Shown: piece by piece, positions 1 through 64,000 of the stretch | Position numbering within the stretch: the first letter of the stretch is position 1 | How the letters are laid out: each line of letters begins with the position of its first letter | Assembly (NCBI RefSeq): GCF_000020985.1 | Contig: NC_011296.1 | Coordinates: 1 to 64,000 of the forward strand | DNA: 64,000 bases | Reading direction: 5' to 3' | From: Thermodesulfovibrio yellowstonii DSM 11347 | Lineage (GTDB): Bacteria > Nitrospirota > Thermodesulfovibrionia > Thermodesulfovibrionales > Thermodesulfovibrionaceae | Program-made: the position numbers and the translations under genes | Notes under the pieces: generated by a model | Database searches by the model: none | What the model saw: only the letters and a program-made list of their open reading frames with translations | Told to the model about the DNA's origin: nothing

Positions 1-13
1 AGGCTTCTGTCAA

Positions 14-1387
14 ATGTATCCCCGAGTTCTTATAGCAGGTGTTCGTGGTGGAGCAGGAAAAACAACTGTTACACTCGCAGTTATTTCAATTCTCAGAAAA
101 AAGGGGCTGAAGGTTTTTACTTTTAAAAAAGGACCTGACTATATTGACAGTGGTTGGTTAAGTCTTTTTTCAGGAAATCCCTGTTATAATCTTGACACAT
201 TCATGATACCTCCTAACAAAATTCTTGAATCATTCACAGAAAGAGCAAAAGGAGATGTCTCTGTAATAGAAGGAAACAGAGGACTCTTTGATGGGCTTGA
301 TACAGAAGGCTCTGTAAGTTCTGCTGAACTTGCTAAGCTTTTAAAATGTCCAGTAATTTTAGTAGTTGACTGCACAAAAATAACCCGTTCAGTAGCTGCA
401 TTGATTAATGGGTTTATCACATTTGATAAAGAGGTTCAGATAAAAGGTGTCGTATTAAATCAAGTTGCCAATCCAAGACATGAAAAAATAATAAAAGAAT
501 CAATAAAGAAATACTGCTCTGTTGAAGTAGTCGGATCAATACCAAGATTTAAGGATTTAAAAATGCCTGAAAGACATATGGGGCTTTTACCCTATCAAGA
601 ACATGAAATGCAAAAAGAAGCAGAAGATTTCATAAACAGGGTCTCTGAATATTTAGATAAAGAAAAAATCTGGCAGATAGCAAAAAATGCTCAGGATATA
701 TCTGATATTCAGAAAAGTAATAAATTTAATATAAATGATGCTGGAATTAAAATCGGCGTTATAAGAGACAGAGTATTTCAGTTTTACTATGAAGAAAATC
801 TTGAAGAATTAAAAAAATATGGGATGAAGCTCGTTTTCATTAATTCTCTTGAGGATAAAGCTCTTCCAGAAGTTGATACCTTATATATAGGAGGCGGTTT
901 TCCTGAGACTAATGTTAAATTTCTTTGTAATAATCTTCCATTAATGAAAGACATAAAAGAAAAAGCAGAAAAAGGACTTCCCATATATGCTGAATGCGGT
1001 GGATTAATGTATTTATGTAAAAGCCTAATTACAGATGAAGGAGAATTCCCCATGGTGGGGGTCTTTCCATTTAGACTAAAGATGTTTAAAAAACCTCAGG
1101 CACATGGATATGTCATAGCTAAGGTAAATAGTAATAATCCTTTTTATGAAGAAGGAGTGGAGCTAAAAGGGCATGAGTTTCACTATTCAAAGGTGATAGA
1201 CTATAATACTTTGCCTCACATGAGCTTTATTATGATGAGGGGCGAGGGAATCATAGAAAAAATGGACGGTGCCTGTTATAAAAATACACTTGGCACTTAT
1301 GTTCATATTCATGCTCTTGGCTGTGATGATTGGGTAAAAGGTATCTTAAAAAGAGCTAAAATCTATAAGGAGTCAAAAAATGCCTAA
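14..1387 (+). CDS. dsrN: CbiA-type cobyrinate a,c-diamide synthase / siroheme amidase (DsrN-like)
   Basis: Glutamine-dependent amidase of the CbiA/CobB family. The N-terminal ATPase domain opens with a P-loop (GVRGGAGKTT, about residues 9-18). The C-terminal class I-like glutamine amidotransferase domain has the nucleophile Cys in AECGGLMYL and a late HEFHYS motif. Length (457 aa) fits the family. In dsr loci this gene, called dsrN, is thought to amidate siroheme for sulfite reductase. The dsrC-dsrMKJOP genes downstream favour that reading over a role in cobalamin synthesis. The ATG used here has no clear Shine-Dalgarno, and the frame stays open to the window edge, so the true start may lie upstream. 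It overlaps the next gene by 8 bp. Family confident; siroheme substrate inferred. Confidence 0.85.
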   Translation: MYPRVLIAGVRGGAGKTTVTLAVISILRKKGLKVFTFKKGPDYIDSGWLSLFSGNPCYNLDTFMIPPNKILESFTERAKGDVSVIEGNRGLFDGLDTEGSVSSAELAKLLKCPVILVVDCTKITRSVAALINGFITFDKEVQIKGVVLNQVANPRHEKIIKESIKKYCSVEVVGSIPRFKDLKMPERHMGLLPYQEHEMQKEAEDFINRVSEYLDKEKIWQIAKNAQDISDIQKSNKFNINDAGIKIGVIRDRVFQFYYEENLEELKKYGMKLVFINSLEDKALPEVDTLYIGGGFPETNVKFLCNNLPLMKDIKEKAEKGLPIYAECGGLMYLCKSLITDEGEFPMVGVFPFRLKMFKKPQAHGYVIAKVNSNNPFYEEGVELKGHEFHYSKVIDYNTLPHMSFIMMRGEGIIEKMDGACYKNTLGTYVHIHALGCDDWVKGILKRAKIYKESKNA

Positions 1388-2354
1388 AAGAGAATTGCCC
1401 ACCTGTCTTTTTTGTGGAAGAGCAATAAATCCTCCTCAGGAAACTTTTACAGAAATAGGAGACGTAATATATGGGAAATGCGCCTGTGGTGCAATTTATG
1501 TATGCGAACCAACAGGTCATAATCAAGGAGATGCTCTGGTTGATGCCATGCTTCTTGCCTCTCCTGAAGGAATTGATAATGTTGAATTGGGAGTAAATTT
1601 TGAATTAAGAGAAAGAGACTATGACTTGAGAACTCATCAGTATGTTTATATGAAAACTTCACGTTTTAATGGAAGACTTTTTTTTATTAAAGCATTGACT
1701 GGAGGATTAAAGTCCGCTGTTCATGAAAAAATTAATATCAATAAAAAGGACTTTATATCCCTTCTTGAAAACTTAGATTTTGAAACAATTGAAAAAGCAT
1801 CTTTACAAAATAAAAATATATTTGGATGGCTAATTTCTCTTTCTTATGATAAAGACAATCCCCTTTCATGGAAAGCAATAGAAGCAATGGGGCATGTAGC
1901 AAAAGCACATGTTTCTGCTCAAGATATAGAACCTCTCAGAAATACTATTAGAAAGCTTCTATGGTCAATGACCGATGAATCAGGTGGAATTGGATGGAGA
2001 GCTGCTGAGCTAATAGGCGAAATAATATATGCAGAGCCTTCACTTTTCAGTGATATAATACCAATACTGTGGTCACAAAGAGAGGAAGGAAGCTTTCTTG
2101 AAAGCGTTCTAAGAAGCATGATCAAACTTTCCAATAAAATCAATCTCAGTGATTATATAAAAATTAATAAAGAAGAATTAGAAAATCTTCTAATTCATGA
2201 AAATGATGAAATCAAGGCTCTTGCAGCAATTCTGATTAGCAAAATTAAAAGTCATATTCCTATTCCTGAGGATATTAAAAATATAATTTTATCAGTTTAT
2301 ACCAGAGGCAACATAATAAAACTTAAAACCTCTAAGGCTGAAAAATTTTTATAA
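1380..2354 (+). CDS. Zinc-ribbon protein with helical-repeat C-terminus, dsr-locus associated (DVU0298-like)
   Basis: Conserved hypothetical protein. The N-terminus has paired cysteines (CLFCG about residues 10-14 and CACG about residues 34-37), suggesting a zinc ribbon. It then has a conserved-looking block with GHNQGDALVDAM and LRTHQYVYM. The C-terminal half is helical and resembles HEAT-type repeats. I recall similar proteins catalogued as the DVU0298 family in sulfate reducers, but could not check this. It overlaps dsrN by 8 bp, so the two are cotranscribed and probably act together. It is cytoplasmic, with no signal peptide or membrane segment. Function unknown; a role in sulfite reductase assembly or regulation is only a guess from context. 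Confidence 0.6.
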   Translation: MPKRELPTCLFCGRAINPPQETFTEIGDVIYGKCACGAIYVCEPTGHNQGDALVDAMLLASPEGIDNVELGVNFELRERDYDLRTHQYVYMKTSRFNGRLFFIKALTGGLKSAVHEKININKKDFISLLENLDFETIEKASLQNKNIFGWLISLSYDKDNPLSWKAIEAMGHVAKAHVSAQDIEPLRNTIRKLLWSMTDESGGIGWRAAELIGEIIYAEPSLFSDIIPILWSQREEGSFLESVLRSMIKLSNKINLSDYIKINKEELENLLIHENDEIKALAAILISKIKSHIPIPEDIKNIILSVYTRGNIIKLKTSKAEKFL

Positions 2355-2402
2355 AATTATAAACTAAATTTATTTGACTTTAAAACTCATTATACTTTAA
2401 AG

Positions 2403-2432
2403 TTGTTTTACTTTTTAAAATGCAAATATAAC
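2403..2432 (+). promoter_or_regulatory. Possible sigma-70 promoter of dsrC
   Basis: TTGTTT (2403-2408) and TATAAC (2427-2432) are separated by 18 bp in the AT-rich gap before dsrC. The match is modest and other AT-rich hexamers are nearby. A 10-bp palindrome, ACTTTAAAGT, at 2394-2403 overlaps the -35 and could be an operator. Confidence 0.3.
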
Positions 2433-2469
2433 TTGAAGTTCTTTTTCTAAAGAAGTTAAAATATTTGCA
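2421..2469 (+). promoter_or_regulatory. Long inverted repeat in the dsrC leader
   Basis: TGCAAATAT (2421-2429) is exactly repeated in inverted form as ATATTTGCA (2461-2469). Inner arms AACTT (2430-2434) and AAGTT (2453-2457) can extend the stem past a 3-nt bulge. The structure ends 12 nt before the strong ribosome site AAGGAGG (2481-2487), leaving that site free. It could be an mRNA-stabilising 5' hairpin or an operator. It is not a terminator, because no U-run follows. Confidence 0.5.
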
Positions 2470-2494
2470 AAAAAAACTAAAAGGAGGTTGGAAA

Positions 2495-2830
2495 ATGCCT
2501 TACATTGAATTTAAGGGAAAGCAAATTGAGCTTGATGAGGATGGTTACATTCAGAATCTTGATGATTGGACACCAGAGCTTGCAGAGTATATGGCACAGC
2601 AAGATGGGCTTACATTAACTGAACAACATTGGGAAGTTATTAACTTCTTAAGAGACTATTATCAAAAATATCAAATTGCACCAATGATTAAAATTCTTGT
2701 TAAAGAAATGGCAAAGATGTTTGGACCTGACAAGGGTAATACAAAATATCTCTATGGATTATTCCCAGACGGACCAGCAAAGCAAGCCTGTAGATACGCT
2801 GGTCTTCCAAAACCAACAGGATGCGTATAA
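2495..2830 (+). CDS. dsrC: DsrC, sulfur-carrier protein of dissimilatory sulfite reduction
   Basis: DsrC receives the sulfur produced by DsrAB as a trisulfide on two C-terminal cysteines and passes it to the DsrMKJOP membrane complex. The C-terminal arm shows the diagnostic arrangement: CRYAGLPKPTGCV, two Cys separated by ten residues with the second penultimate. That marks a true redox-active DsrC rather than a TusE homologue. Length 111 aa is normal. The frame extends to a TTG at 2465, but the ATG at 2495 has a perfect AAGGAGG seven nucleotides upstream and gives the usual MPYIEFKGK start. The gene is monocistronic, with its own leader hairpin and strong terminator, as expected for an abundant protein. 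Confidence 0.97.
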   Translation: MPYIEFKGKQIELDEDGYIQNLDDWTPELAEYMAQQDGLTLTEQHWEVINFLRDYYQKYQIAPMIKILVKEMAKMFGPDKGNTKYLYGLFPDGPAKQACRYAGLPKPTGCV

Positions 2831-2840
2831 TTTCTTTTAT

Positions 2841-2868
2841 AAAGGGGCAGGAAACTGCCCCTTTTTTT
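2841..2868 (+). terminator. Rho-independent terminator after dsrC
   Basis: The stem GGGGCAG / CTGCCCC closes a GAAA tetraloop (2844-2861) and is followed by seven T residues. It lies 13 bp after the dsrC stop, so dsrC is probably transcribed at a different level from dsrMKJOP. Confidence 0.9.
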
Positions 2869-2911
2869 CTACCGAAAGGGGGGATAACAAAACTAATTAC
2901 AGGAGAAGGAG

Positions 2912-3430
2912 ATGCCTATTAAAGACCTCCTTTCAAAAAAAAGGAAGGCAATAGTTAACAAATCCTTTGAATTAACCATAGCTACTTATCCTGAGGAAAG
3001 TCAGAGTTTTTTAAAAGACAGTTCAAGACAGTTTACTAATCCTATTGGATACAATCTTTATCAATCAATTGAACAGATAGTAGAAAAAATAATCAATGAA
3101 GAACCTATTGAAAGCTTTCTTCCTCCCTTAGAGGAAATCATTAAAATAAGAGCAGTTCAAGATTTTACTCCATCTCAGGCAGTAGGATTTATATTTCTTA
3201 TCAAAAAAGCTTTTCAGGATGAACTTGAAAAGGAGATAGAACCGTTTCAAATATTGGATTTTCTCTCAAGAATAGATTCTCTCTCACTTATAGCTTTTGA
3301 CATATTCATGAAGTACAGAGAAAAAATCTACGACCTGAAATCAAAGGAACTTATAGACAGAACATGGTGGATTTTAAAAAAATGGAACATTGTTTCAGAG
3401 ATTCCAGACAAAACAGTACAAACCAAATAA
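2912..3430 (+). CDS. RsbRD N-terminal-domain-like protein preceding dsrM
   Basis: All-helical 172-aa protein resembling the N-terminal globin-like domain of RsbR/RsbRD stress-sensor proteins. Motifs seen are NPIGYNLYQSIEQIVEK in the first half and FTPSQAVGFIFLIKKAF in the middle. It lacks any STAS domain, so it is a stand-alone sensory-type module. A similar gene directly before dsrM is known in sulfate reducers, as I recall. It has a ribosome site (AGGAGAAGGAG) and lies 25 bp upstream of dsrM, so it belongs to the dsrM operon. A heme- or redox-sensing role in controlling the complex is possible but unproven. No membrane segments are visible. Confidence 0.65.
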   Translation: MPIKDLLSKKRKAIVNKSFELTIATYPEESQSFLKDSSRQFTNPIGYNLYQSIEQIVEKIINEEPIESFLPPLEEIIKIRAVQDFTPSQAVGFIFLIKKAFQDELEKEIEPFQILDFLSRIDSLSLIAFDIFMKYREKIYDLKSKELIDRTWWILKKWNIVSEIPDKTVQTK

Positions 3431-3455
3431 AAATTAAAAAGTGAGGTAGGGTGAG

Positions 3456-4445
3456 ATGGGTATAGGATTAGCTTTTATAATTGTTTTAGGTTTAATCCTT
3501 TTTGCCTACATAGGTACAGAACTTTTAGGCTTAAAAAGCCTATTCGCTGTTGTTTTCCCTTATGCAGCCCTGATTGTTTTCTTGATAGGCTTTATTCGCA
3601 GGATGGTTAAGTGGGGTAAATCTCCAGTTCCATTCAGGATACCAACAACAGCAGGACAGCAGTTTTCACTTCCATGGATTAAGTACAGCAAAATTGACAA
3701 CCCGGCTACAGGCTGGGGGGCGGCTTTAAGAATGTTTTTTGAAATTGCCTTTTTCAGATCTCTTTTTAGAAACACTAAAGCTGAGATAATGAATGGAAAA
3801 CTCTATGTTGGTTCAAACAAATGGCTATGGATTGGAGCTTTAGCCTTTCACTATTCATTTCTTATTATACTTGTCAGACACCTGAGATTTTTCATGGCGC
3901 AGACTCCATGGTGCATATCTGTTGTTGACTCTGTAGATTCCTTCTGGCAGATAGGTCTTCCAATGGTCTATATGACTGATATAATTATCGGTGCGGCTCT
4001 TCTATATCTTCTTGGAAGAAGAATTTTCAATCCTCAAGTTAAATACATTTCTCTTCCATCAGATTATTTCCCTTTATTCCTAATTATTGGCATAATAGCC
4101 ACAGGTGTAATGATGAGATATTTTGCAAGAGTTGATATTACAGCAATAAAAGAACTCACCTTAGGACTTGCATATCTCAAACCATCAGTTCCTGAAGGAA
4201 TAGGAAGCCTCTTTTACATTCATCTTTTCCTTGTAAGCGTCCTTTTTGCATATTTCCCATTTAGTAAACTTATGCACATGGGTGGAGTGTTCTTAAGTCC
4301 GACAAGAAATCTTGCAAATAACAACCGAATGGAAAGACATGTGAATCCATGGGATTATCCGGTTAAACATCGTCATTATGAAGAATATGAAGATGAATTT
4401 AGAGAAAAAATGAAAAAAGCTGGAATACCAGTAGAAAAGGAGTGA
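3456..4445 (+). CDS. dsrM: DsrM, NarI-like cytochrome b subunit of the DsrMKJOP complex
   Basis: Integral membrane diheme cytochrome b subunit that exchanges electrons with menaquinone and passes them to DsrK. The 329-aa sequence has several hydrophobic helices, beginning at residues 5-48, then LWIGALAFHYSFLIILVRHLRF with His residues suited to heme b ligation, and a later FYIHLFLVS and FSKLMHMGG helix pair. This is the NarI-type pattern. The C-terminal tail is charged and cytoplasmic. Its stop is 4 bp before dsrK, so translation is probably coupled. Identification is secure from sequence plus the complete MKJOP order. Confidence 0.95.
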   Translation: MGIGLAFIIVLGLILFAYIGTELLGLKSLFAVVFPYAALIVFLIGFIRRMVKWGKSPVPFRIPTTAGQQFSLPWIKYSKIDNPATGWGAALRMFFEIAFFRSLFRNTKAEIMNGKLYVGSNKWLWIGALAFHYSFLIILVRHLRFFMAQTPWCISVVDSVDSFWQIGLPMVYMTDIIIGAALLYLLGRRIFNPQVKYISLPSDYFPLFLIIGIIATGVMMRYFARVDITAIKELTLGLAYLKPSVPEGIGSLFYIHLFLVSVLFAYFPFSKLMHMGGVFLSPTRNLANNNRMERHVNPWDYPVKHRHYEEYEDEFREKMKKAGIPVEKE

Positions 4446-4449
4446 GACC

Positions 4450-6063
4450 ATGGGACTTCCAAGACCAGAAGAATTAATTTCAAATGTTAATTTAAAGAAG
4501 ATGCCATCCAAATGGTGGATGGATACTTTGCCAGTTGAATTTAAGCCTGGCTTTTACTGTTATGGTGCAAAGGGTAAAAATTTAGAGTATGTAAACTTCC
4601 CCAATGCAAGAGATTTTCATGTTACTGATGAAGACTGGAAACTTCCAGAAGACTGGAAGAAAATTGTCATTGAGGGAATTAAACAGAGGCTTGAGAGATT
4701 TAGAACCTTCCATGTATTCATGGATATCTGTGTTCGTTGCGGTGCCTGTGCTGATAAGTGCCACTTCTTCATAGGAACAGGGGATCCAAAAAATATGCCT
4801 GTTCTTAGAGCAGAACTTTTAAGGTCCGTGTACAGAAAATATTTCACCTCTGGCGGAAAGTTATTTGGAAGAAATGGCGGAGCAAGAGACCTTGATATTG
4901 ATGTTTTAAAGGAACTCTGGTATTACTTCTACCAGTGTACAGAATGCAGGCGTTGTTCTCTTTTCTGCCCCTACGGAATTGACACAGCAGAGATAACAAT
5001 AATAGCAAGAGAACTGCTTAATCTTCTTGGGTTAAATACTGACTGGATATCAGGACCGGTTGCCAACTGTTACAGAACAGGTAACCATCTTGGAATAGAG
5101 CCTCATACAATGAAATCTACTCTTGAATTTATGTGTAATGATATTGAAGAGATTACTGGTATCAAAATTGAGCCCCCAATAAATAAAAAAGGTGCTGAAA
5201 TTCTCTTTATAACCCCTTCAGGAGACCTTTTTGCAGACCCAGGAATATACAATGCCATGGGCTACATGATGCTTTTCCATGAACTCGGGCTTGACTACAC
5301 ATGGAGCACCTTTGCCTCAGAAGGTGGAAACTTCGGTTTCTTTACATCAATGGAGATGGCAAAAAGACTCCATTCTAAGATCTATGAAGAGGCAAAAAGA
5401 CTGAAGGTTAAATGGATACTTGGTGGAGAATGCGGACACATGTGGAGAGTATGGCATCAGTATCATAATACATGGTATGGTCCTGTAGATTTTCTTGAAG
5501 AACCCGTGTCTCCAATTACAGGGACAAAGTTTGAAAATGCAAAATCAAATAAAATTGTCCACATAAGCGAATTTACAGCAGATTTAATAAAACACGGTGT
5601 TTTAAAATTTGACAAATCAAGAAATGACAACCTTATAGTAACCTTCCATGATTCCTGTAACCCCTCTCGTGGTATGGGAATTTTTGAAGAACCAAGATAT
5701 ATTATTAAAAATGTATGCAATCACTTTTATGAAATGCCTGATGAAACAATAAGAGAACAAACATTCTGCTGCGGGGGTGGTTCTGGATTAAACGCCGGTG
5801 AGATTATGGAACTAAGAATGAGAGGAGGCTTCCCCAGAGCCAATGCAGTAAGATATGTTCATGAAAAATTCGGCGTAAACATGCTTGCAAATATATGTGC
5901 AATTGACAGAGCAACGCTACCACCACTTATGGATTACTGGGTACCAGGAGTTAGAGTATCAGGAGTTACAGAACTTGTAGCCAATGCAATGATAATGAAG
6001 GGAGAAAAAGAAAGAACAATGAACTTAAGGATGGAGCCACTACCAGGAAAGGAGGAAGAGTAA
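4450..6063 (+). CDS. dsrK: DsrK, HdrD-like iron-sulfur subunit (DsrC disulfide/trisulfide reductase)
   Basis: Catalytic cytoplasmic subunit of DsrMKJOP, related to heterodisulfide reductase HdrD. It takes electrons from DsrM and is thought to reduce the DsrC trisulfide or disulfide. It carries two [4Fe-4S] motifs at C94/C97/C100/C104 (CVRCGACADKC) and C163/C166/C169/C173 (CTECRRCSLFC). C-terminal CCG-type elements follow (HDSCNPSRG and FCCGGGSG) for the unusual catalytic cluster. Length 537 aa is typical. It sits tightly between dsrM and dsrJ (1 bp gap to dsrJ). Confidence 0.96.
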   Translation: MGLPRPEELISNVNLKKMPSKWWMDTLPVEFKPGFYCYGAKGKNLEYVNFPNARDFHVTDEDWKLPEDWKKIVIEGIKQRLERFRTFHVFMDICVRCGACADKCHFFIGTGDPKNMPVLRAELLRSVYRKYFTSGGKLFGRNGGARDLDIDVLKELWYYFYQCTECRRCSLFCPYGIDTAEITIIARELLNLLGLNTDWISGPVANCYRTGNHLGIEPHTMKSTLEFMCNDIEEITGIKIEPPINKKGAEILFITPSGDLFADPGIYNAMGYMMLFHELGLDYTWSTFASEGGNFGFFTSMEMAKRLHSKIYEEAKRLKVKWILGGECGHMWRVWHQYHNTWYGPVDFLEEPVSPITGTKFENAKSNKIVHISEFTADLIKHGVLKFDKSRNDNLIVTFHDSCNPSRGMGIFEEPRYIIKNVCNHFYEMPDETIREQTFCCGGGSGLNAGEIMELRMRGGFPRANAVRYVHEKFGVNMLANICAIDRATLPPLMDYWVPGVRVSGVTELVANAMIMKGEKERTMNLRMEPLPGKEEE

Positions 6064-6064
6064 A

Positions 6065-6466
6065 ATGTATGATGGATGGAAAATAATTCTTGGCTTAGTA
6101 GTTTTTGTAATAATCGTAACGCTGCCTTTTACAATGAGTATAGGAAAAACTTATGTGCAGCCTAAACCAAGTATTGATACTCCTGAAATCCAAAAAATGG
6201 AAAAGAAACAATGTATTGAATCAAAACAGTATATGCGCGAAGCTCACATCAAGCTTCTCTATTCCTGGAAAGATTATGCTACAAGAGAAGGTAAAAGAGT
6301 TTATATAGCATCAGACGGCAAACAATACAATATAAGCCTTCAGAATACCTGTATGAAATGCCATTCTAACAAGGAAAAATTCTGTGATGAATGCCACAAC
6401 TATGTGAGTGTTAAGCCCTATTGCTGGGATTGCCATATTGAGCCTAAGGTGGGAGGGTTAAAATGA
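6065..6466 (+). CDS. dsrJ: DsrJ, periplasmic triheme cytochrome c
   Basis: Small periplasmic cytochrome of the DsrMKJOP complex. A hydrophobic N-terminal segment (about residues 6-25) acts as an uncleaved anchor or signal. Exactly three heme c sites are visible: CMKCH, CDECH and CWDCH. Upstream, KKQCIESKQYMREAH contains the conserved Cys and Met that DsrJ is known to use as unusual axial ligands. The 133-aa length is normal. The coding region overlaps dsrO by 4 bp. Confidence 0.95.
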   Translation: MYDGWKIILGLVVFVIIVTLPFTMSIGKTYVQPKPSIDTPEIQKMEKKQCIESKQYMREAHIKLLYSWKDYATREGKRVYIASDGKQYNISLQNTCMKCHSNKEKFCDECHNYVSVKPYCWDCHIEPKVGGLK

Positions 6467-7233
6467 TAAGTAGAAGAGATTTTCTAAAGATAACAGCCTT
6501 CACTTCTTTGCTCGGCTTGGGTGGTGCATTTACTATTAATGCATTAGAAAAAGAGTCAGGGCAGAAAGTATTACAAGATATTAAAGCAATGAAGGGTAAG
6601 AGATGGGCAATGGTGATTGATACAAGGAAATTTAAAACTGAACAAGACTTTGAAAAAGTCATCAAAGCCTGTCATAAAGCTCACAATGTTCCTGAAATTA
6701 TCAATCCTCTTCACGAAGTAAAATGGATATGGACTGATGATTATGAGCATTCCTTTGCTGGGACAGCAGAAGAATATATATCAGAAGAGATCAAACATAG
6801 AAAATTTCTACTTCTTTGCAATCATTGTGATAACGCACCCTGCGTAAGAGTTTGCCCTGTTAAGGCAACATTCAAAAGAGCTGATGGTATTACAATGCAA
6901 GATATGCATCGTTGCATAGGTTGTAAATTTTGCATGGCTGGATGTCCTTATGGTGCAAGAAACTATAACTTTCTGCCACCAAGAGACTATATCAAAGAAT
7001 TAAATCCTGAATATCCAACAAGAACAATCGGCGTTGTTGAAAAATGCACATTCTGTAATGAAAGAATAGATAAAGGTCTTCTTCCATATTGCGTAGAGGC
7101 TTCAGAGGGGAAAATAGTATTCGGGGATTTATTTGACACTAAATCTGAAATCAGAAAAGTTCTTTCTGAAAATATAGTTATTCGCAGAAAAGTTGAACTT
7201 GGCACACAACCAATGGTTTTCTACATAATTTAA
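6463..7233 (+). CDS. dsrO: DsrO, Tat-exported ferredoxin-like subunit
   Basis: Periplasmic iron-sulfur protein of the complex that links DsrJ to DsrP. The N-terminus is a twin-arginine signal (SRRDFLK followed by a hydrophobic stretch). Several cysteine groups for [4Fe-4S] clusters follow: CNHCDNAPCVRVCP, CIGCKFCMAGCP and CTFCNERIDKGLLPYC. This matches the four-cluster ferredoxins that pair with NrfD-like membrane subunits. It overlaps dsrJ by 4 bp and lies 13 bp before dsrP. Confidence 0.95.
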   Translation: MISRRDFLKITAFTSLLGLGGAFTINALEKESGQKVLQDIKAMKGKRWAMVIDTRKFKTEQDFEKVIKACHKAHNVPEIINPLHEVKWIWTDDYEHSFAGTAEEYISEEIKHRKFLLLCNHCDNAPCVRVCPVKATFKRADGITMQDMHRCIGCKFCMAGCPYGARNYNFLPPRDYIKELNPEYPTRTIGVVEKCTFCNERIDKGLLPYCVEASEGKIVFGDLFDTKSEIRKVLSENIVIRRKVELGTQPMVFYII

Positions 7234-7246
7234 CGGGAGGTAAGAG

Positions 7247-8437
7247 ATGCTTGATTTAGCGTTAAAAGGCAAACCAAGATACTGGATTTGGGTATCCTTT
7301 TTAATAACAATGATACTTATTGGATTTATATGCTGGATGAGAGAACATCACATCGGCGCAGCTTTTACAACAGGATTAAGCAGAGATGTAACATGGGGAT
7401 TTCATGTTGGACAATTAACCTTTTTTGTTGGTGTTGCTGCTTCTGCTGTACTTGTTGTTCTCCCATACTATTTTCATAACTATAAAACCTTCGGAAGACT
7501 GGCTGTAATTGGCGAGTTTCTTGCTGTTGGATGTGTTTTGATAGCCATGCTATCTGTTTTTGTTATCATGGGACAGCCTTCTCGTGTATGGAATGTCTTA
7601 CTTCATGCTACACCTCATTCAATTATCTTCTGGGATATGGTGGTTCTTATAACTTATTTATCTTTAAATTTACTCTGTGGATGGACAGTTCTTCATGCTG
7701 AGAAAAAAAGCGCTCCACCGCCAAAATGGATCAAACCATTTATATATTGGGCAATTCTGTGGGCGCCCTCAATCCATACAGTAACAGCCTTTCTATATGC
7801 CGGTTTACCTGGAAGACCTCACTGGATGACAGCCCTTCAGGCAGCTCACTTTCTTGCCACCGCCTTTGCAGCAGGACCTTCATTGCTCATAATTCTTAGC
7901 ATGATAATAAGAAAAGTCTCCAAGTTTGACCCAGGGCAGCAGGCAATCAACAAGCTTGCAGAGATAGCAACCTATGCATTAATAATTCATCTGTTCTTCA
8001 TCGGGCTTGAATTCTTTACAGCATTCTACAGTCAGATACCTGATCACATGAAATCATTGATATATCTATATTACGGACTTGAAGGACACGAAAAACTTGT
8101 TCCATGGATGGCTATATCAACACTACTTGCATTTGTTGGATTGATTATTTTCATATTTCCGCCTCTTAGAAAATGGAATGTAACCAAATTGATTGCTGCT
8201 GTTTGCATATTTTTCTCAATATGGATGGATAAGGGATTTGCATTTGTAGTAAGCGGTTTTATTCCAAATCCATTTGACAGAGTAACAGAAGCATGGATTG
8301 CTTTAAATGAATTTCTTGTTGCTGCTGGCGTATGGTCAGTAGGTGCACTTGTCATAACTGTTCTTTACAAAATTGCTATTACAGTAAAAGAAAAGTCAGT
8401 TTTTGACAAATACGGGCAGAAACAGATTGTTGATTAA
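7247..8437 (+). CDS. dsrP: DsrP, NrfD-like integral membrane subunit
   Basis: Polytopic membrane protein of the NrfD/PsrC family with about ten hydrophobic helices across 396 aa. It is the second quinone-interacting module of DsrMKJOP, next to the DsrO/DsrJ periplasmic arm. Recognisable segments include TWGFHVGQLTFFVGVAASAVLVVLP near the start and FLATAFAAGPSLLIILSMI in the middle. A GGGAGGTAAGAG ribosome site precedes the ATG. It is the last gene of the operon and is followed by a hairpin shared with the convergent pyrG. Confidence 0.94.
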   Translation: MLDLALKGKPRYWIWVSFLITMILIGFICWMREHHIGAAFTTGLSRDVTWGFHVGQLTFFVGVAASAVLVVLPYYFHNYKTFGRLAVIGEFLAVGCVLIAMLSVFVIMGQPSRVWNVLLHATPHSIIFWDMVVLITYLSLNLLCGWTVLHAEKKSAPPPKWIKPFIYWAILWAPSIHTVTAFLYAGLPGRPHWMTALQAAHFLATAFAAGPSLLIILSMIIRKVSKFDPGQQAINKLAEIATYALIIHLFFIGLEFFTAFYSQIPDHMKSLIYLYYGLEGHEKLVPWMAISTLLAFVGLIIFIFPPLRKWNVTKLIAAVCIFFSIWMDKGFAFVVSGFIPNPFDRVTEAWIALNEFLVAAGVWSVGALVITVLYKIAITVKEKSVFDKYGQKQIVD

Positions 8438-8460
8438 AAAAATTATTGGTTATAACTAAT

Positions 8461-8494
8461 AGAGAAGCGGGAGACATTCTCGCTTCTCTATTTA
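8461..8494. terminator. Hairpin between convergent dsrP and pyrG
   Basis: AGAGAAGCG and CGCTTCTCT form a perfect 9-bp stem that extends inward with wobble pairs (8461-8489). Only a short T-rich stretch follows on the plus strand. It probably terminates dsrMKJOP and may also stop pyrG transcripts from the other side. Confidence 0.6.
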
Positions 8495-8543
8495 TTCTTC
8501 TCGTAAATTTTCTCTATTCTTGATGCCACTTTTTATTGGTTCA

Positions 8544-10190
8544 CTAAAAATTAAAAAGAGAAGGCTTTTCCTTTAAAGATGCTCTTATGAATTCTCTGAA
8601 TAAAGGATGAGGTTTAAAAGGCTTTGATTTAAATTCTGGATGAAACTGACATCCTAAAAACCACGGATGTTCCTTTAATTCAACTATCTCTACAAGTTGT
8701 CCATCAGGAGAAGTGCCGCTAAAAACAACGCCTTTTTCTTCAAGAATGGGAATGTATTTATTGTTAAATTCATATCTATGTCTGTGTCTTTCTGAAATTT
8801 CTTTTGTTTTGTAAGCTTCATATGCTTTTGTCCCTTCTTTAAGCATGCACGGATATGCGCCCAATCTCATTGTGCCACCCTTTTGAGATTCTATTGTTCT
8901 AATTTCATATCTGCCTGTTCTTGGATTAAACCATCTTTCCATAAGATAAATAACAGGATGTTCTGTGTCAGGATCAAATTCTGTAGAATGTGCATTAAGT
9001 TTTGCAAGATTTCTACTTAACTCTATAACTGCACACTGCATTCCAAGACATATTCCAAAGAAGGGAATTTTATTTTCTCGTGCATATCTTATTGCTTCAA
9101 TTTTACCTTCAATTCCACGGCTTCCAAATCCTCCAGGAATCAAAATACCATGAGCGTCACTGAGATATATTTTTGCTCCGTCCTTTTCTATGTCCTCTGA
9201 ATTTACCCATAATATGTTAACCTTAGAGTTATTAGCTATTCCTCCATGTATTAAAGCTTCATTAAGACTCTTGTAGGAATCCCTTAAACCAACATATTTA
9301 CCCACCACAGCAATATTAACCTCAGTTTTTGGATTTTTAATCTTGTTTACTACTTCTTCCCATGCTGATAAATCCTCTAATCTATGCGGCAGAGAAAGTT
9401 TCTTTTCAATAAGAAGGTCAAGCCCTTCATTTTTGAAATTGAGGGGAACTTCATAAACTGTCTCTACATCGTGAGCAGAGATTACAGCATCAAAGTCAAG
9501 ATTGCAGTGTAAGGCAATTTTTTTCTTAAGTCCATAAGGAATAGGTCTGTCTGCCCTGCATAGTAAAATATCAGGCTGGATTCCAATTGCTCTTAAACTA
9601 TTTACACTGTGCTGAGTTGGTTTAGTTTTAAGTTCACCCGCACTCTTGATGTATGGTACAAGTGTTAAATGAATATAAAGAACATTTTCTCGTCCAACAT
9701 CATATCTGAGTTGCCTAATTCCTTCAAGAAAAGGAAGTCCTTCAATATCTCCAACTGTGCCTCCAACTTCAACAATCACAATATCATATTCATTATCTCC
9801 TGCAGCAGATTTAATTGCTTCTTTTATTTCATCAGTAACATGAGGTATAACTTGCACAGTATGTCCAAGATAATCACCTCTTCTTTCTTTAGAAATAACA
9901 TTAAAATAAATTTTTCCAGATGTATAATTATTAACGTGAGAGGTAGTTAAATGGGTAAATCTTTCATAATGCCCCAAATCCAAATCTGTTTCACATCCAT
10001 CGTCAGTTACATAGACTTCGCCATGTTCAAAGGGACTTAATGTTCCAGGGTCAACATTTATATATGGATCAAGTTTCTGTATTGTTACTTTAAAACCCTT
10101 TGCTTCAAGAAGTGCACCTATGGCAGCAGCTGCTATCCCTTTTCCTAAGGCTGATACAACACCTCCTGTTATGAATATGTATTTAGGCAT
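8544..10190 (-). CDS. pyrG: CTP synthase
   Basis: Makes CTP from UTP, ATP and glutamine. The N-terminal synthetase domain begins with the invariant [16 protein letters not shown] motif. The C-terminal glutamine amidotransferase has the nucleophile Cys in FFGICLGMQ and a catalytic HPEF near the end. The 548-aa length is normal. The start overlaps the end of kdsB by 22 bp, so the two are cotranscribed and probably translationally coupled. The pairing makes sense, since KdsB consumes CTP. Confidence 0.97.
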
Positions 10191-10936
10191 TTTTCTGCTA
10201 CCTCCAAATCTTCTGGGGTATCTATTCCAAAGGAATCATATTCGGTTAAACCAACTTTAATTTTTATTCCATTTTCAAGTGCTCTTAATTGTTCAAGAGA
10301 TTCTATTTCTTCAAGCCTTGACATAGGGAGTCCTACAAAATTTTTAAGAATTCTTACATTATAACCATAAATTCCAATATGCTTATACATAAAGTTATTC
10401 TTAGAAAAACCTTTTATGAACTTTTCTCTGTCAAAAGGAATAGGACTACGTGAAAAATAAAGAGCATATCCATTTTTATCAAATACTACCTTAACAATGT
10501 TAGGATTGAAAAAATCATCTTCTTTTTCAATACGCTTTGCAAGCGTACCTATTGAGTCATTTTCATTTTTCATTAAATCTATTAATTGATCAATCATCTC
10601 TTTTTTAATGAGAGGTTCGTCTCCTTGAAGATTTATTACAATTGAGCTTTCTTGTAAATTATATCCTTCCTGTAATAATTTATCAACTGCTTCAGCAATT
10701 CTATCTGTTCCTGAAGGATGTTTAGAGGATGTCATTATAGCTTTACCGCCAAAGGATTCTACAGTGTGTAAAATTCTACTGTCATCAGTAGCTACAAAAA
10801 CTTCATCTATCATTTTAGAAGATTTAGCCCTCTCATACACATGCTGAATAATGGGTTTATTTTTTAAGAAAGCAAGAGGTTTTCCAGGGAATCTTGTTGA
10901 ACCATATCTTGCAGGGATTACACATATAGTAACCAT
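10169..10936 (-). CDS. kdsB: 3-deoxy-manno-octulosonate cytidylyltransferase (CMP-KDO synthetase)
   Basis: Activates KDO with CTP for lipopolysaccharide inner-core synthesis, implying a Gram-negative outer membrane. The sequence begins with the nucleotidyltransferase signature [15 protein letters not shown]. It also has [18 protein letters not shown] and [11 protein letters not shown], which line the CTP and KDO sites. The 255-aa length fits. It is first in the kdsB-pyrG operon. Only 32 bp separate it from the divergent lnt, so the two promoters must overlap. Confidence 0.95.
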
Positions 10937-10968
10937 AACATTAATAATTATGATAACATAAATATCTA

Positions 10969-12558
10969 ATGCTTTGGCCAGATTTTATAGAAGAAACAAA
11001 AACTTATCTGATTAATGGACTAAAAAAATATTTTTTGGTAGCATTATCAGCTTTTGCTTTAATCTTAAGTTTTCCACCTTTTGACCTTTATTTTCTTGCA
11101 TGGTTTTGTCTTTTACCATTTTTTTTCTTCCTATATAAAACCACCGATTACAAAACTATTTTTAAAGGTGGTTTAATTTTTGGTTTTCTATATTTTTTAG
11201 GAAATGTTTACTGGATATATCATTCCCTCTATTATTATGGCTCTGTTCCTCTGATTTTAAGCTATTTTATTGTTGCCCTTTTGGCTTTATATCTTGCATT
11301 ATATCCTGCATTTTTTGCATTGATATATAAAAATTTATTTAAAAATATGCTTCCAACCTCATTTTATGCTCCTTTTATATGGGTTAGTCTTGAGGTTTTA
11401 AGAAACTATCTTTTTACAGGATTTCCTTGGGCAATTATAGGTTACACCCAATATAAATTTTTAATAATTGCACAACTTGCTGATATTACAGGAATTTATG
11501 GTATTTCTTATCTTGTTATTTTATTTAACTGTTTTATCTTTGATTTGTTAATCTTTAAGAAAAATAAAATCAGATATCCTCTTTTATCATATATACCTAC
11601 TGTTATAAGCATAATTCTTGTTTTTTTAGTTTTTCTTCTAACTATAGGGTATGGAATAAAAAGATTTTATGAACCAATTAATGGAAAAATCTTTAGAGTT
11701 GCTGTAATTCAAGGAAGCATACCTCAAAATGAGAAGTGGGATTTTAATAAAATAAATGAAATTTTAAATATTTATAAAAATCTTACACATCAAGCTAAAA
11801 CCTACAATCCTCAATTAGTTGTCTGGCCCGAAACAGCAGTTCCTTTTATCTTTGAAAAAAATAAATATTTTAGTTCGGAATTAGTAAACTTTGTTAAAGA
11901 GCAGAATATATATTTACTTTTTGGGAGTATAATGGAAAGACAGCAGGATAAATACACAAACAGTGCTGTTTTAATTGATCCAAATGGTATTATGGCTTAT
12001 TATTATGATAAAATACATTTAGTACCTTTTGGTGAGTATGTTCCATTAAGAAAAATTTTATTTTTTATTGATAAATTAACAGTAGGTATTGGAGATTACC
12101 AAGCTGGTAATGGTTACAATATAGCAACCACCCCCTTTGGAAATTTTGCAACTTTAATCTGTTATGAAAGTATATTCCCTGGGCAGGTAAGAAAATTTTA
12201 TCAGAAAGGTGGAAGTTTTATTGTAAACATTACAAATGATGGGTGGTTTGGAACTACATCAGGACCTTATCAGCATTTTTCAATGGCTGTGTTTAGAGCC
12301 ATTGAAAATAGAAAACCTTTGATAAGAGCTGCTAATTCTGGGATTTCAGGTTTTATAGATAGTAAGGGAAGAATTATAAGCAAAACAAAACTATTTGAAA
12401 GAGTTTATTTAGTTGAAGATATTCACGGAAATGATAAAGTAAGTTTTTATACAAAATATGGTGATATATTTGCTTATGTCTGTATAATTTTTTCGTTAAT
12501 ATTTATAATTGGAAATATAAAATTTGGAGGTAAAAAATGGTTACATCTGAGGATTTAA
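10969..12558 (+). CDS. lnt: Apolipoprotein N-acyltransferase
   Basis: Inner-membrane enzyme that adds the third acyl chain to lipoproteins. The N-terminal half has multiple hydrophobic helices (about residues 15-230). The C-terminal half is a nitrilase domain with the expected triad: Glu in VVWPETAVP, Lys in YDKIHLVPFGEYVP and Cys in LICYESIFP. The 529-aa length is typical. The ATG chosen gives a short amphipathic start, and a later in-frame start near residue 15 cannot be excluded. The 3' end overlaps prfB by 22 bp. A TraT-like lipoprotein substrate is encoded further along. Confidence 0.93.
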   Translation: MLWPDFIEETKTYLINGLKKYFLVALSAFALILSFPPFDLYFLAWFCLLPFFFFLYKTTDYKTIFKGGLIFGFLYFLGNVYWIYHSLYYYGSVPLILSYFIVALLALYLALYPAFFALIYKNLFKNMLPTSFYAPFIWVSLEVLRNYLFTGFPWAIIGYTQYKFLIIAQLADITGIYGISYLVILFNCFIFDLLIFKKNKIRYPLLSYIPTVISIILVFLVFLLTIGYGIKRFYEPINGKIFRVAVIQGSIPQNEKWDFNKINEILNIYKNLTHQAKTYNPQLVVWPETAVPFIFEKNKYFSSELVNFVKEQNIYLLFGSIMERQQDKYTNSAVLIDPNGIMAYYYDKIHLVPFGEYVPLRKILFFIDKLTVGIGDYQAGNGYNIATTPFGNFATLICYESIFPGQVRKFYQKGGSFIVNITNDGWFGTTSGPYQHFSMAVFRAIENRKPLIRAANSGISGFIDSKGRIISKTKLFERVYLVEDIHGNDKVSFYTKYGDIFAYVCIIFSLIFIIGNIKFGGKKWLHLRI

Positions 12559-13650
12559 AAATTTATTTAAAAGAAATTAAAGAAAAAATTTTCTCTTTAA
12601 GAGGTTGTCTTTGAAATAGAGAAGCTTAAAAATAGATTAGACGATCTGGATAAAGAACTTCAGAAAGAGGAAGTCTGGAATGATTTAGAAAAGATAAAAA
12701 AAATTCAGCAGGAAAAAAATAAACTTTTAGAAATAGTTGAACCTGTTGAAAACATTACTAATCGTTTTTCATATATTGAGGAAGCTTTGGTTATTGCAGA
12801 AACAGAAGAAGATGGATACTTACTTTTAAAAGATTTAGAAGAGGAAGTAGAAAATATAAAATCACAAATTGAACATCTTGAAATAAAGCTTTTACTAAAA
12901 GGAGAGCACGATAAAAATAATGCTATAGTGTCAATTCATCCAGGAGCAGGTGGCACAGAAAGTCAGGATTGGGCTGAGATACTCATGCGTATGTATTTAA
13001 GATGGGCTGAAAAAAAAGGTTTTAAAGTTGAAATTGTTGATTTACAATTAGGCGAAGAAGCAGGAATTAAAGATGTTACTTTTACAGTTGAAGGTCAATA
13101 TGCCTATGGATATTTAAAATGTGAATCCGGTGTTCATAGACTTGTAAGAGTTTCACCTTTTGATGCAAATAAAAGGAGACATACTTCTTTTGCTGCTGTG
13201 TCTGTTTTGCCTGAAATAGAAGATAATATTCAAGTTGAAATAAAAGATGAAGATATAAGAGTTGATACTTTTAGAGCTTCAGGAGCAGGTGGTCAACATG
13301 TAAATAAAGTTTCATCTGCTGTAAGAATTGTTCATATTCCAACAGGTATTATTGTTACTTGTCAGACTGAAAGATCTCAACATAGAAATAGAGAAATTGC
13401 AATGAAAATTTTGAGATCAAAAATTTATGCCCTTTTACAAAAGGAACAAGAAGACAAGATTAAATCTATTACAGGTAATAAAAAGGAAATAGCATGGGGA
13501 AGTCAGATAAGGTCATACATTCTTCATCCTTATAGGTTAATAAAAGACCATAGAACTGATATTGAAGTTTATAATGTTGAAGATGTTTTGGATGGTAATA
13601 TAGATATTTTTATTGAGACGTATCTTAAAAAGTTTGCTTCAATTTCTTAA
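12537..13650 (+). CDS. prfB: Peptide chain release factor 2, expressed by programmed +1 frameshift
   Basis: RF2 recognises UGA and UAA stops. The 0-frame starts at ATG 12537 (GGAGG seven nucleotides upstream) and runs 25 codons to an in-frame TGA at 12612-12614. The classical slippery context CTT-TGA is preceded by an internal AGAGG ribosome-like site. Skipping one T moves reading to the frame starting at 12613, which is open to 13650 and gives about 370 aa, the normal RF2 size. The RF2 specificity tripeptide SPF and the catalytic GGQ ([10 protein letters not shown]) are both present. Low RF2 therefore favours frameshifting, the known autoregulation. The gene is intact, not a pseudogene. Confidence 0.95.
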
Positions 13651-13842
13651 TTTTTAATTTTTTGTTATAGAAGTAGTTATAGGGGATGCTTTTTGTGTTT
13701 AAATCTGTTTTTTATGCTTTTTTTATGAGTGCTTTGAGTGTTGAAAAAGTAAGTTATTTTGTTCACAGATTTAACAAGTTTGAATTGAAATTATTTTATA
13801 AATGATTAAAATGTTAATAACTTTGAAGTTTTAAACAATTTA

Positions 13843-13872
13843 TTGCTCAGTTTGTTAATTATAGGATATAAT
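13843..13872 (+). promoter_or_regulatory. Probable dnaA promoter
   Basis: TTGCTC (13843-13848) and a consensus TATAAT (13867-13872) are 18 bp apart. Transcription would begin near 13879, giving a leader of about 105 nt that carries the TTTAACA repeats and the inverted repeat just before dnaA. Confidence 0.5.
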
Positions 13873-13953
13873 GAAAAAGTTTAAAATTAACGCTATATCT
13901 ATAAGCCTTTGAATTTTAAGTCTTTTTAATTTAACAGGCTTTTAACATAGAAG

Positions 13954-13973
13954 TTTTTAACAAGTGTTAAAAA
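13954..13973. repeat. Inverted repeat immediately upstream of dnaA
   Basis: TTTTTAACA and TGTTAAAAA are perfect 9-bp arms around AG. The repeat ends 11 nt before the dnaA ATG, where a ribosome site would be expected but none is seen. It is a candidate autoregulatory operator or translation-blocking hairpin. Confidence 0.55.
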
Positions 13974-13984
13974 GTTGTTGAAAA

Positions 13985-15301
13985 ATGAATGAAATAAATA
14001 AAATCTGGCAAAAAATTTTAGAGATTATATTAGAGAAAGTGGGAGAATCAACTTTTGAATTATGGTTTTCTCCTATAAAGCTTTTAGATATAAAAAATTC
14101 TGAGGCTTTTATTGAAGTTCCAAATAGATTTTTTAAGGATTGGATAGAAGATAATTTCCCTTCAATAATCAGTGACTCATTTTATCAAATTACAGGCAGT
14201 CAAGTGGAAGTTAAATATATCATCACAGGTAAGGAACATGAAACAGGCTTAATTGAAGAAAAAAAACAGGTAATAAAAAAAGGTAACCTGAATCCAAAGT
14301 ATACTTTTGATACTTTTGTTGTAGGTCCGTCAAATCAGTTTGCACATGCAGCCTCCTTTAGAGTAGCTGAAAATCCGGGATTTGCTTATAATCCTCTTTT
14401 TATATATGGAGGAGTCGGACTTGGTAAAACCCATCTTATAACAGCTATAGGAAATTATATTTTAGATAAAAAACCTGAAATGAATGTTTGTTATATCTCT
14501 TCAGAACAATTCACAGGAGAATTTGTTTCTGCAATAAGACATGAAAAAATGCCTGAATTCAGAAATAAATATAGAACAGTAGATGTATTTTTAGTAGATG
14601 ATATTCAATTTATTGCAGGGAAGGATTCAACACAGGAAGAGTTCTTTCATACATTCAATGAGCTTTATAGTAAACAGAAACAGATAGTCATATCAAGTGA
14701 TAGACCGCCAATGGAAATTTCAGATATTACTGACAGACTTCGTTCAAGATTTGGGATGGGGCTTATAGCAGATATTCAACCACCAGAAATAGAAACACGG
14801 CTTGCGATTTTATATAAGAAAGCAGATATGGAAGGTGTTAAATTACCAGAAGATGTAGCATATTTTATAGCCTCAAGAGTGAAATCAAATGTAAGAGAGC
14901 TTGAAGGCTCTTTAATCAAGCTTTGTGCATATACTTCTCTTACAAAAGTACCAATAAGTATGGATGTAGCAAAATATGTGCTAAGAGATTTACTTCCTGA
15001 TGAAAATAAGCCAATTACAATTGAATTAATCCAGAAAGCCGTATGTGAGGCTGTAGGGCTTAAGATTCAGGATATTAAATCAAAAAAAAGAACAAAGGAA
15101 ATATCAAATGCAAGAAAATTAGCCATGTATATAACAAAAAAACTTACGAATCTTTCTCTTGCAGAAATAGGTAATGCATTCGGTGGCAAGGATCATGCAA
15201 CAGTTATATATGCTTGCAAACAGGTTGAAAAAGAGAAGGAAAAGGATGAATCTATAAGTAGACTAATAGATAGCATAATAAAAAAAGTTACAGGACAATA
15301 A
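13985..15301 (+). CDS. dnaA: Chromosomal replication initiator DnaA
   Basis: Binds DnaA boxes and opens oriC in an ATP-dependent way. The N-terminal domain I is FELWFSPIKLLD-like. The AAA+ domain has Walker A GGVGLGKTH and Walker B VFLVDDIQFIAGK. The C-terminal domain IV carries the DNA-binding signature GGKDHATVIYACK. Length 438 aa is typical. There is no strong ribosome site before the ATG, and the inverted repeat at 13954 occupies that space. It is followed by dnaN and gyrB in the classic order. Confidence 0.97.
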   Translation: MNEINKIWQKILEIILEKVGESTFELWFSPIKLLDIKNSEAFIEVPNRFFKDWIEDNFPSIISDSFYQITGSQVEVKYIITGKEHETGLIEEKKQVIKKGNLNPKYTFDTFVVGPSNQFAHAASFRVAENPGFAYNPLFIYGGVGLGKTHLITAIGNYILDKKPEMNVCYISSEQFTGEFVSAIRHEKMPEFRNKYRTVDVFLVDDIQFIAGKDSTQEEFFHTFNELYSKQKQIVISSDRPPMEISDITDRLRSRFGMGLIADIQPPEIETRLAILYKKADMEGVKLPEDVAYFIASRVKSNVRELEGSLIKLCAYTSLTKVPISMDVAKYVLRDLLPDENKPITIELIQKAVCEAVGLKIQDIKSKKRTKEISNARKLAMYITKKLTNLSLAEIGNAFGGKDHATVIYACKQVEKEKEKDESISRLIDSIIKKVTGQ

Positions 15302-15324
15302 AGAAATTTTAAGGAGGCAAAACT

Positions 15325-21178
<5,854 letters not shown>

Positions 21179-21182
<4 letters not shown>

Positions 21183-21445
21183 CAGATAGCAAAAAGGCAG
21201 TTGCATTAAAATACGAAGCAGAGAAGGATGCAGCTCCGAAGGTTGTTGCAAAAGGTAGGGGTTTTATAGCTCAGAAGATAATTGAACTGGCAAGGCAGCA
21301 TGGAGTTCCTATGAAAGAAGATGAGGCTTTAGTGGAGGTTCTTTCAAAGCTTGATATTTATGAAGAGATTCCTGTGGAATTGTATAAGGCTGTAGCAGAA
21401 ATTCTTGTTTTTGTATATCAAGTCAAAGGCAGGATAAAAGGATGA
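21179..21445 (+). CDS. Stand-alone FlhB C-terminal-domain homologue (FlhX/EscU-YscU-like)
   Basis: An 88-aa protein matching the cytoplasmic domain of FlhB: KKAVALKYEAEKDAAPKVVAKG, then IIELARQHGVPMKEDEALVEVL and a terminal helix. The autocleavage motif NPTH of full-length FlhB is absent. Such FlhX proteins can substitute for the FlhB C-terminal domain in substrate switching. It overlaps the FliK-like gene before it and trpC after it by 4 bp each, so all three are cotranscribed. Family call confident; function inferred. Confidence 0.8.
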
Positions 21446-22233
21446 ATATATTACAGAGGATAGTGGAAAGAAAAAAGTTAAGAATTACGGAACAGAAAAA
21501 AGTTTTATCCTTTGAAGATATTAAAAAAAAGGCTTTGGCTTTTGGGAATAAGTCTGATTATCTGTTTTATAAAAAAATAAAAAGACTTCCCCATGAACCG
21601 ATAAAACTTATTGCAGAAATAAAAAAAGCATCTCCTCTAAAGGGTATATTGAAAGAATATGATATAGAGGAAATGGCAAATATTTATGTATCCTCAGGTG
21701 CAGATGCAATTTCAGTTATAACCGAGGAAGATTTCTTTCTTGGAAACCCTCAATTTCTGGTGACTATTAAAAAAAATCATCCTCATATTCCGGTTTTAAG
21801 AAAAGATTTTATTTTTGATGAATACCAGGTCTATGAATCAAAATTGCTACATTCAGATGCAATTCTTTTAATTGCAAGCATTTTAACTAAGGAACAATGT
21901 AAAACTTTATATGAACTTACAAAGAGCCTTGGCATGGATGTTTTATTTGAGATTCATGATGAGGAAGATTTAGATAAATCATTGTTTGCTGGCGCTGATA
22001 TAATAGGAATAAATAATAGAAATCTTAAGACTCTTCAGATTGACATTAACACAACTTTCAAACTTAAAAAATTAATTCCTGAAGGCAAGGTCATTGTTAG
22101 CGAAAGTGGGATTTCTGGAAAATCACATGTTCAGGAGCTTATTAAGCAAGGAGTAGATGCTATTTTAGTAGGGACATCAATTGTTTTAAGCGATAATCCT
22201 GCTGAAAAGATAAAAGAACTCAAATTTAGTTAA
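21442..22233 (+). CDS. trpC: Indole-3-glycerol phosphate synthase
   Basis: TIM-barrel enzyme of tryptophan synthesis that closes the indole ring. Signature segments are IAEIKKASPLKG, YVSSGADAISVITE, VLRKDFIFDEYQVYES, IGINNRNLKTLQIDI and VSESGISGKSHVQEL, covering the catalytic Lys and Glu positions. The 263-aa length is normal. It is last in the serS-FliK-like-FlhX-trpC run. No other trp genes are present in the window, so the pathway is dispersed. Confidence 0.95.
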   Translation: MNILQRIVERKKLRITEQKKVLSFEDIKKKALAFGNKSDYLFYKKIKRLPHEPIKLIAEIKKASPLKGILKEYDIEEMANIYVSSGADAISVITEEDFFLGNPQFLVTIKKNHPHIPVLRKDFIFDEYQVYESKLLHSDAILLIASILTKEQCKTLYELTKSLGMDVLFEIHDEEDLDKSLFAGADIIGINNRNLKTLQIDINTTFKLKKLIPEGKVIVSESGISGKSHVQELIKQGVDAILVGTSIVLSDNPAEKIKELKFS

Positions 22234-22267
22234 TGTTGTTGCCATACAAACTTATTTTAATTTTAAT

Positions 22268-22297
22268 TTGAAACAATAGAGTATTTTTTCCTATCAT
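22268..22297 (+). promoter_or_regulatory. Promoter of iorA, apparently leaderless
   Basis: TTGAAA (22268-22273) and TATCAT (22292-22297) are 18 bp apart. Only six bases separate the -10 from the iorA ATG at 22304, so transcription should begin at or next to the start codon. No Shine-Dalgarno is present, in agreement. Confidence 0.5.
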
Positions 22298-22303
22298 ATA
22301 TAG

Positions 22304-24094
22304 ATGCCCAGATTATATCTTTCAGGCAATGAAGCGATTGCTTATGGTTTAATTCAGGCAGGAGTTAGATTTATCACTGGTTATCCAGGAACTCCATCAA
22401 GCGAGATTATTCCTACCTTTCAAAAAATAATTAAAAACAAAGGATTAAAGGCATTTGCAGAATGGTCAGTAAATGAAAAGGTTGCCTATGAAGTTGCCTA
22501 CGGAGCAAGCCTTGCAGAAATTAAGACAGCTGTTACAATGAAACAAGTTGGACTTAATGTGGCAATGGATCCGTTTATGAACTCTGCCTATGTGGGAACA
22601 AACTCTGCTATGGTGCTTGTAAGTGTGGATGACCCTGGTCCTCATTCTTCTCAAACAGAACAGGACAGCCGCTTTTTTGCAGTGGCTGCAAAGATACCTA
22701 TACTTGACCCTTCAACAGTTCAGGAAGCCTATGATTTTGCAAAAAGGGCAGTTGAACTAAGCAGAAAATATGGTATACCAGTTATGCTCCGGGGTACAAC
22801 AAGGGTTTCTCATGGAAGGGCTGATGTAGAGCTTAAAGGAAATTTTGTAAATGAGCCATTAAAAGCTCAATTTAAAATTCTAAAGGATTGGGATAAAAAA
22901 CTTTGGCGTTATGCAGCTACTCCTCGTCAAAGACTTATGCTTCATGCTGCTTTAAATGAGAAAATTGCTGAAATAGAGAGAACAAATGAATTAAGATTCT
23001 TTTTCAAAGGTGATATTCTTATAATCTCAAGCGGAGCAGTTTTTTCTTATCTTTATGAGTTAATTGAAGAGTATGGACTACAAAATAAGTTGACTTTAGC
23101 AAAGGTAGACATGCCCTATCCACTTAAAAAATTTGATTTTTCAGGCTACAGTAGAGTCATTGCTATAGAAGAATCCATGCCAGTGCTTGAGTTACAACTA
23201 TGCACTGAAGGAAGAAGAAACGGGATAGTGCCAAAGCAGGGAGAGCTTACTCCAGAGGTTTGCGAGGAGATTTTAGGAAGAATTGGATTAATAAAGCGAG
23301 GCAAAACCATAACTGTTCCTCCACTTAAAAGACCCTCTCTTTGTCCTGGCTGTGCACACAGAATTGCTCTTTATGCGGTAAAAAAAGTTTTCGGCAAAAA
23401 AGCAATTTATGCAGGAGATATAGGCTGTTACACCCTTGCTCTTAATTTTGGAGTTACAGATACGGTTTTATGTATGGGAGCAAGTGTCTCCTTTGGTTTT
23501 GGATTTAAAAAAGCCTTTCAATTAGCTGGCACTGAGCAGGATGTGGTATCTATAATTGGAGATTCTACATTTTTTCATACAGGAATACCTCCTTTAATTG
23601 ATGCAGTCCATTACAGAGTTCCCTTTTTAACAATTATCTTAGATAACAAAACAGTAGCAATGACAGGAAACCAGAAAACTCTTTCTGATGAAGTAAGTTC
23701 CTCAGGTGAACCAGTAACACCAATAATTATTGAGAATGTTGTAAAGGGAATTGGAATTAACTTTGTTCAAACTGTGGACCCCTACGATTTTGATGTTTCA
23801 GTAAAAGTACTAAAGGATGCAAAGAAGTTTCTTAAGGAGAGAAATGAAGTAGCAGTTATAGTTTTTAGACACCTATGTGTAAACACAAAGGAAGGATTAA
23901 GTGCCAATCCAAGATATAATGTAGCTGTAGTGAAAGAACTATGCAAAGGCTGTAAGCTTTGTCTTACCGAGTTTGAATGTCCTGCAATAGTATTCAAGGA
24001 AGAAGATGTCAAAGCAGAAATTGACCATACCATTTGTGTAGGATGCGGATGCTGTGTCCATATATGCCCTACTAAAGCAATTCGTTTGATATAA
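22304..24094 (+). CDS. iorA: Indolepyruvate ferredoxin oxidoreductase, alpha subunit
   Basis: Oxidatively decarboxylates aryl pyruvates from Trp, Phe or Tyr to aryl-acetyl-CoA with reduction of ferredoxin; the reverse may run in autotrophs. The N-terminal pyrimidine domain has GVRFITGYPGTPSSEIIP. The thiamine-diphosphate domain has LCPGCAHRIALYAV and GDIGCYTL. The C-terminus carries two [4Fe-4S] motifs (CKGCKLCLTEFECP and CVGCGCCVHICP). The 596-aa length fits. It is followed by iorB after 9 bp, then paaK. Confidence 0.95.
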   Translation: MPRLYLSGNEAIAYGLIQAGVRFITGYPGTPSSEIIPTFQKIIKNKGLKAFAEWSVNEKVAYEVAYGASLAEIKTAVTMKQVGLNVAMDPFMNSAYVGTNSAMVLVSVDDPGPHSSQTEQDSRFFAVAAKIPILDPSTVQEAYDFAKRAVELSRKYGIPVMLRGTTRVSHGRADVELKGNFVNEPLKAQFKILKDWDKKLWRYAATPRQRLMLHAALNEKIAEIERTNELRFFFKGDILIISSGAVFSYLYELIEEYGLQNKLTLAKVDMPYPLKKFDFSGYSRVIAIEESMPVLELQLCTEGRRNGIVPKQGELTPEVCEEILGRIGLIKRGKTITVPPLKRPSLCPGCAHRIALYAVKKVFGKKAIYAGDIGCYTLALNFGVTDTVLCMGASVSFGFGFKKAFQLAGTEQDVVSIIGDSTFFHTGIPPLIDAVHYRVPFLTIILDNKTVAMTGNQKTLSDEVSSSGEPVTPIIIENVVKGIGINFVQTVDPYDFDVSVKVLKDAKKFLKERNEVAVIVFRHLCVNTKEGLSANPRYNVAVVKELCKGCKLCLTEFECPAIVFKEEDVKAEIDHTICVGCGCCVHICPTKAIRLI

Positions 24095-24103
24095 TAGAAG
24101 ACT

Positions 24104-24547
24104 ATGAAACTCGTTATACTTGGCAAAGGTGGACAGGGAGTTATATTTTTTTCAAGAGTGATTGCTCAGGCATCAATCAATAAGGGACTTTCTGTTTGTT
24201 CTACAGAAATTAAAGGAATGGCTAAAAAGGGTGGTGCTGTTGAGATACAGATGAAGATCGGTGAAGGAATGAGCGGAATGATTAGAAGAGGAACAGCAGA
24301 TATGGTTGTTCTTTTGAGCAGAGAGTTGCTTGAGTATGCAAAAACTTTCAGTGAAAATACATTTGCTTTTACTGATGATGAAATACAAACTGCGAGGGCA
24401 AGTGTGCCCATGAGATATGTTAATACCTTTTTACTCGGTGTTTTTGTAAAAAAGACAAAACTTTTTGAGTGCCAAGATTTCATAAATATTCTTGATGAGG
24501 AAAACAAAAAATCATTTATAAAGGGGTGCGATTATGTTCAATCCTGA
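24104..24547 (+). CDS. iorB: Indolepyruvate ferredoxin oxidoreductase, beta subunit (C-terminally short)
   Basis: Gamma-type (catalytic partner) domain of 2-oxoacid:ferredoxin oxidoreductases, beginning ILGKGGQGVIFFSRVIAQA and continuing with TEIKGMAKKGGAVEIQMKI. Together with IorA it forms the active enzyme. At 147 aa it is somewhat shorter than the roughly 190 aa I expect for IorB. The core domain is present and only the C-terminal part is reduced. It overlaps paaK by 14 bp. A TATAAT-like string 8 bp upstream lies inside iorA and may be chance. Confidence 0.85.
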   Translation: MKLVILGKGGQGVIFFSRVIAQASINKGLSVCSTEIKGMAKKGGAVEIQMKIGEGMSGMIRRGTADMVVLLSRELLEYAKTFSENTFAFTDDEIQTARASVPMRYVNTFLLGVFVKKTKLFECQDFINILDEENKKSFIKGCDYVQS

Positions 24548-25811
24548 GAAAGAAACACTTCCAAGAGAAGAAATTGAAAAACTGCAACTTACAGGGTTGA
24601 GAAAAACCCTCAGATTTCTTAAAAATTCACGCTCAAAGCTTAAGGAAAAATACAGAGATATAGAGCCTGAAGATATCCGTAGCCTTGATGATCTTAAGAG
24701 CCTTTCCTTTGTCACAAAAGATGACCTAAGAGACTGCTATCCCTTTGGGCACATTGCTGTTGAGCCTTCTGATTGTGCAAGAATGCATATGAGTTCTGGC
24801 ACCACAGGAGTACCAGTAATAAATGCTATGACAAAAAATGATATTGCCCAGTGGGGAGAGATAATGGCAAGATGTCTGGCAGCAGCTGGACTGACTGAAA
24901 AAGACAAGCTTCAGATCATGCCTTCCTTTGGACTTTTTAATGGAGGATTTGGCTTTCACTATGGAGCTGAGCGTCTTGGCTGTTTCATAGTTCCTGCAGG
25001 TGCTGGTAGGTCACTCATGCAGCTTAAACTGATAAAAGACCTTGGAGTTACAGCCTTTGGTGCAATTGCTTCCTATCCTGCAAGACTTATAGAGGTCGCG
25101 AAGGACAACGGCTTTGATTTCAGAGAGACAAAATTAAGAGCTGCAATCTTAGGAGCAGAAACATGGTCTGATGAATACAGACGTAGAATTGAAGGAGAGA
25201 TGGGCATAAAAACTTTTGATATTATTGGACTTACTGAAACAGGAGGAGTTGGACTTGGAATAGACTGTGAGAGAAAAACAGGAATTCACATCTGGGAAGA
25301 TCACTATATTGTAGAAATTATTGACCCTGAAACAGAAAAACCTCTCTCTATCGGCGAGGAAGGAGAGATGGTTATCACAACTCTTACCAGGGAAGGACTT
25401 CCTCTTATAAGGTATCGCACAAGAGACATATCAAAAATTTTGTCATATGAAAAGTGCGATTGCGGAAGAACACATATTCGTGTTAGCAGAATTCGCGGCA
25501 GAACAGATGATATGCTCAAGGTAAAGGGCGTTAACTTTTATCCTTCGCAGGTTGAACAGATTTTGTTGAAACATAAAGGACTTTCCTCTTATTATCAACT
25601 TGTAATAGAAACAGCGAAAGGCAAAGATGAGATGACAATAATAGTTGAAAAGGCTGATAATGGCATTACTCAGCGGGAACTTGATCAACTTGACCTTGAA
25701 CTTTATGATTTTTTAGGATTTCATAGTAAAATTCAGGTAGTGCCAGAGGGAACCATTCAAAGGGTCCCCGGAAAAGCAGTAAGAATCATAGATAAAAGAA
25801 AGAAAGTTTAA
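24534..25811 (+). CDS. paaK: Phenylacetate-CoA ligase
   Basis: AMP-forming ligase that activates aryl acetates to CoA thioesters. Motifs are HMSSGTTGVPVINAMTKND (ATP loop), FGLFNGGFGFHYGAE, IGLTETGGVGLG and YRTRDISKILSYE, with a C-terminal lobe containing GRTDDMLKVKGVNFYP. The 425-aa length is typical. It overlaps iorB, so the operon interconverts aryl acetates, aryl-acetyl-CoA and aryl pyruvates. In an anaerobe this may serve aromatic amino acid synthesis from aryl acetates as well as breakdown. Its stop is 7 bp before the parS palindrome. Confidence 0.94.
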   Translation: MFNPEKETLPREEIEKLQLTGLRKTLRFLKNSRSKLKEKYRDIEPEDIRSLDDLKSLSFVTKDDLRDCYPFGHIAVEPSDCARMHMSSGTTGVPVINAMTKNDIAQWGEIMARCLAAAGLTEKDKLQIMPSFGLFNGGFGFHYGAERLGCFIVPAGAGRSLMQLKLIKDLGVTAFGAIASYPARLIEVAKDNGFDFRETKLRAAILGAETWSDEYRRRIEGEMGIKTFDIIGLTETGGVGLGIDCERKTGIHIWEDHYIVEIIDPETEKPLSIGEEGEMVITTLTREGLPLIRYRTRDISKILSYEKCDCGRTHIRVSRIRGRTDDMLKVKGVNFYPSQVEQILLKHKGLSSYYQLVIETAKGKDEMTIIVEKADNGITQRELDQLDLELYDFLGFHSKIQVVPEGTIQRVPGKAVRIIDKRKKV

Positions 25812-25817
25812 AACTAT

Positions 25818-25859
25818 AGTTTGTTAGAAATGTTCCACGTGGAACATTTCTAACAAACT
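25818..25859. promoter_or_regulatory. parS-type ParB-binding site inside a perfect 42-bp palindrome
   Basis: Bases 25818-25838 are the exact reverse complement of 25839-25859. The central 16 bp, TGTTCCACGTGGAACA, match the chromosomal parS consensus TGTTNCACGTGAAACA at all but one position. The palindrome lies between convergent paaK and a UspA gene, about 12 kb from dnaA, where parS sites cluster. The UspA stop codon (25850-25852) is inside the right arm. The extra arm length could also make it a bidirectional terminator hairpin. Confidence 0.85.
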
Positions 25860-26746
25860 CCTCCCTTTGTTACAAGTACAGGACTGTCACTATACTCTAC
25901 AACATTTCTTGAAACAGAACCCCACAAAATTCCCTCTATGAAGCCCTTTCCATGAACGCCCATTGCTATACAAGTTATATCTTCTTGTTTTGCTAAATTT
26001 ATAATTTCTGCTGAAGGTTTCCCTACAGAAAGATGAGTTTTAACTTTAAACCCTTCTTGTTCAAGTTTTAACTTAAGGCTTTCAAGTTTTTCCATATTTA
26101 TTCTTTCAAATTCTCTGAATTTTTCAAGAGGCTGTAGTTTCATAGATTTTTCATCCATAATATGAGCTATCACAATCTCTTCAACTGAATTTTTTAGTCT
26201 CAAGATATATTTAATTGCGCTTTCAGCACAATCAGACCAATCTGTTGGATACAGAATTTTTTTGAAAGGATTTTCACAATAACGTTCGCATGCTGAAAAA
26301 TCATCACCGAAGCAAGCAGGATATTTTGGGACATAAACAGGAAATCTGCCGTAACGAATTATTTTATCTGTATTTGAGCCAATAAATATTTCTCCCAGGA
26401 GGCTCTTTCTCTGCCTTCCTGAAATAATAAGCGAAACACTTTCCTGTTCAGCTACTTTAAGAATTTCTCGGTAAGGAACTCCAGTGGAGATAAATTTTTT
26501 TGATGATAAACCTGCCTCGGAGATTAATTTAAGGGCTTTTTCCATTTTTTTATCTGCGATTTCTGTTAAAGTTTTTACAAAATCTAAGTCATATCCTGCA
26601 TATTTCTCCATCGGCAGTTTTGATACATCAACTACATGAATGAGAATTATTTCCTTTGTTCCAACTTTTTTGAAATTTAGCATACACTTCAAAATATCCA
26701 TTGAAAATTCTTCAAATTTAATTGGATAAAGAATTTTTTCATACAT
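25850..26746 (-). CDS. Tandem universal stress protein (UspA family)
   Basis: The 298-aa protein has two Usp domains in tandem: the first starts MYEKILYPIKFEEFS and the second FKKILYPTDWSDCAE at about residue 150. The second domain ends with the ATP-binding-type motif AMGVHGKGFIEGILWGSVS. A longer frame goes up to 26800, but ATG 26746 has AAGGAG nearby and removes the overlap with the upstream gene, so I use it. It follows acr3 by 10 bp. The last codons and stop lie within the parS palindrome. Probable role in stress tolerance; ligand not known. Confidence 0.88.
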   Translation of the reverse strand: MYEKILYPIKFEEFSMDILKCMLNFKKVGTKEIILIHVVDVSKLPMEKYAGYDLDFVKTLTEIADKKMEKALKLISEAGLSSKKFISTGVPYREILKVAEQESVSLIISGRQRKSLLGEIFIGSNTDKIIRYGRFPVYVPKYPACFGDDFSACERYCENPFKKILYPTDWSDCAESAIKYILRLKNSVEEIVIAHIMDEKSMKLQPLEKFREFERINMEKLESLKLKLEQEGFKVKTHLSVGKPSAEIINLAKQEDITCIAMGVHGKGFIEGILWGSVSRNVVEYSDSPVLVTKGGVC

Positions 26747-26756
26747 AGGCTTCTCC

Positions 26757-27806
26757 TTATTTTTGAATTTTAAAAAGTCTATATTCTGTCTTTTTTGCAA
26801 AACCTACTAACGCAAGCATTACAGGAACTTCAATTAGTGGTCCTATTACTGTAGCAAGGGCAACTGTCGGATTAAATGCAGAAATTGCAATTGCGATAGC
26901 TATTTCAAAATCTCTTCCTGTAGAATTAAATGCTACTGCTACAGAATCCTCATAATTTAACTTAAATTTCCAGCTTACAAGGTAAACAATAACAAACATT
27001 GTCCAAAAGAAAATCGTCATTGGAATAGCCATCTGAACAATAAAAATTGGTTTTTCAAGAATTAAATCTCCCTTAAGAGCAAACATTACAATAAGAGTGA
27101 AAAGAAGTCCTGCAATTGACATTGTGTCAAGATAAAATTTGAGTTTTTTAAACCATCCCTCTCCAAATCTTTTAACTCCTAAAAATCTTGTGAGCATTCC
27201 AGCAGCTAAGGGCACTCCAAGATATAAAACCACGCTTTCGCCTACAACCCAAACATCAAATTGAACATCTCCAAGAAGTAGTTTTGCATATACAGGAATT
27301 AAGAGCATCTGAACAATGGAGTTAAAGGCAACAAGAATTATCGCAAGAGGACCATTTCCTCCTGCAAGATAAGTAAAGACAATTACCATTGCAATGCATG
27401 GAGCAAGTCCGTACAATACAAGCCCAGTATACAAATCCAGCTCACCAATTAAGAAAAATTTAGCAAGTAAAAGCATAAAAAAAGGTGCAACAGCATAATT
27501 AAAAAAGGCTACAATGGCAAGCTGTTTAGGGGATTTCATTGCTTTTCCAAGATCTTCAAACTTTATGTTTGCCATTGCAGGATACATCATCATAAACAAA
27601 CCAACTACTACTCCGAGAGCTAATGTATTGGGCAAACTAAACTCATAGCCACCTTTAAATATTGATTTAATAGCATCAATTGGCGGTGTAAGTTCAAAAT
27701 TTGAAATACCATACCACTTACCTATTGCAATTCCGATAATCATACTGATAATCACGAAAAAGGGAAGGAGTCTGAAGTTGTGCAACTTCTCAAGAAATTT
27801 TTTCAT
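26757..27806 (-). CDS. acr3: Acr3-family arsenite efflux permease
   Basis: Ten-helix membrane transporter of the ACR3 (BASS-related) family. The signature in the fourth helix, YGLAPCIAMVIVFTYLAGG, contains the Cys essential for arsenite export. A second, FNSTGRDFEIAIAIAISAF, lies in the ninth helix. The 349-aa length is normal. It is in an operon with a DUF2703 protein (11 bp upstream) and a UspA protein (downstream). No ArsR repressor or ArsC reductase is visible nearby, so control is unknown. Antimonite export is also possible. Confidence 0.88.
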   Translation of the reverse strand: MKKFLEKLHNFRLLPFFVIISMIIGIAIGKWYGISNFELTPPIDAIKSIFKGGYEFSLPNTLALGVVVGLFMMMYPAMANIKFEDLGKAMKSPKQLAIVAFFNYAVAPFFMLLLAKFFLIGELDLYTGLVLYGLAPCIAMVIVFTYLAGGNGPLAIILVAFNSIVQMLLIPVYAKLLLGDVQFDVWVVGESVVLYLGVPLAAGMLTRFLGVKRFGEGWFKKLKFYLDTMSIAGLLFTLIVMFALKGDLILEKPIFIVQMAIPMTIFFWTMFVIVYLVSWKFKLNYEDSVAVAFNSTGRDFEIAIAIAISAFNPTVALATVIGPLIEVPVMLALVGFAKKTEYRLFKIQK

Positions 27807-27817
27807 TCAATCCTCCG

Positions 27818-28246
27818 TTATTTAAAATTTTTGATTGTTAAAATTGAACTCTTTTTGTCTATTGGAATTAGTTCAGATGCAGCGATTAAGCTTGCCTTAA
27901 TTATCAAATTTTCAGGAATAGCTTCATAAATATTCCCTCTAAACTGAATGGTTCTGCATTCTTCATCGCCACATACACTACAACATTTAGACTGTCCTGT
28001 TTCTGCACTAATCCATGCCTCAAGAGGTTTATCATTGATCAGTATGAGATTGGAAATTAAGGGGTTTTTATTGAATTCTGTCTCGGTTAATTCATGTTTT
28101 TCTAATAAGACTTCAATGTTAAAGTGCTTAAGAGATTCCTTAAGCTTAATATAAGCCTTCTCAATTTCCAATCCAGTATCTGCACATCTTGGACATGTAG
28201 TATTATTTTGAACAAGTCTTTGCCATTTAATAATTAGTTTTTTCAT
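27818..28246 (-). CDS. DUF2703-family cysteine-rich protein
   Basis: A 142-aa soluble protein starting MKKLIIKWQRLV with a CPRCADTG thioredoxin-fold-like dicysteine (about residues 18-21) and a later CCSVCGDEEC cluster. This is the DUF2703 pattern. ATG 28246 is preceded by GGGGGAAAT; the longer frame to 28324 adds an unlikely AT-rich leader. Its place as first gene before acr3 suggests metalloid or thiol chemistry, perhaps arsenic handling, but the function is not established. Confidence 0.7.
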   Translation of the reverse strand: MKKLIIKWQRLVQNNTTCPRCADTGLEIEKAYIKLKESLKHFNIEVLLEKHELTETEFNKNPLISNLILINDKPLEAWISAETGQSKCCSVCGDEECRTIQFRGNIYEAIPENLIIKASLIAASELIPIDKKSSILTIKNFK

Positions 28247-28295
28247 ATTTCCCCCTAAAAATAAAATTGAAATATAATAAAAATATTTTATAAAA

Positions 28296-28324
28296 ATACT
28301 AAATTTTTTGCAATTTTTAGACAA
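28296..28324 (-). promoter_or_regulatory. Possible promoter of the DUF2703-acr3-usp operon
   Basis: On the minus strand TTGTCT (28319-28324) and TAGTAT (28296-28301) are 17 bp apart. The start would lie near 28289, giving a leader of about 43 nt with a GGGGGA ribosome site. The background is very AT-rich, so chance matches are likely. Confidence 0.35.
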
Positions 28325-28472
28325 TTTTTAAATTAAATATAAAAATAATTCAATTTAAATTAATTTAAAAACACGATTTTCATAAATAAAAGCTTCCAGT
28401 TTTTGCTCAAGAATTTTTTGCTTTTTAACTACACGTTAGTTTATGTTAATATTGTAAAAATATTTTGAAAAA

Positions 28473-29459
28473 ATGTCTGAATTAAGATTAAATCTTATAA
28501 CTAATGATTGGGTCATAATGATAGGGAGAGAAACCTCCCCTCGGGATTATGTTGTCAAAGAGAAAAGAAAATTACCAGAATTTGTTGAGAGTTGTCCCTT
28601 TTGTCCTGGAAATGAGATATATACACCTTCAGAAGTTTACAGCATAAGAGATGAAAAGGGTTGGAGGATAAGGGTTGTGCCTAATAAATATGCTGTTTTA
28701 TCTGGTGATATGGAAAAAATAAGGAGTGAGGATGGATTAAGAAAAACTATTACAGGAACAGGTCTGCATGAAGTAATCATAGAATCTCCACTTCATAACC
28801 TAACAACAGCAATTATGCCTGTGAGTCAGATAAAAGATGTTCTCCAAACATATAAGGAGAGATTTCTTGCCTTTTACAGTGATAGAAGAATAGAGCATGT
28901 AATAATTTTCAAAAATCAGGGACCCTTGTCTGGGACAACTATTCAACATCCTCATTCTCAGATAGTAGGGCTTCCAATTGTGCCTTTCCAAATAAGAGAA
29001 AGAACGGCAAAGGCGATGCATTTCTTTGATAGCACAGGAGAATGTATTTTTTGCAAAACCTTAGATGAAGAACTGTCTTGCTCTATAAGAATAATCTGTA
29101 ATACCGAACATTTTGTTTCCTTTATTCCATATGCTTCTCTTTCTCCTTTTCACATATGGATATTCCCAAAAAGACATTCTGGTTCTTTTGCAACAATAAA
29201 AGAAAATGAAATCTGGGACCTTGCTTTTAATTTGAAGTCTACAATGGCTAAACTTTATTATGGACTTGAAAATCCTGACTTTAATTTAGTATTAAGGTCA
29301 GGTAGCATTGCAGAAAGTGAATTAGAATATTTACACTGGTATATCAGTATTGTGCCAAGAATTGTTCAAGCTTCTGGATTTGAACTTGGTTCTGGCATGT
29401 ATATAAACCATCTTTTGCCAGAAGTAGCCTCTGAATTTTTAAGGAATATTAAAGTATAA
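28473..29459 (+). CDS. galT: Galactose-1-phosphate uridylyltransferase-family protein
   Basis: HIT-superfamily nucleotidyltransferase exchanging UMP between UDP-glucose and galactose-1-phosphate in the Leloir pathway. CPFCPGNE at about residues 41-48 and CIFCKTLDEE supply zinc ligands. The active-site motif appears as TIQHPHSQIVGLP, with the nucleophilic His in HPHSQ. The 328-aa length is normal for class I enzymes. It stands alone, without galE or galK nearby. No Shine-Dalgarno is seen; a weak TATTTT sits six bases before the ATG. An ADP-glucose phosphorylase activity is the main alternative in this family. Confidence 0.85.
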   Translation: MSELRLNLITNDWVIMIGRETSPRDYVVKEKRKLPEFVESCPFCPGNEIYTPSEVYSIRDEKGWRIRVVPNKYAVLSGDMEKIRSEDGLRKTITGTGLHEVIIESPLHNLTTAIMPVSQIKDVLQTYKERFLAFYSDRRIEHVIIFKNQGPLSGTTIQHPHSQIVGLPIVPFQIRERTAKAMHFFDSTGECIFCKTLDEELSCSIRIICNTEHFVSFIPYASLSPFHIWIFPKRHSGSFATIKENEIWDLAFNLKSTMAKLYYGLENPDFNLVLRSGSIAESELEYLHWYISIVPRIVQASGFELGSGMYINHLLPEVASEFLRNIKV

Positions 29460-29496
29460 ATAGGGAAAAAGCGTATTTTGATTTAATGATATTTTT

Positions 29497-29525
29497 AGGG
29501 GAGAAAGCAGAAAACCTTCTCCCCT
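29497..29525. terminator. Hairpin between convergent galT and acs
   Basis: AGGGGAGAA (29497-29505) and TTCTCCCCT (29517-29525) form a perfect 9-bp stem with an 11-nt loop. Neither strand shows a proper U-run after it, so intrinsic termination is uncertain. Confidence 0.35.
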
Positions 29526-29533
29526 ATGCTTAA

Positions 29534-31501
29534 TTATTTTCTTCCTGTTATCAATTCTTCTACAACAGATGGATCTGCAAGGGTTGATGTATCTCCGAGT
29601 TCTTCCAGTGCGCCAGAGGCAATTTTTCTTAAAATTCTTCTCATTATCTTACCGCTTCTTGTTTTTGGAAGTCCGCCAGCAAACTGTATTTTATCTGGAG
29701 TTGCGATAGGTCCTATCATCTGTCTTATGTGAGATATGAGCAATTTTTCAAGGTCCCTTGATGGCTCATGTCCTTCTTTAAGAACAGCATAAACATATAT
29801 TCCCTCACCTTTTATATCATGTGGAAATCCTACTACCGCTGCTTCGGCAACAGCTGGATGAGCAACAAGAGCTGATTCAACCTCAGCTGTTCCTATTCTA
29901 TGTCCTGATACATTTATAACATCATCAATTCTTCCCATAAGCCAGTAATCGCCATCTTCATCTACTCTTGCTCCATCACCAGTAAAGTATTTGCCTGGAA
30001 AACGTGAAAAATAGACTTCTTTAATTCGTTTGTTTTCAGGGTCTCCCCATGTTCCTCTAAGCATACCCGGCCATGGTTTTTCAATTACCAGGTAGCCTCC
30101 TTCATTTACTGCTGCAGGAGAACCATCTTCTTTTAGAACTCTCGGAACAACACCAAAAAATGGTCTTGTAGCAGACCCTGGCTTAAGAGTCATAGCACCA
30201 GGAAGAGGAGTTATCATGAATCCACCTGTTTCAGTCTGCCACCATGTATCTACAATTGGACAACGTTCTTTACCAACATGTTTGTAATACCACATCCATG
30301 CTTCAGGATTAATTGGTTCACCAACAGTGCCAAGAATTCTTAAACTTGAAAGGTCATGCTGATACGGCCATTTTTCTCCCTCTCGCATAAGAGCTCTAAT
30401 GGCAGTTGGAGCTGTATAGAATATGTTAACTCTGTGCTTTTCAACAATTTCCCAGAATCTTCCTGGGTTTGGATAGGTGGGAACTCCTTCAAACATTAGA
30501 GAGGTTGCTCCTGCGCTGAGTGGTCCATAAACTATATAACTATGCCCTGTTACCCAGCCTATATCAGCTGTGCAGAAGAATATTTCCTCTGGTTTATAGT
30601 CAAATGTTAATTTAAAAGTAATATTTACATAAACCATATATCCACCAGTTGTATGTAAAACTCCTTTTGGCTTTCCAGTAGAACCTGAAGTATAAAGAAT
30701 GAATAATGGGTCTTCTGCATCCACCTGTTCAGGTTCGCAATAGTTTCCAATCTCAGGGTCATTCATCAGGTCATGCCACCAGAAATCTCTTTCAGGGTCC
30801 ATGTCAACAAAATTTGGAGTTCTTTTTACAACAATTAATTTTTCTACAGAGGGTGCACCTTCCAGTGCTTGATCAGCATTTGCTTTTAAGGGTACGAGTC
30901 TTCCTCCTCTTAGTCCCTGATTGGCTGTGATAAGTAGTTTTGCTCCGCAGTCATTTATTCTGTCTCTAAGAGATTGAGCTGAAAAACCTGCAAAGACTAC
31001 GCTGTGAATTGCACCAATTCTTGCGCAGGCAAGAAGGGTTATAGGAAGTTCAGGAATCATGGGAAGATAAACAGCAACCCTATCTCCTTTTTTAATGCCA
31101 AGCTTTTTTAGAACATTAGCAAATCTATTGACTTCTCTGTAAAGTTGCCAGTAGGTGTATGTTTTTACCTCGCCATCATCAGCTTCCCAAATGAGTGCAG
31201 CCTTATTACCTAAGGTTGAAAGATTGCGATCAAGACAATTATATGAGGCGTTTAGCTTTCCACCTATAAACCACTTTATGTAAGGTTTATTAAAATCATA
31301 GTCTAAAACTTTATCCCATTTTTTATACCATGTAATATTTTGTTCAGCAATCTCAGCCCAAAAACCCTCTGGATCTTCTACAGAACGCTTATACATAGCT
31401 TCATATTCGGCCATGCTTTTAATATAGGCTTTTTCTGAAATTTCTTTTGGTGGAGGGAAAACCCTCTGTTCTTTAAGTAATACATCAATTCCTTGTGTCA
31501 T
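29534..31501 (-). CDS. acs: Acetyl-CoA synthetase (AMP-forming)
   Basis: Converts acetate, ATP and CoA to acetyl-CoA. The ATP loop is [20 protein letters not shown]; the core also has WWQTETGG and the hinge [17 protein letters not shown]. Near the end is PKTRSGK with the catalytic and regulatory Lys at about residue 618, the site acetylated by Pat-type enzymes. The 655-aa length is normal. An excellent AGGAGG precedes the ATG. It is the last gene of the operon beginning at 35993, after exonuclease, DUF485 and ActP-like genes, so uptake and activation of acetate are joined. A GNAT-fused acyl-CoA synthetase is encoded at 43999. Confidence 0.97.
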
Positions 31502-31547
31502 AGATTACCTCCTTTTTTTCTATTGATTTTAACATTATTTTAGAATT

Positions 31548-33086
31548 TTATTCAGCACCGATACCTATATATGACCTTATTTTTTCAGTTTCAAATTTTT
31601 CTTCTGCTTCCTTTTCTTTTGTAAGCCAAGAAACTACTATACCAGCTATAAATGAACCAAAGAATGAAACTATTCCTGGATTTTTCAAAGGAAATATGGG
31701 TTGAGTATTTTTCAATATATCAACCCAAACTGTTGGACTTAAAATTATCAATATAACACTCAACAAAAGTCCTGTATATATGCTCCAAACAGCCCCCTGA
31801 GTGGTGAATTTTTTCCAAAATATAGACATAAACAGAGCTGGAAAATTAGCAGAAGCAGCTACTGCAAAGGCTAAACCAACCATGAAAGCAACATTCTGTC
31901 CTTTAAATACAATTCCAAGTATTATTGCAAGCAATCCAAGGCAAAGAGTAGCTATTTTAGCTGCTTTTACCTCCTGTTTTTCATCTGCTCTTCCTCTCTT
32001 AACCACGCCTACATAGATATCATGCGACACTGCTGATGCACCTGCAAGAGTTAATCCGGCAACTACAGCTAAAATAGTTGCAAAAGCAACAGCCGCTAAG
32101 AATCCTAAAAATATTTCTCCTCCAAGTGCTTCAGCAAGTAAAGGTGCTGCCATATTGCCACCTTTGTCAATTTTACTAATTATCTCATGTCCTACCAATG
32201 CGGCTGCTCCAAACCCAATAGTAAATGTAAGTATATAAAAGTAACCTATGAACCCAGTTGCATAAAATACTGATTTTCTTGCTTCTTTTGCATCAGGAAC
32301 TGTATAAAATCTCATTAAAATATGGGGAAGCCCTGCTGTACCAAACATCAGAGCTATGCCAAGTGATATGGCATCAATGGGATTTTTTATTAAACCACCT
32401 GGCTGAACAAACTTATCACCATACTTAGATGTAACATTTGAGAATAGTTCAACATAATTAAATCCAAATTGATAAAGAGTGAGAAAAACTAAAATTGTGG
32501 CACCTCCAAGAAGAAGACATGCCTTTATAATCTGAACCCAAGTTGTTGCAAGCATTCCTCCGAATAAAACATAAGCTATCATTAGACACCCTACTATAAT
32601 TATTGCCAATTCGTAAGGAAGTCCAAACATTAATTTTATTAAAGAACCTGCACCGACCATCTGAGCAATTAAATAAAAAAGGACAGTTATTAAAGCTCCT
32701 GTTGCAGCAGCTGTTCTGATAGGTCTCTGTCTAAGTCTGTATGCAACAACATCTGCAAAGGTATATTTACCAAGATTTCTGAGCGGTTCTGCAATTAAGA
32801 ACATTACAATAGGCCACCCAACAAGCCAGCCTACTGCGTATATTAAACCATCATATCCTTTCAATGAAACCAGTCCAGCAATTCCGAGAAAACTTGCTGC
32901 AGACATATAATCTCCAGCGAGAGCAAGACCATTCTGTAGTCCTGTTATACTTCTTCCTGCTGCATAAAACTCTGCTGTTGTTCTTGTTCTTTTTGCTGCC
33001 CAATATGTTATATACAATGTTGCGGCAACGAAAAGCAAAAAGAAAAATATTCCTGTCAGTGTTGGTTGTCCAAGAACAGTTTGCAT
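31548..33086 (-). CDS. actP: Sodium:solute symporter, acetate permease type (ActP-like)
   Basis: Thirteen-helix-type transporter of the SSS family, 512 aa. [31 protein letters not shown] near residues 36-66 is the sodium-binding region common to ActP proteins, and [25 protein letters not shown] lies in the middle. It sits between a DUF485 gene (2 bp away) and acs, the classical yjcH-actP-acs grouping. This makes acetate or another short monocarboxylate the likely substrate. AGGAGGTG precedes the ATG. Confidence 0.93.
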
Positions 33087-33088
33087 TA

Positions 33089-33385
33089 TTATTCACCTCC
33101 TATTTTTTCTCTTATCTTAGAAACTTTTTCATCATAAACCTTGTTAGACCATAAAACATAAATTCCTGTAAGTAGCCAACTTAGTATTATTACTCCTATT
33201 CCTATGGGTATACCAACAGTAACAGAACCGTATAGTTTCTCTCCAAGAAACTCTTTGTTGTAAGCGACCAATAAAACAAAACCAAAATAAATAATTAACT
33301 CTAACACGGTAAGAATAAGAGAGATAGAATTTTTGCTCCTCACAATCTCCTTAAATAGAGAAGATTTTAGTAACTCTTCCTTCAT
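33089..33385 (-). CDS. DUF485 (YjcH-like) small membrane protein
   Basis: A 98-aa protein with two hydrophobic helices (about residues 20-45 and 55-78) and charged ends, the DUF485 form known from yjcH. Such proteins accompany ActP symporters and are thought to support them, but their precise action is unknown. AAGGAGG precedes the ATG. It is separated by 2 bp from actP and by 11 bp from the exonuclease gene upstream. Confidence 0.88.
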
Positions 33386-33396
33386 AAAAAACCTCC

Positions 33397-34089
33397 TTAA
33401 AGTTGATAGGCTTCTTTTTTAATGGTTGTTCCGAAGCTTTTTTCATAAATAGAGCCTATTTCTAATAATTCACCAACGGTGAATATTTTTAACTCTCCAA
33501 GATAAGCAAGTAATCTCTGGAAGATTTGTGCTGTAATAAATGCATCTGACAAAGCATCATGTAGTTCTTTTGGTTCAATATCAAGAGATAAAGCAATGTC
33601 TTCAAGTGAATTTTTATTTGAGAAATCAGATGGTAAAATCTCTTTTTTAATAAGCCATTTATAAATTAGTAATGTGTCTATGCTAAAGGGTTCAAAAATC
33701 TCTCTCAAATTATTTCTTATTTCTTTTTTTAAAAAAGTTAAGTCTATATCAACACAATGTCCTACAACTAAACAATTCTTGGAAAATTTTATGAATTCTC
33801 TTAGAATAGGTTCTATTTGAGGACATTTTTCAAGTTCAGAGGGTGTTATTTCATGAATCATTATGCTTTCCTTTCGGAATTTCTTTGTTGAGGGGCTTAC
33901 TGTTCTATAAAAAATATCTCCTATCTTTATAGTTCTTCCCTTCATTTTTATTGCACCAATGGCTATTATGTTATCCCTGAACTCATTTAAACCTGTAAGT
34001 TCTGTATCAACAACTACAAAATCTGTTTCGCTTATTAGCTGTTGAGAGATAATGCCTTTGTCTCTCTTTTTTCTAAAAAATTTAATCAT
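33397..34089 (-). CDS. DnaQ-like 3'-5' exonuclease domain protein, copy A
   Basis: RNase-T/DEDD-family exonuclease of 230 aa. Motif I is FVVVDTELTGL (catalytic Asp and Glu), motif II VVGHCVDIDLTFLKKE and motif III HDALSDAFITAQIF, all with the expected acidic residues. The N-terminus MIKFFRKKRDK is basic. It is 2 bp after the cNMP/DUF294 gene and before DUF485-actP-acs. A homologue with the same N-terminus is at 40474-41151 in the second symporter operon. A nuclease in an acetate-uptake operon is unexpected; DNA repair or nucleotide second-messenger degradation are both conceivable. Confidence 0.85.
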   Translation of the reverse strand: MIKFFRKKRDKGIISQQLISETDFVVVDTELTGLNEFRDNIIAIGAIKMKGRTIKIGDIFYRTVSPSTKKFRKESIMIHEITPSELEKCPQIEPILREFIKFSKNCLVVGHCVDIDLTFLKKEIRNNLREIFEPFSIDTLLIYKWLIKKEILPSDFSNKNSLEDIALSLDIEPKELHDALSDAFITAQIFQRLLAYLGELKIFTVGELLEIGSIYEKSFGTTIKKEAYQL

Positions 34090-34091
34090 AC

Positions 34092-35993
34092 CTATATTAT
34101 CATCAGCTTATATCTCTCAATAAGAATATCCTGAAGCTTTGATATAAGCTGGAAAGTATCTTTTAAGAGTTTTTTCTCAAGATTACTTAATGATTCAGGA
34201 TTAATAAAATTATCAGGCATATTGCCCTGTAACACTTGTTCATACTGATGACGCATTCTTAAAAACATGAGAAACTCAAAAGCATATGCCATTTCGTCTG
34301 CATAATCCCTTACAACAGTATGCTTACTTTTTAATGTTTCAATTCTTTCTAAGGTTGAGGTCTCTCTTATTCCCTTTTCAAGGCTGAAAAGTCTTACTAT
34401 GTCAACAATAGGAGCAATACCCTTAATTTTTAGATTTAGTTTATCTTTATGTTCACCGCTTTTTTCTACAACAAAAGTTTTGAAAAAACCAAGTGGAGGT
34501 TTGTTTCTCACTGCAAGATTAGCTAAATATCCAAGAAATACTTTCTGGTCTTTAACAATATTGAGAAGATAATCTCTTAGATTTTCCTCTAAGGAAAGGT
34601 CTCCATAAATTCCTCTAAAATCAAAAAATATATTTGAAAGGTTGATGTTTTCACCCTTTGGTGTATAAATCCATTGAGAGAAATACTTTTTCCAGACTTT
34701 GAGAGGCTGACACCATTTAGGATTACTTGCCATGATATCTCCAGGACAAGGTGGAAAACCACATTTTAGAAGATTTTCCTTTATCCAAGCTGTAAGTTCA
34801 AGAAAATATTTTTGCACCGCCTCCTGTTGTGCCTGAGGCGGATCAGCATAGATAAGTGCATTATCTTGGTCAGTTTTAAAGGTTTGTTCTTTTCTGCCCT
34901 CTGAGCCAAGAGCAATCCAGCAATAGGGGACAGGGGGTTGCCCAAACTCTCTTTCAGCAAACTGAATAATTTTTCTGACAATTCTATCATTTATCTCTGT
35001 TATGATTCGGGTTATGTTGCTTGCTTTAGCTCCTTGAGAAATCAGATTTCCTGCAATAGTGTTTACTTGTTTGGATGTATTCATTAAGCCTTCTACTGTT
35101 TGCTGAATTTCTAAATCTCTTACAATCGTAACTGGTGAAAAACCCTGAAGCATCATTATGTCGTGATTTGTAATAATTCCTTCAATCTTTCCATTTTTTA
35201 TTACTAAAAGATGGTGTATATTGTATTTAAGCATTCTTACGACCGCTTCAAAACAGAAATCCTTTGCATCAATCTTTATAATTGGATAACTCATTATGTT
35301 TTTAACAGGCTCATCAACATTTCTTGCTGAGGCAACTACTTTTCTGCGTAGGTCTTTGTCTGTGATTATTCCAACTGGAATTCCTTGGCTATCCATAATG
35401 ATTAGAGAACTTATAGAGTTTTCACACATAAGCCTTGCAGCATCTCTTATTGAAGTATTTTCAGGAACAGAAATAACGTTTTTAGTAGCAATTTCTTCAA
35501 CAGGAGTGGTAAAAAGAAGTTTATCAACTGTATAAGTTAGTGTTTTTTTAGACTGCTCTTCTCTGTATCCTTTGTCAAAGTATATGTTCATAAAAGACCT
35601 TAAGAAAAAGTCTCTCACTTCAGAATATTTATTTATCAGATTAGAGATAGTTTCCTTTGGTATTAGATAGCAGATTGTATCATCAATTGCAACAACATTT
35701 GCTCGTGATTTATCTCCACTCATCAAAGAAACAAAGCCAAAACTGTCTCCCTCGCTTCTGTAGTCTATGACAATTTCCTCATTTTCAACTCTTCGGTATA
35801 CTTTAACTCCACCTTTTTTAATAACATAAAGAAACTCACTGGGAGGACCGTCCTGAAGAAGAATATGAGTCCCCTTAGGATAATATTCCATAGATGTTTT
35901 AACTGTTACAGAATTAATAGCTTCATCACTTAAGAATTCAAAAGGAGGAACAGATTTTAGAAAATCCATGATATCTTCAATTATCTTTACCAT
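34092..35993 (-). CDS. cNMP-binding / CBS-pair / DUF294 nucleotidyltransferase-like protein, copy A
   Basis: Signalling-type protein of 633 aa. It has a cyclic-nucleotide-binding fold at about residues 18-130, two CBS domains at about 170-285, and a GlnD-like nucleotidyltransferase domain with GSEGRKEQ (363-370) and DQDNA (375-379). A DUF294 C-terminal domain follows. The pattern suggests nucleotide sensing coupled to nucleotidyl transfer onto an unknown target. It heads the operon with the exonuclease, DUF485, ActP-like symporter and acs. The predicted sigma-54 start is only 4 nt upstream; ATG 35969 is an alternative. The copy at 36117-37958 belongs to the upstream operon. Confidence 0.85.
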   Translation of the reverse strand: MVKIIEDIMDFLKSVPPFEFLSDEAINSVTVKTSMEYYPKGTHILLQDGPPSEFLYVIKKGGVKVYRRVENEEIVIDYRSEGDSFGFVSLMSGDKSRANVVAIDDTICYLIPKETISNLINKYSEVRDFFLRSFMNIYFDKGYREEQSKKTLTYTVDKLLFTTPVEEIATKNVISVPENTSIRDAARLMCENSISSLIIMDSQGIPVGIITDKDLRRKVVASARNVDEPVKNIMSYPIIKIDAKDFCFEAVVRMLKYNIHHLLVIKNGKIEGIITNHDIMMLQGFSPVTIVRDLEIQQTVEGLMNTSKQVNTIAGNLISQGAKASNITRIITEINDRIVRKIIQFAEREFGQPPVPYCWIALGSEGRKEQTFKTDQDNALIYADPPQAQQEAVQKYFLELTAWIKENLLKCGFPPCPGDIMASNPKWCQPLKVWKKYFSQWIYTPKGENINLSNIFFDFRGIYGDLSLEENLRDYLLNIVKDQKVFLGYLANLAVRNKPPLGFFKTFVVEKSGEHKDKLNLKIKGIAPIVDIVRLFSLEKGIRETSTLERIETLKSKHTVVRDYADEMAYAFEFLMFLRMRHQYEQVLQGNMPDNFINPESLSNLEKKLLKDTFQLISKLQDILIERYKLMII

Positions 35994-36008
35994 ATAGTTT
36001 TCAATGAA

Positions 36009-36023
36009 GCAAATATTATGCCA
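36009..36023 (-). promoter_or_regulatory. Sigma-54 (-24/-12) promoter of the DUF294-exonuclease-actP-acs operon
   Basis: On the minus strand the sequence is TGGCATA-N4-TTGC followed by T, a near-consensus sigma-54 element with exact GG to GC spacing. The predicted start is 35997, just before the first gene. GTTAC-type dyads lie upstream at about -86 and -108. Confidence 0.7.
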
Positions 36024-36075
36024 TAGCTTAAAGGTGCTCAGATATTTAAGAGGTTAATTAACTCATTCTAAAAAT

Positions 36076-36112
36076 GTTACTAAAAGTAACTAAGGATGTT
36101 TATTTGGGTAAC
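36076..36112 (-). promoter_or_regulatory. Two activator-site candidates upstream of the sigma-54 promoter
   Basis: A perfect dyad GTTAC-TAAAA-GTAAC occupies 36076-36090 (GTTACT and AGTAAC arms). A second, GTTTA-TTTGG-GTAAC, lies at 36098-36112 with one mismatched arm base. The 22-bp spacing between centres puts them on about the same DNA face. The distance of about 85-110 bp upstream of the start is typical of enhancer sites for NtrC-type activators. Confidence 0.55.
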
Positions 36113-36116
36113 AAAT

Positions 36117-37958
36117 TTATGAAAAATATCTAAGATTATACTTATCAAAAAGAAGTTTTTGAAATTCCTCTATTTTTTTAAAAACATCAATGAGAATTTC
36201 TTTTTCTGTTTTTGATAATTCCTTCGGATTTATATAGTTGTCTGGAGGTATATTATTTCTTATTTTCTTAGCTTGTGATTTTAGTCGAAGAGTCATTAAA
36301 AACCTGTATCCTTCTTCCAGATCTCTTGCAAAATCAGGTGTAAAAATAGATAAATCTTTTAATTTTCTAATTCTCTCAAAGGTATTTGTATTTCTTATCT
36401 CATTATGGAGAGATAAAACTCTTATACCTTGAGTTATAGGGAAAATACCGTATTTTTTTATGTCAATCTCTCCTTTATACTTCCCTTCTTTTTCAGTCTT
36501 CAACTTGCCTAAAAAACCTACAGGAGGAGTGAATTTTATTGCCTCTGAGGCAAGAAAAGGTAGAAAATGTTTGGAAATTCTTATCCTTTGGAATATAAAC
36601 TGCCATAGTTCATCTATTAATTTATCTTCACCGAAAACATTTCTGAAATCAAAAAATATACTTATATTTAAAACATTTTCAGGTTTAGGATTTTCCATCC
36701 ATCTACCAATTTCCTTGAACCATTCTTCTTTTGTTCTTCTCCAGTAAGGATTACTAATCATAACATTTCCCTGACAAGGGGGAAAGCCGATATCAAGCAA
36801 ATATTTTATATATAGTTCTGAAAACTTCTCAAAATATTCCCTATTTGCAGAATTACCTTCAAAAATTAGAGCATTATCCTGATCTGTTTTGAGGCTCTGT
36901 TCTCTCCTTCCTTCTGAGCCTATAACCATAATAGAATAATTACAGGGTGGTAAACCAATTTCTTCCTCTACAAGCCTGACTACCCTTGCCATAAAATGGT
37001 CATTAAGTTCTGCTATATATTTTCCAACATATTCAGGATCTAATCCAGACATAACACCATCAATTACGCTTTCATTTACAAGAGAATAAAGGTAGGAAAG
37101 TTCCTCTGTGCTTTTAGCTCTATCAATTTCCTTAATAAGAAAAATTATGTTTTTACTCTCATGGGATATAACCACTCTATCGTCAAGTATTCCCCAGATT
37201 GCCCCTGAATCCATTATTACTAATTTTCTTATTCTGTGTTTTGCCATTGTTAGCAGTGCATTAAAAAGCGGTTCAGAGGCATCCATTGTAATTATCGGAA
37301 AAGTAGCTACATCTTGAGCTTTTGCAAGAGAAGGATTTATCTCCTTTGCAAGGATTTTTTTTATTATATCTCTTTCTGTAATAATGCCTATTTCTCCATC
37401 CTTTTGAACAAGGCAGAATGTAGAGTCATGCTCAGCCATTGTTTTTGCTGTATCTATTATGTTCATGTTTCCTTTGATTAACAGAGGCTCTTTAATTTTA
37501 ATGTCTTTTATTCTTACATCAAGAAGTCTTTCCATCTGGAAGGAACTTCTTAGCTTAGGGACCTTGTGAACTCTTTTTGCAAGTTCTTTTGTGAAATATT
37601 TAGAAAAACTCTCATATTTACTCAGCAAATCAAGAAATTTTTCTTTTTTTATCTGAAGAATTTTTGTATTATCCTCAACAATTCTTGCAGTAGATACAGG
37701 TGACATCTCACTAACTAAAGATACATAACCAAATATGTCTCCTCCTTTGAGATGAGCTATTAGCTGAGAATTTTTTTCAAGAAATACCTCACCTTCAAGA
37801 ATTATGTATAAGAAATTAAGTGGTTCACTGCCTTCTTTAAAGAGTATTTCATTTTTTTTATAAGTTTTCAATTCAGCTATTGAAACTATTTCTTCAATCT
37901 CTTCTATGGGAAGGGTATCAAAGGGATATATTTTTTTGATTTTCTCTAAATCTTCCAT
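36117..37958 (-). CDS. cNMP-binding / CBS-pair / DUF294 nucleotidyltransferase-like protein, copy B
   Basis: A 613-aa paralogue of the 34092 gene with the same order: cNMP-binding fold (about 10-120), CBS pair (about 150-265), a nucleotidyltransferase core with GSEGRREQ (347-354) and DQDNA (359-363), and a DUF294 tail. Divergence is high outside the motifs, so this is an old duplication. It is the last gene of the operon that begins at 41151 (exonuclease B, DUF4212, symporter, small membrane protein). Catalytic residues appear intact. Target and ligand unknown. Confidence 0.85.
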   Translation of the reverse strand: MEDLEKIKKIYPFDTLPIEEIEEIVSIAELKTYKKNEILFKEGSEPLNFLYIILEGEVFLEKNSQLIAHLKGGDIFGYVSLVSEMSPVSTARIVEDNTKILQIKKEKFLDLLSKYESFSKYFTKELAKRVHKVPKLRSSFQMERLLDVRIKDIKIKEPLLIKGNMNIIDTAKTMAEHDSTFCLVQKDGEIGIITERDIIKKILAKEINPSLAKAQDVATFPIITMDASEPLFNALLTMAKHRIRKLVIMDSGAIWGILDDRVVISHESKNIIFLIKEIDRAKSTEELSYLYSLVNESVIDGVMSGLDPEYVGKYIAELNDHFMARVVRLVEEEIGLPPCNYSIMVIGSEGRREQSLKTDQDNALIFEGNSANREYFEKFSELYIKYLLDIGFPPCQGNVMISNPYWRRTKEEWFKEIGRWMENPKPENVLNISIFFDFRNVFGEDKLIDELWQFIFQRIRISKHFLPFLASEAIKFTPPVGFLGKLKTEKEGKYKGEIDIKKYGIFPITQGIRVLSLHNEIRNTNTFERIRKLKDLSIFTPDFARDLEEGYRFLMTLRLKSQAKKIRNNIPPDNYINPKELSKTEKEILIDVFKKIEEFQKLLFDKYNLRYFS

Positions 37959-37962
37959 AACA

Positions 37963-38196
37963 TCAAAAATATTTTACAACTAAAAGGCGAAGAATAACTA
38001 TAAAGATTATTATAAAAATTGTTGTTCCTTTAGGGAATATCCTTCTTGCTAATGTATATAAGGGTTCAGTTGTTCTCATAAAAAGTCCATAGATGGGGTT
38101 TTTAGGATCTTTTGTAAAAAAAGATAAAATGGCTCGTCCTATGACGAGCCACATTATAAAGGAAAGGGTATAATTGAGAAAAAGCTTTAATGTCAT
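37963..38196 (-). CDS. YggT-like small membrane protein
   Basis: A 77-aa protein with two hydrophobic segments (about residues 7-27 and 58-74) separated by a loop, FTKDPKNPIYGLFMRTTEPLYTLARRIFP, that resembles YggT-family proteins. Its ATG overlaps the symporter stop codon (ATGA), so translation is coupled. It lies 4 bp before the DUF294 copy B gene. It could help symporter assembly. The similarity is by eye only. Confidence 0.6.
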   Translation of the reverse strand: MTLKLFLNYTLSFIMWLVIGRAILSFFTKDPKNPIYGLFMRTTEPLYTLARRIFPKGTTIFIIIFIVILRLLVVKYF

Positions 38197-40202
38197 TCCT
38201 CAACTCCACCTTTTACTGCACCTTTGGGATATCTTATACTGTCAACAAATTCCTGGAGTTCTTGAGAGGGTGCAGCTGTAATTCTTGATACGACCAGAGC
38301 CACAATAATATTTGCAGGAAGTCCAAATATGCCTGCTGCAATTGTTTTTATCCCAAACCAGTCTATTCCATAAAATCTGCTTCCAATTATATAATATGTA
38401 GTAATTAGTAGCCCAACGATCATTCCTGTTACTGCTCCAGTTTTGTTCATTCTTTTGTCCCATATTCCAAGTACAACAGCTGGAAAGAATGTAGCAGCAG
38501 CAAGGGAAAATGCCCAGGCAACAAGTTCAACAATTATTGCCAGTTTAAAACTTGCCACATAGGCACCAATTGCAGCAACAACGATTAAGAGAGCTTTTCC
38601 AATTTTCACTCTTGTGGACGGTGATATATTTGGATTAATGATTTTGTAATAAAGGTCATGGGATATGGCATTTGAAATGGTGATTAGAAGTCCATCAGCA
38701 GTGGAAAGCGCCGCGGCAAGCCCTCCTGCAGCGATTAATCCAGCAACTACATAGGGGAGTCCTGCAATTTCTGGAGTTGCAAGCACTACTGCATCAGCCC
38801 TTATTATAATTTCAGAAAACTGAATAATTCCGTCTCCGTTCATGTCTTTTATAGAGATTAATCCTACTGAAGCCCATTTGGCAACCCATCCAGGAAGAGA
38901 GGTAAAAGCCTGCCCAACTATGTTTGTAAGAATCTCACTTCTTGCAAAAGCTGCGTAAGCTGGTGCAGTAAAGTAAAGCAAGAATATGAAAAATAAAGCC
39001 CAGGCAGCAGAACTTCTTGCTTCACGAACTGTAGGTGTAGTATAAAATCTCATAAGAACATGAGGTAACCCTGCTGTTCCAACCATCAGACAAAAAGTAA
39101 GTGCAAGAAAGTTAATTATTCCTTTTGTATCCGAAGGTGGAGATACATAGGACTTAGGTGGCTTAGACATTACCTGCGCTTCTTTCATCGTAGCAGTCCA
39201 TTTTTCTTTTGCTTCTTCTGGTGTCTTAGGATAGTCTTTCAGAGCTTTTTCAGCCTTTGTTCTTTCAGGGTTTTCTGTAGGTAAGTTTTTGAGCTTTTTT
39301 TCAAGCTCGGTCTTTCCTTTTTGCCAACTTTCTGGTAATTCTTTAATTTTTGCATTTAATTCCTCAGCCTTCTTTTTCCATTCCTGTCTAACCTCTATTT
39401 CTTTAACGTCATTTACAAGAGCTTTTTGTTTTGACTCAATCACCTGTAAAGCTTGTCCATACATAACCTGCGGAATTGGGATTCCTGTATGTTTATAAGA
39501 AATGGCAACAACAGGGATCATATAGGCAGTTATCAATATTATATACTGAGCAACCTGTGTCCATGTTACTGCTCTCATGCCACCCAGAAACGAACAGACT
39601 AATATGCCTGATAAGCCAAGAAATACACCTGCTTCAAAGGGAATTCCCACAAATCTGCTTGTAATAATTCCAACACCTACAATTTGTGCCACAAGATAGG
39701 CAAAAGAGACTATTATGGCAGATACAATTCCTATCATTCTTGGAAGTTTACCACCATATCTGGCTTCCAGAAAATCTGGAATAGTAAACTGACCAAATTT
39801 TCTTATGTAAGGTGCAACCATAACTGCTAAAAGAACATATCCACCTGTCCATCCCATAATAAAGGCTAAACCGTCATAGCCCTGCAAATAGAGAGCACCT
39901 GCCATTCCAATAAAAGAAGCTGCACTCATCCAGTCTGAAGCTGTAGCCATACCATTAAATATTGCAGGAACTTTCCTACCCGCAACATAATATTCAGCAA
40001 CAACTGAAGTTCTTGACAGGATGCCTATCGCAGCATAAACTCCAATTGTTCCAAATAGAAAGGCATAACCTATATACTTCTGTTGAAGCCCCATATTTTC
40101 TCCAATCCAAAGGGCTATAACAAAAATTAGAAATATACCAGTGTATACTCCATAAATCTGCCTTAATTTTTTCTTCCATGCTTGCATTGCATCATTTGCC
40201 AT
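38193..40202 (-). CDS. Sodium:solute symporter with cytoplasmic coiled-coil insert (VC_2705-type)
   Basis: SSS-family transporter of 669 aa, longer than ActP (512 aa). The sodium-site region EYYVAGRKVPAIFNGMATASDWMSAASFIG is clear. Between about residues 250 and 360 there is a Lys/Glu-rich, helical, probably coiled-coil insert (EWKKKAEELNAKIKELPESW onward) ending in PPKSYVSPPSD, before TAGLPHVLMRFYTTP resumes the transporter. This form is typically paired with DUF4212, which lies 2 bp upstream here. Acetate or another monocarboxylate is the likely substrate. The insert may be a docking site for the DUF294 protein; that is inference. Confidence 0.88.
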   Translation of the reverse strand: MANDAMQAWKKKLRQIYGVYTGIFLIFVIALWIGENMGLQQKYIGYAFLFGTIGVYAAIGILSRTSVVAEYYVAGRKVPAIFNGMATASDWMSAASFIGMAGALYLQGYDGLAFIMGWTGGYVLLAVMVAPYIRKFGQFTIPDFLEARYGGKLPRMIGIVSAIIVSFAYLVAQIVGVGIITSRFVGIPFEAGVFLGLSGILVCSFLGGMRAVTWTQVAQYIILITAYMIPVVAISYKHTGIPIPQVMYGQALQVIESKQKALVNDVKEIEVRQEWKKKAEELNAKIKELPESWQKGKTELEKKLKNLPTENPERTKAEKALKDYPKTPEEAKEKWTATMKEAQVMSKPPKSYVSPPSDTKGIINFLALTFCLMVGTAGLPHVLMRFYTTPTVREARSSAAWALFFIFLLYFTAPAYAAFARSEILTNIVGQAFTSLPGWVAKWASVGLISIKDMNGDGIIQFSEIIIRADAVVLATPEIAGLPYVVAGLIAAGGLAAALSTADGLLITISNAISHDLYYKIINPNISPSTRVKIGKALLIVVAAIGAYVASFKLAIIVELVAWAFSLAAATFFPAVVLGIWDKRMNKTGAVTGMIVGLLITTYYIIGSRFYGIDWFGIKTIAAGIFGLPANIIVALVVSRITAAPSQELQEFVDSIRYPKGAVKGGVEE

Positions 40203-40204
40203 GG

Positions 40205-40462
40205 TTATTCCTCCTCTAATCCATATTTTTTATCAAGTTCATTCATCTTCATGGAGTAAAAATAATTAAGAAGAACAAATACTATAAGAGAACCCTGTGA
40301 ACCCATGTAGTAGCCAAATGGAAAGCCTAAAATTGTAATGCTATTAAGAGAAGAAGCAAAAATTGCTGCCAAATAGGAGACAGCAAACCAGATTAGCAAG
40401 ATAACATACATTAGAATTCTGTTATCTCGCCAGTAAGCATCAAGCGTTTCCTTCGTTACCAT
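40205..40462 (-). CDS. DUF4212 small membrane subunit of SSS transporter
   Basis: An 85-aa protein with two hydrophobic helices (about 16-38 and 45-70) and NRILMYVILLIWFAVSYLAA near the start, the DUF4212 form. It is found directly before VC_2705-type symporters and is assumed to be an accessory subunit. It mirrors the DUF485 partner of the other symporter. GGAGG precedes the ATG. Exonuclease B ends 11 bp upstream. Confidence 0.88.
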   Translation of the reverse strand: MVTKETLDAYWRDNRILMYVILLIWFAVSYLAAIFASSLNSITILGFPFGYYMGSQGSLIVFVLLNYFYSMKMNELDKKYGLEEE

Positions 40463-40473
40463 AAATACCTCCT

Positions 40474-41151
40474 TTAAAATTGATAGTTTTTTTCATATTT
40501 CCCAAACATGTATCCGGATACAGTTGGTTTCCCTATTTTTTTCAGTAAATCAAACCAGGAAGCATTGATTTTTTGAACCATGATAATCTCTCTTTGAAAA
40601 ATTTGTGCTGTTATAAAGGCATCATAGAGAGCATCATGAAGCATGTCTACTTTTATATCAAAGGCTTCCGCTATTTCAGGCAATGATTTTGCTCCTTTGA
40701 ATTTTTTAGATATAATTTCTCTTTCTATTAACCAGTTAAATATTATGTATGTATCAATTGCTTCAGGAGTGAAGCCTGTATTTAGCCATTTTGAAGTCTC
40801 CTTTCTCAGAAACTTAATATCAATCTCAATAAAATGTCCTACAATTGGTCTATTTTTGATAAAGTCAATAAATTCTTTAAGAATAAGTTTTATATCAGGA
40901 CATTGTTCCAACTCCGTTGATGTCAATTTATGTATTAATACAGCTTTGTCTTTTGGCTTACACTGAGGATTTAAAATTCTATAGAAAATATCCCCAATTA
41001 AAATGCTTCTTTCCCTCATTGTGATTGCGCCGATGGATATAATACTGTCATTTTTTTCATCTAATCCTGTGAGTTCGGTATCAATAACAACAAATTCTTT
41101 ATTACGGAAAATTTCTGATTCTATCCTGTTTTTTCTAAAAAATTTAAACAT
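40474..41151 (-). CDS. DnaQ-like 3'-5' exonuclease domain protein, copy B
   Basis: A 225-aa DEDD exonuclease like the one at 33397, sharing the MFKFFRKNR start. Motif I is FVVIDTELTGL, motif II PIVGHFIEIDIKFLRKE and motif III LHDALYDAFITAQIF, so catalytic acids are present. It is the first gene of the DUF4212-symporter-YggT-DUF294 operon. No Shine-Dalgarno is visible and a sigma-54-like element predicts a transcript starting 2 nt before the ATG, so translation may be leaderless. Confidence 0.85.
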   Translation of the reverse strand: MFKFFRKNRIESEIFRNKEFVVIDTELTGLDEKNDSIISIGAITMRERSILIGDIFYRILNPQCKPKDKAVLIHKLTSTELEQCPDIKLILKEFIDFIKNRPIVGHFIEIDIKFLRKETSKWLNTGFTPEAIDTYIIFNWLIEREIISKKFKGAKSLPEIAEAFDIKVDMLHDALYDAFITAQIFQREIIMVQKINASWFDLLKKIGKPTVSGYMFGKYEKNYQF

Positions 41152-41164
41152 GAAAAAAGATTAC

Positions 41165-41179
41165 TCAAATAACATGCCA
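41165..41179 (-). promoter_or_regulatory. Sigma-54-like promoter of the exonuclease-DUF4212-symporter operon
   Basis: The minus strand reads TGGCATG-N4-TTGA, with correct GG spacing but A instead of C at -12. The predicted start at 41153 is 2 nt before the ATG. Taken alone it is weaker than the site at 36009. It gains support from upstream dyads with the same geometry. Confidence 0.45.
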
Positions 41180-41232
41180 GAAGACAAATTAAGTAAAATA
41201 AGGTTTTCCCCAATCATTATGAGAAAATCAAG

Positions 41233-41271
41233 CTGTTACATAAAGTAAAACAACAAGAAAAAAAGTAACAG
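41233..41271 (-). promoter_or_regulatory. Activator-site candidates upstream of the second sigma-54 promoter
   Basis: GTTAC-ATAAA-GTAAA at 41236-41250 matches the 36076 dyad at most positions, and a further GTAACAG half-site lies at 41265-41271. The outer arms CTGTTAC (41233-41239) and GTAACAG also form a 7-bp inverted repeat. Centres are about 90 and 114 bp upstream of the predicted start, the same layout as at the other operon. Confidence 0.5.
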
Positions 41272-41303
41272 AAATAAATAGAGGGATTTTAAAATATGTC
41301 TAT

Positions 41304-42539
41304 TTAGTTTGAATTTAGCTTTTTATTGTTTAAGAAAAAAAGTGCAACAATAATACCGATGAGACTACATACAGCCACAAAAGGAAAAACCGAAAAATAA
41401 GAACCTTGTAAATCTTTAATCTGTCCTGAAATTAAAACTCCAGTGATTGCTCCAGTTCCGTATGCTGTGAATACCAGTCCATAGTTTTTTCCATAAAATT
41501 TAGTTCCATAAAAAATTTTTGTTGCTGTAGGAGCGATTGCAAGCCATCCACCAAGATTTAACCATAGTAAACAGAATCCAATAATAAATATGATTTTTTC
41601 ACGAACTCCATATATTAATAAAGAAGCTCCTCCGATTATCAAAAATGACAAAATTGCAGCAGCTTTTGGTTTTATTTTGTCAGTTAGCCATCCAAAAAAG
41701 GGCCTACCTAAAAAATTAAAAATTGCATATAGAGAAACCGCAAGCGCAGCCATTTCGTGTGTTAAACCTACTTCTTTCCCCGCAGGAGCGGATATTCCAA
41801 TAGCCATTAATCCAGCAAAACAACCTATAGTATAGGTTAGCCATAATGCCCAGAATGAGTTAGTTTTTATCATTTCCTCTCTGTCAAGTTCTATATTATT
41901 TGAAGTAGGATTAGAAGAAGTCTTTGCAATAAAACCCGCAGGCTTCCATCCCTCAGGAGGGAATTTGTAGGGTATAGAGAGAATTATGAGTATTATTAAG
42001 AAAGCTATTCCTAAATATAAGAAAGTACTTAATGGTCCGACTGAACCAATTAGTTGCTTGATTATCGGAGCTGTTATTAATGCTGAAAGTCCAAATCCAC
42101 CAACTGTTAATCCAATTGCCAAACCAGCCTTGTCTGGAAACCATTTTGCAGAAGTTGCAATAGGGGCGCCATACATAATACCAACTCCAGTGCCACCTAT
42201 TACTCCATAGAGTAAAGTTAGGCTATTGATATTTGTTGAAAAAGAAGCAGCAATCCATCCTATTCCAACCAGAATACCACCTAAAAACATTGTAGTTTTA
42301 GGTCCCCATTTTTGCATTAAATTTCCTGCAAAAGGCATAGCAAAAGCGAACATGGCTAAAAATATCATAAATGGTAATCCGCTCTCTGTTGCAGTTATAT
42401 CCCAGAGTTTTTCAAGAGGAGGTCTGAAAATACTGAATGCATAAATAGCACCAAGACAAATATTTATTATAAGTCCAAAAATTACATAGAACCATCTACC
42501 ACTTTCTGCTTTTATTCCTAAAATTCTTATATCTTGCAT
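41304..42539 (-). CDS. OFA-family MFS transporter (oxalate/formate antiporter type)
   Basis: Twelve-helix major facilitator of 411 aa. The N-terminal RWFYVIFGLIINICLGAIYAFSIF and the early GPKTTMFLGGILVGIGW, then GTGVGIMYGAPIATSAKWFPDKAGLAIG, are characteristic of the oxalate:formate antiporter family. Likely exchanges small organic acids; the substrate cannot be read from sequence. It lies between the exonuclease B operon and the sigma-54 activator, all on the same strand. I found no sigma-54 element in its 113-bp upstream gap. GGAG precedes the ATG. Confidence 0.85.
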   Translation of the reverse strand: MQDIRILGIKAESGRWFYVIFGLIINICLGAIYAFSIFRPPLEKLWDITATESGLPFMIFLAMFAFAMPFAGNLMQKWGPKTTMFLGGILVGIGWIAASFSTNINSLTLLYGVIGGTGVGIMYGAPIATSAKWFPDKAGLAIGLTVGGFGLSALITAPIIKQLIGSVGPLSTFLYLGIAFLIILIILSIPYKFPPEGWKPAGFIAKTSSNPTSNNIELDREEMIKTNSFWALWLTYTIGCFAGLMAIGISAPAGKEVGLTHEMAALAVSLYAIFNFLGRPFFGWLTDKIKPKAAAILSFLIIGGASLLIYGVREKIIFIIGFCLLWLNLGGWLAIAPTATKIFYGTKFYGKNYGLVFTAYGTGAITGVLISGQIKDLQGSYFSVFPFVAVCSLIGIIVALFFLNNKKLNSN

Positions 42540-42652
42540 AATCTGTCTCCGTAAATAGATATGTAAAAAAATGAAGGAAATTTTAAAATAAATTTGGATG
42601 GAAATTAAAATAAAATAAACTGAACTAAATATAAAAAATTCTTATAATAGAA

Positions 42653-44002
42653 TTAAGCAGACCTTGGAATTCCCCACTTTTTTCTCTTTTCCCATAAAGC
42701 CTTTCTTGTAATACCAAGCATATCAGCAAGTTCTTGCTCTGTATAAATAGATTGATATTTAAGAATAAATTCCTTGGTGTATTCTTCAATAGAAAGCACG
42801 GGGATTTCCTTTGCTCTATCAAAAAATTTTTCAGGATGCTGTATATATTCTGGAAGGTCCTCTGGCATTATTGTATCTGTTTCGCAGAAAACAACCGCCT
42901 GTTCAATAACATTTTGTAACTCTCTTATGTTCCCTGGCCATGGATGTTTGTAAAGAAGTTTCAGAGCCTGAGAGTCTATTTTTTTCAAATTTTTGCCCAT
43001 TTTTATTGCAAATTTCCGCATAAAATGATGAGCAAGAATCTCAATATCTCTACCTCTTTCTCTTAGAGGAGGAATGCTTAAAGTAATAACATTCAATCTA
43101 AAAAAGAGGTCTTCTCTGAATTTTCCTTCTTTTACCTCTTCAATTAAATCTTTATTAGTTGCAGAGATAAATCGGAGATCAACTTTTTTACTTATGACGC
43201 TACCAAGTGGACGAATTTCTCTATCCTCTAAAACTCTGAGAAGTTTTGCCTGAAGACTTAATGGTAGATCTCCAATTTCGTCAAGGAAAACCGTACCTCC
43301 ATCAGCTATCTCCAGAAGCCCCTTTTTGTCAGAAGCAGCTCCTGTAAAAGCTCCTTTTATAAAACCAAAAAGTTCACTTTCAAGAAGATTTTCAGGAAGA
43401 CTTGCGCAATTGATTGCCACAAAAGGTTTTTTTCTTCTATAACTTGCCTCATGTATTGCTCGTGCAAAAAGTTCTTTACCAGTGCCTGTCTCACCAAGAA
43501 GCAGAACATTTGTTGGAGTATTAGCAATTTTTCTGATTTTTTCAAAAAGAAGTTTAATCTCTACTGATTCACCTATTATTGCACAGAGTTCTTCTTTTTC
43601 TTTAAAGGTTGGTATTTTCTCCTTTGGCTCTTCAACTATTGATGGTTTAATGAGTTTTTTAAGAGAGAGTTTTATTTCATCATAAACAAAAGGTTTTATA
43701 AGATAATCTTCTACTTTTATTTTAATTGCTTTAAGAGCAGTGCTTATTGATGGATAGGATGTGGTAAGAATAATTTTTGCATTGGGATTTAAAATCTTAA
43801 TTTTGCTTGCTAACTCTATACCGTCACCATCTGGTAGTTCTATTTCAATAATTGCAAGATCATGAATATAGGATGCATAAATATTTAATGCCTGCTGAAA
43901 ATTTGATGCACAATCAACAATAAAACCCTCTTTTTGTAGATAATTACTCAGACTTTCTCTTAGAGTGCTGTTACCATCTGCTATTAGCAGTCTTTCACTC
44001 AT
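42653..44002 (-). CDS. Sigma-54-dependent activator (NtrC family) with degenerate receiver
   Basis: Activates sigma-54 RNA polymerase. Domains are a receiver (about 1-115), an AAA+ domain (about 140-380) with GETGTGKELFARAIHEAS and the sigma-54 contact loop GAFTGA, and a Fis-type HTH at the C-terminus (EQELADMLGITRKALWEKRKKWGI). The receiver keeps T80/T81 and K103. The phosphoacceptor position is Glu53 (DLAIIEIELPDG), and one of the paired acids near the N-terminus is Gly10. Glu can mimic phospho-Asp, so activity may not need a kinase, and none is encoded here. Its start overlaps the preceding synthetase gene by 4 bp. It is the obvious candidate regulator of the two sigma-54 promoters at 36009 and 41165. 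Confidence 0.92.
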   Translation of the reverse strand: MSERLLIADGNSTLRESLSNYLQKEGFIVDCASNFQQALNIYASYIHDLAIIEIELPDGDGIELASKIKILNPNAKIILTTSYPSISTALKAIKIKVEDYLIKPFVYDEIKLSLKKLIKPSIVEEPKEKIPTFKEKEELCAIIGESVEIKLLFEKIRKIANTPTNVLLLGETGTGKELFARAIHEASYRRKKPFVAINCASLPENLLESELFGFIKGAFTGAASDKKGLLEIADGGTVFLDEIGDLPLSLQAKLLRVLEDREIRPLGSVISKKVDLRFISATNKDLIEEVKEGKFREDLFFRLNVITLSIPPLRERGRDIEILAHHFMRKFAIKMGKNLKKIDSQALKLLYKHPWPGNIRELQNVIEQAVVFCETDTIMPEDLPEYIQHPEKFFDRAKEIPVLSIEEYTKEFILKYQSIYTEQELADMLGITRKALWEKRKKWGIPRSA

Positions 44003-46695
44003 GAATTGTTTTCAAGATTTAGCAAGACCTTAACACTATCATCCTCCACATGATGTCTTACAAATCCCAATCGTTCAGCGAGTCCTAACATATAAGTATT
44101 AATTCTTAATATATCCATCCAGATTCTTTTTACTCCTAAATCTTTTGCTACTTCAATAGCATAAGTGCATAATGCCTTTCCAACGCCTTTTCCCTGCCAC
44201 TCATCTTCAACAAGTATAGCCATATCTGCATCTATTCCATCAGGGTCACGAGAGAGTCTAACGTCCCCAATTATTTTTTCTCCATCAATATCTTTTACAA
44301 CACAAACAAAGGCTAAGTTTCTATCATAGTCAACCTGGCAGAATTTAACAAGATTTTCATGTCTTAGGTCAATTGCTCTCTGGAAAAATCTCAAGCTTAT
44401 GGTTCTTTCAGAACATCTTCCAAGAAGATTTGCAATCAAAGTTTCATCTTCAGCTTTTATGGGCCTTACGATTGCTTTTAAGCCATCTTTCAGTTCAACC
44501 TCTTTATAAAGATGAACAGGATAAGGACATATGCTCAAATGAGGTGGACAAAACTCTCCTTTCACCACTGTTTTTTTCTTTGGTGCGGTTTTGTCTAAAA
44601 TTATACTACAGTCAAGAGCAAATATCTCAGAGTCTGTGATAAATATAGGATTAATATCAAATTCTTTAATTTGTGGGAAATCAGATATGAGATAAGAAAA
44701 TTTTACAACAGTTTCTTCAAGCTTAAGCAGGACATCTTCATAGTAGGGGTATTTTTTAAGATATCTATAAATTTTTGTTTCTTCCATCAGTCTTTTTGCG
44801 AGTGTCTGATTTAAAGGAGGAAGTCCAACTGAATAGTCTTCCAGTGCTTCAAGAAGATTACCTCCTGTGCCAAAAAGAATAACTGCTCCAAAAGTAGGAT
44901 CTTTCTTTGCTCCAAGAGCAATCTCATATCCATATGTTATAACCATTGGCTGAACAATAACTGAAGCCTCAGCATCCCCGTGTTCATTAGCAAGTTTTTT
45001 AAGCCATTTAAATCCTTCAATAGCTTCTAATTCATCTCTTATGTCAAGAATCACACCACCTTTTTTAAATTTATGTATTATTTTTGGTGTGTCTATCTTT
45101 AAAACAATTGGATAGCCTATTTCAGTAATTGCACTTTTAAGTTCTTCTAAGGTATTTGCTCTTTTTGTAAGAATTACAGGAATTCCGTATGCAGAAAGAA
45201 TTTCTGAAGCTTCAAAGAATGTAGGAATGGACCTACCTTCAGAAATTGCTCTTTCAATAATTTCTGCTGCTCTTTCTGCATTAAAAGTTACATCTTTAAG
45301 AATGGTTTGAGGTGTTTCAAGAAGAAGTTTAAGGTTGAAATCATAACGATACATATACATGAATGTTCTTACTGCCTGTTCAGGTGTTACAAATGTAGGA
45401 ATTCCATGTGAATTAAGTAATTCCCTTGCTTCGTTAACCAGCGCAGCTCCCATCCAGTTAGTAAGCACAGGTTTATAAGGATTTTCTTTTACTATTTTTA
45501 TAACTCTTTGAGCTGTTTCTACAGGCTGCGTTCCCAATGAAGGAGTAAACATTATCAGAGCTCCATCTACATTTTTATCTTTAATGATTATTTTTAAAGC
45601 ATTTTCATAATCCTCAGGCTTTGCATCTGAGACTAAGTCAAGAGGATTTCTAATTATACGAGCAGGAACAATTCCTTCAAGTTCTTTTACTGTTTCCTGT
45701 GAAAATTCAGCAAGCTCTCCTTCAAGTTTAATCAGGCTATCTACCGCACTAACAGCTGGAGCGCCCGCATTTGTAATGATTGCAAGTCTTTTTCCTCTTG
45801 GTCTCCTCTGTTTTGAAAGAGTTTCAGTTATATAAAACATATCAAGAGTTTCATCTACCCTTACAGCGCCTGCTCTTTTAAAAGCGGTATCATAAACTTT
45901 GTCTTCTCCGGCAAGAAGCCCTGAATGTGTTAAAGCAACTTCCAGAGACTCAACAAATTTACCGGATTTTACTATGACAATGGGTTTTGAAAAAGCAAAA
46001 GAACGTGCAGAAGTCATAAATTTTCTGCCATTTTTTATAGATTGCATATATATGACTATTGCTCTTGTGGAAGGGTCAACGCCAAAAAAATCTATAAGGT
46101 CAGCAAAGTCTATATCTATGTCAGAACCGAGAGAAACAAAATAGCTGAAACCAATGTTTTTATCAGCTGCTCTGTCTAAAAGAGCAACTGAAAGAGTCGC
46201 ACTTTGTGCTATTAAAGCAATATTTCCTTTATTAAGTTTTCTTCTGAAAAGACTTACATTCAGATTTATTCCTGGTCTTATAAAGCCAAGACTGTTAGGA
46301 CCTAAAAGTCTGAAGCCATATTTTCTATGAATTTCCTCTATTTTTTCTTCAAGATGCATTGCTTCTTTAACTTTTGTTCTGAAGTCAGGGCAGAGCAGAA
46401 TAACTCCTTTAGCACCTTTTTGCCCGCATTCTTCAAGAATATCCAGAACATTTCCTCCACATTCTTCTGCTAAGACAACGAGGTCTATTTCTTTTGAAAT
46501 ATCGTTTAGTCTTTTATATGCTTCAACTCCCTGAACAGAGTCGGATTTTGGATTTACAGGATAAACAATTCCTTTATATTCCTCACCAATAAGATTTCTG
46601 AAAACAGTATATCCGATTGTTCCAGGGGTATTATCAGCACCGATTACAGCAATTCTTCTTGGATTAAAGAAATATTCAAGATTATAGATTGACAT
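43999..46695 (-). CDS. ADP-forming acyl-CoA synthetase fused to GNAT acetyltransferase (Pat-like)
   Basis: The 898-aa protein has a CoA-binding domain (about 8-100), succinyl-CoA-ligase-like domains, an ATP-grasp domain (about 490-700) and a C-terminal GNAT domain (about 735-890, with [20 protein letters not shown]). The architecture is that of PatZ/Pat protein lysine acetyltransferases, which inactivate Acs. Here the phospho-His of active ADP-forming acetyl-CoA synthetases is kept as His257 ([10 protein letters not shown]), so the synthetase part could be functional. It overlaps gyrA upstream by 14 bp and the sigma-54 activator downstream by 4 bp. Acs at 29534 carries the target Lys. Confidence 0.88.
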
Positions 46696-49162
46696 CGTCT
46701 TCTCCTTCTAATATTCTGCCCATACTTACAACAGTATCATCAGCAGAAAGGTCTATTAATCTAACACCTGTTGTAGCTCTTCCCTGTGGACGGATTTGAG
46801 AAACCTTAAGCCTTATCATTTTACTGCTACTACAGATTATAATTTCATCATCTTCTTTAACCTGAAGGGATGACACTACATTGCCTGTTTTTAGAGAAAG
46901 CTTAATGTTTTTTACACCTGTGCCTCCCCTATGTTGTAAACGATATTCTTCAATTGGTGTTTTTTTACCAATTCCTTTTTCAGTGATTGTAAGAACAAAG
47001 GAGCCTTCAGAGACCACATCTGCAGATACTACTTCATCCTCAGGTTCTGAAAATCTGATTCCGATTACGCCCCGAGCTGTTCTACCCATTGGTCTTACAT
47101 CTATTTCACTGAATCTTACTGCCATACCCATTTTTGTGGCAATTATTAACTGGTTGTTGCCCGTTGTTTTTCTTACTGATATCAGTTCATCACCTTCCTC
47201 AAGGTCTATAGCAATTACGCCTTTTTGTCTGATATTTTTGAATTCTTCAAGAGATGTTTTTTTGACAAATCCTTTTTTTGTGAACATCATAAGATAGCCT
47301 TCTTCTATGTCCTTGCAAACTAATGCAGTGGTTATTTTTTCTCCTTCCTGAAGAGGTAGAAGATTTACAATAGCTTTACCCTTAGAAACTCTGCCAGCTT
47401 CAGGAATTTGATAAACTTTAAGACAATACACCCTTCCAAAGTTGCTGAAAAACATTATGTGATCATGAGTTGAGCCTATCAAAACTGATTCAAGATAGTC
47501 ATCTGTAACAGTTTCCATAGGAGTTAATCCTTTTCCTCCCCTTTTTTGACTTCTGTAATCAGAAAGAGAAGTCCTTTTTATGTAGCCAAGATGTGTAAGA
47601 GTTATGACCATATCTTCCTGTGTAATAAGGTCTTCAATGTTTATCTCTTTTGTTTCAGTTACTATTTCAGTTTTTCTTTCATCTCCATACTTTTGTTTTA
47701 TTTCAATAAGCTCATCTTTAATAATATTTCTTACCAGTTCTTCACTCTCAAGGATTGCTTTTAGTCGTTCAATCTCTTTAAGTATTGTCTCATAGTCTTG
47801 GATAATTTTTTCTCTTTCCAATCCTGTAAGTCTTTGGAGTCTCATATCAAGTATTGCCTGTGCCTGGATTTCTGTTAAAGGAAATCTGTTCATGAGTTTC
47901 ATTTTAGCTTCTTCAGGATTTTGAGATTTTCTAATAATGGAGATTACTTCATCAAGATTTTCAACAGCTATTTTTAATCCAAGCAATATATGTGCTTGAT
48001 GTTCTGCTTTTTTTAAATCAAAAGCTGTTCTTTTTATTACAACATCTTTTCTATGTTTGAGAAATTCCCATAAGGCTTCTTTTAGATTCAGTATTCTTGG
48101 CTGACCATCAACAATTGCAAGCAGTATTCCTCCAAACGTAGTTTCCATTTGAGTATGCTTATATAAATTATTGAGCACTACCTCTGGCATCTCTCCTTTT
48201 TTAAGTTCAAGAACAACTCTTATTCCTTCTCTGTTTGATTCATCTCTTATTTCTGTTATTCCTTCAATTTTCTTTTCTCTTACAAGCTCTGCAATCTTTT
48301 CAATAAGTTTAGCTTTATTAACTTGATATGGAATTTCTGTGATTATAATTTTTTCTTTAAATGCTTTGCCTTCGGGCTCTATTTCAAATAGTGGAACTTC
48401 CTTGCTCTTTTTACCTTTTGTTTCTCTTTCAATTTTAACTTTTGCTCTTATTCTTATAAGTCCTCTGCCTGTTAAATAAAGATCTCTGATTCCCTCTATG
48501 CCATAAATTGTGCCACCCGTTGGGAAATCTGGTCCTTTTACAAATTCTAATAGTTCCTCCATTGAAATCTGAGGGTTTTCAAGAAGTTTAATTAATGCAT
48601 CCACAATTTCGTTAAGATTGTGTGGTGGTATATTTGTTGCCATTCCTACTGCAATTCCTGAAGAGCCATTGATAAGAAGATTTGGAATCCGAGCAGGAAG
48701 CACAAGAGGTTCTTGTGTTGTAGCATCAAAGTTAGGGGCAAAGGGAACTGTTTCTTTATCTATATCCTGTAGTAATTCTTCAGCAATTTTTGTAAGTCTT
48801 GCTTCAGTATAACGATATGCAGCAGGTGGATCACCATCAATAGAACCAAAATTACCTTGTCCGTCTATGAGAGGATAACGCATATTGAAATCTTGAGCAA
48901 GTCTTACCAATGCATCGTATACTGCCTGGTCTCCATGGGGATGATATTTCTTTAATACCTCACCAACTACTCCAGCGCATTTTGAATATTTCTTCCCTGC
49001 AAGAAGTCCTTCACGAAACATGGCATAGAGGATTCTTCTTTGAACAGGTTTCAGTCCGTCTCTAACATCAGGAAGAGCTCTACCTATGATTACGCTCATT
49101 GCATAATCAAGGTAGCTTGTTTTCATCTCCTCTTCAATATTTACTTTTAAAACATTTGGCAT
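46682..49162 (-). CDS. gyrA: DNA gyrase subunit A
   Basis: DNA-cleaving subunit of gyrase. The N-terminal breakage-reunion domain has the catalytic Tyr in [11 protein letters not shown] and the start [29 protein letters not shown]. The C-terminal beta-pinwheel repeats carry the GyrA-box-like QKRGGKG (about residue 540). The 826-aa length is normal. It lies far from gyrB, and overlaps the Pat-like gene downstream by 14 bp, an unusual partner. RBS GAGG before the ATG. Confidence 0.97.
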
Positions 49163-49228
49163 AGGCTACCTCTTTGATTTTTTATGGAATTTATAACATG
49201 ATTTAGAAATATATAATTTTTTCATAAA

Positions 49229-49429
49229 TTACTTGCAGGTGCTACAGGAAGAAGACTTGCAGGAAGAACACATAGAATTACCTTTTTGAACTCCTTTCAT
49301 TGAAAAGGAGGAAAGTTTTTTTGTTATTTGTTCTGAATTGCATTTAGGGCATACCACCTTTTTTTCTCCAAATACAAGAACCTCAAAATTTTCTCCACAA
49401 CTTTTACACAGATATTCATATATAGGCAT
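49229..49429 (-). CDS. FmdB-family zinc-ribbon protein
   Basis: A 66-aa protein beginning MPIYEYLCKSCGENFEV with a second pair CPKCNSEQ, forming the four-Cys zinc ribbon of FmdB-type putative regulators. The tail is Ser/Cys-rich (CSSCKSSSCSTCK), as often seen. A good AGGTGG site precedes the ATG. It stands alone, upstream of and co-oriented with gyrA. Function unknown. Confidence 0.85.
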   Translation of the reverse strand: MPIYEYLCKSCGENFEVLVFGEKKVVCPKCNSEQITKKLSSFSMKGVQKGNSMCSSCKSSSCSTCK

Positions 49430-49541
49430 ATTACCACCTCTAATAATAAAGTTTTAGCATTTTTATTATATCATAGCTTGCCTTATGGCTAAAAATTCTT
49501 TTAAAGTAAATAGTGTCAACAAAAAATCTTAGGAGGCATCT

Positions 49542-50132
49542 GTGATAAAAACTTTAAGAAAAAATGCAAAATATTTCTATTTTTTGTTTTTTCTTGTCAT
49601 TATAACCTTTGTGTTTTGGGGTGTAGGCACAGTAGATAAGCCAAAGGTTGAATATGTGGCTGATGTTGATGGGCAGAAAATTTCTGCTGAAAGATTTTGG
49701 AGAAATTATGAGGAAATTAGAAGATTTTACAGAGAAGTATTTAAAGATAAAGCAGCAGAAATGGAACAGGGACTAAAAGAAAAGGTGCTTGAAGACTTAA
49801 TTAATGAAGAAATTTTGCTCTGGCTTGCAAAGAAGTATGAAATTGAAGCAACAGACAAAGAAGTTCAGGACGCTATTGTTAATGACCCAAGATTTATGCG
49901 AAATGGCATCTTTCAAAGGGATATATATTTTCAGATTTTAAAGCTGAACAGATTAAATCCTGCTCAATATGAAGCTTCTTTAAAAAGAGAAATTACAATA
50001 GGCAAAACTATTCAGGTTATAGCTTTTTCTAAAGGAGCAAGTGAAATCTCTGATAGTGTTTATATAAAAGCCTTTTTAAACTCTATCAGAAGCCAGATTA
50101 AGATTAAAATAAACAAAGAGGCTTTATCGTAG
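49542..50132 (+). CDS. SurA-N-domain (PpiD-like) membrane-anchored protein without PPIase domain
   Basis: A 196-aa protein with one N-terminal transmembrane segment (about residues 13-31, with FVFWGVG at its end) and a helical SurA/PpiD N-terminal chaperone-like domain. Motifs are VADVDGQKISAERFWRNYEEI and LEDLINEEILLWLAKKYEIEATDKEVQDAI. The parvulin domain expected after it is missing, so it is a chaperone module only or a truncated PpiD. Start is GTG with AGGAGG seven bases upstream. It lies 1 bp before cdaA, so it is in that operon. Confidence 0.8.
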   Translation: MIKTLRKNAKYFYFLFFLVIITFVFWGVGTVDKPKVEYVADVDGQKISAERFWRNYEEIRRFYREVFKDKAAEMEQGLKEKVLEDLINEEILLWLAKKYEIEATDKEVQDAIVNDPRFMRNGIFQRDIYFQILKLNRLNPAQYEASLKREITIGKTIQVIAFSKGASEISDSVYIKAFLNSIRSQIKIKINKEALS

Positions 50133-50133
50133 A

Positions 50134-50901
50134 ATGGAGAGATTTTTAAGTCAACTTAGATGGCAAGATCTAATTGACATTATTATAGTTTCTTACATCA
50201 TATACAAGATTTTCATCCTTGTAAAGGGCACACGTGCTGCAAGAATGCTCATCGGAGTTGGTGTTTTACTTGCTCTTTCTCTTCTTTCAAGATTTCTTGA
50301 GTTATATACTCTTGACTGGCTTATTCAGAGTTTTTGGACACAGATTGTTATTGTCCTCATAATTCTTTTTCAACCCGAGATAAGAAAAGCTCTTGCTCAG
50401 ATGGGAGAGACTCCACTTTTTCATAGATTTAGTTCTGCAGAGGAGATGAAAACCATAGAGGAGATAGTGAAAGCCTCTCAATCACTTGCAAATAAAAAGA
50501 TTGGGGCTCTCATAGTATTTGAGAGAGATGTAAGCCTTGCGGAATACATTGAAATTGGAGTCCCTCTTGATGCAAAAGTTACAAAAGAGCTTCTAATGAG
50601 CATTTTTCATCCTACAAGCCCTATTCATGATGGAGCAGTGATAATCAAGGGGAATAAAGTCCTTGCAGCAGGATGTTTCTTGCCAATAAAATTAGGAGCA
50701 GACTTAAGTAAAACATATGGAACAAGACACAGAGCAGCACTTGGAATAACAGAAGAAACAGATGCAGTCGCAGTGATAATTTCAGAAGAAACAGGAGCTA
50801 TTTCTCTTGCTGTTCATGGACAGCTTGAAAGTAATCTTGATATGGAAAAACTGAGACAAAGGCTCACAAATTTATTTACAACAGAAAGAGATAGAAAATG
50901 A
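50134..50901 (+). CDS. cdaA: Diadenylate cyclase CdaA
   Basis: Makes the second messenger c-di-AMP from ATP. Three hydrophobic N-terminal helices (about 12-80) anchor the DisA_N catalytic domain. The hallmark motifs DGA (166-168, in PIHDGAVI) and RHR (198-200, in YGTRHRAALG) are intact. The 255-aa length is typical. The cdaA-ybbR-glmM order that follows is the classic one, linking c-di-AMP to cell-wall precursor and osmotic control. It overlaps the YbbR gene by 4 bp. Confidence 0.96.
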   Translation: MERFLSQLRWQDLIDIIIVSYIIYKIFILVKGTRAARMLIGVGVLLALSLLSRFLELYTLDWLIQSFWTQIVIVLIILFQPEIRKALAQMGETPLFHRFSSAEEMKTIEEIVKASQSLANKKIGALIVFERDVSLAEYIEIGVPLDAKVTKELLMSIFHPTSPIHDGAVIIKGNKVLAAGCFLPIKLGADLSKTYGTRHRAALGITEETDAVAVIISEETGAISLAVHGQLESNLDMEKLRQRLTNLFTTERDRK

Positions 50902-51551
50902 ACAGAATTTTTAAAAATATTCTTACAGAAAATCTTACAATCAAAATTATTTCTATTGCGTTAGCGGTTTTTTTGTGGTTTTTTGTTACTTTTAAAGGAC
51001 AGACAGAAACATCTTTGGATGTTCCTTTAGAATTTAAAAATACTCCTTCTGAAATGGAAGTTTTAAAACAAAGTGCAAAAAAGATAACAGTTTCTATCTC
51101 TGCAAGAGAAAGAATTCTGAGAGAAATAGCGCAAAATGATATTAGAGTTATAGTTGATCTTTCAAATGTCAAGCTCGGAGAAAACTCAATTCCTCTAACA
51201 AAATCCTCTGTAAAACTCCCACGGGGCGTTGAAATACTGAGAATAGACCCTTCTACTGTGAAGTTATATTTAGATAAGAAAGAACAAAAAGCTGTACCAG
51301 TTAAAGCTGTTATTACAGGTAAACCTCAAAAGGGATTTGTTGTAAGCTCTGTAGAAATTAATCCTTCATCTATTAATATTGAAGGAGCAAAGAGAGAACT
51401 TGACAGGATTCGCTTAATTAAAACAGAACCTATTGACATAGAGGGAATAAAAGACAATCTTACTATCCAGGCAAAAATAGATCCTGAAGGCAAAATTTTC
51501 AGAACTGATAAAGATACTGTATACGTGACTGTCAAATTAAGGAGGCACTAA
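50898..51551 (+). CDS. YbbR-domain protein (CdaR-like)
   Basis: A 217-aa protein with an N-terminal membrane anchor (about residues 15-33) and YbbR repeats: the first around residues 40-120 and the second around 130-215 (VPVKAVITGKPQKGFVVSSV). CdaR proteins regulate CdaA from outside the membrane. This is a short form with about two repeats. It lies between cdaA and glmM with 4-bp and 1-bp overlaps. Confidence 0.9.
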   Translation: MNRIFKNILTENLTIKIISIALAVFLWFFVTFKGQTETSLDVPLEFKNTPSEMEVLKQSAKKITVSISARERILREIAQNDIRVIVDLSNVKLGENSIPLTKSSVKLPRGVEILRIDPSTVKLYLDKKEQKAVPVKAVITGKPQKGFVVSSVEINPSSINIEGAKRELDRIRLIKTEPIDIEGIKDNLTIQAKIDPEGKIFRTDKDTVYVTVKLRRH

Positions 51552-52906
51552 TGAGAATTTTCGGTACTGATGGCATAAGAGGCACAATAAACAATTATCC
51601 TATGACACCTGAAGTTTGTTTAAGAGCAGGTATGGCTTTATGCTTTCTACTTAAGAAAAGACTTCCCCATAAGCCTAAAATTTTAATCGGTAAGGATACA
51701 AGAATTTCAGGATATGTCATAGAGTCTGCTTTAACATCAGGAATAACCTCAATGGGAGGAGATGTCTATCTTGTTGGTCCAATCCCCACACCTGCTGTTG
51801 CTTTTTTAGTTAAAAGTATGAGAGTTGATGCAGGCATTGTAATATCAGCTTCCCACAATCCTTTTAGTGATAATGGAATAAAGATATTCTCTAATGATGG
51901 TTTCAAGTTAACAGAAGAGCTTGAGAATGACATTGAAAAATTAATAAATGATAAGGATTTTCCTGCTATAAGACCTTCTGCAAGAGAATTGGGGAAAGCA
52001 TACAGAATTGAAGATGCTCAGGGAAGGTATATAGAATTCATAAAGTCAACACTGCCAAAGGATTCAAATCTGGAAGGTTTAAAAGTAGCTATTGACCCAG
52101 CAAATGGGGCTGCTTACAAGATAACACCAACATTATTTCATGAACTGGGAGCTGAAGTTATAACCATCAATGATAAACCTGATGGAGTGAACATTAATAA
52201 AGAATGTGGAGCATTATATCCTGAATCTCTTATAAAAATAGTAAAAGAAACACAGGCACATTTTGGAGTGGCTCATGACGGAGATGCGGACAGAACAATT
52301 CTTGTAGATGAAAAGGGAAATATTGTAGATGGTGATTTTATTCTAACAATTTTGGCAGAGGAGTTAAAAAAAGAAAGAAAGCTGAAGAAAAATACAGTTG
52401 TTGCAACAATAATGACCAATATGGGAGTAGAAAATTATCTTAAAAATGCAGGTATTAAAATGATTAGAACTAAAGTAGGAGATAAGTATGTAGTAGAGGA
52501 GATGCTCAAAGGAGGCTATAATCTTGGAGGAGAACAATCAGGACACATAATATGTATGGATTATACAAATACAGGAGATGGACCAATTACAGCTGTACAG
52601 ATGGCATATATAATCAAAAAAAATCAATTCTATCTTAGTGAATTAATAAAAAATATTCCAAGATATCCACAAGCACTAAAAAATATAAAAATTCCAGAAA
52701 AGTTACCAAAAGATGAAGTCAAAAATGTAATAAAAAAATTATCCCAAAAAGCATCCACGCTTGAAAAAAACATGCGAGGTAGAATAATCATCAGACCTTC
52801 AGGAACAGAGCCTAAAATAAGAATAATGGTAGAAGATGAAAATCCTGAGAGATTAAAACAAGTTTTGGATGAACTTGAAGCCGTAGCAAATATGATGTTA
52901 AGCTGA
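51551..52906 (+). CDS. glmM: Phosphoglucosamine mutase
   Basis: Converts glucosamine-6-phosphate to glucosamine-1-phosphate for UDP-GlcNAc. The phosphoserine loop is ISASHNPFSDNGIK with Ser101 as acceptor. The metal site is DGDADRT, the sugar loop GGEQSGHI and the phosphate loop RPSGTEPKIRIMVE. The 451-aa length is normal. It ends the SurA-N-cdaA-ybbR-glmM operon. Confidence 0.97.
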   Translation: MRIFGTDGIRGTINNYPMTPEVCLRAGMALCFLLKKRLPHKPKILIGKDTRISGYVIESALTSGITSMGGDVYLVGPIPTPAVAFLVKSMRVDAGIVISASHNPFSDNGIKIFSNDGFKLTEELENDIEKLINDKDFPAIRPSARELGKAYRIEDAQGRYIEFIKSTLPKDSNLEGLKVAIDPANGAAYKITPTLFHELGAEVITINDKPDGVNINKECGALYPESLIKIVKETQAHFGVAHDGDADRTILVDEKGNIVDGDFILTILAEELKKERKLKKNTVVATIMTNMGVENYLKNAGIKMIRTKVGDKYVVEEMLKGGYNLGGEQSGHIICMDYTNTGDGPITAVQMAYIIKKNQFYLSELIKNIPRYPQALKNIKIPEKLPKDEVKNVIKKLSQKASTLEKNMRGRIIIRPSGTEPKIRIMVEDENPERLKQVLDELEAVANMMLS

Positions 52907-52927
52907 TTTTATGCTTAAGTAGAAAAT

Positions 52928-53602
52928 CTACGGAATTTGTTTGTCAGGATGTTCTTTATATATTTTGCCTTCCCTTATATAAAGCAAGAAATCACCCACT
53001 CTTTTTGTTGATTCTTTATCGTGAGTTGCTATGATTATGATTGAATTTAGCCTTTTTTTAAGTTGAATAATTATGTTTTCTATTATTTCTGTGTTTTTCC
53101 AATCCACAGAGGCTGTTGGTTCATCAAGAAATAGAACTTCAGGTTCTAAAACCAGAGCACGGGCAATTCCCATTCTTTTTTTCTCACCAGTAGAAAGAGT
53201 TAAAGCATTCTGCTCTTTCTTGTGAATAAGTCCTACAAACTGAAGAACTTCCTCAACTTTTTCTTTTATTTTATTGTTTTTAAAACCTCTTATCTTTAGT
53301 CCATAGGCAACATTTTTAAAAACTGTTGTATTAAAAACCCCTACCTCTGGGAAAAGAAGTGTTATTCTCCTCATAAGATTTATATCTTTTGGTAGAGCTC
53401 TGTTACCTTCAAAATAGCTTATCTCTCCTCTATCAGGACTCTCTAAAAGAGCACACATTCTTAAAAAGGTTGACTTGCCAGAGCCATTTGGTCCCATTAA
53501 AACATATATTCCGCTATGGTCAAAGGAGTATGAACAAGCCTCAAAAAGTGATTTTTCATTATGATGCTTATAAATATTTGAAACAACCAGTCTTAATCCC
53601 AC
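52928..53602 (-). CDS. tupC: Tungstate/molybdate ABC transporter ATP-binding protein
   Basis: ABC ATPase of 224 aa. Walker A is GPNGSGKST, the signature is LSTGEKKRMGIARAL and Walker B is LFLDEPTASVDW, with IIIATHDKES holding the switch His. It overlaps the permease gene by 10 bp and with it and the TupA-like binding protein makes a complete importer. Assignment to tungstate comes from the TupA and TupB family features; sulfate or molybdate are less likely. Confidence 0.88.
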   Translation of the reverse strand: MGLRLVVSNIYKHHNEKSLFEACSYSFDHSGIYVLMGPNGSGKSTFLRMCALLESPDRGEISYFEGNRALPKDINLMRRITLLFPEVGVFNTTVFKNVAYGLKIRGFKNNKIKEKVEEVLQFVGLIHKKEQNALTLSTGEKKRMGIARALVLEPEVLFLDEPTASVDWKNTEIIENIIIQLKKRLNSIIIIATHDKESTKRVGDFLLYIREGKIYKEHPDKQIP

Positions 53603-54306
53603 TGAAAGTCCTCTTTTACTCCTCTTTTCTGAATTAAAAACATAAAAAAGTTTATCATCAAAGAAATCAATAACAGAACTATGCCCAGTGCCATGGCAAG
53701 CTCAAAATTGCCTTTGTCTGTCTCCATAGCTATTGTTGTTGTCATAACACGGGTGTATCCTGCTATGTTTCCTCCTACAATGAGAATTGCTCCTACCTCT
53801 GCCATTACTCTTCCAAGTGCTGCTATTACTGCTGACATTATGCCATATCTTGCTTCTTTAATAACTGTAAGAGTTGTTTGAAAAGAGGTTGCACCAAGAC
53901 TGCGCGAGGCAAGCTTTATAATTGGAGCAACCCTGACGACTGCTGAATGAGTAAGTCCTGCAACAATGGGAAAGGCAAGTATTGTTTGAGCAATAATCAT
54001 TGCGGTAGGGGTATAGAGAAGACTTAAAAAGCCCAATGGTCCGCTACGAGAAAGCATTAGATAAAGAAACAGCCCAACAACAACTGGCGGAAGTCCCATA
54101 AAAGTGTTAAGAGTTGTTATTAATAGTCCTCTTCCAACAAATCTTTTCAATCCAACAAAAGCACCAAGAGGCAATCCGATCACAGTTGCCGTAAAAAGAG
54201 CTATCCCAGAAACTTTAAGAGAAAGAAAAATTATCTGAAGCAACTCCCTGTCTAAGTTTAAAATTAAGTTTGTTGCCTGGTTAAATGACTCTAAGATAAA
54301 GTTCAT
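53593..54306 (-). CDS. tupB: Tungstate ABC transporter permease
   Basis: BPD-type membrane permease of 237 aa with about five to six hydrophobic helices. TNTFMGLPPVVVGLFLYLMLSRSGP-type sequence follows the second helix. The EAA loop region is SRSLGATSFQTTLTVIKEARYGIMSAVIAALGRVMAEVGAI. It resembles TupB/WtpB. It lies 3 bp after tupA in the transcribed direction and overlaps tupC by 10 bp. Confidence 0.88.
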   Translation of the reverse strand: MNFILESFNQATNLILNLDRELLQIIFLSLKVSGIALFTATVIGLPLGAFVGLKRFVGRGLLITTLNTFMGLPPVVVGLFLYLMLSRSGPLGFLSLLYTPTAMIIAQTILAFPIVAGLTHSAVVRVAPIIKLASRSLGATSFQTTLTVIKEARYGIMSAVIAALGRVMAEVGAILIVGGNIAGYTRVMTTTIAMETDKGNFELAMALGIVLLLISLMINFFMFLIQKRGVKEDFQWD

Positions 54307-54309
54307 CTT

Positions 54310-55116
54310 TTATTTCGCATTGGGAATAAAAAGTTGATTTCCATTTTTATCTTTAAATGAGCCTATCAAACTCTGTCCTTCCTTTGATATTAGCCAGTTT
54401 ATAAGTTGTATCGCCTCTTTGTATCTTACATGTTTATGTCTCTGAGGATTAACTGCCATAACTCCATACTGATTAAAAAGAAGAGGGTCACCTTCAAAAA
54501 GCAATGAAAGTTCAAGTCTGCCTTTCATAGCAAGCCATGTTCCTCTATCTGTGAGTGTATAGGCGCTTTTTTCATTTGCGATTCTTAAGGTTTTTTCCAT
54601 TCCCTGTCCTGCTTCTAAATACCAGTTCTGCCCTTTTGGATTGATGCCTGCAAGCTTCCAGAGATTCAACTCCTTCATATATGTTCCTGATTTATCAGCC
54701 CTTGAAACAAAAAAACTGTGTGTAATTGCTATCTTTTTAAATGCTTCTGAAGCTTTTTTAAATCCCTTTATCTCTGCTGGGTCATTTTTGGGTCCTACAA
54801 CAATAAAATCATTGTAACAAACATCATGACGATTTATAAAAAATCCTTGTTTTACAGCTTCAAGCTCAAGCTCCTTTGCATGAACAAAAACTAAATCAGC
54901 ATCTCCTCTTTTACCCATCTCAATGGCTGCACCTGTTCCTCTTGCAATAACTTTTACCTTTATACCTGTTTTTTTCTCAAAGGCAGGAAGAATATAACTT
55001 AATAGCCCAGAGTTTTCAACAGAAGTGGTGGTAGCAAGTAATATTACATTCTGTTCAGCAAAAGCACGCCCGACAAAAATTAGTAAGAACAAAATAGTGA
55101 TTAAAAATCGTTTCAT
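54310..55116 (-). CDS. tupA: Tungstate-binding periplasmic protein
   Basis: High-affinity oxyanion-binding protein. An N-terminal signal peptide (MKRFLITILFLLIFVGRAFA) is followed by the TupA signature LLATTTSVENSGLLSYILPAFEKK and ARGTGAAIEMGKRGDADLVFVHA. The start at 55116 has GGAGGG 5 nt upstream; an in-frame TTG 12 bp earlier lies inside that ribosome site and is rejected. About 268 aa. Tungsten is likely used for formate dehydrogenase or aldehyde oxidoreductase-type enzymes, none of which is in the window. Confidence 0.92.
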   Translation of the reverse strand: MKRFLITILFLLIFVGRAFAEQNVILLATTTSVENSGLLSYILPAFEKKTGIKVKVIARGTGAAIEMGKRGDADLVFVHAKELELEAVKQGFFINRHDVCYNDFIVVGPKNDPAEIKGFKKASEAFKKIAITHSFFVSRADKSGTYMKELNLWKLAGINPKGQNWYLEAGQGMEKTLRIANEKSAYTLTDRGTWLAMKGRLELSLLFEGDPLLFNQYGVMAVNPQRHKHVRYKEAIQLINWLISKEGQSLIGSFKDKNGNQLFIPNAK

Positions 55117-55149
55117 CTTACCCTCCAACTGTCATTTTAAGCCTCTTTT

Positions 55150-55310
55150 CTGTCAATCCGAGGCTGCGTAAGCAGCTGAGGAATCTCTTAACATTCAAAG
55201 GAGACCCTTCGGCTTCACCTCAGGGTGACAAAAAGGTGGAGATTCCTCGCACCCATTGAGGGTGTTCAGGATGCAGAGGAGAAGATTCCTCAGGCAAAGC
55301 CCTCAGGATA
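55150..55310. repeat. Dispersed intergenic repeat element with inverted arms
   Basis: GAGGAATCTC (55178-55187) is inverted as GAGATTCCTC (55239-55248). Between them ACCCT and AGGGT surround the CCTTCGGCTTCACCTCAGG string. A second GATTCCTCAGG copy follows at about 55284. It is visibly richer in G+C than its surroundings and resembles the short dispersed repeats (CTTCGGC...CCTCAGG...TGACA) known from many anaerobe genomes. No coding potential. Confidence 0.6.
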
Positions 55311-55403
55311 ACCCTTAATAATTGAACAGCCTCTTCTTTTAACAGACATTTTATTTAGCGCCTCTTTATATTCAATTAAACATAACGATGGAACATAAAA
55401 AAG

Positions 55404-55808
55404 CTAAATTTCAAAATTTTTAATCTCCTTTGAAAGAAATTTTTTAAATTTTTTATGAATCCTCCAGAACTGTTCTATTGCTTTTTCTCCCGCTTCTGTA
55501 AGTTTTGTGCCTCCCCCATTTTTCCCTCCTATCTGCGTTTCAACAAAAGGCTTTCCAGCTTGCCTGTTCATTGAACTGATAAGTCTCCACGCTTGCCTAT
55601 AAGACATATTTATTGATTTAGCAGCTTTTGAAATTGAGCCATACTGCTTGATTTTTTCAAGCAAAGCAATTCTTCCATAACCAAGAAAGGTTCCTTCATT
55701 TCCATCAATCCAGATTTTTCCTTTAAGTTCATATCCTTCGTGTTTTCCTCCTCCAGTTACACAGAAATGATGCGGATCTTTAAGAGCTTTTCTGCCTCTT
55801 TTTTTCAT
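55404..55808 (-). CDS. ModE-like molybdate/tungstate-responsive HTH regulator, N-domain only
   Basis: A 134-aa protein with the ModE-type LysR-like winged helix: FLGYGRIALLEKIKQYGSISKAAKSINMSYRQAWRLISSMN, then GGKNGGGTKLTEAGEKAIEQF. The TOBE/Mop ligand-binding domains of full ModE are absent, so the metal-sensing mode is unclear. It is preceded by a short basic, His/Cys-bearing leader (HHFCVTGGGKHEGY). Its position upstream of tupABC, same strand, argues that it regulates the transporter. The promoter gives almost no leader, and no Shine-Dalgarno is seen. Confidence 0.85.
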   Translation of the reverse strand: MKKRGRKALKDPHHFCVTGGGKHEGYELKGKIWIDGNEGTFLGYGRIALLEKIKQYGSISKAAKSINMSYRQAWRLISSMNRQAGKPFVETQIGGKNGGGTKLTEAGEKAIEQFWRIHKKFKKFLSKEIKNFEI

Positions 55809-55816
55809 AGTATGGA

Positions 55817-55846
55817 AATATATAATAAGACATAACGAAATGTCAA
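55817..55846 (-). promoter_or_regulatory. Promoter and operator of the ModE-like gene
   Basis: On the minus strand a consensus TTGACA (55841-55846) and TATATT (55817-55822) are 18 bp apart. A dyad GACAT-N6-ATGTC (55829-55844) overlaps the -35 and the spacer, which suits autorepression. ACATAACGA from this dyad recurs at 55380-55388, upstream of the tup genes. Confidence 0.55.
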
Positions 55847-55913
55847 GAAATTCTTAGCCGAAAGAAATTTTTATATAGTAAGCAAGATGATTTTTTGAGC
55901 CTAAAAAAGTGTT

Positions 55914-56270
55914 CTATTTTTCATCAGGGAAAAGAGAAGAAAGCTGGATGCAGGATTTTCCTTCAAATTTTCCCCCTTCTTCAATGGAAATTTTTACGGT
56001 GAATATTTCTCCTGTTACACTTCCTTTATGAGTAATTGTGATAATTTCGGAAGCATTTATAGTTCCGTTAACATTTCCGCCAACTACAATACCCCTACAT
56101 GTAATGTTTCCTGTAATTTTTCCTGAATCTCCCACTGAAATCCAATCAGCTTTTATTATTCCTTCAACTGTTCCGTCAATCTTTATACTGCTATTTGAAG
56201 TAATCTCTCCCTTAATAAAAGTCTCAGCGCCTATTACTGTTTCCATTTTTTGTTGTTTTTTTATAAACAT
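55914..56270 (-). CDS. Bactofilin
   Basis: A 118-aa polymer-forming cytoskeletal protein: the central stretch has the beta-helical hydrophobic repeat (ETFIKGEITSNSSIKIDGTV, then GIIKADWISVGDSGKITGNI). Bactofilins assemble without nucleotides and often recruit M23 peptidases to shape cells. The adjacent M23 peptidase gene, overlapping by 1 bp, supports this. A short polar N-terminus with no membrane segment precedes the repeats. Confidence 0.93.
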   Translation of the reverse strand: MFIKKQQKMETVIGAETFIKGEITSNSSIKIDGTVEGIIKADWISVGDSGKITGNITCRGIVVGGNVNGTINASEIITITHKGSVTGEIFTVKISIEEGGKFEGKSCIQLSSLFPDEK

Positions 56271-57106
56271 TAGAAATCCTCCTTTAGATAGGACAAAGGA
56301 CTAACAGGAGAATTATTTTTCCATACTTCATAGTGAAGATGTGGTCCTGTTGTAGAGCCCGTGTTTCCTGAAATGGCAATAATATCTCCTCGTTTTACTT
56401 TTTGTCCTACATTTACAAGGTTTTGTTTGTTGTGAGCATAAACTGTGGTGAATCCATAACCATGTTTAATCATTACTACATTTCCGTTACGACCCTGATA
56501 TCCTGAAAAAACAACGATGCCATCTGCTGTTGCTTTAATCTCTGTACCTGGGGGCACAGAGACATCAATACCAGTATGAAATTCTTCATAGCCGTATTTT
56601 GGATGCTCTCTTTTACCAAATGGCGAGGTAATTTCCCCTTTTACGGGCCATCCAAGAGGAGTTGATTTGTATATGTCCTGTTGCTCTGATAAGAAATTTT
56701 TTATCTCGCTGACTGTGTTTATAGCCTTTTCAGCATGTTTTTTTAATTCTTCTATATCAATATCACCAGAGGGATGAAAATTTATTGATTCAAGGATTTC
56801 CTTTTTTGACCTCAATGAGAAGATTTTATTAAATTCTGCTTCAGCATGTTTTAGAGCGATAATTGTAGACTTAAGTTCATTAAACTTATTCATTATAGAT
56901 GAAAGATTTTGTTTCATCTGATAATACTCAATTGTATTGACAGCTATAGAAAAAACGTAAATATTAAAAGCAAGCCAGCAGCAGATAAATAAAAATATTA
57001 ATAAAAAAGGAATTTTTACTCCATAAACTTTTGTTCTTCCGTGCGGAATAAGCATGATTGTTATAGGAGAAAAAATTTTTAATATCAGTTTCTTGAGTTT
57101 ATACAC
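56270..57106 (-). CDS. M23-family (LytM) peptidoglycan endopeptidase, membrane-anchored
   Basis: Murein hydrolase of about 278 aa. It has a transmembrane segment (about residues 29-53 from the GTG start), a coiled-coil-like region and a C-terminal LytM domain. Zinc-site motifs are HTGIDVSVPPG, and TTGPHLHYEVW near the end, plus KHGYGFTTVYAHN. I chose GTG 57106 because GGGGGTG lies at ribosome-site distance; the longer frame to 57169 begins within a poor AT-rich stretch. It overlaps the bactofilin gene, the pairing known to control cell shape. Confidence 0.9.
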   Translation of the reverse strand: MYKLKKLILKIFSPITIMLIPHGRTKVYGVKIPFLLIFLFICCWLAFNIYVFSIAVNTIEYYQMKQNLSSIMNKFNELKSTIIALKHAEAEFNKIFSLRSKKEILESINFHPSGDIDIEELKKHAEKAINTVSEIKNFLSEQQDIYKSTPLGWPVKGEITSPFGKREHPKYGYEEFHTGIDVSVPPGTEIKATADGIVVFSGYQGRNGNVVMIKHGYGFTTVYAHNKQNLVNVGQKVKRGDIIAISGNTGSTTGPHLHYEVWKNNSPVSPLSYLKEDF

Positions 57107-57189
57107 AAAATCACCCCCTTTTTTCAATCTTGGATAAACTATTATTTCAAATTTTAAATCAATATTCAAGTGTTAAATTTTTTTAATGC

Positions 57190-57219
57190 TTGTCTAAATT
57201 TTCCAAAGCTTAATATAAT
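57190..57219 (+). promoter_or_regulatory. Promoter of the YprB-like gene, apparently leaderless
   Basis: TTGTCT (57190-57195) and consensus TATAAT (57214-57219) are 18 bp apart. Six bases then lead directly to ATG 57226, so the transcript should begin at the start codon. There is no Shine-Dalgarno. Confidence 0.6.
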
Positions 57220-57225
57220 AAAACT

Positions 57226-58032
57226 ATGATTAAAAATACATTTTTACTGCTTGATGGAATTGGAGAAAAAAGAGAAAAGAGACTATGGAGAGAAGGAATT
57301 CTTACATGGGAAGACTTTTTTCACTGTAAAGAAGTTTTAGATATAGACTTTGAAAGAAAACGAATTTATGATGATTTTTTACACAGAGCTTTTGAAGCTT
57401 TATCTTGTAAAGATTGCAGTTTTTTTTCAAAAAACCTCAAAAAAAGAGAACACTGGCGGCTGTTTCAGGAATTTATAAATAATGCAGTCTGCCTTGATAT
57501 AGAAACAAATGGTTTGACCCATGAAAAGGGTGGATATGTGACAGTTGTTGGTTTATATTCAATAGGAGGGTATAAATCTCTAATTAGAGGAGAAAACCTG
57601 ACAGAGGAAAATTTACAACGAACCCTTAATGAATACAAATATCTAATTACTTTTTATGGAACTATTTTTGATATTCCTTTTCTTAAAAAAGAGTTTCCCA
57701 ATTTACAAATTGAGCATATTCCGCATTTTGACCTTTTTTTTGCGGGAAAACGGCTTGGAATTCAGGGAGGACTTAAAAAACTTGAAACTATGTTTCTAAT
57801 TGAAAGGCAAGAAGAACTTAAAGGACTTAATGGATATGATGCCATAAAACTATGGAAAGCTTATTTAAATGGAAGCACTGACAGTCTTGAACTTTTAATT
57901 TCTTATAACAGGGCAGATACAGAGAATCTATTTCATCTCGGAAGGATTTTTTATGAAATGTTGCGTTCACAGGTAGGAATTGAAGAGTTTACAGGTAATG
58001 GAACAAAAAGAGATTCTCAAAAAGTTTCTTAA
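57226..58032 (+). CDS. YprB-like RNase H-fold nuclease with N-terminal helix-hairpin-helix
   Basis: A 268-aa protein. The first 30 residues (LLLDGIGEKREKRLWREGILTWEDFF) look like a helix-hairpin-helix. The ribonuclease-H-like domain from about residue 85 has CLDIETNGLTHE as DEDD motif I, ITFYGTIFDIPFLKKEF as motif II and YNRADTENLFHLG as motif III. Predicted 3'-5' exonuclease of the RNase_H_2 group. It overlaps the xer gene by 35 bp, so translation is coupled. Substrate unknown. Confidence 0.82.
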   Translation: MIKNTFLLLDGIGEKREKRLWREGILTWEDFFHCKEVLDIDFERKRIYDDFLHRAFEALSCKDCSFFSKNLKKREHWRLFQEFINNAVCLDIETNGLTHEKGGYVTVVGLYSIGGYKSLIRGENLTEENLQRTLNEYKYLITFYGTIFDIPFLKKEFPNLQIEHIPHFDLFFAGKRLGIQGGLKKLETMFLIERQEELKGLNGYDAIKLWKAYLNGSTDSLELLISYNRADTENLFHLGRIFYEMLRSQVGIEEFTGNGTKRDSQKVS

Positions 58033-58882
58033 TTATCTTCTCACTGAAAAAGCTCTTTCTATAAATACAGTTAAATCCTATGAAAATGACTTAAAAAATT
58101 TTTTAAAATGGCTTACTGAACAAAATATTTTAGTTTTGAACTGTAAAAAAGATGATATTGTGCAGTATCTTTTAAATCTAAAAGAGAAAGCCTACAGTTC
58201 AACATCTATTGCAAGAATTCTTTCGTCTCTAAAGCAGTTTTTTAGATTTATGATTTTTGACAGCATAATAAACCATGACCCAACAGAAGGGCTCAAATCA
58301 CCAAAACTCTGGCTCAGACTTCCAAAGGCTCTTGAGATTGATGAGGTAAAAAGGCTGCTTTCAGTGATGCTTGAAAGCAAGTATTACTTAAGAGATATTG
58401 CCATGCTTGAATTAATGTATGCTTCAGGATTAAGAGTTAGTGAGCTTGTAAGATTAAAATTAAGTGATATAAATTTTGAAGCAGGATTTATAAGGGTTAA
58501 AGGCAAAGGAGACAAAGAGAGAGTTGTTCCGATAGCTCAGCGTTCTATAGATAAAATTAAGAATTATTTAGTTAAGTTAAGACCTGTCCTTCTTAAAAAA
58601 AAGGCTTCAGAGTATGTTTTTTTAAACAATCGTGGACAACCAATGACCCGACAAAGATTCTGGCAGAACATAAAAGCAATTGGTAGAATCGCCGGAGTAA
58701 ATGTGACACCTCACATGATAAGGCATAGTTTTGCAACTCATTTGCTTGAAGGTGGAGCAGATTTGAGGTCTTTGCAAAAAATGCTTGGTCACAGCGATAT
58801 ATCTACAACACAAATATATACAAAAGTTTCAATGGATAGACTTCGTAAAGAGTATCTTAAACATCATCCAAGAGCCAAATAA
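57998..58882 (+). CDS. xerD: Xer-type tyrosine recombinase
   Basis: Site-specific recombinase of 294 aa with an N-terminal SAM-like core-binding domain and a C-terminal catalytic domain. Active-site residues (from ATG 57998) are Arg146 in ASGLRVSEL, His239 and Arg242 in HMIRHSFATHLLEGG, His265 in LGHSDISTTQ and Tyr274 in IYTKVS. The 294-aa size and lack of adjacent mobile genes favour the housekeeping chromosome-dimer resolvase XerC/XerD/XerA rather than an integrase. A frame start at TTG 57980 is possible but less likely. Confidence 0.9.
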   Translation: MEQKEILKKFLNYLLTEKALSINTVKSYENDLKNFLKWLTEQNILVLNCKKDDIVQYLLNLKEKAYSSTSIARILSSLKQFFRFMIFDSIINHDPTEGLKSPKLWLRLPKALEIDEVKRLLSVMLESKYYLRDIAMLELMYASGLRVSELVRLKLSDINFEAGFIRVKGKGDKERVVPIAQRSIDKIKNYLVKLRPVLLKKKASEYVFLNNRGQPMTRQRFWQNIKAIGRIAGVNVTPHMIRHSFATHLLEGGADLRSLQKMLGHSDISTTQIYTKVSMDRLRKEYLKHHPRAK

Positions 58883-58913
58883 ACCTGTTTTGTAGAACTT
58901 TTTCTTGCCAATA

Positions 58914-58946
58914 TTTCCAAAATGTTTCCAAAATGTTTCCAAAATA
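58914..58946. repeat. Three-copy 11-bp tandem repeat
   Basis: TTTCCAAAATG occurs at 58914-58924 and 58925-58935, and TTTCCAAAATA at 58936-58946. It lies 31 bp after the xer stop, with no coding sign. Probably a replication-slippage tract; a repeated binding site is possible. Confidence 0.9.
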
Positions 58947-59038
58947 GTCTTTCATGTTCAGATTAATGTTAATTTAGAAAATATAAAAAATAAAGGGATT
59001 GGAGAATATTTCTTGCCTGCTTGAGCAGGTTAAATAGG

Positions 59039-59077
59039 CTTGCAGTTTCTTGATTTTCAGGGAATTGCAAGTTTTTT
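59039..59077 (+). terminator. Rho-independent terminator between xer and the TraT-like gene
   Basis: CTTGCAGTTTC (59039-59049) pairs with GGAATTGCAAG (59061-59071), an 11-bp stem with two wobble pairs, followed by six T residues. It separates the xer operon from the lipoprotein gene, whose ATG is 31 bp further on. Confidence 0.65.
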
Positions 59078-59108
59078 AAAATTCATAATTTAAAAGGGAG
59101 GATTGCTT

Positions 59109-59867
59109 ATGAGAGAATGGACAAATCCAAAAAAGAAAGTTTTTATTTTACTCATTCTTACTTTATTTCTTCTTCAAACCACAGGCTGCGGGCAGATGAT
59201 TAACGCTATTGAACACAGTGACATGCAAGTAAAACTTAAAATGACAGACACAATATTTCTTGATCCTGTAGTAAAAGCCAAAAACAGAACAATCTACGTA
59301 GCAGTAAACAACACATCAGACATGCAGGAAGTAGATACAACGATGCTACAGAATCTTATTACAAGCAGACTTGCAGCAAAGGGATATCAAGTTGTAAATG
59401 ACCCAACTCAGGCTGGCTACATTATTCAAACTAATATTTTGTATATGGATTATTATCGCCAAACAGGAACAAAAGAGGGGGCTCTGGAAGGAGCACTTGT
59501 TGGTGGCGGAAGCGGTGCTTTAATTGGACAGAGTAGAGATACTTCAATAGCCCTTGGATTAATTGGAGCTTTAGTTGGTGGAATTGGTGGAGCAATTCTT
59601 GGCAAAGCATTAAAAGTTGAAACCTATGCAGGAGTTGTTGATGTGCAGATACAGGAGAAAACTGATAAACCAGTTACAGGACAGATTGTAACCAATGCTC
59701 AGCAAGGGAGTTCAACTACGATACAGACAAAGCAGGAAATAAGCTCAAACTACCAGATTTACAGAACCAAAATTGCCTGCACTGCTCAGCAGACAAACAT
59801 TGACAAAGTAGAAGCAGCAAGAGCAATTGCCGAAAAAATTGCCAATCAAATTGGCGGAATGTTTTAA
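59109..59867 (+). CDS. TraT-like outer-membrane lipoprotein (complement-resistance type)
   Basis: A 252-aa lipoprotein. The signal peptide ends in the lipobox LLQTTGC, giving a lipidated Cys at about residue 26. A glycine-zipper hydrophobic stretch (GALEGALVGGGSGALIG and LIGALVGGIGGAILGKAL) lies in the middle, as in TraT surface-exclusion proteins. TraT domains occur in non-conjugative settings as well, so no plasmid origin is implied. ATG 59109 has GGGAGG eight bases upstream. It is followed after 17 bp by the frameshifted secreted-protein gene. Confidence 0.85.
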   Translation: MREWTNPKKKVFILLILTLFLLQTTGCGQMINAIEHSDMQVKLKMTDTIFLDPVVKAKNRTIYVAVNNTSDMQEVDTTMLQNLITSRLAAKGYQVVNDPTQAGYIIQTNILYMDYYRQTGTKEGALEGALVGGGSGALIGQSRDTSIALGLIGALVGGIGGAILGKALKVETYAGVVDVQIQEKTDKPVTGQIVTNAQQGSSTTIQTKQEISSNYQIYRTKIACTAQQTNIDKVEAARAIAEKIANQIGGMF

Positions 59868-59884
59868 GAAAGGAGGATATTCAT

Positions 59885-60714
59885 ATGAAAAAGTTACTTA
59901 TTTTGATTTATGTGTTTTTGGGTGTAATATTGTTTGCTAATTCTTTTTGTTTAGCCAGTGAAGATAAAAAATCTTTTGAACTGGAAACAGAAAATTTATG
60001 GAATTATTATCAAAAAATAACTCAAACATATTCAGACTGGAAAACGAACAAGAAATTGAACTGGATGAGATTCATAAAAAATGGGTGCAAAGCGGAATAA
60101 ATCAGATTACTTCATCCATAGAAAATTCAGACAAACAAGATTTTATGAAATTTCTTTTTCCAGAGAATGGTAAATATAGTTTAATGCTTATTACAAATCC
60201 TGTAGTTGACCCTATTAGAAATATTGTTGGACAAGCAACATTTACAGCGGTAGCAATAAAAAAGTTTTTTGATTCAAAGGTAGAGCTTGTTGACATGTAT
60301 TCAGAGAGAATCAGTGGAGGATTATTCAATATGGATTCAAAGAGAATTGATTCACTAAAATCGTTTTTCAAAAAGAATTCAGAAAAGGAAAACACTTGTT
60401 CTTTTGCTACTTTTATCCTGTATGTAAAAAAACCTGATTTAGTCAAAAGGCAGGATGGCAGGTGGCAGATAAAACTAAGTAATAAATTAATTGGAAGTTG
60501 TCCTTTTATTCAAAGAGAAAAAACATTTGAAAAAACTATATATCTTATCATGCCATACAGTTTTCAGCCAGACCTTTCAAAAATAGATGATAATAAATAC
60601 ATTAATATAACGCCATCAATACAACCTACCAATGTAATACTTGATATACAACTTTTAAATGAATTTTTTGAATGGCTCAGAAAAGAAATGAAATTTCACA
60701 ATATTCAAATATAG
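59885..60714 (+). pseudogene. Frameshifted gene for a secreted protein of unknown function
   Basis: Two overlapping frames look like one broken gene. The first (59885-60100, 71 aa) starts with a good AGGAGG and encodes a signal peptide (about residues 1-24, ending in FCLA) followed by SEDKKSFELETENLWNYY. The second (59998-60714, 238 aa) has no own ribosome site and carries the rest, with LENEQEIELDEIHKKWVQSG, then LMLITNPVVDPIRNIVGQAT. A -1 shift within 59998-60100 joins them into about 275 aa. Homopolymers such as the A-run at 60012-60017 are likely places. True mutation, sequencing error or programmed shift cannot be separated; the A AAA AAT string at 60076-60082 would allow slippage. Family not recognised. 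Confidence 0.75.
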
Positions 60715-60749
60715 AAAAACGAACATGAAGCCAATATTAACAGTTTTAG

Positions 60750-61820
60750 CTAATCCTCCCTGACAATCTTTAATTTATCAAGAAAAATACCATACTTTTT
60801 ACTGCCATGACTACCCACAGAATTAATTAAGAAAAAGTTTATATTGTCCTTTCCATAATAGGCAATGAGAGAGTTCTTTATTATAGAGTTTATTTTTGAG
60901 ATTTTCATTCTTATATTTTCCTCTCTTTGATTGAATAAAGTTAATAGAGATGTATTGCCTTTCATTGGTAGGAAACAGTCTGTGCAGTTCATACAGAAAA
61001 GTTTCTGAGGGTGTTTGCAGGCTCTTTTTTTCTGAAGCGCTAATTTAGTATAAAATTCCCACAAATTGTAACTGAGTTTTATCTTCCTGTCGCCTATTTT
61101 TAGTATATTTTCAGCGGGGATGAAACCCAAATAAGGTATTTTTTTGAAATTATCAAATTTAATTTGGGTGCTATCAATTAGCTCTCTGAATGTTTTCCCA
61201 CTAAAATCAATTAATTCTTTGAGCCTCAGAAAAGGCAATTCAGCTAATTCTATTTTTACCTCAGATGTAGATTTTTTCAAGAATTGTCCATCTTTTGTTT
61301 TTATTATAATCTCCTTTGATTTTGCAGGTGGATAAAAGAATTCGGGAAGATTTTCAAACTCTTCATTAACCAAAACATGATAGAGTTTGTCATCTTTTCT
61401 TCCGTACATCTGAAGAGCTGCTCCAAGATAAAAACCCATTGTTTTTCTACCACCTGCAAGGCTACAGTGAAGAATGGTGTTTTTTCTTGCAGTTAGTTTA
61501 TGAACTACTTTGCAGATTATTTCTCCAGCGGATTCGTTATCAACGGGTGTCCTTATATCTGAAAGGGGCTTATTTTTAAAATTTTTAATTAAGTAAATTG
61601 ATTTCTCAGAAAAATTTATAGATGGTAAGTTATACTCGTGTATAAGTTGTGAGAGAATGCCTTTATTGATAAGGGTTTCAGTTAATTTTCTTTTACCATC
61701 TAAGGTAGTAATTACATGAAGTTCTTCAATATTAATTTTTTTCTTAGCAAGTGCATAAATTGTTTCTGTTATTATCTGTGGAGTCATACCAATTACGCAT
61801 AGAAGAATATGCTTTTTCAT
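60750..61820 (-). CDS. CRISPR-associated NE0113-family (Csm6-type) ring nuclease with Cys4 cluster
   Basis: A 356-aa protein starting HILLCVIGMTPQIITETIYAL, with the family signature HCSLAGGRKTMGFYLGAALQM at about residues 118-138 and FFYPP at about 161-165. These mark the Cas_NE0113 family, CARF-type proteins of type III CRISPR systems that bind or cut cyclic oligoadenylate. The C-terminal part (about 195-356) carries a Cys cluster C268-X7-C-X2-C-X2-C282 resembling a zinc site, and ends SVGSHGSKKYGIFL. It is 184 bp from the array and on the same strand as array transcription. HEPN-type RNase motifs were not seen, so ring nuclease or sensor is more likely than effector RNase. Confidence 0.82.
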   Translation of the reverse strand: MKKHILLCVIGMTPQIITETIYALAKKKINIEELHVITTLDGKRKLTETLINKGILSQLIHEYNLPSINFSEKSIYLIKNFKNKPLSDIRTPVDNESAGEIICKVVHKLTARKNTILHCSLAGGRKTMGFYLGAALQMYGRKDDKLYHVLVNEEFENLPEFFYPPAKSKEIIIKTKDGQFLKKSTSEVKIELAELPFLRLKELIDFSGKTFRELIDSTQIKFDNFKKIPYLGFIPAENILKIGDRKIKLSYNLWEFYTKLALQKKRACKHPQKLFCMNCTDCFLPMKGNTSLLTLFNQREENIRMKISKINSIIKNSLIAYYGKDNINFFLINSVGSHGSKKYGIFLDKLKIVRED

Positions 61821-61835
61821 CTTGATTTTTCTATA

Positions 61836-61865
61836 ATCCTAAGTATTTTTAAAAAAGGAGTTCAA
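61836..61865 (-). promoter_or_regulatory. Possible promoter of the NE0113-family gene
   Basis: On the minus strand TTGAAC (61860-61865) and TAGGAT (61836-61841) are 18 bp apart, with a start near 61829, 9 nt before the ATG. The -10 is weak. The gene could also be reached by read-through from the CRISPR array. Confidence 0.35.
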
Positions 61866-62004
61866 CATCAAAAAACATATAAAAATATAACACTTTTTAG
61901 GGAGAAATTAAAATATTCCTAATATCATTCCAAAAATTAAGTCCTGAAGTCTCAAATTTCTTGTTCTAACTTGGAAGGAGACTCTTTCTCATGATTCTGA
62001 AGGT

Positions 62005-62267
62005 ATAAATGTCCCTTTTAAATGAGGTCTTGTTTTCCAACATAAAGAACCCTTTGAGCCGAAATGGCTCAGAGATCTCTCGCAATCCCTTTTAAATGAG
62101 GTCTTGTTTTCCAACAGAAAAAAAATTAGTAGTTCTATCTTAGAATCATTTAAGTCGCAATCCCTTTTAAATGAGGTCTTGTTTTCCAACTGATCTGGAT
62201 AGAGAATTGGAGATAAAGGGAATAAAGGAAGTCGCAATCCCTTTTAAATGAGGTCTTGTTTTCCAAC
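62005..62267 (-). CRISPR. Four-repeat CRISPR array, transcribed leftward
   Basis: 37-bp repeats lie at 62005-62041, 62079-62115, 62154-62190 and 62231-62267. On the transcribed (minus) strand they begin GTTGGAAAACAAG and end GGGATTGCGAC. The last 8 nt, ATTGCGAC, would be the crRNA 5' tag. Repeats 3 and 4 are identical; repeat 2 differs by one base. Repeat 1 is conserved only over 62012-62041 and degenerate at its other end, marking the leader-distal end. The three spacers (37, 38 and 40 bp) are 62042-62078, 62116-62153 and 62191-62230. The leader is on the right, towards cas10. Confidence 0.95.
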
Positions 62268-62456
62268 GGTAGCCTTTGTAACTTACTGATTTTTATGGCT
62301 TTTTAGTGCCTTTTTCCGTAACCTCTCTCAGAGAGGGCTAAAATGTAAGTGAATACTTTCAAATTTTTACCACTTTTTAAAGTCTAAAACTTGTCAAAGA
62401 TCGTTGATACTGTAGCGAAAGCTAATTTAGCCTCTAACCTCTCACGAGATTGTAAT
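62268..62456 (-). other. CRISPR leader region
   Basis: Non-coding sequence from the predicted transcription start to the first repeat. It includes a short perfect hairpin, CCTCTC-TCA-GAGAGG (62323-62337), and two AACCTCTC strings (62321 and 62436 area). Positioned between divergent cas10 and the array, where spacer integration would occur. The remaining gap up to 62668 holds the array promoter and the cas10 upstream region. No gene seen. Confidence 0.7.
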
Positions 62457-62486
62457 TTTATACCACAATATATCCCTCTTCGTCAA
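62457..62486 (-). promoter_or_regulatory. Promoter of the CRISPR array
   Basis: On the minus strand TTGACG (62481-62486) and TATAAA (62457-62462) are 18 bp apart, a near-consensus sigma-70 promoter pointing at the array. Transcription would start near 62449, about 180 nt before the first repeat. The orientation agrees with the degenerate distal repeat. Confidence 0.6.
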
Positions 62487-62668
62487 GAGTAGAGAATAAG
62501 TATCTTACATTTTGTTTCGGATTTTTATCTGGCTGAATGTAAAATGCTTTAAAAACTCTTGTAATGAAATTAATAATTTATTAAAATTAATGGAAATATT
62601 TCTTAAACATTTTTTATGATTCCTGTTTAATTATTAAATTAAGTAAGTAGTATTTAGAGAGGAATTTC

Positions 62669-64000
62669 ATGATTACAGAACTTGAGGTTGTCGCAAAAGG
62701 AGGACTTCTTTACAATATTGGTAGGGTTGCTTTGAGAGCAGAAGGTAATTTTAATGAAGAAAATTTTGTTGAAAAAGGAAGGGAATGGATAGAAAAACAT
62801 CTTAAAAACGATGACTCTGCTCTCAAGATTGCGAAGTCTTTACAGGAAAAAGATGAATTGTTTTTCTTATGGAAGGAAGCCCACAGTCTTGCCTGCAAAA
62901 ATGAGGATATTAAATATTTTACCCCCAATCCTATTATTTCGCCTTTTTATAAAATAAGAAACCCAAATAATTTAAATGAAACCCTGAATAAAATTCCTTA
63001 TTATCAGCTACAATCTGAAAAACCTCAGATTGCTATATATAATAAACCTATTATAAATCATGAAAATTACAGGAGATTGATAGAGAAATTTAAAAAAGAC
63101 TTACAATCAACAAAGCCACCGTATGGTATTAATCTTTTAACTATGCTTATGGAAAAACATTTAAGTAACATACCTCTGGGAAGTCCTTTTGATGACGTAT
63201 CCATGTTTAGGCATTGTGTTCTTGTTTCCGCTATTTCAGGATGTTTGTATCTGTATCTAAAAGAAAAACGCAGAGATAAAGATTTTTCAGTAGCAAGTAT
63301 TGTAGATTGTCTTTCGTCAGAGAAACCTTTTCTTCTTGTGGGGGGAGATTTATCAGGGATACAGAAGTTTATATATACTATAACTTCAAAGGGAGCTCTG
63401 AGAGCCTTAAAAGGACGCTCTTTTTATATTGAACTTTTAATAGAGCATATAGTTAATGAAATCATTGATAACTTAAACCTTACGAGATGTAATATTGTTT
63501 TTTCTGCCGGAGGTAATTTCTGTATAGTTTCACCAAATACAGATAATGCAGTAAGTGAGTTAGATAAACTAAAGAGCAGGATTGAAACTTTTTTATTTAA
63601 TGAATTTAAAGGAGAACTTCAGCTTCATCTGGAATATATTGCTTTTGGAGAGGAGAGTTTTAAAAATTCAGCCTCTGTTTCTGATGGATTAGGAGAAAAA
63701 CTTGAAAAATCAAAGAAAACAGGGTGGCAAAAGAGGCTTAAAGATATTTTAAAACCTGAGTCTCCTCATGAAAACTGCCTTACTACTCAATGCGATGTGT
63801 GTTTTAGAGAAGACGTTTCGCTTGTTAGTTTACAAAGAGGAGATGAAGCATTGCAGGTGTGTGAACCTTGTTATTTCCAATATAAGCTTGGTGAGGAATT
63901 ACTTGAGATTTCAGAAGGTATTTCACCTGTTATATATAGGCTTAGTGAGCAACCTCAAGGAGATTATGTAAAAATTGAAAAATTCTATTACTGTTTTAGA
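62669..64000 (+). CDS. csm1: Cas10/Csm1, type III-A large subunit (partial, 5' part); HD motif replaced
   Basis: A single open frame of 444 codons runs off the window. GAGAGG precedes ATG 62669. Csm1 features include FDDVSMFRH, then FLLVGGDLSGIQKFIYTITSKGALRALKGRS in the first palm-like domain and a zinc ribbon with CDVC (about residue 375) and CEPC. The N-terminal HD nuclease motif, usually LLHDIGKF, reads LLYNIGRV with Y15-N16 in place of His-Asp, and the expected later HD-domain pairs are also missing, so ssDNase activity is probably lost. The GGDD cyclase palm would be beyond the window edge, so cyclic oligoadenylate synthesis cannot be judged here. Confidence 0.9.
   Translation, partial: MITELEVVAKGGLLYNIGRVALRAEGNFNEENFVEKGREWIEKHLKNDDSALKIAKSLQEKDELFFLWKEAHSLACKNEDIKYFTPNPIISPFYKIRNPNNLNETLNKIPYYQLQSEKPQIAIYNKPIINHENYRRLIEKFKKDLQSTKPPYGINLLTMLMEKHLSNIPLGSPFDDVSMFRHCVLVSAISGCLYLYLKEKRRDKDFSVASIVDCLSSEKPFLLVGGDLSGIQKFIYTITSKGALRALKGRSFYIELLIEHIVNEIIDNLNLTRCNIVFSAGGNFCIVSPNTDNAVSELDKLKSRIETFLFNEFKGELQLHLEYIAFGEESFKNSASVSDGLGEKLEKSKKTGWQKRLKDILKPESPHENCLTTQCDVCFREDVSLVSLQRGDEALQVCEPCYFQYKLGEELLEISEGISPVIYRLSEQPQGDYVKIEKFYYCFR

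Follow-up and report, generated by a model that had tools for sequence, protein, structure and literature searches.

Two adjacent operons of the thermophile Thermodesulfovibrio yellowstonii DSM 11347 (Nitrospirota) each bring a nuclease gene and a gene for a nucleotidyltransferase-like protein together with the gene for a sodium:solute symporter. The window analysed is a stretch of 64,000 nucleotides (contig NC_011296.1, positions 1 to 64,000). A sequence-only reading of positions 33397-41151 had described a duplicated module, suggested that it is a signalling circuit, and named it as a candidate for an undescribed system.

Organization of the two operons

The existence of two neighbouring operons, each encoding an SSS symporter, a small partner (DUF485 or DUF4212), a DEDDh exonuclease and a cNMP-CBS-DUF294 nucleotidyltransferase (NTase), was confirmed, all module genes being intact open frames on the minus strand at the coordinates below and the families of their products being verified by Pfam and NCBIfam profile searches. 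Module A extends past 33397-41151, with its small partner, ActP and acs genes at 29534-33385. In the direction of transcription (high to low coordinates) the order is exoB, DUF4212, SSS, YGGT and ntB, followed after a gap of ~120 bp by ntA, exoA, DUF485, ActP and Acs. The features are:

42653..44002, minus strand: sigma-54 response regulator of the NtrC type, which probably activates the operons (Pfam)
41164..41179, minus strand: imperfect sigma-54-like site TGGCATGTTATTTGAG upstream of exoB (9/11 consensus positions, by inspection)
40474..41151, minus strand: exoB, DEDDh 3'-5' exonuclease (RNase_T), 225 aa, lead gene of module B (PF00929, 89.5 bits; DEDDh intact; subfamily always adjoins a DUF294 NTase)
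40205..40462, minus strand: DUF4212 small symporter partner (TIGR03647), 85 aa (Pfam/NCBIfam)
38193..40202, minus strand: sodium:solute symporter, VC_2705 family, 669 aa, with a long insertion (TIGR03648, 770 bits)
37963..38196, minus strand: YGGT-family small membrane protein, 4 bp overlap with the symporter gene (PF02325)
36117..37958, minus strand: ntB, cNMP-CBS-CBS-DUF294-DUF294_C nucleotidyltransferase, 613 aa (Pfam; active site intact)
36008..36023, minus strand: sigma-54 (-24/-12) promoter TGGCATAATATTTGCT upstream of ntA (11/11 consensus positions)
34092..35993, minus strand: ntA, cNMP-CBS-CBS-DUF294-DUF294_C nucleotidyltransferase, 633 aa (Pfam; G363 S364 R367 E369 D375 D377 D458)
33397..34089, minus strand: exoA, DEDDh exonuclease, 230 aa (Pfam; D28 E30 D116 H177 D182)
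33089..33385, minus strand: DUF485 (YjcH-like) small symporter partner (PF04341, 102.8 bits)
31548..33086, minus strand: ActP-type cation/acetate symporter (NF006903, 762 bits, cut-off 750)
29534..31501, minus strand: Acs, acetate-CoA ligase (TIGR02188, 1007 bits)

A genome-wide profile search of the complete 2.0-Mb genome found exactly two DUF294, two RNase_T and two SSS genes, every one of them in these operons, so the grouping is not a matter of chance. With an ActP model match above cut-off, a DUF485 partner and an adjoining acs gene, module A encodes an ActP/YjcH acetate permease; the transporter of module B is a member of the VC_2705/DUF4212 symporter systems, after which YGGT recurs in Nitrospirota. 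Both modules differ from these known systems in their additional NTase-exonuclease pair, and E. coli-type acs-yjcH-actP operons are known without it.

The term 'duplicated module' is misleading, and duplication of the entire module was rejected because the gene trees conflict: ntA and ntB belong to deep, separate lineages, whereas exoA and exoB are sisters within the genus. A grouping of Thermodesulfovibrio exoB with exoB of a second genus was rejected by the AU test (p = 6.6e-7). Identity between the modules is 52% for exoA/exoB, 31% for ntA/ntB and ~30% for the symporters, and the small partners are unrelated. The shared start of the exonucleases proved to be paralogue similarity that is not conserved in the wider family. 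A common N-terminus serving as membrane anchor was considered and rejected, basic and aromatic starts being found in the genus and some relatives but not generally.

The nucleotidyltransferase and exonuclease as a conserved pair

Among 118 evenly drawn Nitrospirota genomes, 36 held both enzymes, 81 held neither, none held the exonuclease alone and one held the NTase alone (Fisher p = 1.4e-29), the sole exception being an assembly in which part of an exonuclease gene lies at the end of a contig. For each of the 49 exonuclease copies in these genomes, a DUF294 domain is encoded no more than 3.6 kb away. The pair is kept in at least five phyla. Co-occurrence of the genes reaches far outside the genus, and the first condition that would have refuted the sequence-only reading, confinement of the gene set to this genus, did not come about. 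It is this pair, rather than the four-gene set, that is the real conserved unit. The proposed tie to a carboxylate transporter did not hold strictly, as the pair is also present in galactose, alginate and arabinan clusters; transporters at pair loci vary in type (SSS, TRAP, MFS), so that there is no one target protein that all loci share.

Each enzyme is also found as the output domain of membrane sensors, the exonuclease being fused to PAS sensor proteins. At three loci the gene for a long sensor-type DUF294 protein overlaps a calcineurin-like phosphoesterase gene, with the exonuclease absent nearby; on the basis of these three loci, an unrelated phosphoesterase takes the place of the exonuclease beside some sensor-fused NTases. 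The spread of the pair, its use in sensor outputs and the selection on catalysis described below support the signalling circuit that had been suggested.

Predicted activities of the two enzymes

Catalytic residues are intact in both NTases, which carry the G-S, D-x-D and third carboxylate of the GlnE/GlnD type (G363, S364, D375, D377 and D458 in ntA, with equivalents in ntB). No solved structure was matched by the DUF294 half in a single-sequence search, and in a profile search against solved structures the matches listed covered mostly the cNMP and CBS parts. When a predicted structure of ntA (mean pLDDT 87.7) was used in a fold search, residues 295-632 matched GlnE and DrrA AMPylase domains (Z 26-27), namely the GlnE deadenylylation domain (1v4a; Z 27.4, rmsd 3.9 over 336), the GlnE adenylylation domain (3k7d; Z 26.7, rmsd 3.1 over 309) and DrrA (6yx5; Z 25.8, rmsd 3.9 over 299), the likeness to protein AMP transferases spanning the NTase and the helical C-terminal domain. 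A shared fold alone shows no function, yet this predicted fold points to protein nucleotidylation by DUF294 NTases, and the earlier suggestion of a transporter or regulator modified by the transferase is still plausible. By Pfam, the NTases have one DUF294 domain, with neither a second NTase domain (as in GlnE) nor an HD domain (as in GlnD).

The DEDDh residues of exoA and exoB are likewise intact, and the exoA model (mean pLDDT 90.3) adopts a PolC/epsilon/DinG-like fold, so that exoA combines the residues and the RNase H-like fold of a DEDDh exonuclease; it matched the PolC exonuclease (Z 22), a Cap18-type exonuclease (7t2s, Z 18.0) and RNase T. Across the family the DEDDh set is strict in 122 of 130 exonucleases, six more having a D-to-E change, and just 15 of 199 NTases are degenerate, 12 of which share a locus with an intact NTase. 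As judged from these sequences, catalysis by both enzymes is under selection.

Nucleotide sensing through the cNMP domain, another part of the sequence-only reading, is not established, because of the two CAP-type cAMP contact residues (E72/R82) ntB has lost both and ntA one. Canonical cAMP sensing was rejected: at the position of CAP E72, ntA has F and ntB has Y, and R82, which ntA still has and ntB lacks, is retained in only 49 of 199 relatives. The genome encodes three class III cyclases, so cAMP may be made.

Promoters and regulation

Sigma-54 motifs were found upstream of the lead NTase genes in 9/11 Thermodesulfovibrio and 28/45 other Nitrospirota, compared with 0.3-0.7% of shuffles, and sites similar to the imperfect one preceding exoB lie upstream of exoB at five further loci. 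Homologues of the NtrC-type response regulator are encoded upstream of the module across Nitrospirota, and the regulator at 42653..44002 is likely to activate the operons. No symporter-histidine kinase of the CrbS/R (MxtR/ErdR) type was found in the T. yellowstonii genome, where SSF matched the two transport symporters only; kinase-sized symporter proteins are encoded at 17 other loci.

Relationship to known systems

As a gene set the system is not new, contrary to the initial description, for it is known from Pseudomonas, where the pp_0354-pp_0353/PA3232-PA3235 NTase-exonuclease operon is part of the acetate regulon (MxtR/ErdR, CrbS/R) and is linked to acetate and pyruvate use (PMC9927547, PMC5715377, PMC9765439). 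The same pair is involved, adjoining yjcH-actP in P. aeruginosa, whereas Thermodesulfovibrio has two modules side by side, probable NtrC-type and sigma-54 control, and no symporter-kinase. Within the open-licence literature we found no paper combining DUF294, exonuclease and symporter.

GlnE and GlnD, which act in the reversible nucleotidylation of nitrogen regulators, resemble the NTases in motif, fold, helical C-terminal domain and metabolite-sensing regulatory domains; here, however, the second activity would reside in a separate DEDDh exonuclease, rather than in a second NTase or HD domain, and the link is to carbon uptake. In Legionella, the gene for the AMPylase SidM (DrrA), of related fold, adjoins that for its eraser SidD (PMC12409994), an arrangement like the one proposed here, but the Legionella proteins work on a GTPase of the host, and SidD is related to protein phosphatases, in contrast to an exonuclease in a bacterial metabolic setting. 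CBASS (CD-NTase with Cap18 exonuclease) is not represented, the NTase being DUF294 and the CD-NTase domain absent; a defence role was rejected, PADLOC matching only generic DEDDh features and, for the NTases, the cNMP domain.

A candidate switch based on reversible nucleotidylation

Our working hypothesis, which we hold at a little under even chances, is that the pair forms a two-enzyme switch in which the NTase writes a nucleotide mark on a protein and the exonuclease erases it. The DUF294 protein would be a nucleotidyltransferase of the GlnE kind, informed of cellular nucleotides or energy state by its CBS (and possibly cNMP) domains, and it would transfer an NMP, most likely AMP, to a hydroxyl (probably of tyrosine) on a protein of the adjoining uptake or activation pathway, the best candidates being the symporter, its small partner or Acs. 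The mark would turn its target down, and the dedicated exonuclease would cut the 5'-phosphodiester of the protein-bound terminal nucleotide, freeing 5'-NMP by the same chemistry as that which removes a 3'-terminal nucleotide. In Nitrospirota the operons would be switched on via sigma-54 and the NtrC-type regulator, with a symporter-type histidine kinase alongside in several relatives. The strict pairing, the AMPylase fold, the replacement by a phosphoesterase, the sensor fusions and the selection on catalysis all count in favour of such a switch. Counting against it, the usual substrates of DEDDh enzymes are nucleic acids, and no DEDDh de-AMPylase is known to us. Snake venom phosphodiesterase is a 3'-exonuclease. 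In support of the proposed chemistry, the same enzyme releases AMP from tyrosine-AMP proteins (PMC3612183, PMC12409994).

In P. putida, mutants in the exonuclease (pp_0353) and in actP-I are impaired on pyruvate while the NTase mutant (pp_0354) is normal (PMC9927547), which is what one would predict were the exonuclease to remove an inhibitory mark made by the NTase. These phenotypes are also open to an NTase-independent role in RNA decay, and the restriction of the defect to the nuclease, the RNase_T-type fold with its DEDDh site, and the authors' own speculation about mRNA decay (PMC9927547) all suit an RNase that trims transport or central carbon mRNAs, with the NTase in the same regulon sharing no substrate with it. 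We think this unlikely, though deserving of serious attention, as it leaves unexplained the strict pairing, the phosphoesterase in the place of the exonuclease and the sensor fusions of both enzymes. Less probable again is that the NTase makes a diffusible oligonucleotide or cyclic nucleotide which the exonuclease degrades, much as had been suggested: synthesis and degradation would make a natural pair, and the Cap18-type match and the sensor fusions agree with it, but the NTase half best matches protein AMP transferases and has a DUF294_C substrate-binding domain, we saw no dedicated receptor recurring at the loci, and the evidence is better matched by an enzyme that takes a nucleotide off a protein.

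In other systems RNA ends are substrates of polymerase-beta-type NTases and of DEDDh exonucleases, and the fold matches include RNase T, so that the pair might extend and trim a 3' end (of a tRNA or small RNA, for example) and so control translation of uptake genes; the match of the whole NTase half to protein AMPylases, and linkage to uptake and activation operons instead of RNA genes, make this very improbable. Least likely, in our view, is that the exonuclease lies in these operons by accident and serves DNA proofreading or repair in general, despite its nearest folds being PolC and epsilon exonuclease domains and the T. yellowstonii genome having no other RNase_T-family gene. That alternative is weakened by 81 of 118 genomes having neither gene and by the exonuclease never occurring without the NTase; the presence of a DNA polymerase III epsilon subunit would be independent of a partner operon, whereas this exonuclease was in 36 of 118 genomes, always with DUF294, and also serves as a PAS sensor output domain.

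More doubtful than the switch itself, although a real possibility, is the broader proposal that this DEDDh family acts physiologically on nucleotidylated protein as a de-AMPylase or de-NMPylase, switching nutrient uptake together with a GlnE-like writer in many bacteria. If true, erasers of this kind would form a class of their own, and pathways of sodium:solute symporters would be subject to a general control after translation. Should the switch prove right, it would assign a function to two widespread uncharacterized proteins (DUF294 NTases and their exonucleases), explain the Pseudomonas phenotypes left open in publications, and add a new type of nucleotide-removing enzyme that works on proteins. 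Reversible nucleotidylation, by which bacteria regulate nitrogen assimilation, would then also govern their uptake of acetate, pyruvate and sugars.

Two further results weigh against the switch, as does the variety of transporters at the loci. In two complete genomes ntB has been retained under purifying selection after loss of the symporter, small partner and exoB of module B, which argues that its target is not that symporter alone. Among NTases lacking the cNMP domain, 18/26 have a symporter nearby and 7/26 an exonuclease, suggesting that the putative writer often works without this eraser.

Gene content of modules A and B

The sequence-only reading had described a set of symporter, small membrane partner, exonuclease and nucleotidyltransferase (NTase) genes, and all the genes that it named are indeed present and intact on the minus strand, within two modules that are separated by about 120 bp, module A lying downstream.

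Genes in order of transcription (families assigned with Pfam and NCBIfam)
41151-40474, minus strand, exoB, DEDDh exonuclease (RNase_T), first gene of module B
40462-40205, minus strand, DUF4212 small partner, module B
40202-38193, minus strand, symporter, module B
38196-37963, minus strand, YGGT, module B
37958-36117, minus strand, ntB, cNMP-CBS-DUF294 NTase, last gene of module B
35993-34092, minus strand, ntA, cNMP-CBS-DUF294 NTase, first gene of module A
34089-33397, minus strand, exoA, DEDDh exonuclease (RNase_T), module A
33385-33089, minus strand, DUF485 small partner, module A
33086-31548, minus strand, ActP, module A
31501-29534, minus strand, Acs, last gene of module A

The genome, a single complete contig of 2.0 Mb, contains exactly two DUF294, two RNase_T and two SSS genes, all of them within these modules, so the association is not due to chance. 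The proposal that one operon had been duplicated did not hold, as identities are uneven (exoA and exoB, 52%; ntA and ntB, 31%; the symporters, about 30% in parts), DUF485 and DUF4212 are unrelated, and the gene trees disagree. The NTase tree puts ntB with its orthologues beside proteobacterial sequences and well apart from ntA; the exonuclease trees pair exoA with exoB in Thermodesulfovibrio as sister genes, and both copies of a second genus (L128) form one group with the exonuclease of a relative (L036). This disagreement indicates that module B is a mosaic: its exonuclease arose as a copy of the module A gene or was homogenised with it. A clade uniting exoB of the two genera was rejected (p 6.6e-7). 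Both in the window and at L128:7189-15662 the exonuclease paralogues are alike within the genus and their NTase partners are not, a likeness that points to repeated duplication or gene conversion. Two complete genomes (G040 and G054; L121:5478-8700 and L125:6328-9576) lack exoB, DUF4212, the symporter and YGGT and retain ntB directly behind a response regulator gene, with an intact active site and under purifying selection (dN/dS about 0.1).

Conservation of the NTase-exonuclease pair

What is conserved is the pair of NTase and exonuclease, which is present in Nitrospirota, Desulfobacterota, Acidobacteriota, Bacteroidota and Pseudomonadota. The survey covered 80 loci on genome contigs, 148 genomes sampled evenly within the phylum around a deltaproteobacterial (Desulfobacterota-type) genome, and plasmid records. 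Among 118 evenly drawn Nitrospirota genomes, 36 carry both enzymes and none carries the exonuclease without the NTase; each of the 49 copies of this exonuclease subfamily has a DUF294 domain no more than 3.6 kb away, and 39 directly adjoin it. Assuming that each genome has only a few RNase_T genes, we estimate the probability of chance adjacency to be on the order of one percent. Of the full-length NTases with sufficient flanking sequence in the evenly drawn Desulfobacterota-type set, 16/25 have the exonuclease within 1.5 kb and 20/25 have a symporter or acs no more than 6 kb away; for NTases lacking the cNMP domain the figures are 7/26 (exonuclease) and 18/26 (symporter). The neighbouring pathway varies: acetate-type symporters predominate, and the pair also occurs in a Salinivibrio galactose operon that includes a sodium/sugar symporter, in Vibrio clusters for 2-keto-3-deoxygluconate and alginate, and in a Hymenobacter arabinan cluster.

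Both ntA and ntB, like most of 199 relatives, have a complete NTase active site; 12 of the 15 degenerate NTases have an intact one at the same locus. Operons with one degraded and one intact NTase (L104, L106, L107, L108, L144, L147, L170, L184, L186, L187) mostly have an adjoining exonuclease too, and in L184 and L186 the degraded copy is the cNMP-containing one. The DEDDh set is strict in 122/130 exonucleases, with D to E in six more. Vibrio-family sugar-cluster pairs (L112, L117, L203, L204) show D-to-E changes that are matched between the two enzymes, at the third carboxylate of the NTase and at the ExoII aspartate of the exonuclease.

A possible writer-eraser switch

The AlphaFold models of exoA (pLDDT 90.3) and ntA (pLDDT 87.7) are confident. 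The predicted exonuclease fold matches PolC, DinG and epsilon exonucleases (Z 22 to 20), and residues 295-632, the modelled NTase half, match the deadenylylation (Z 27.4) and adenylylation (Z 26.7) domains of GlnE and the AMPylase domain of DrrA (Z 25.8), all from enzymes that put AMP on proteins or take it off. For the cNMP and CBS regions the matches are to their own families, with cAMP contact residues only partly kept.

These facts are consistent with a switch in which the GlnE-like NTase (writer) would place an NMP on an uptake- or activation-pathway protein, to be taken off again by the exonuclease (eraser). Such removal is chemically reasonable, because an NMP on a protein is a terminal nucleotide: its 3' end is free and its 5' phosphate forms the link; AMP on modified proteins is removable by snake venom phosphodiesterase (PMC3612183, PMC12409994). 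The two genes form an operon under MxtR/ErdR (CrbS/R) control in Pseudomonas, adjoining yjcH-actP in P. aeruginosa (PMC9927547, PMC8402216, PMC5715377), and propionate induces PA3232-PA3235 (PMC9765439). P. putida exonuclease and actP-I mutants grow poorly on pyruvate and the NTase mutant is unaffected (PMC9927547), an asymmetry that the writer-eraser model predicts, loss of the eraser being harmful and loss of the writer harmless. The Pseudomonas authors proposed a role in mRNA decay for the nuclease (PMC9927547); in the open-licence papers searched we found no mechanism for the pair. The suggestion of an undescribed signalling circuit is partly supported: the gene set was already known in Pseudomonas, but to judge from the literature searched, strict pairing, sensor fusions, phosphoesterase replacement, protein-AMPylase fold and sigma-54 control have not been described together.

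Sensor fusions and transcriptional control

In several lineages (L103, L079, L137, L138, L166, L174, L201, L114, L118) the exonuclease is the C-terminal output domain of sensor proteins of 590-1134 aa, with PAS/HAMP regions where detected and a stretch that, judged by eye, resembles a histidine-kinase core minus its histidine; these adjoin a response regulator or, often, a symporter-histidine kinase. In L153 and L154 a Cache-PAS-PAS-CBS receptor likewise has the NTase for its output domain, and L158-L160 and L163 encode NTase proteins of the same length. In L158, L160 and L163 no exonuclease lies near the NTase, whose gene overlaps the next one, that of a calcineurin-like phosphoesterase, an unrelated phosphodiester-cleaving enzyme in the exonuclease's place.

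Fusion and receptor-length proteins
L103:5311-7377, minus strand, exonuclease sensor fusion
L079:5440-7722, minus strand, exonuclease sensor fusion
L158:270-4036, DUF294 NTase protein of about 1000 aa (Cache-PAS-CBS in relatives scanned) and overlapping calcineurin-like phosphoesterase gene
L160:6761-10524, DUF294 NTase protein of about 1000 aa (Cache-PAS-CBS in relatives scanned) and overlapping calcineurin-like phosphoesterase gene
L163:3429-7099, DUF294 NTase protein of about 1000 aa (Cache-PAS-CBS in relatives scanned) and overlapping calcineurin-like phosphoesterase gene

In 9/11 Thermodesulfovibrio sequences the annotated ntA start is preceded, at 27-30 bp, by a sigma-54 (-24/-12) motif, which is also present upstream of 28/45 NTase lead genes from other Nitrospirota, compared with 0.3-0.7% of shuffles; exoB has a weaker sigma-54-like site, and the Desulfobacterota and Acidobacteriota set is at background level (1/61). 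Genus-wide, the site ends about 15 bp upstream of the ntA start codon (site and start together span 35993-36023 in the window), so that either the message would be nearly leaderless or the true start is downstream, e.g. near 35969. An NtrC-type response regulator is encoded at 42653-44002, and homologues lie upstream of the module across Nitrospirota, in several cases accompanied by a symporter-histidine kinase, which a whole-genome search of SSS genes did not find in T. yellowstonii. Overlapping the regulator gene, 43999-46695 encodes a Pat-like fusion of an acyl-CoA synthetase-like protein and a GNAT acetyltransferase, possibly a regulator of Acs; several Nitrospirota (L044, L050, L120, L133, L134) have retained this gene beside the module.
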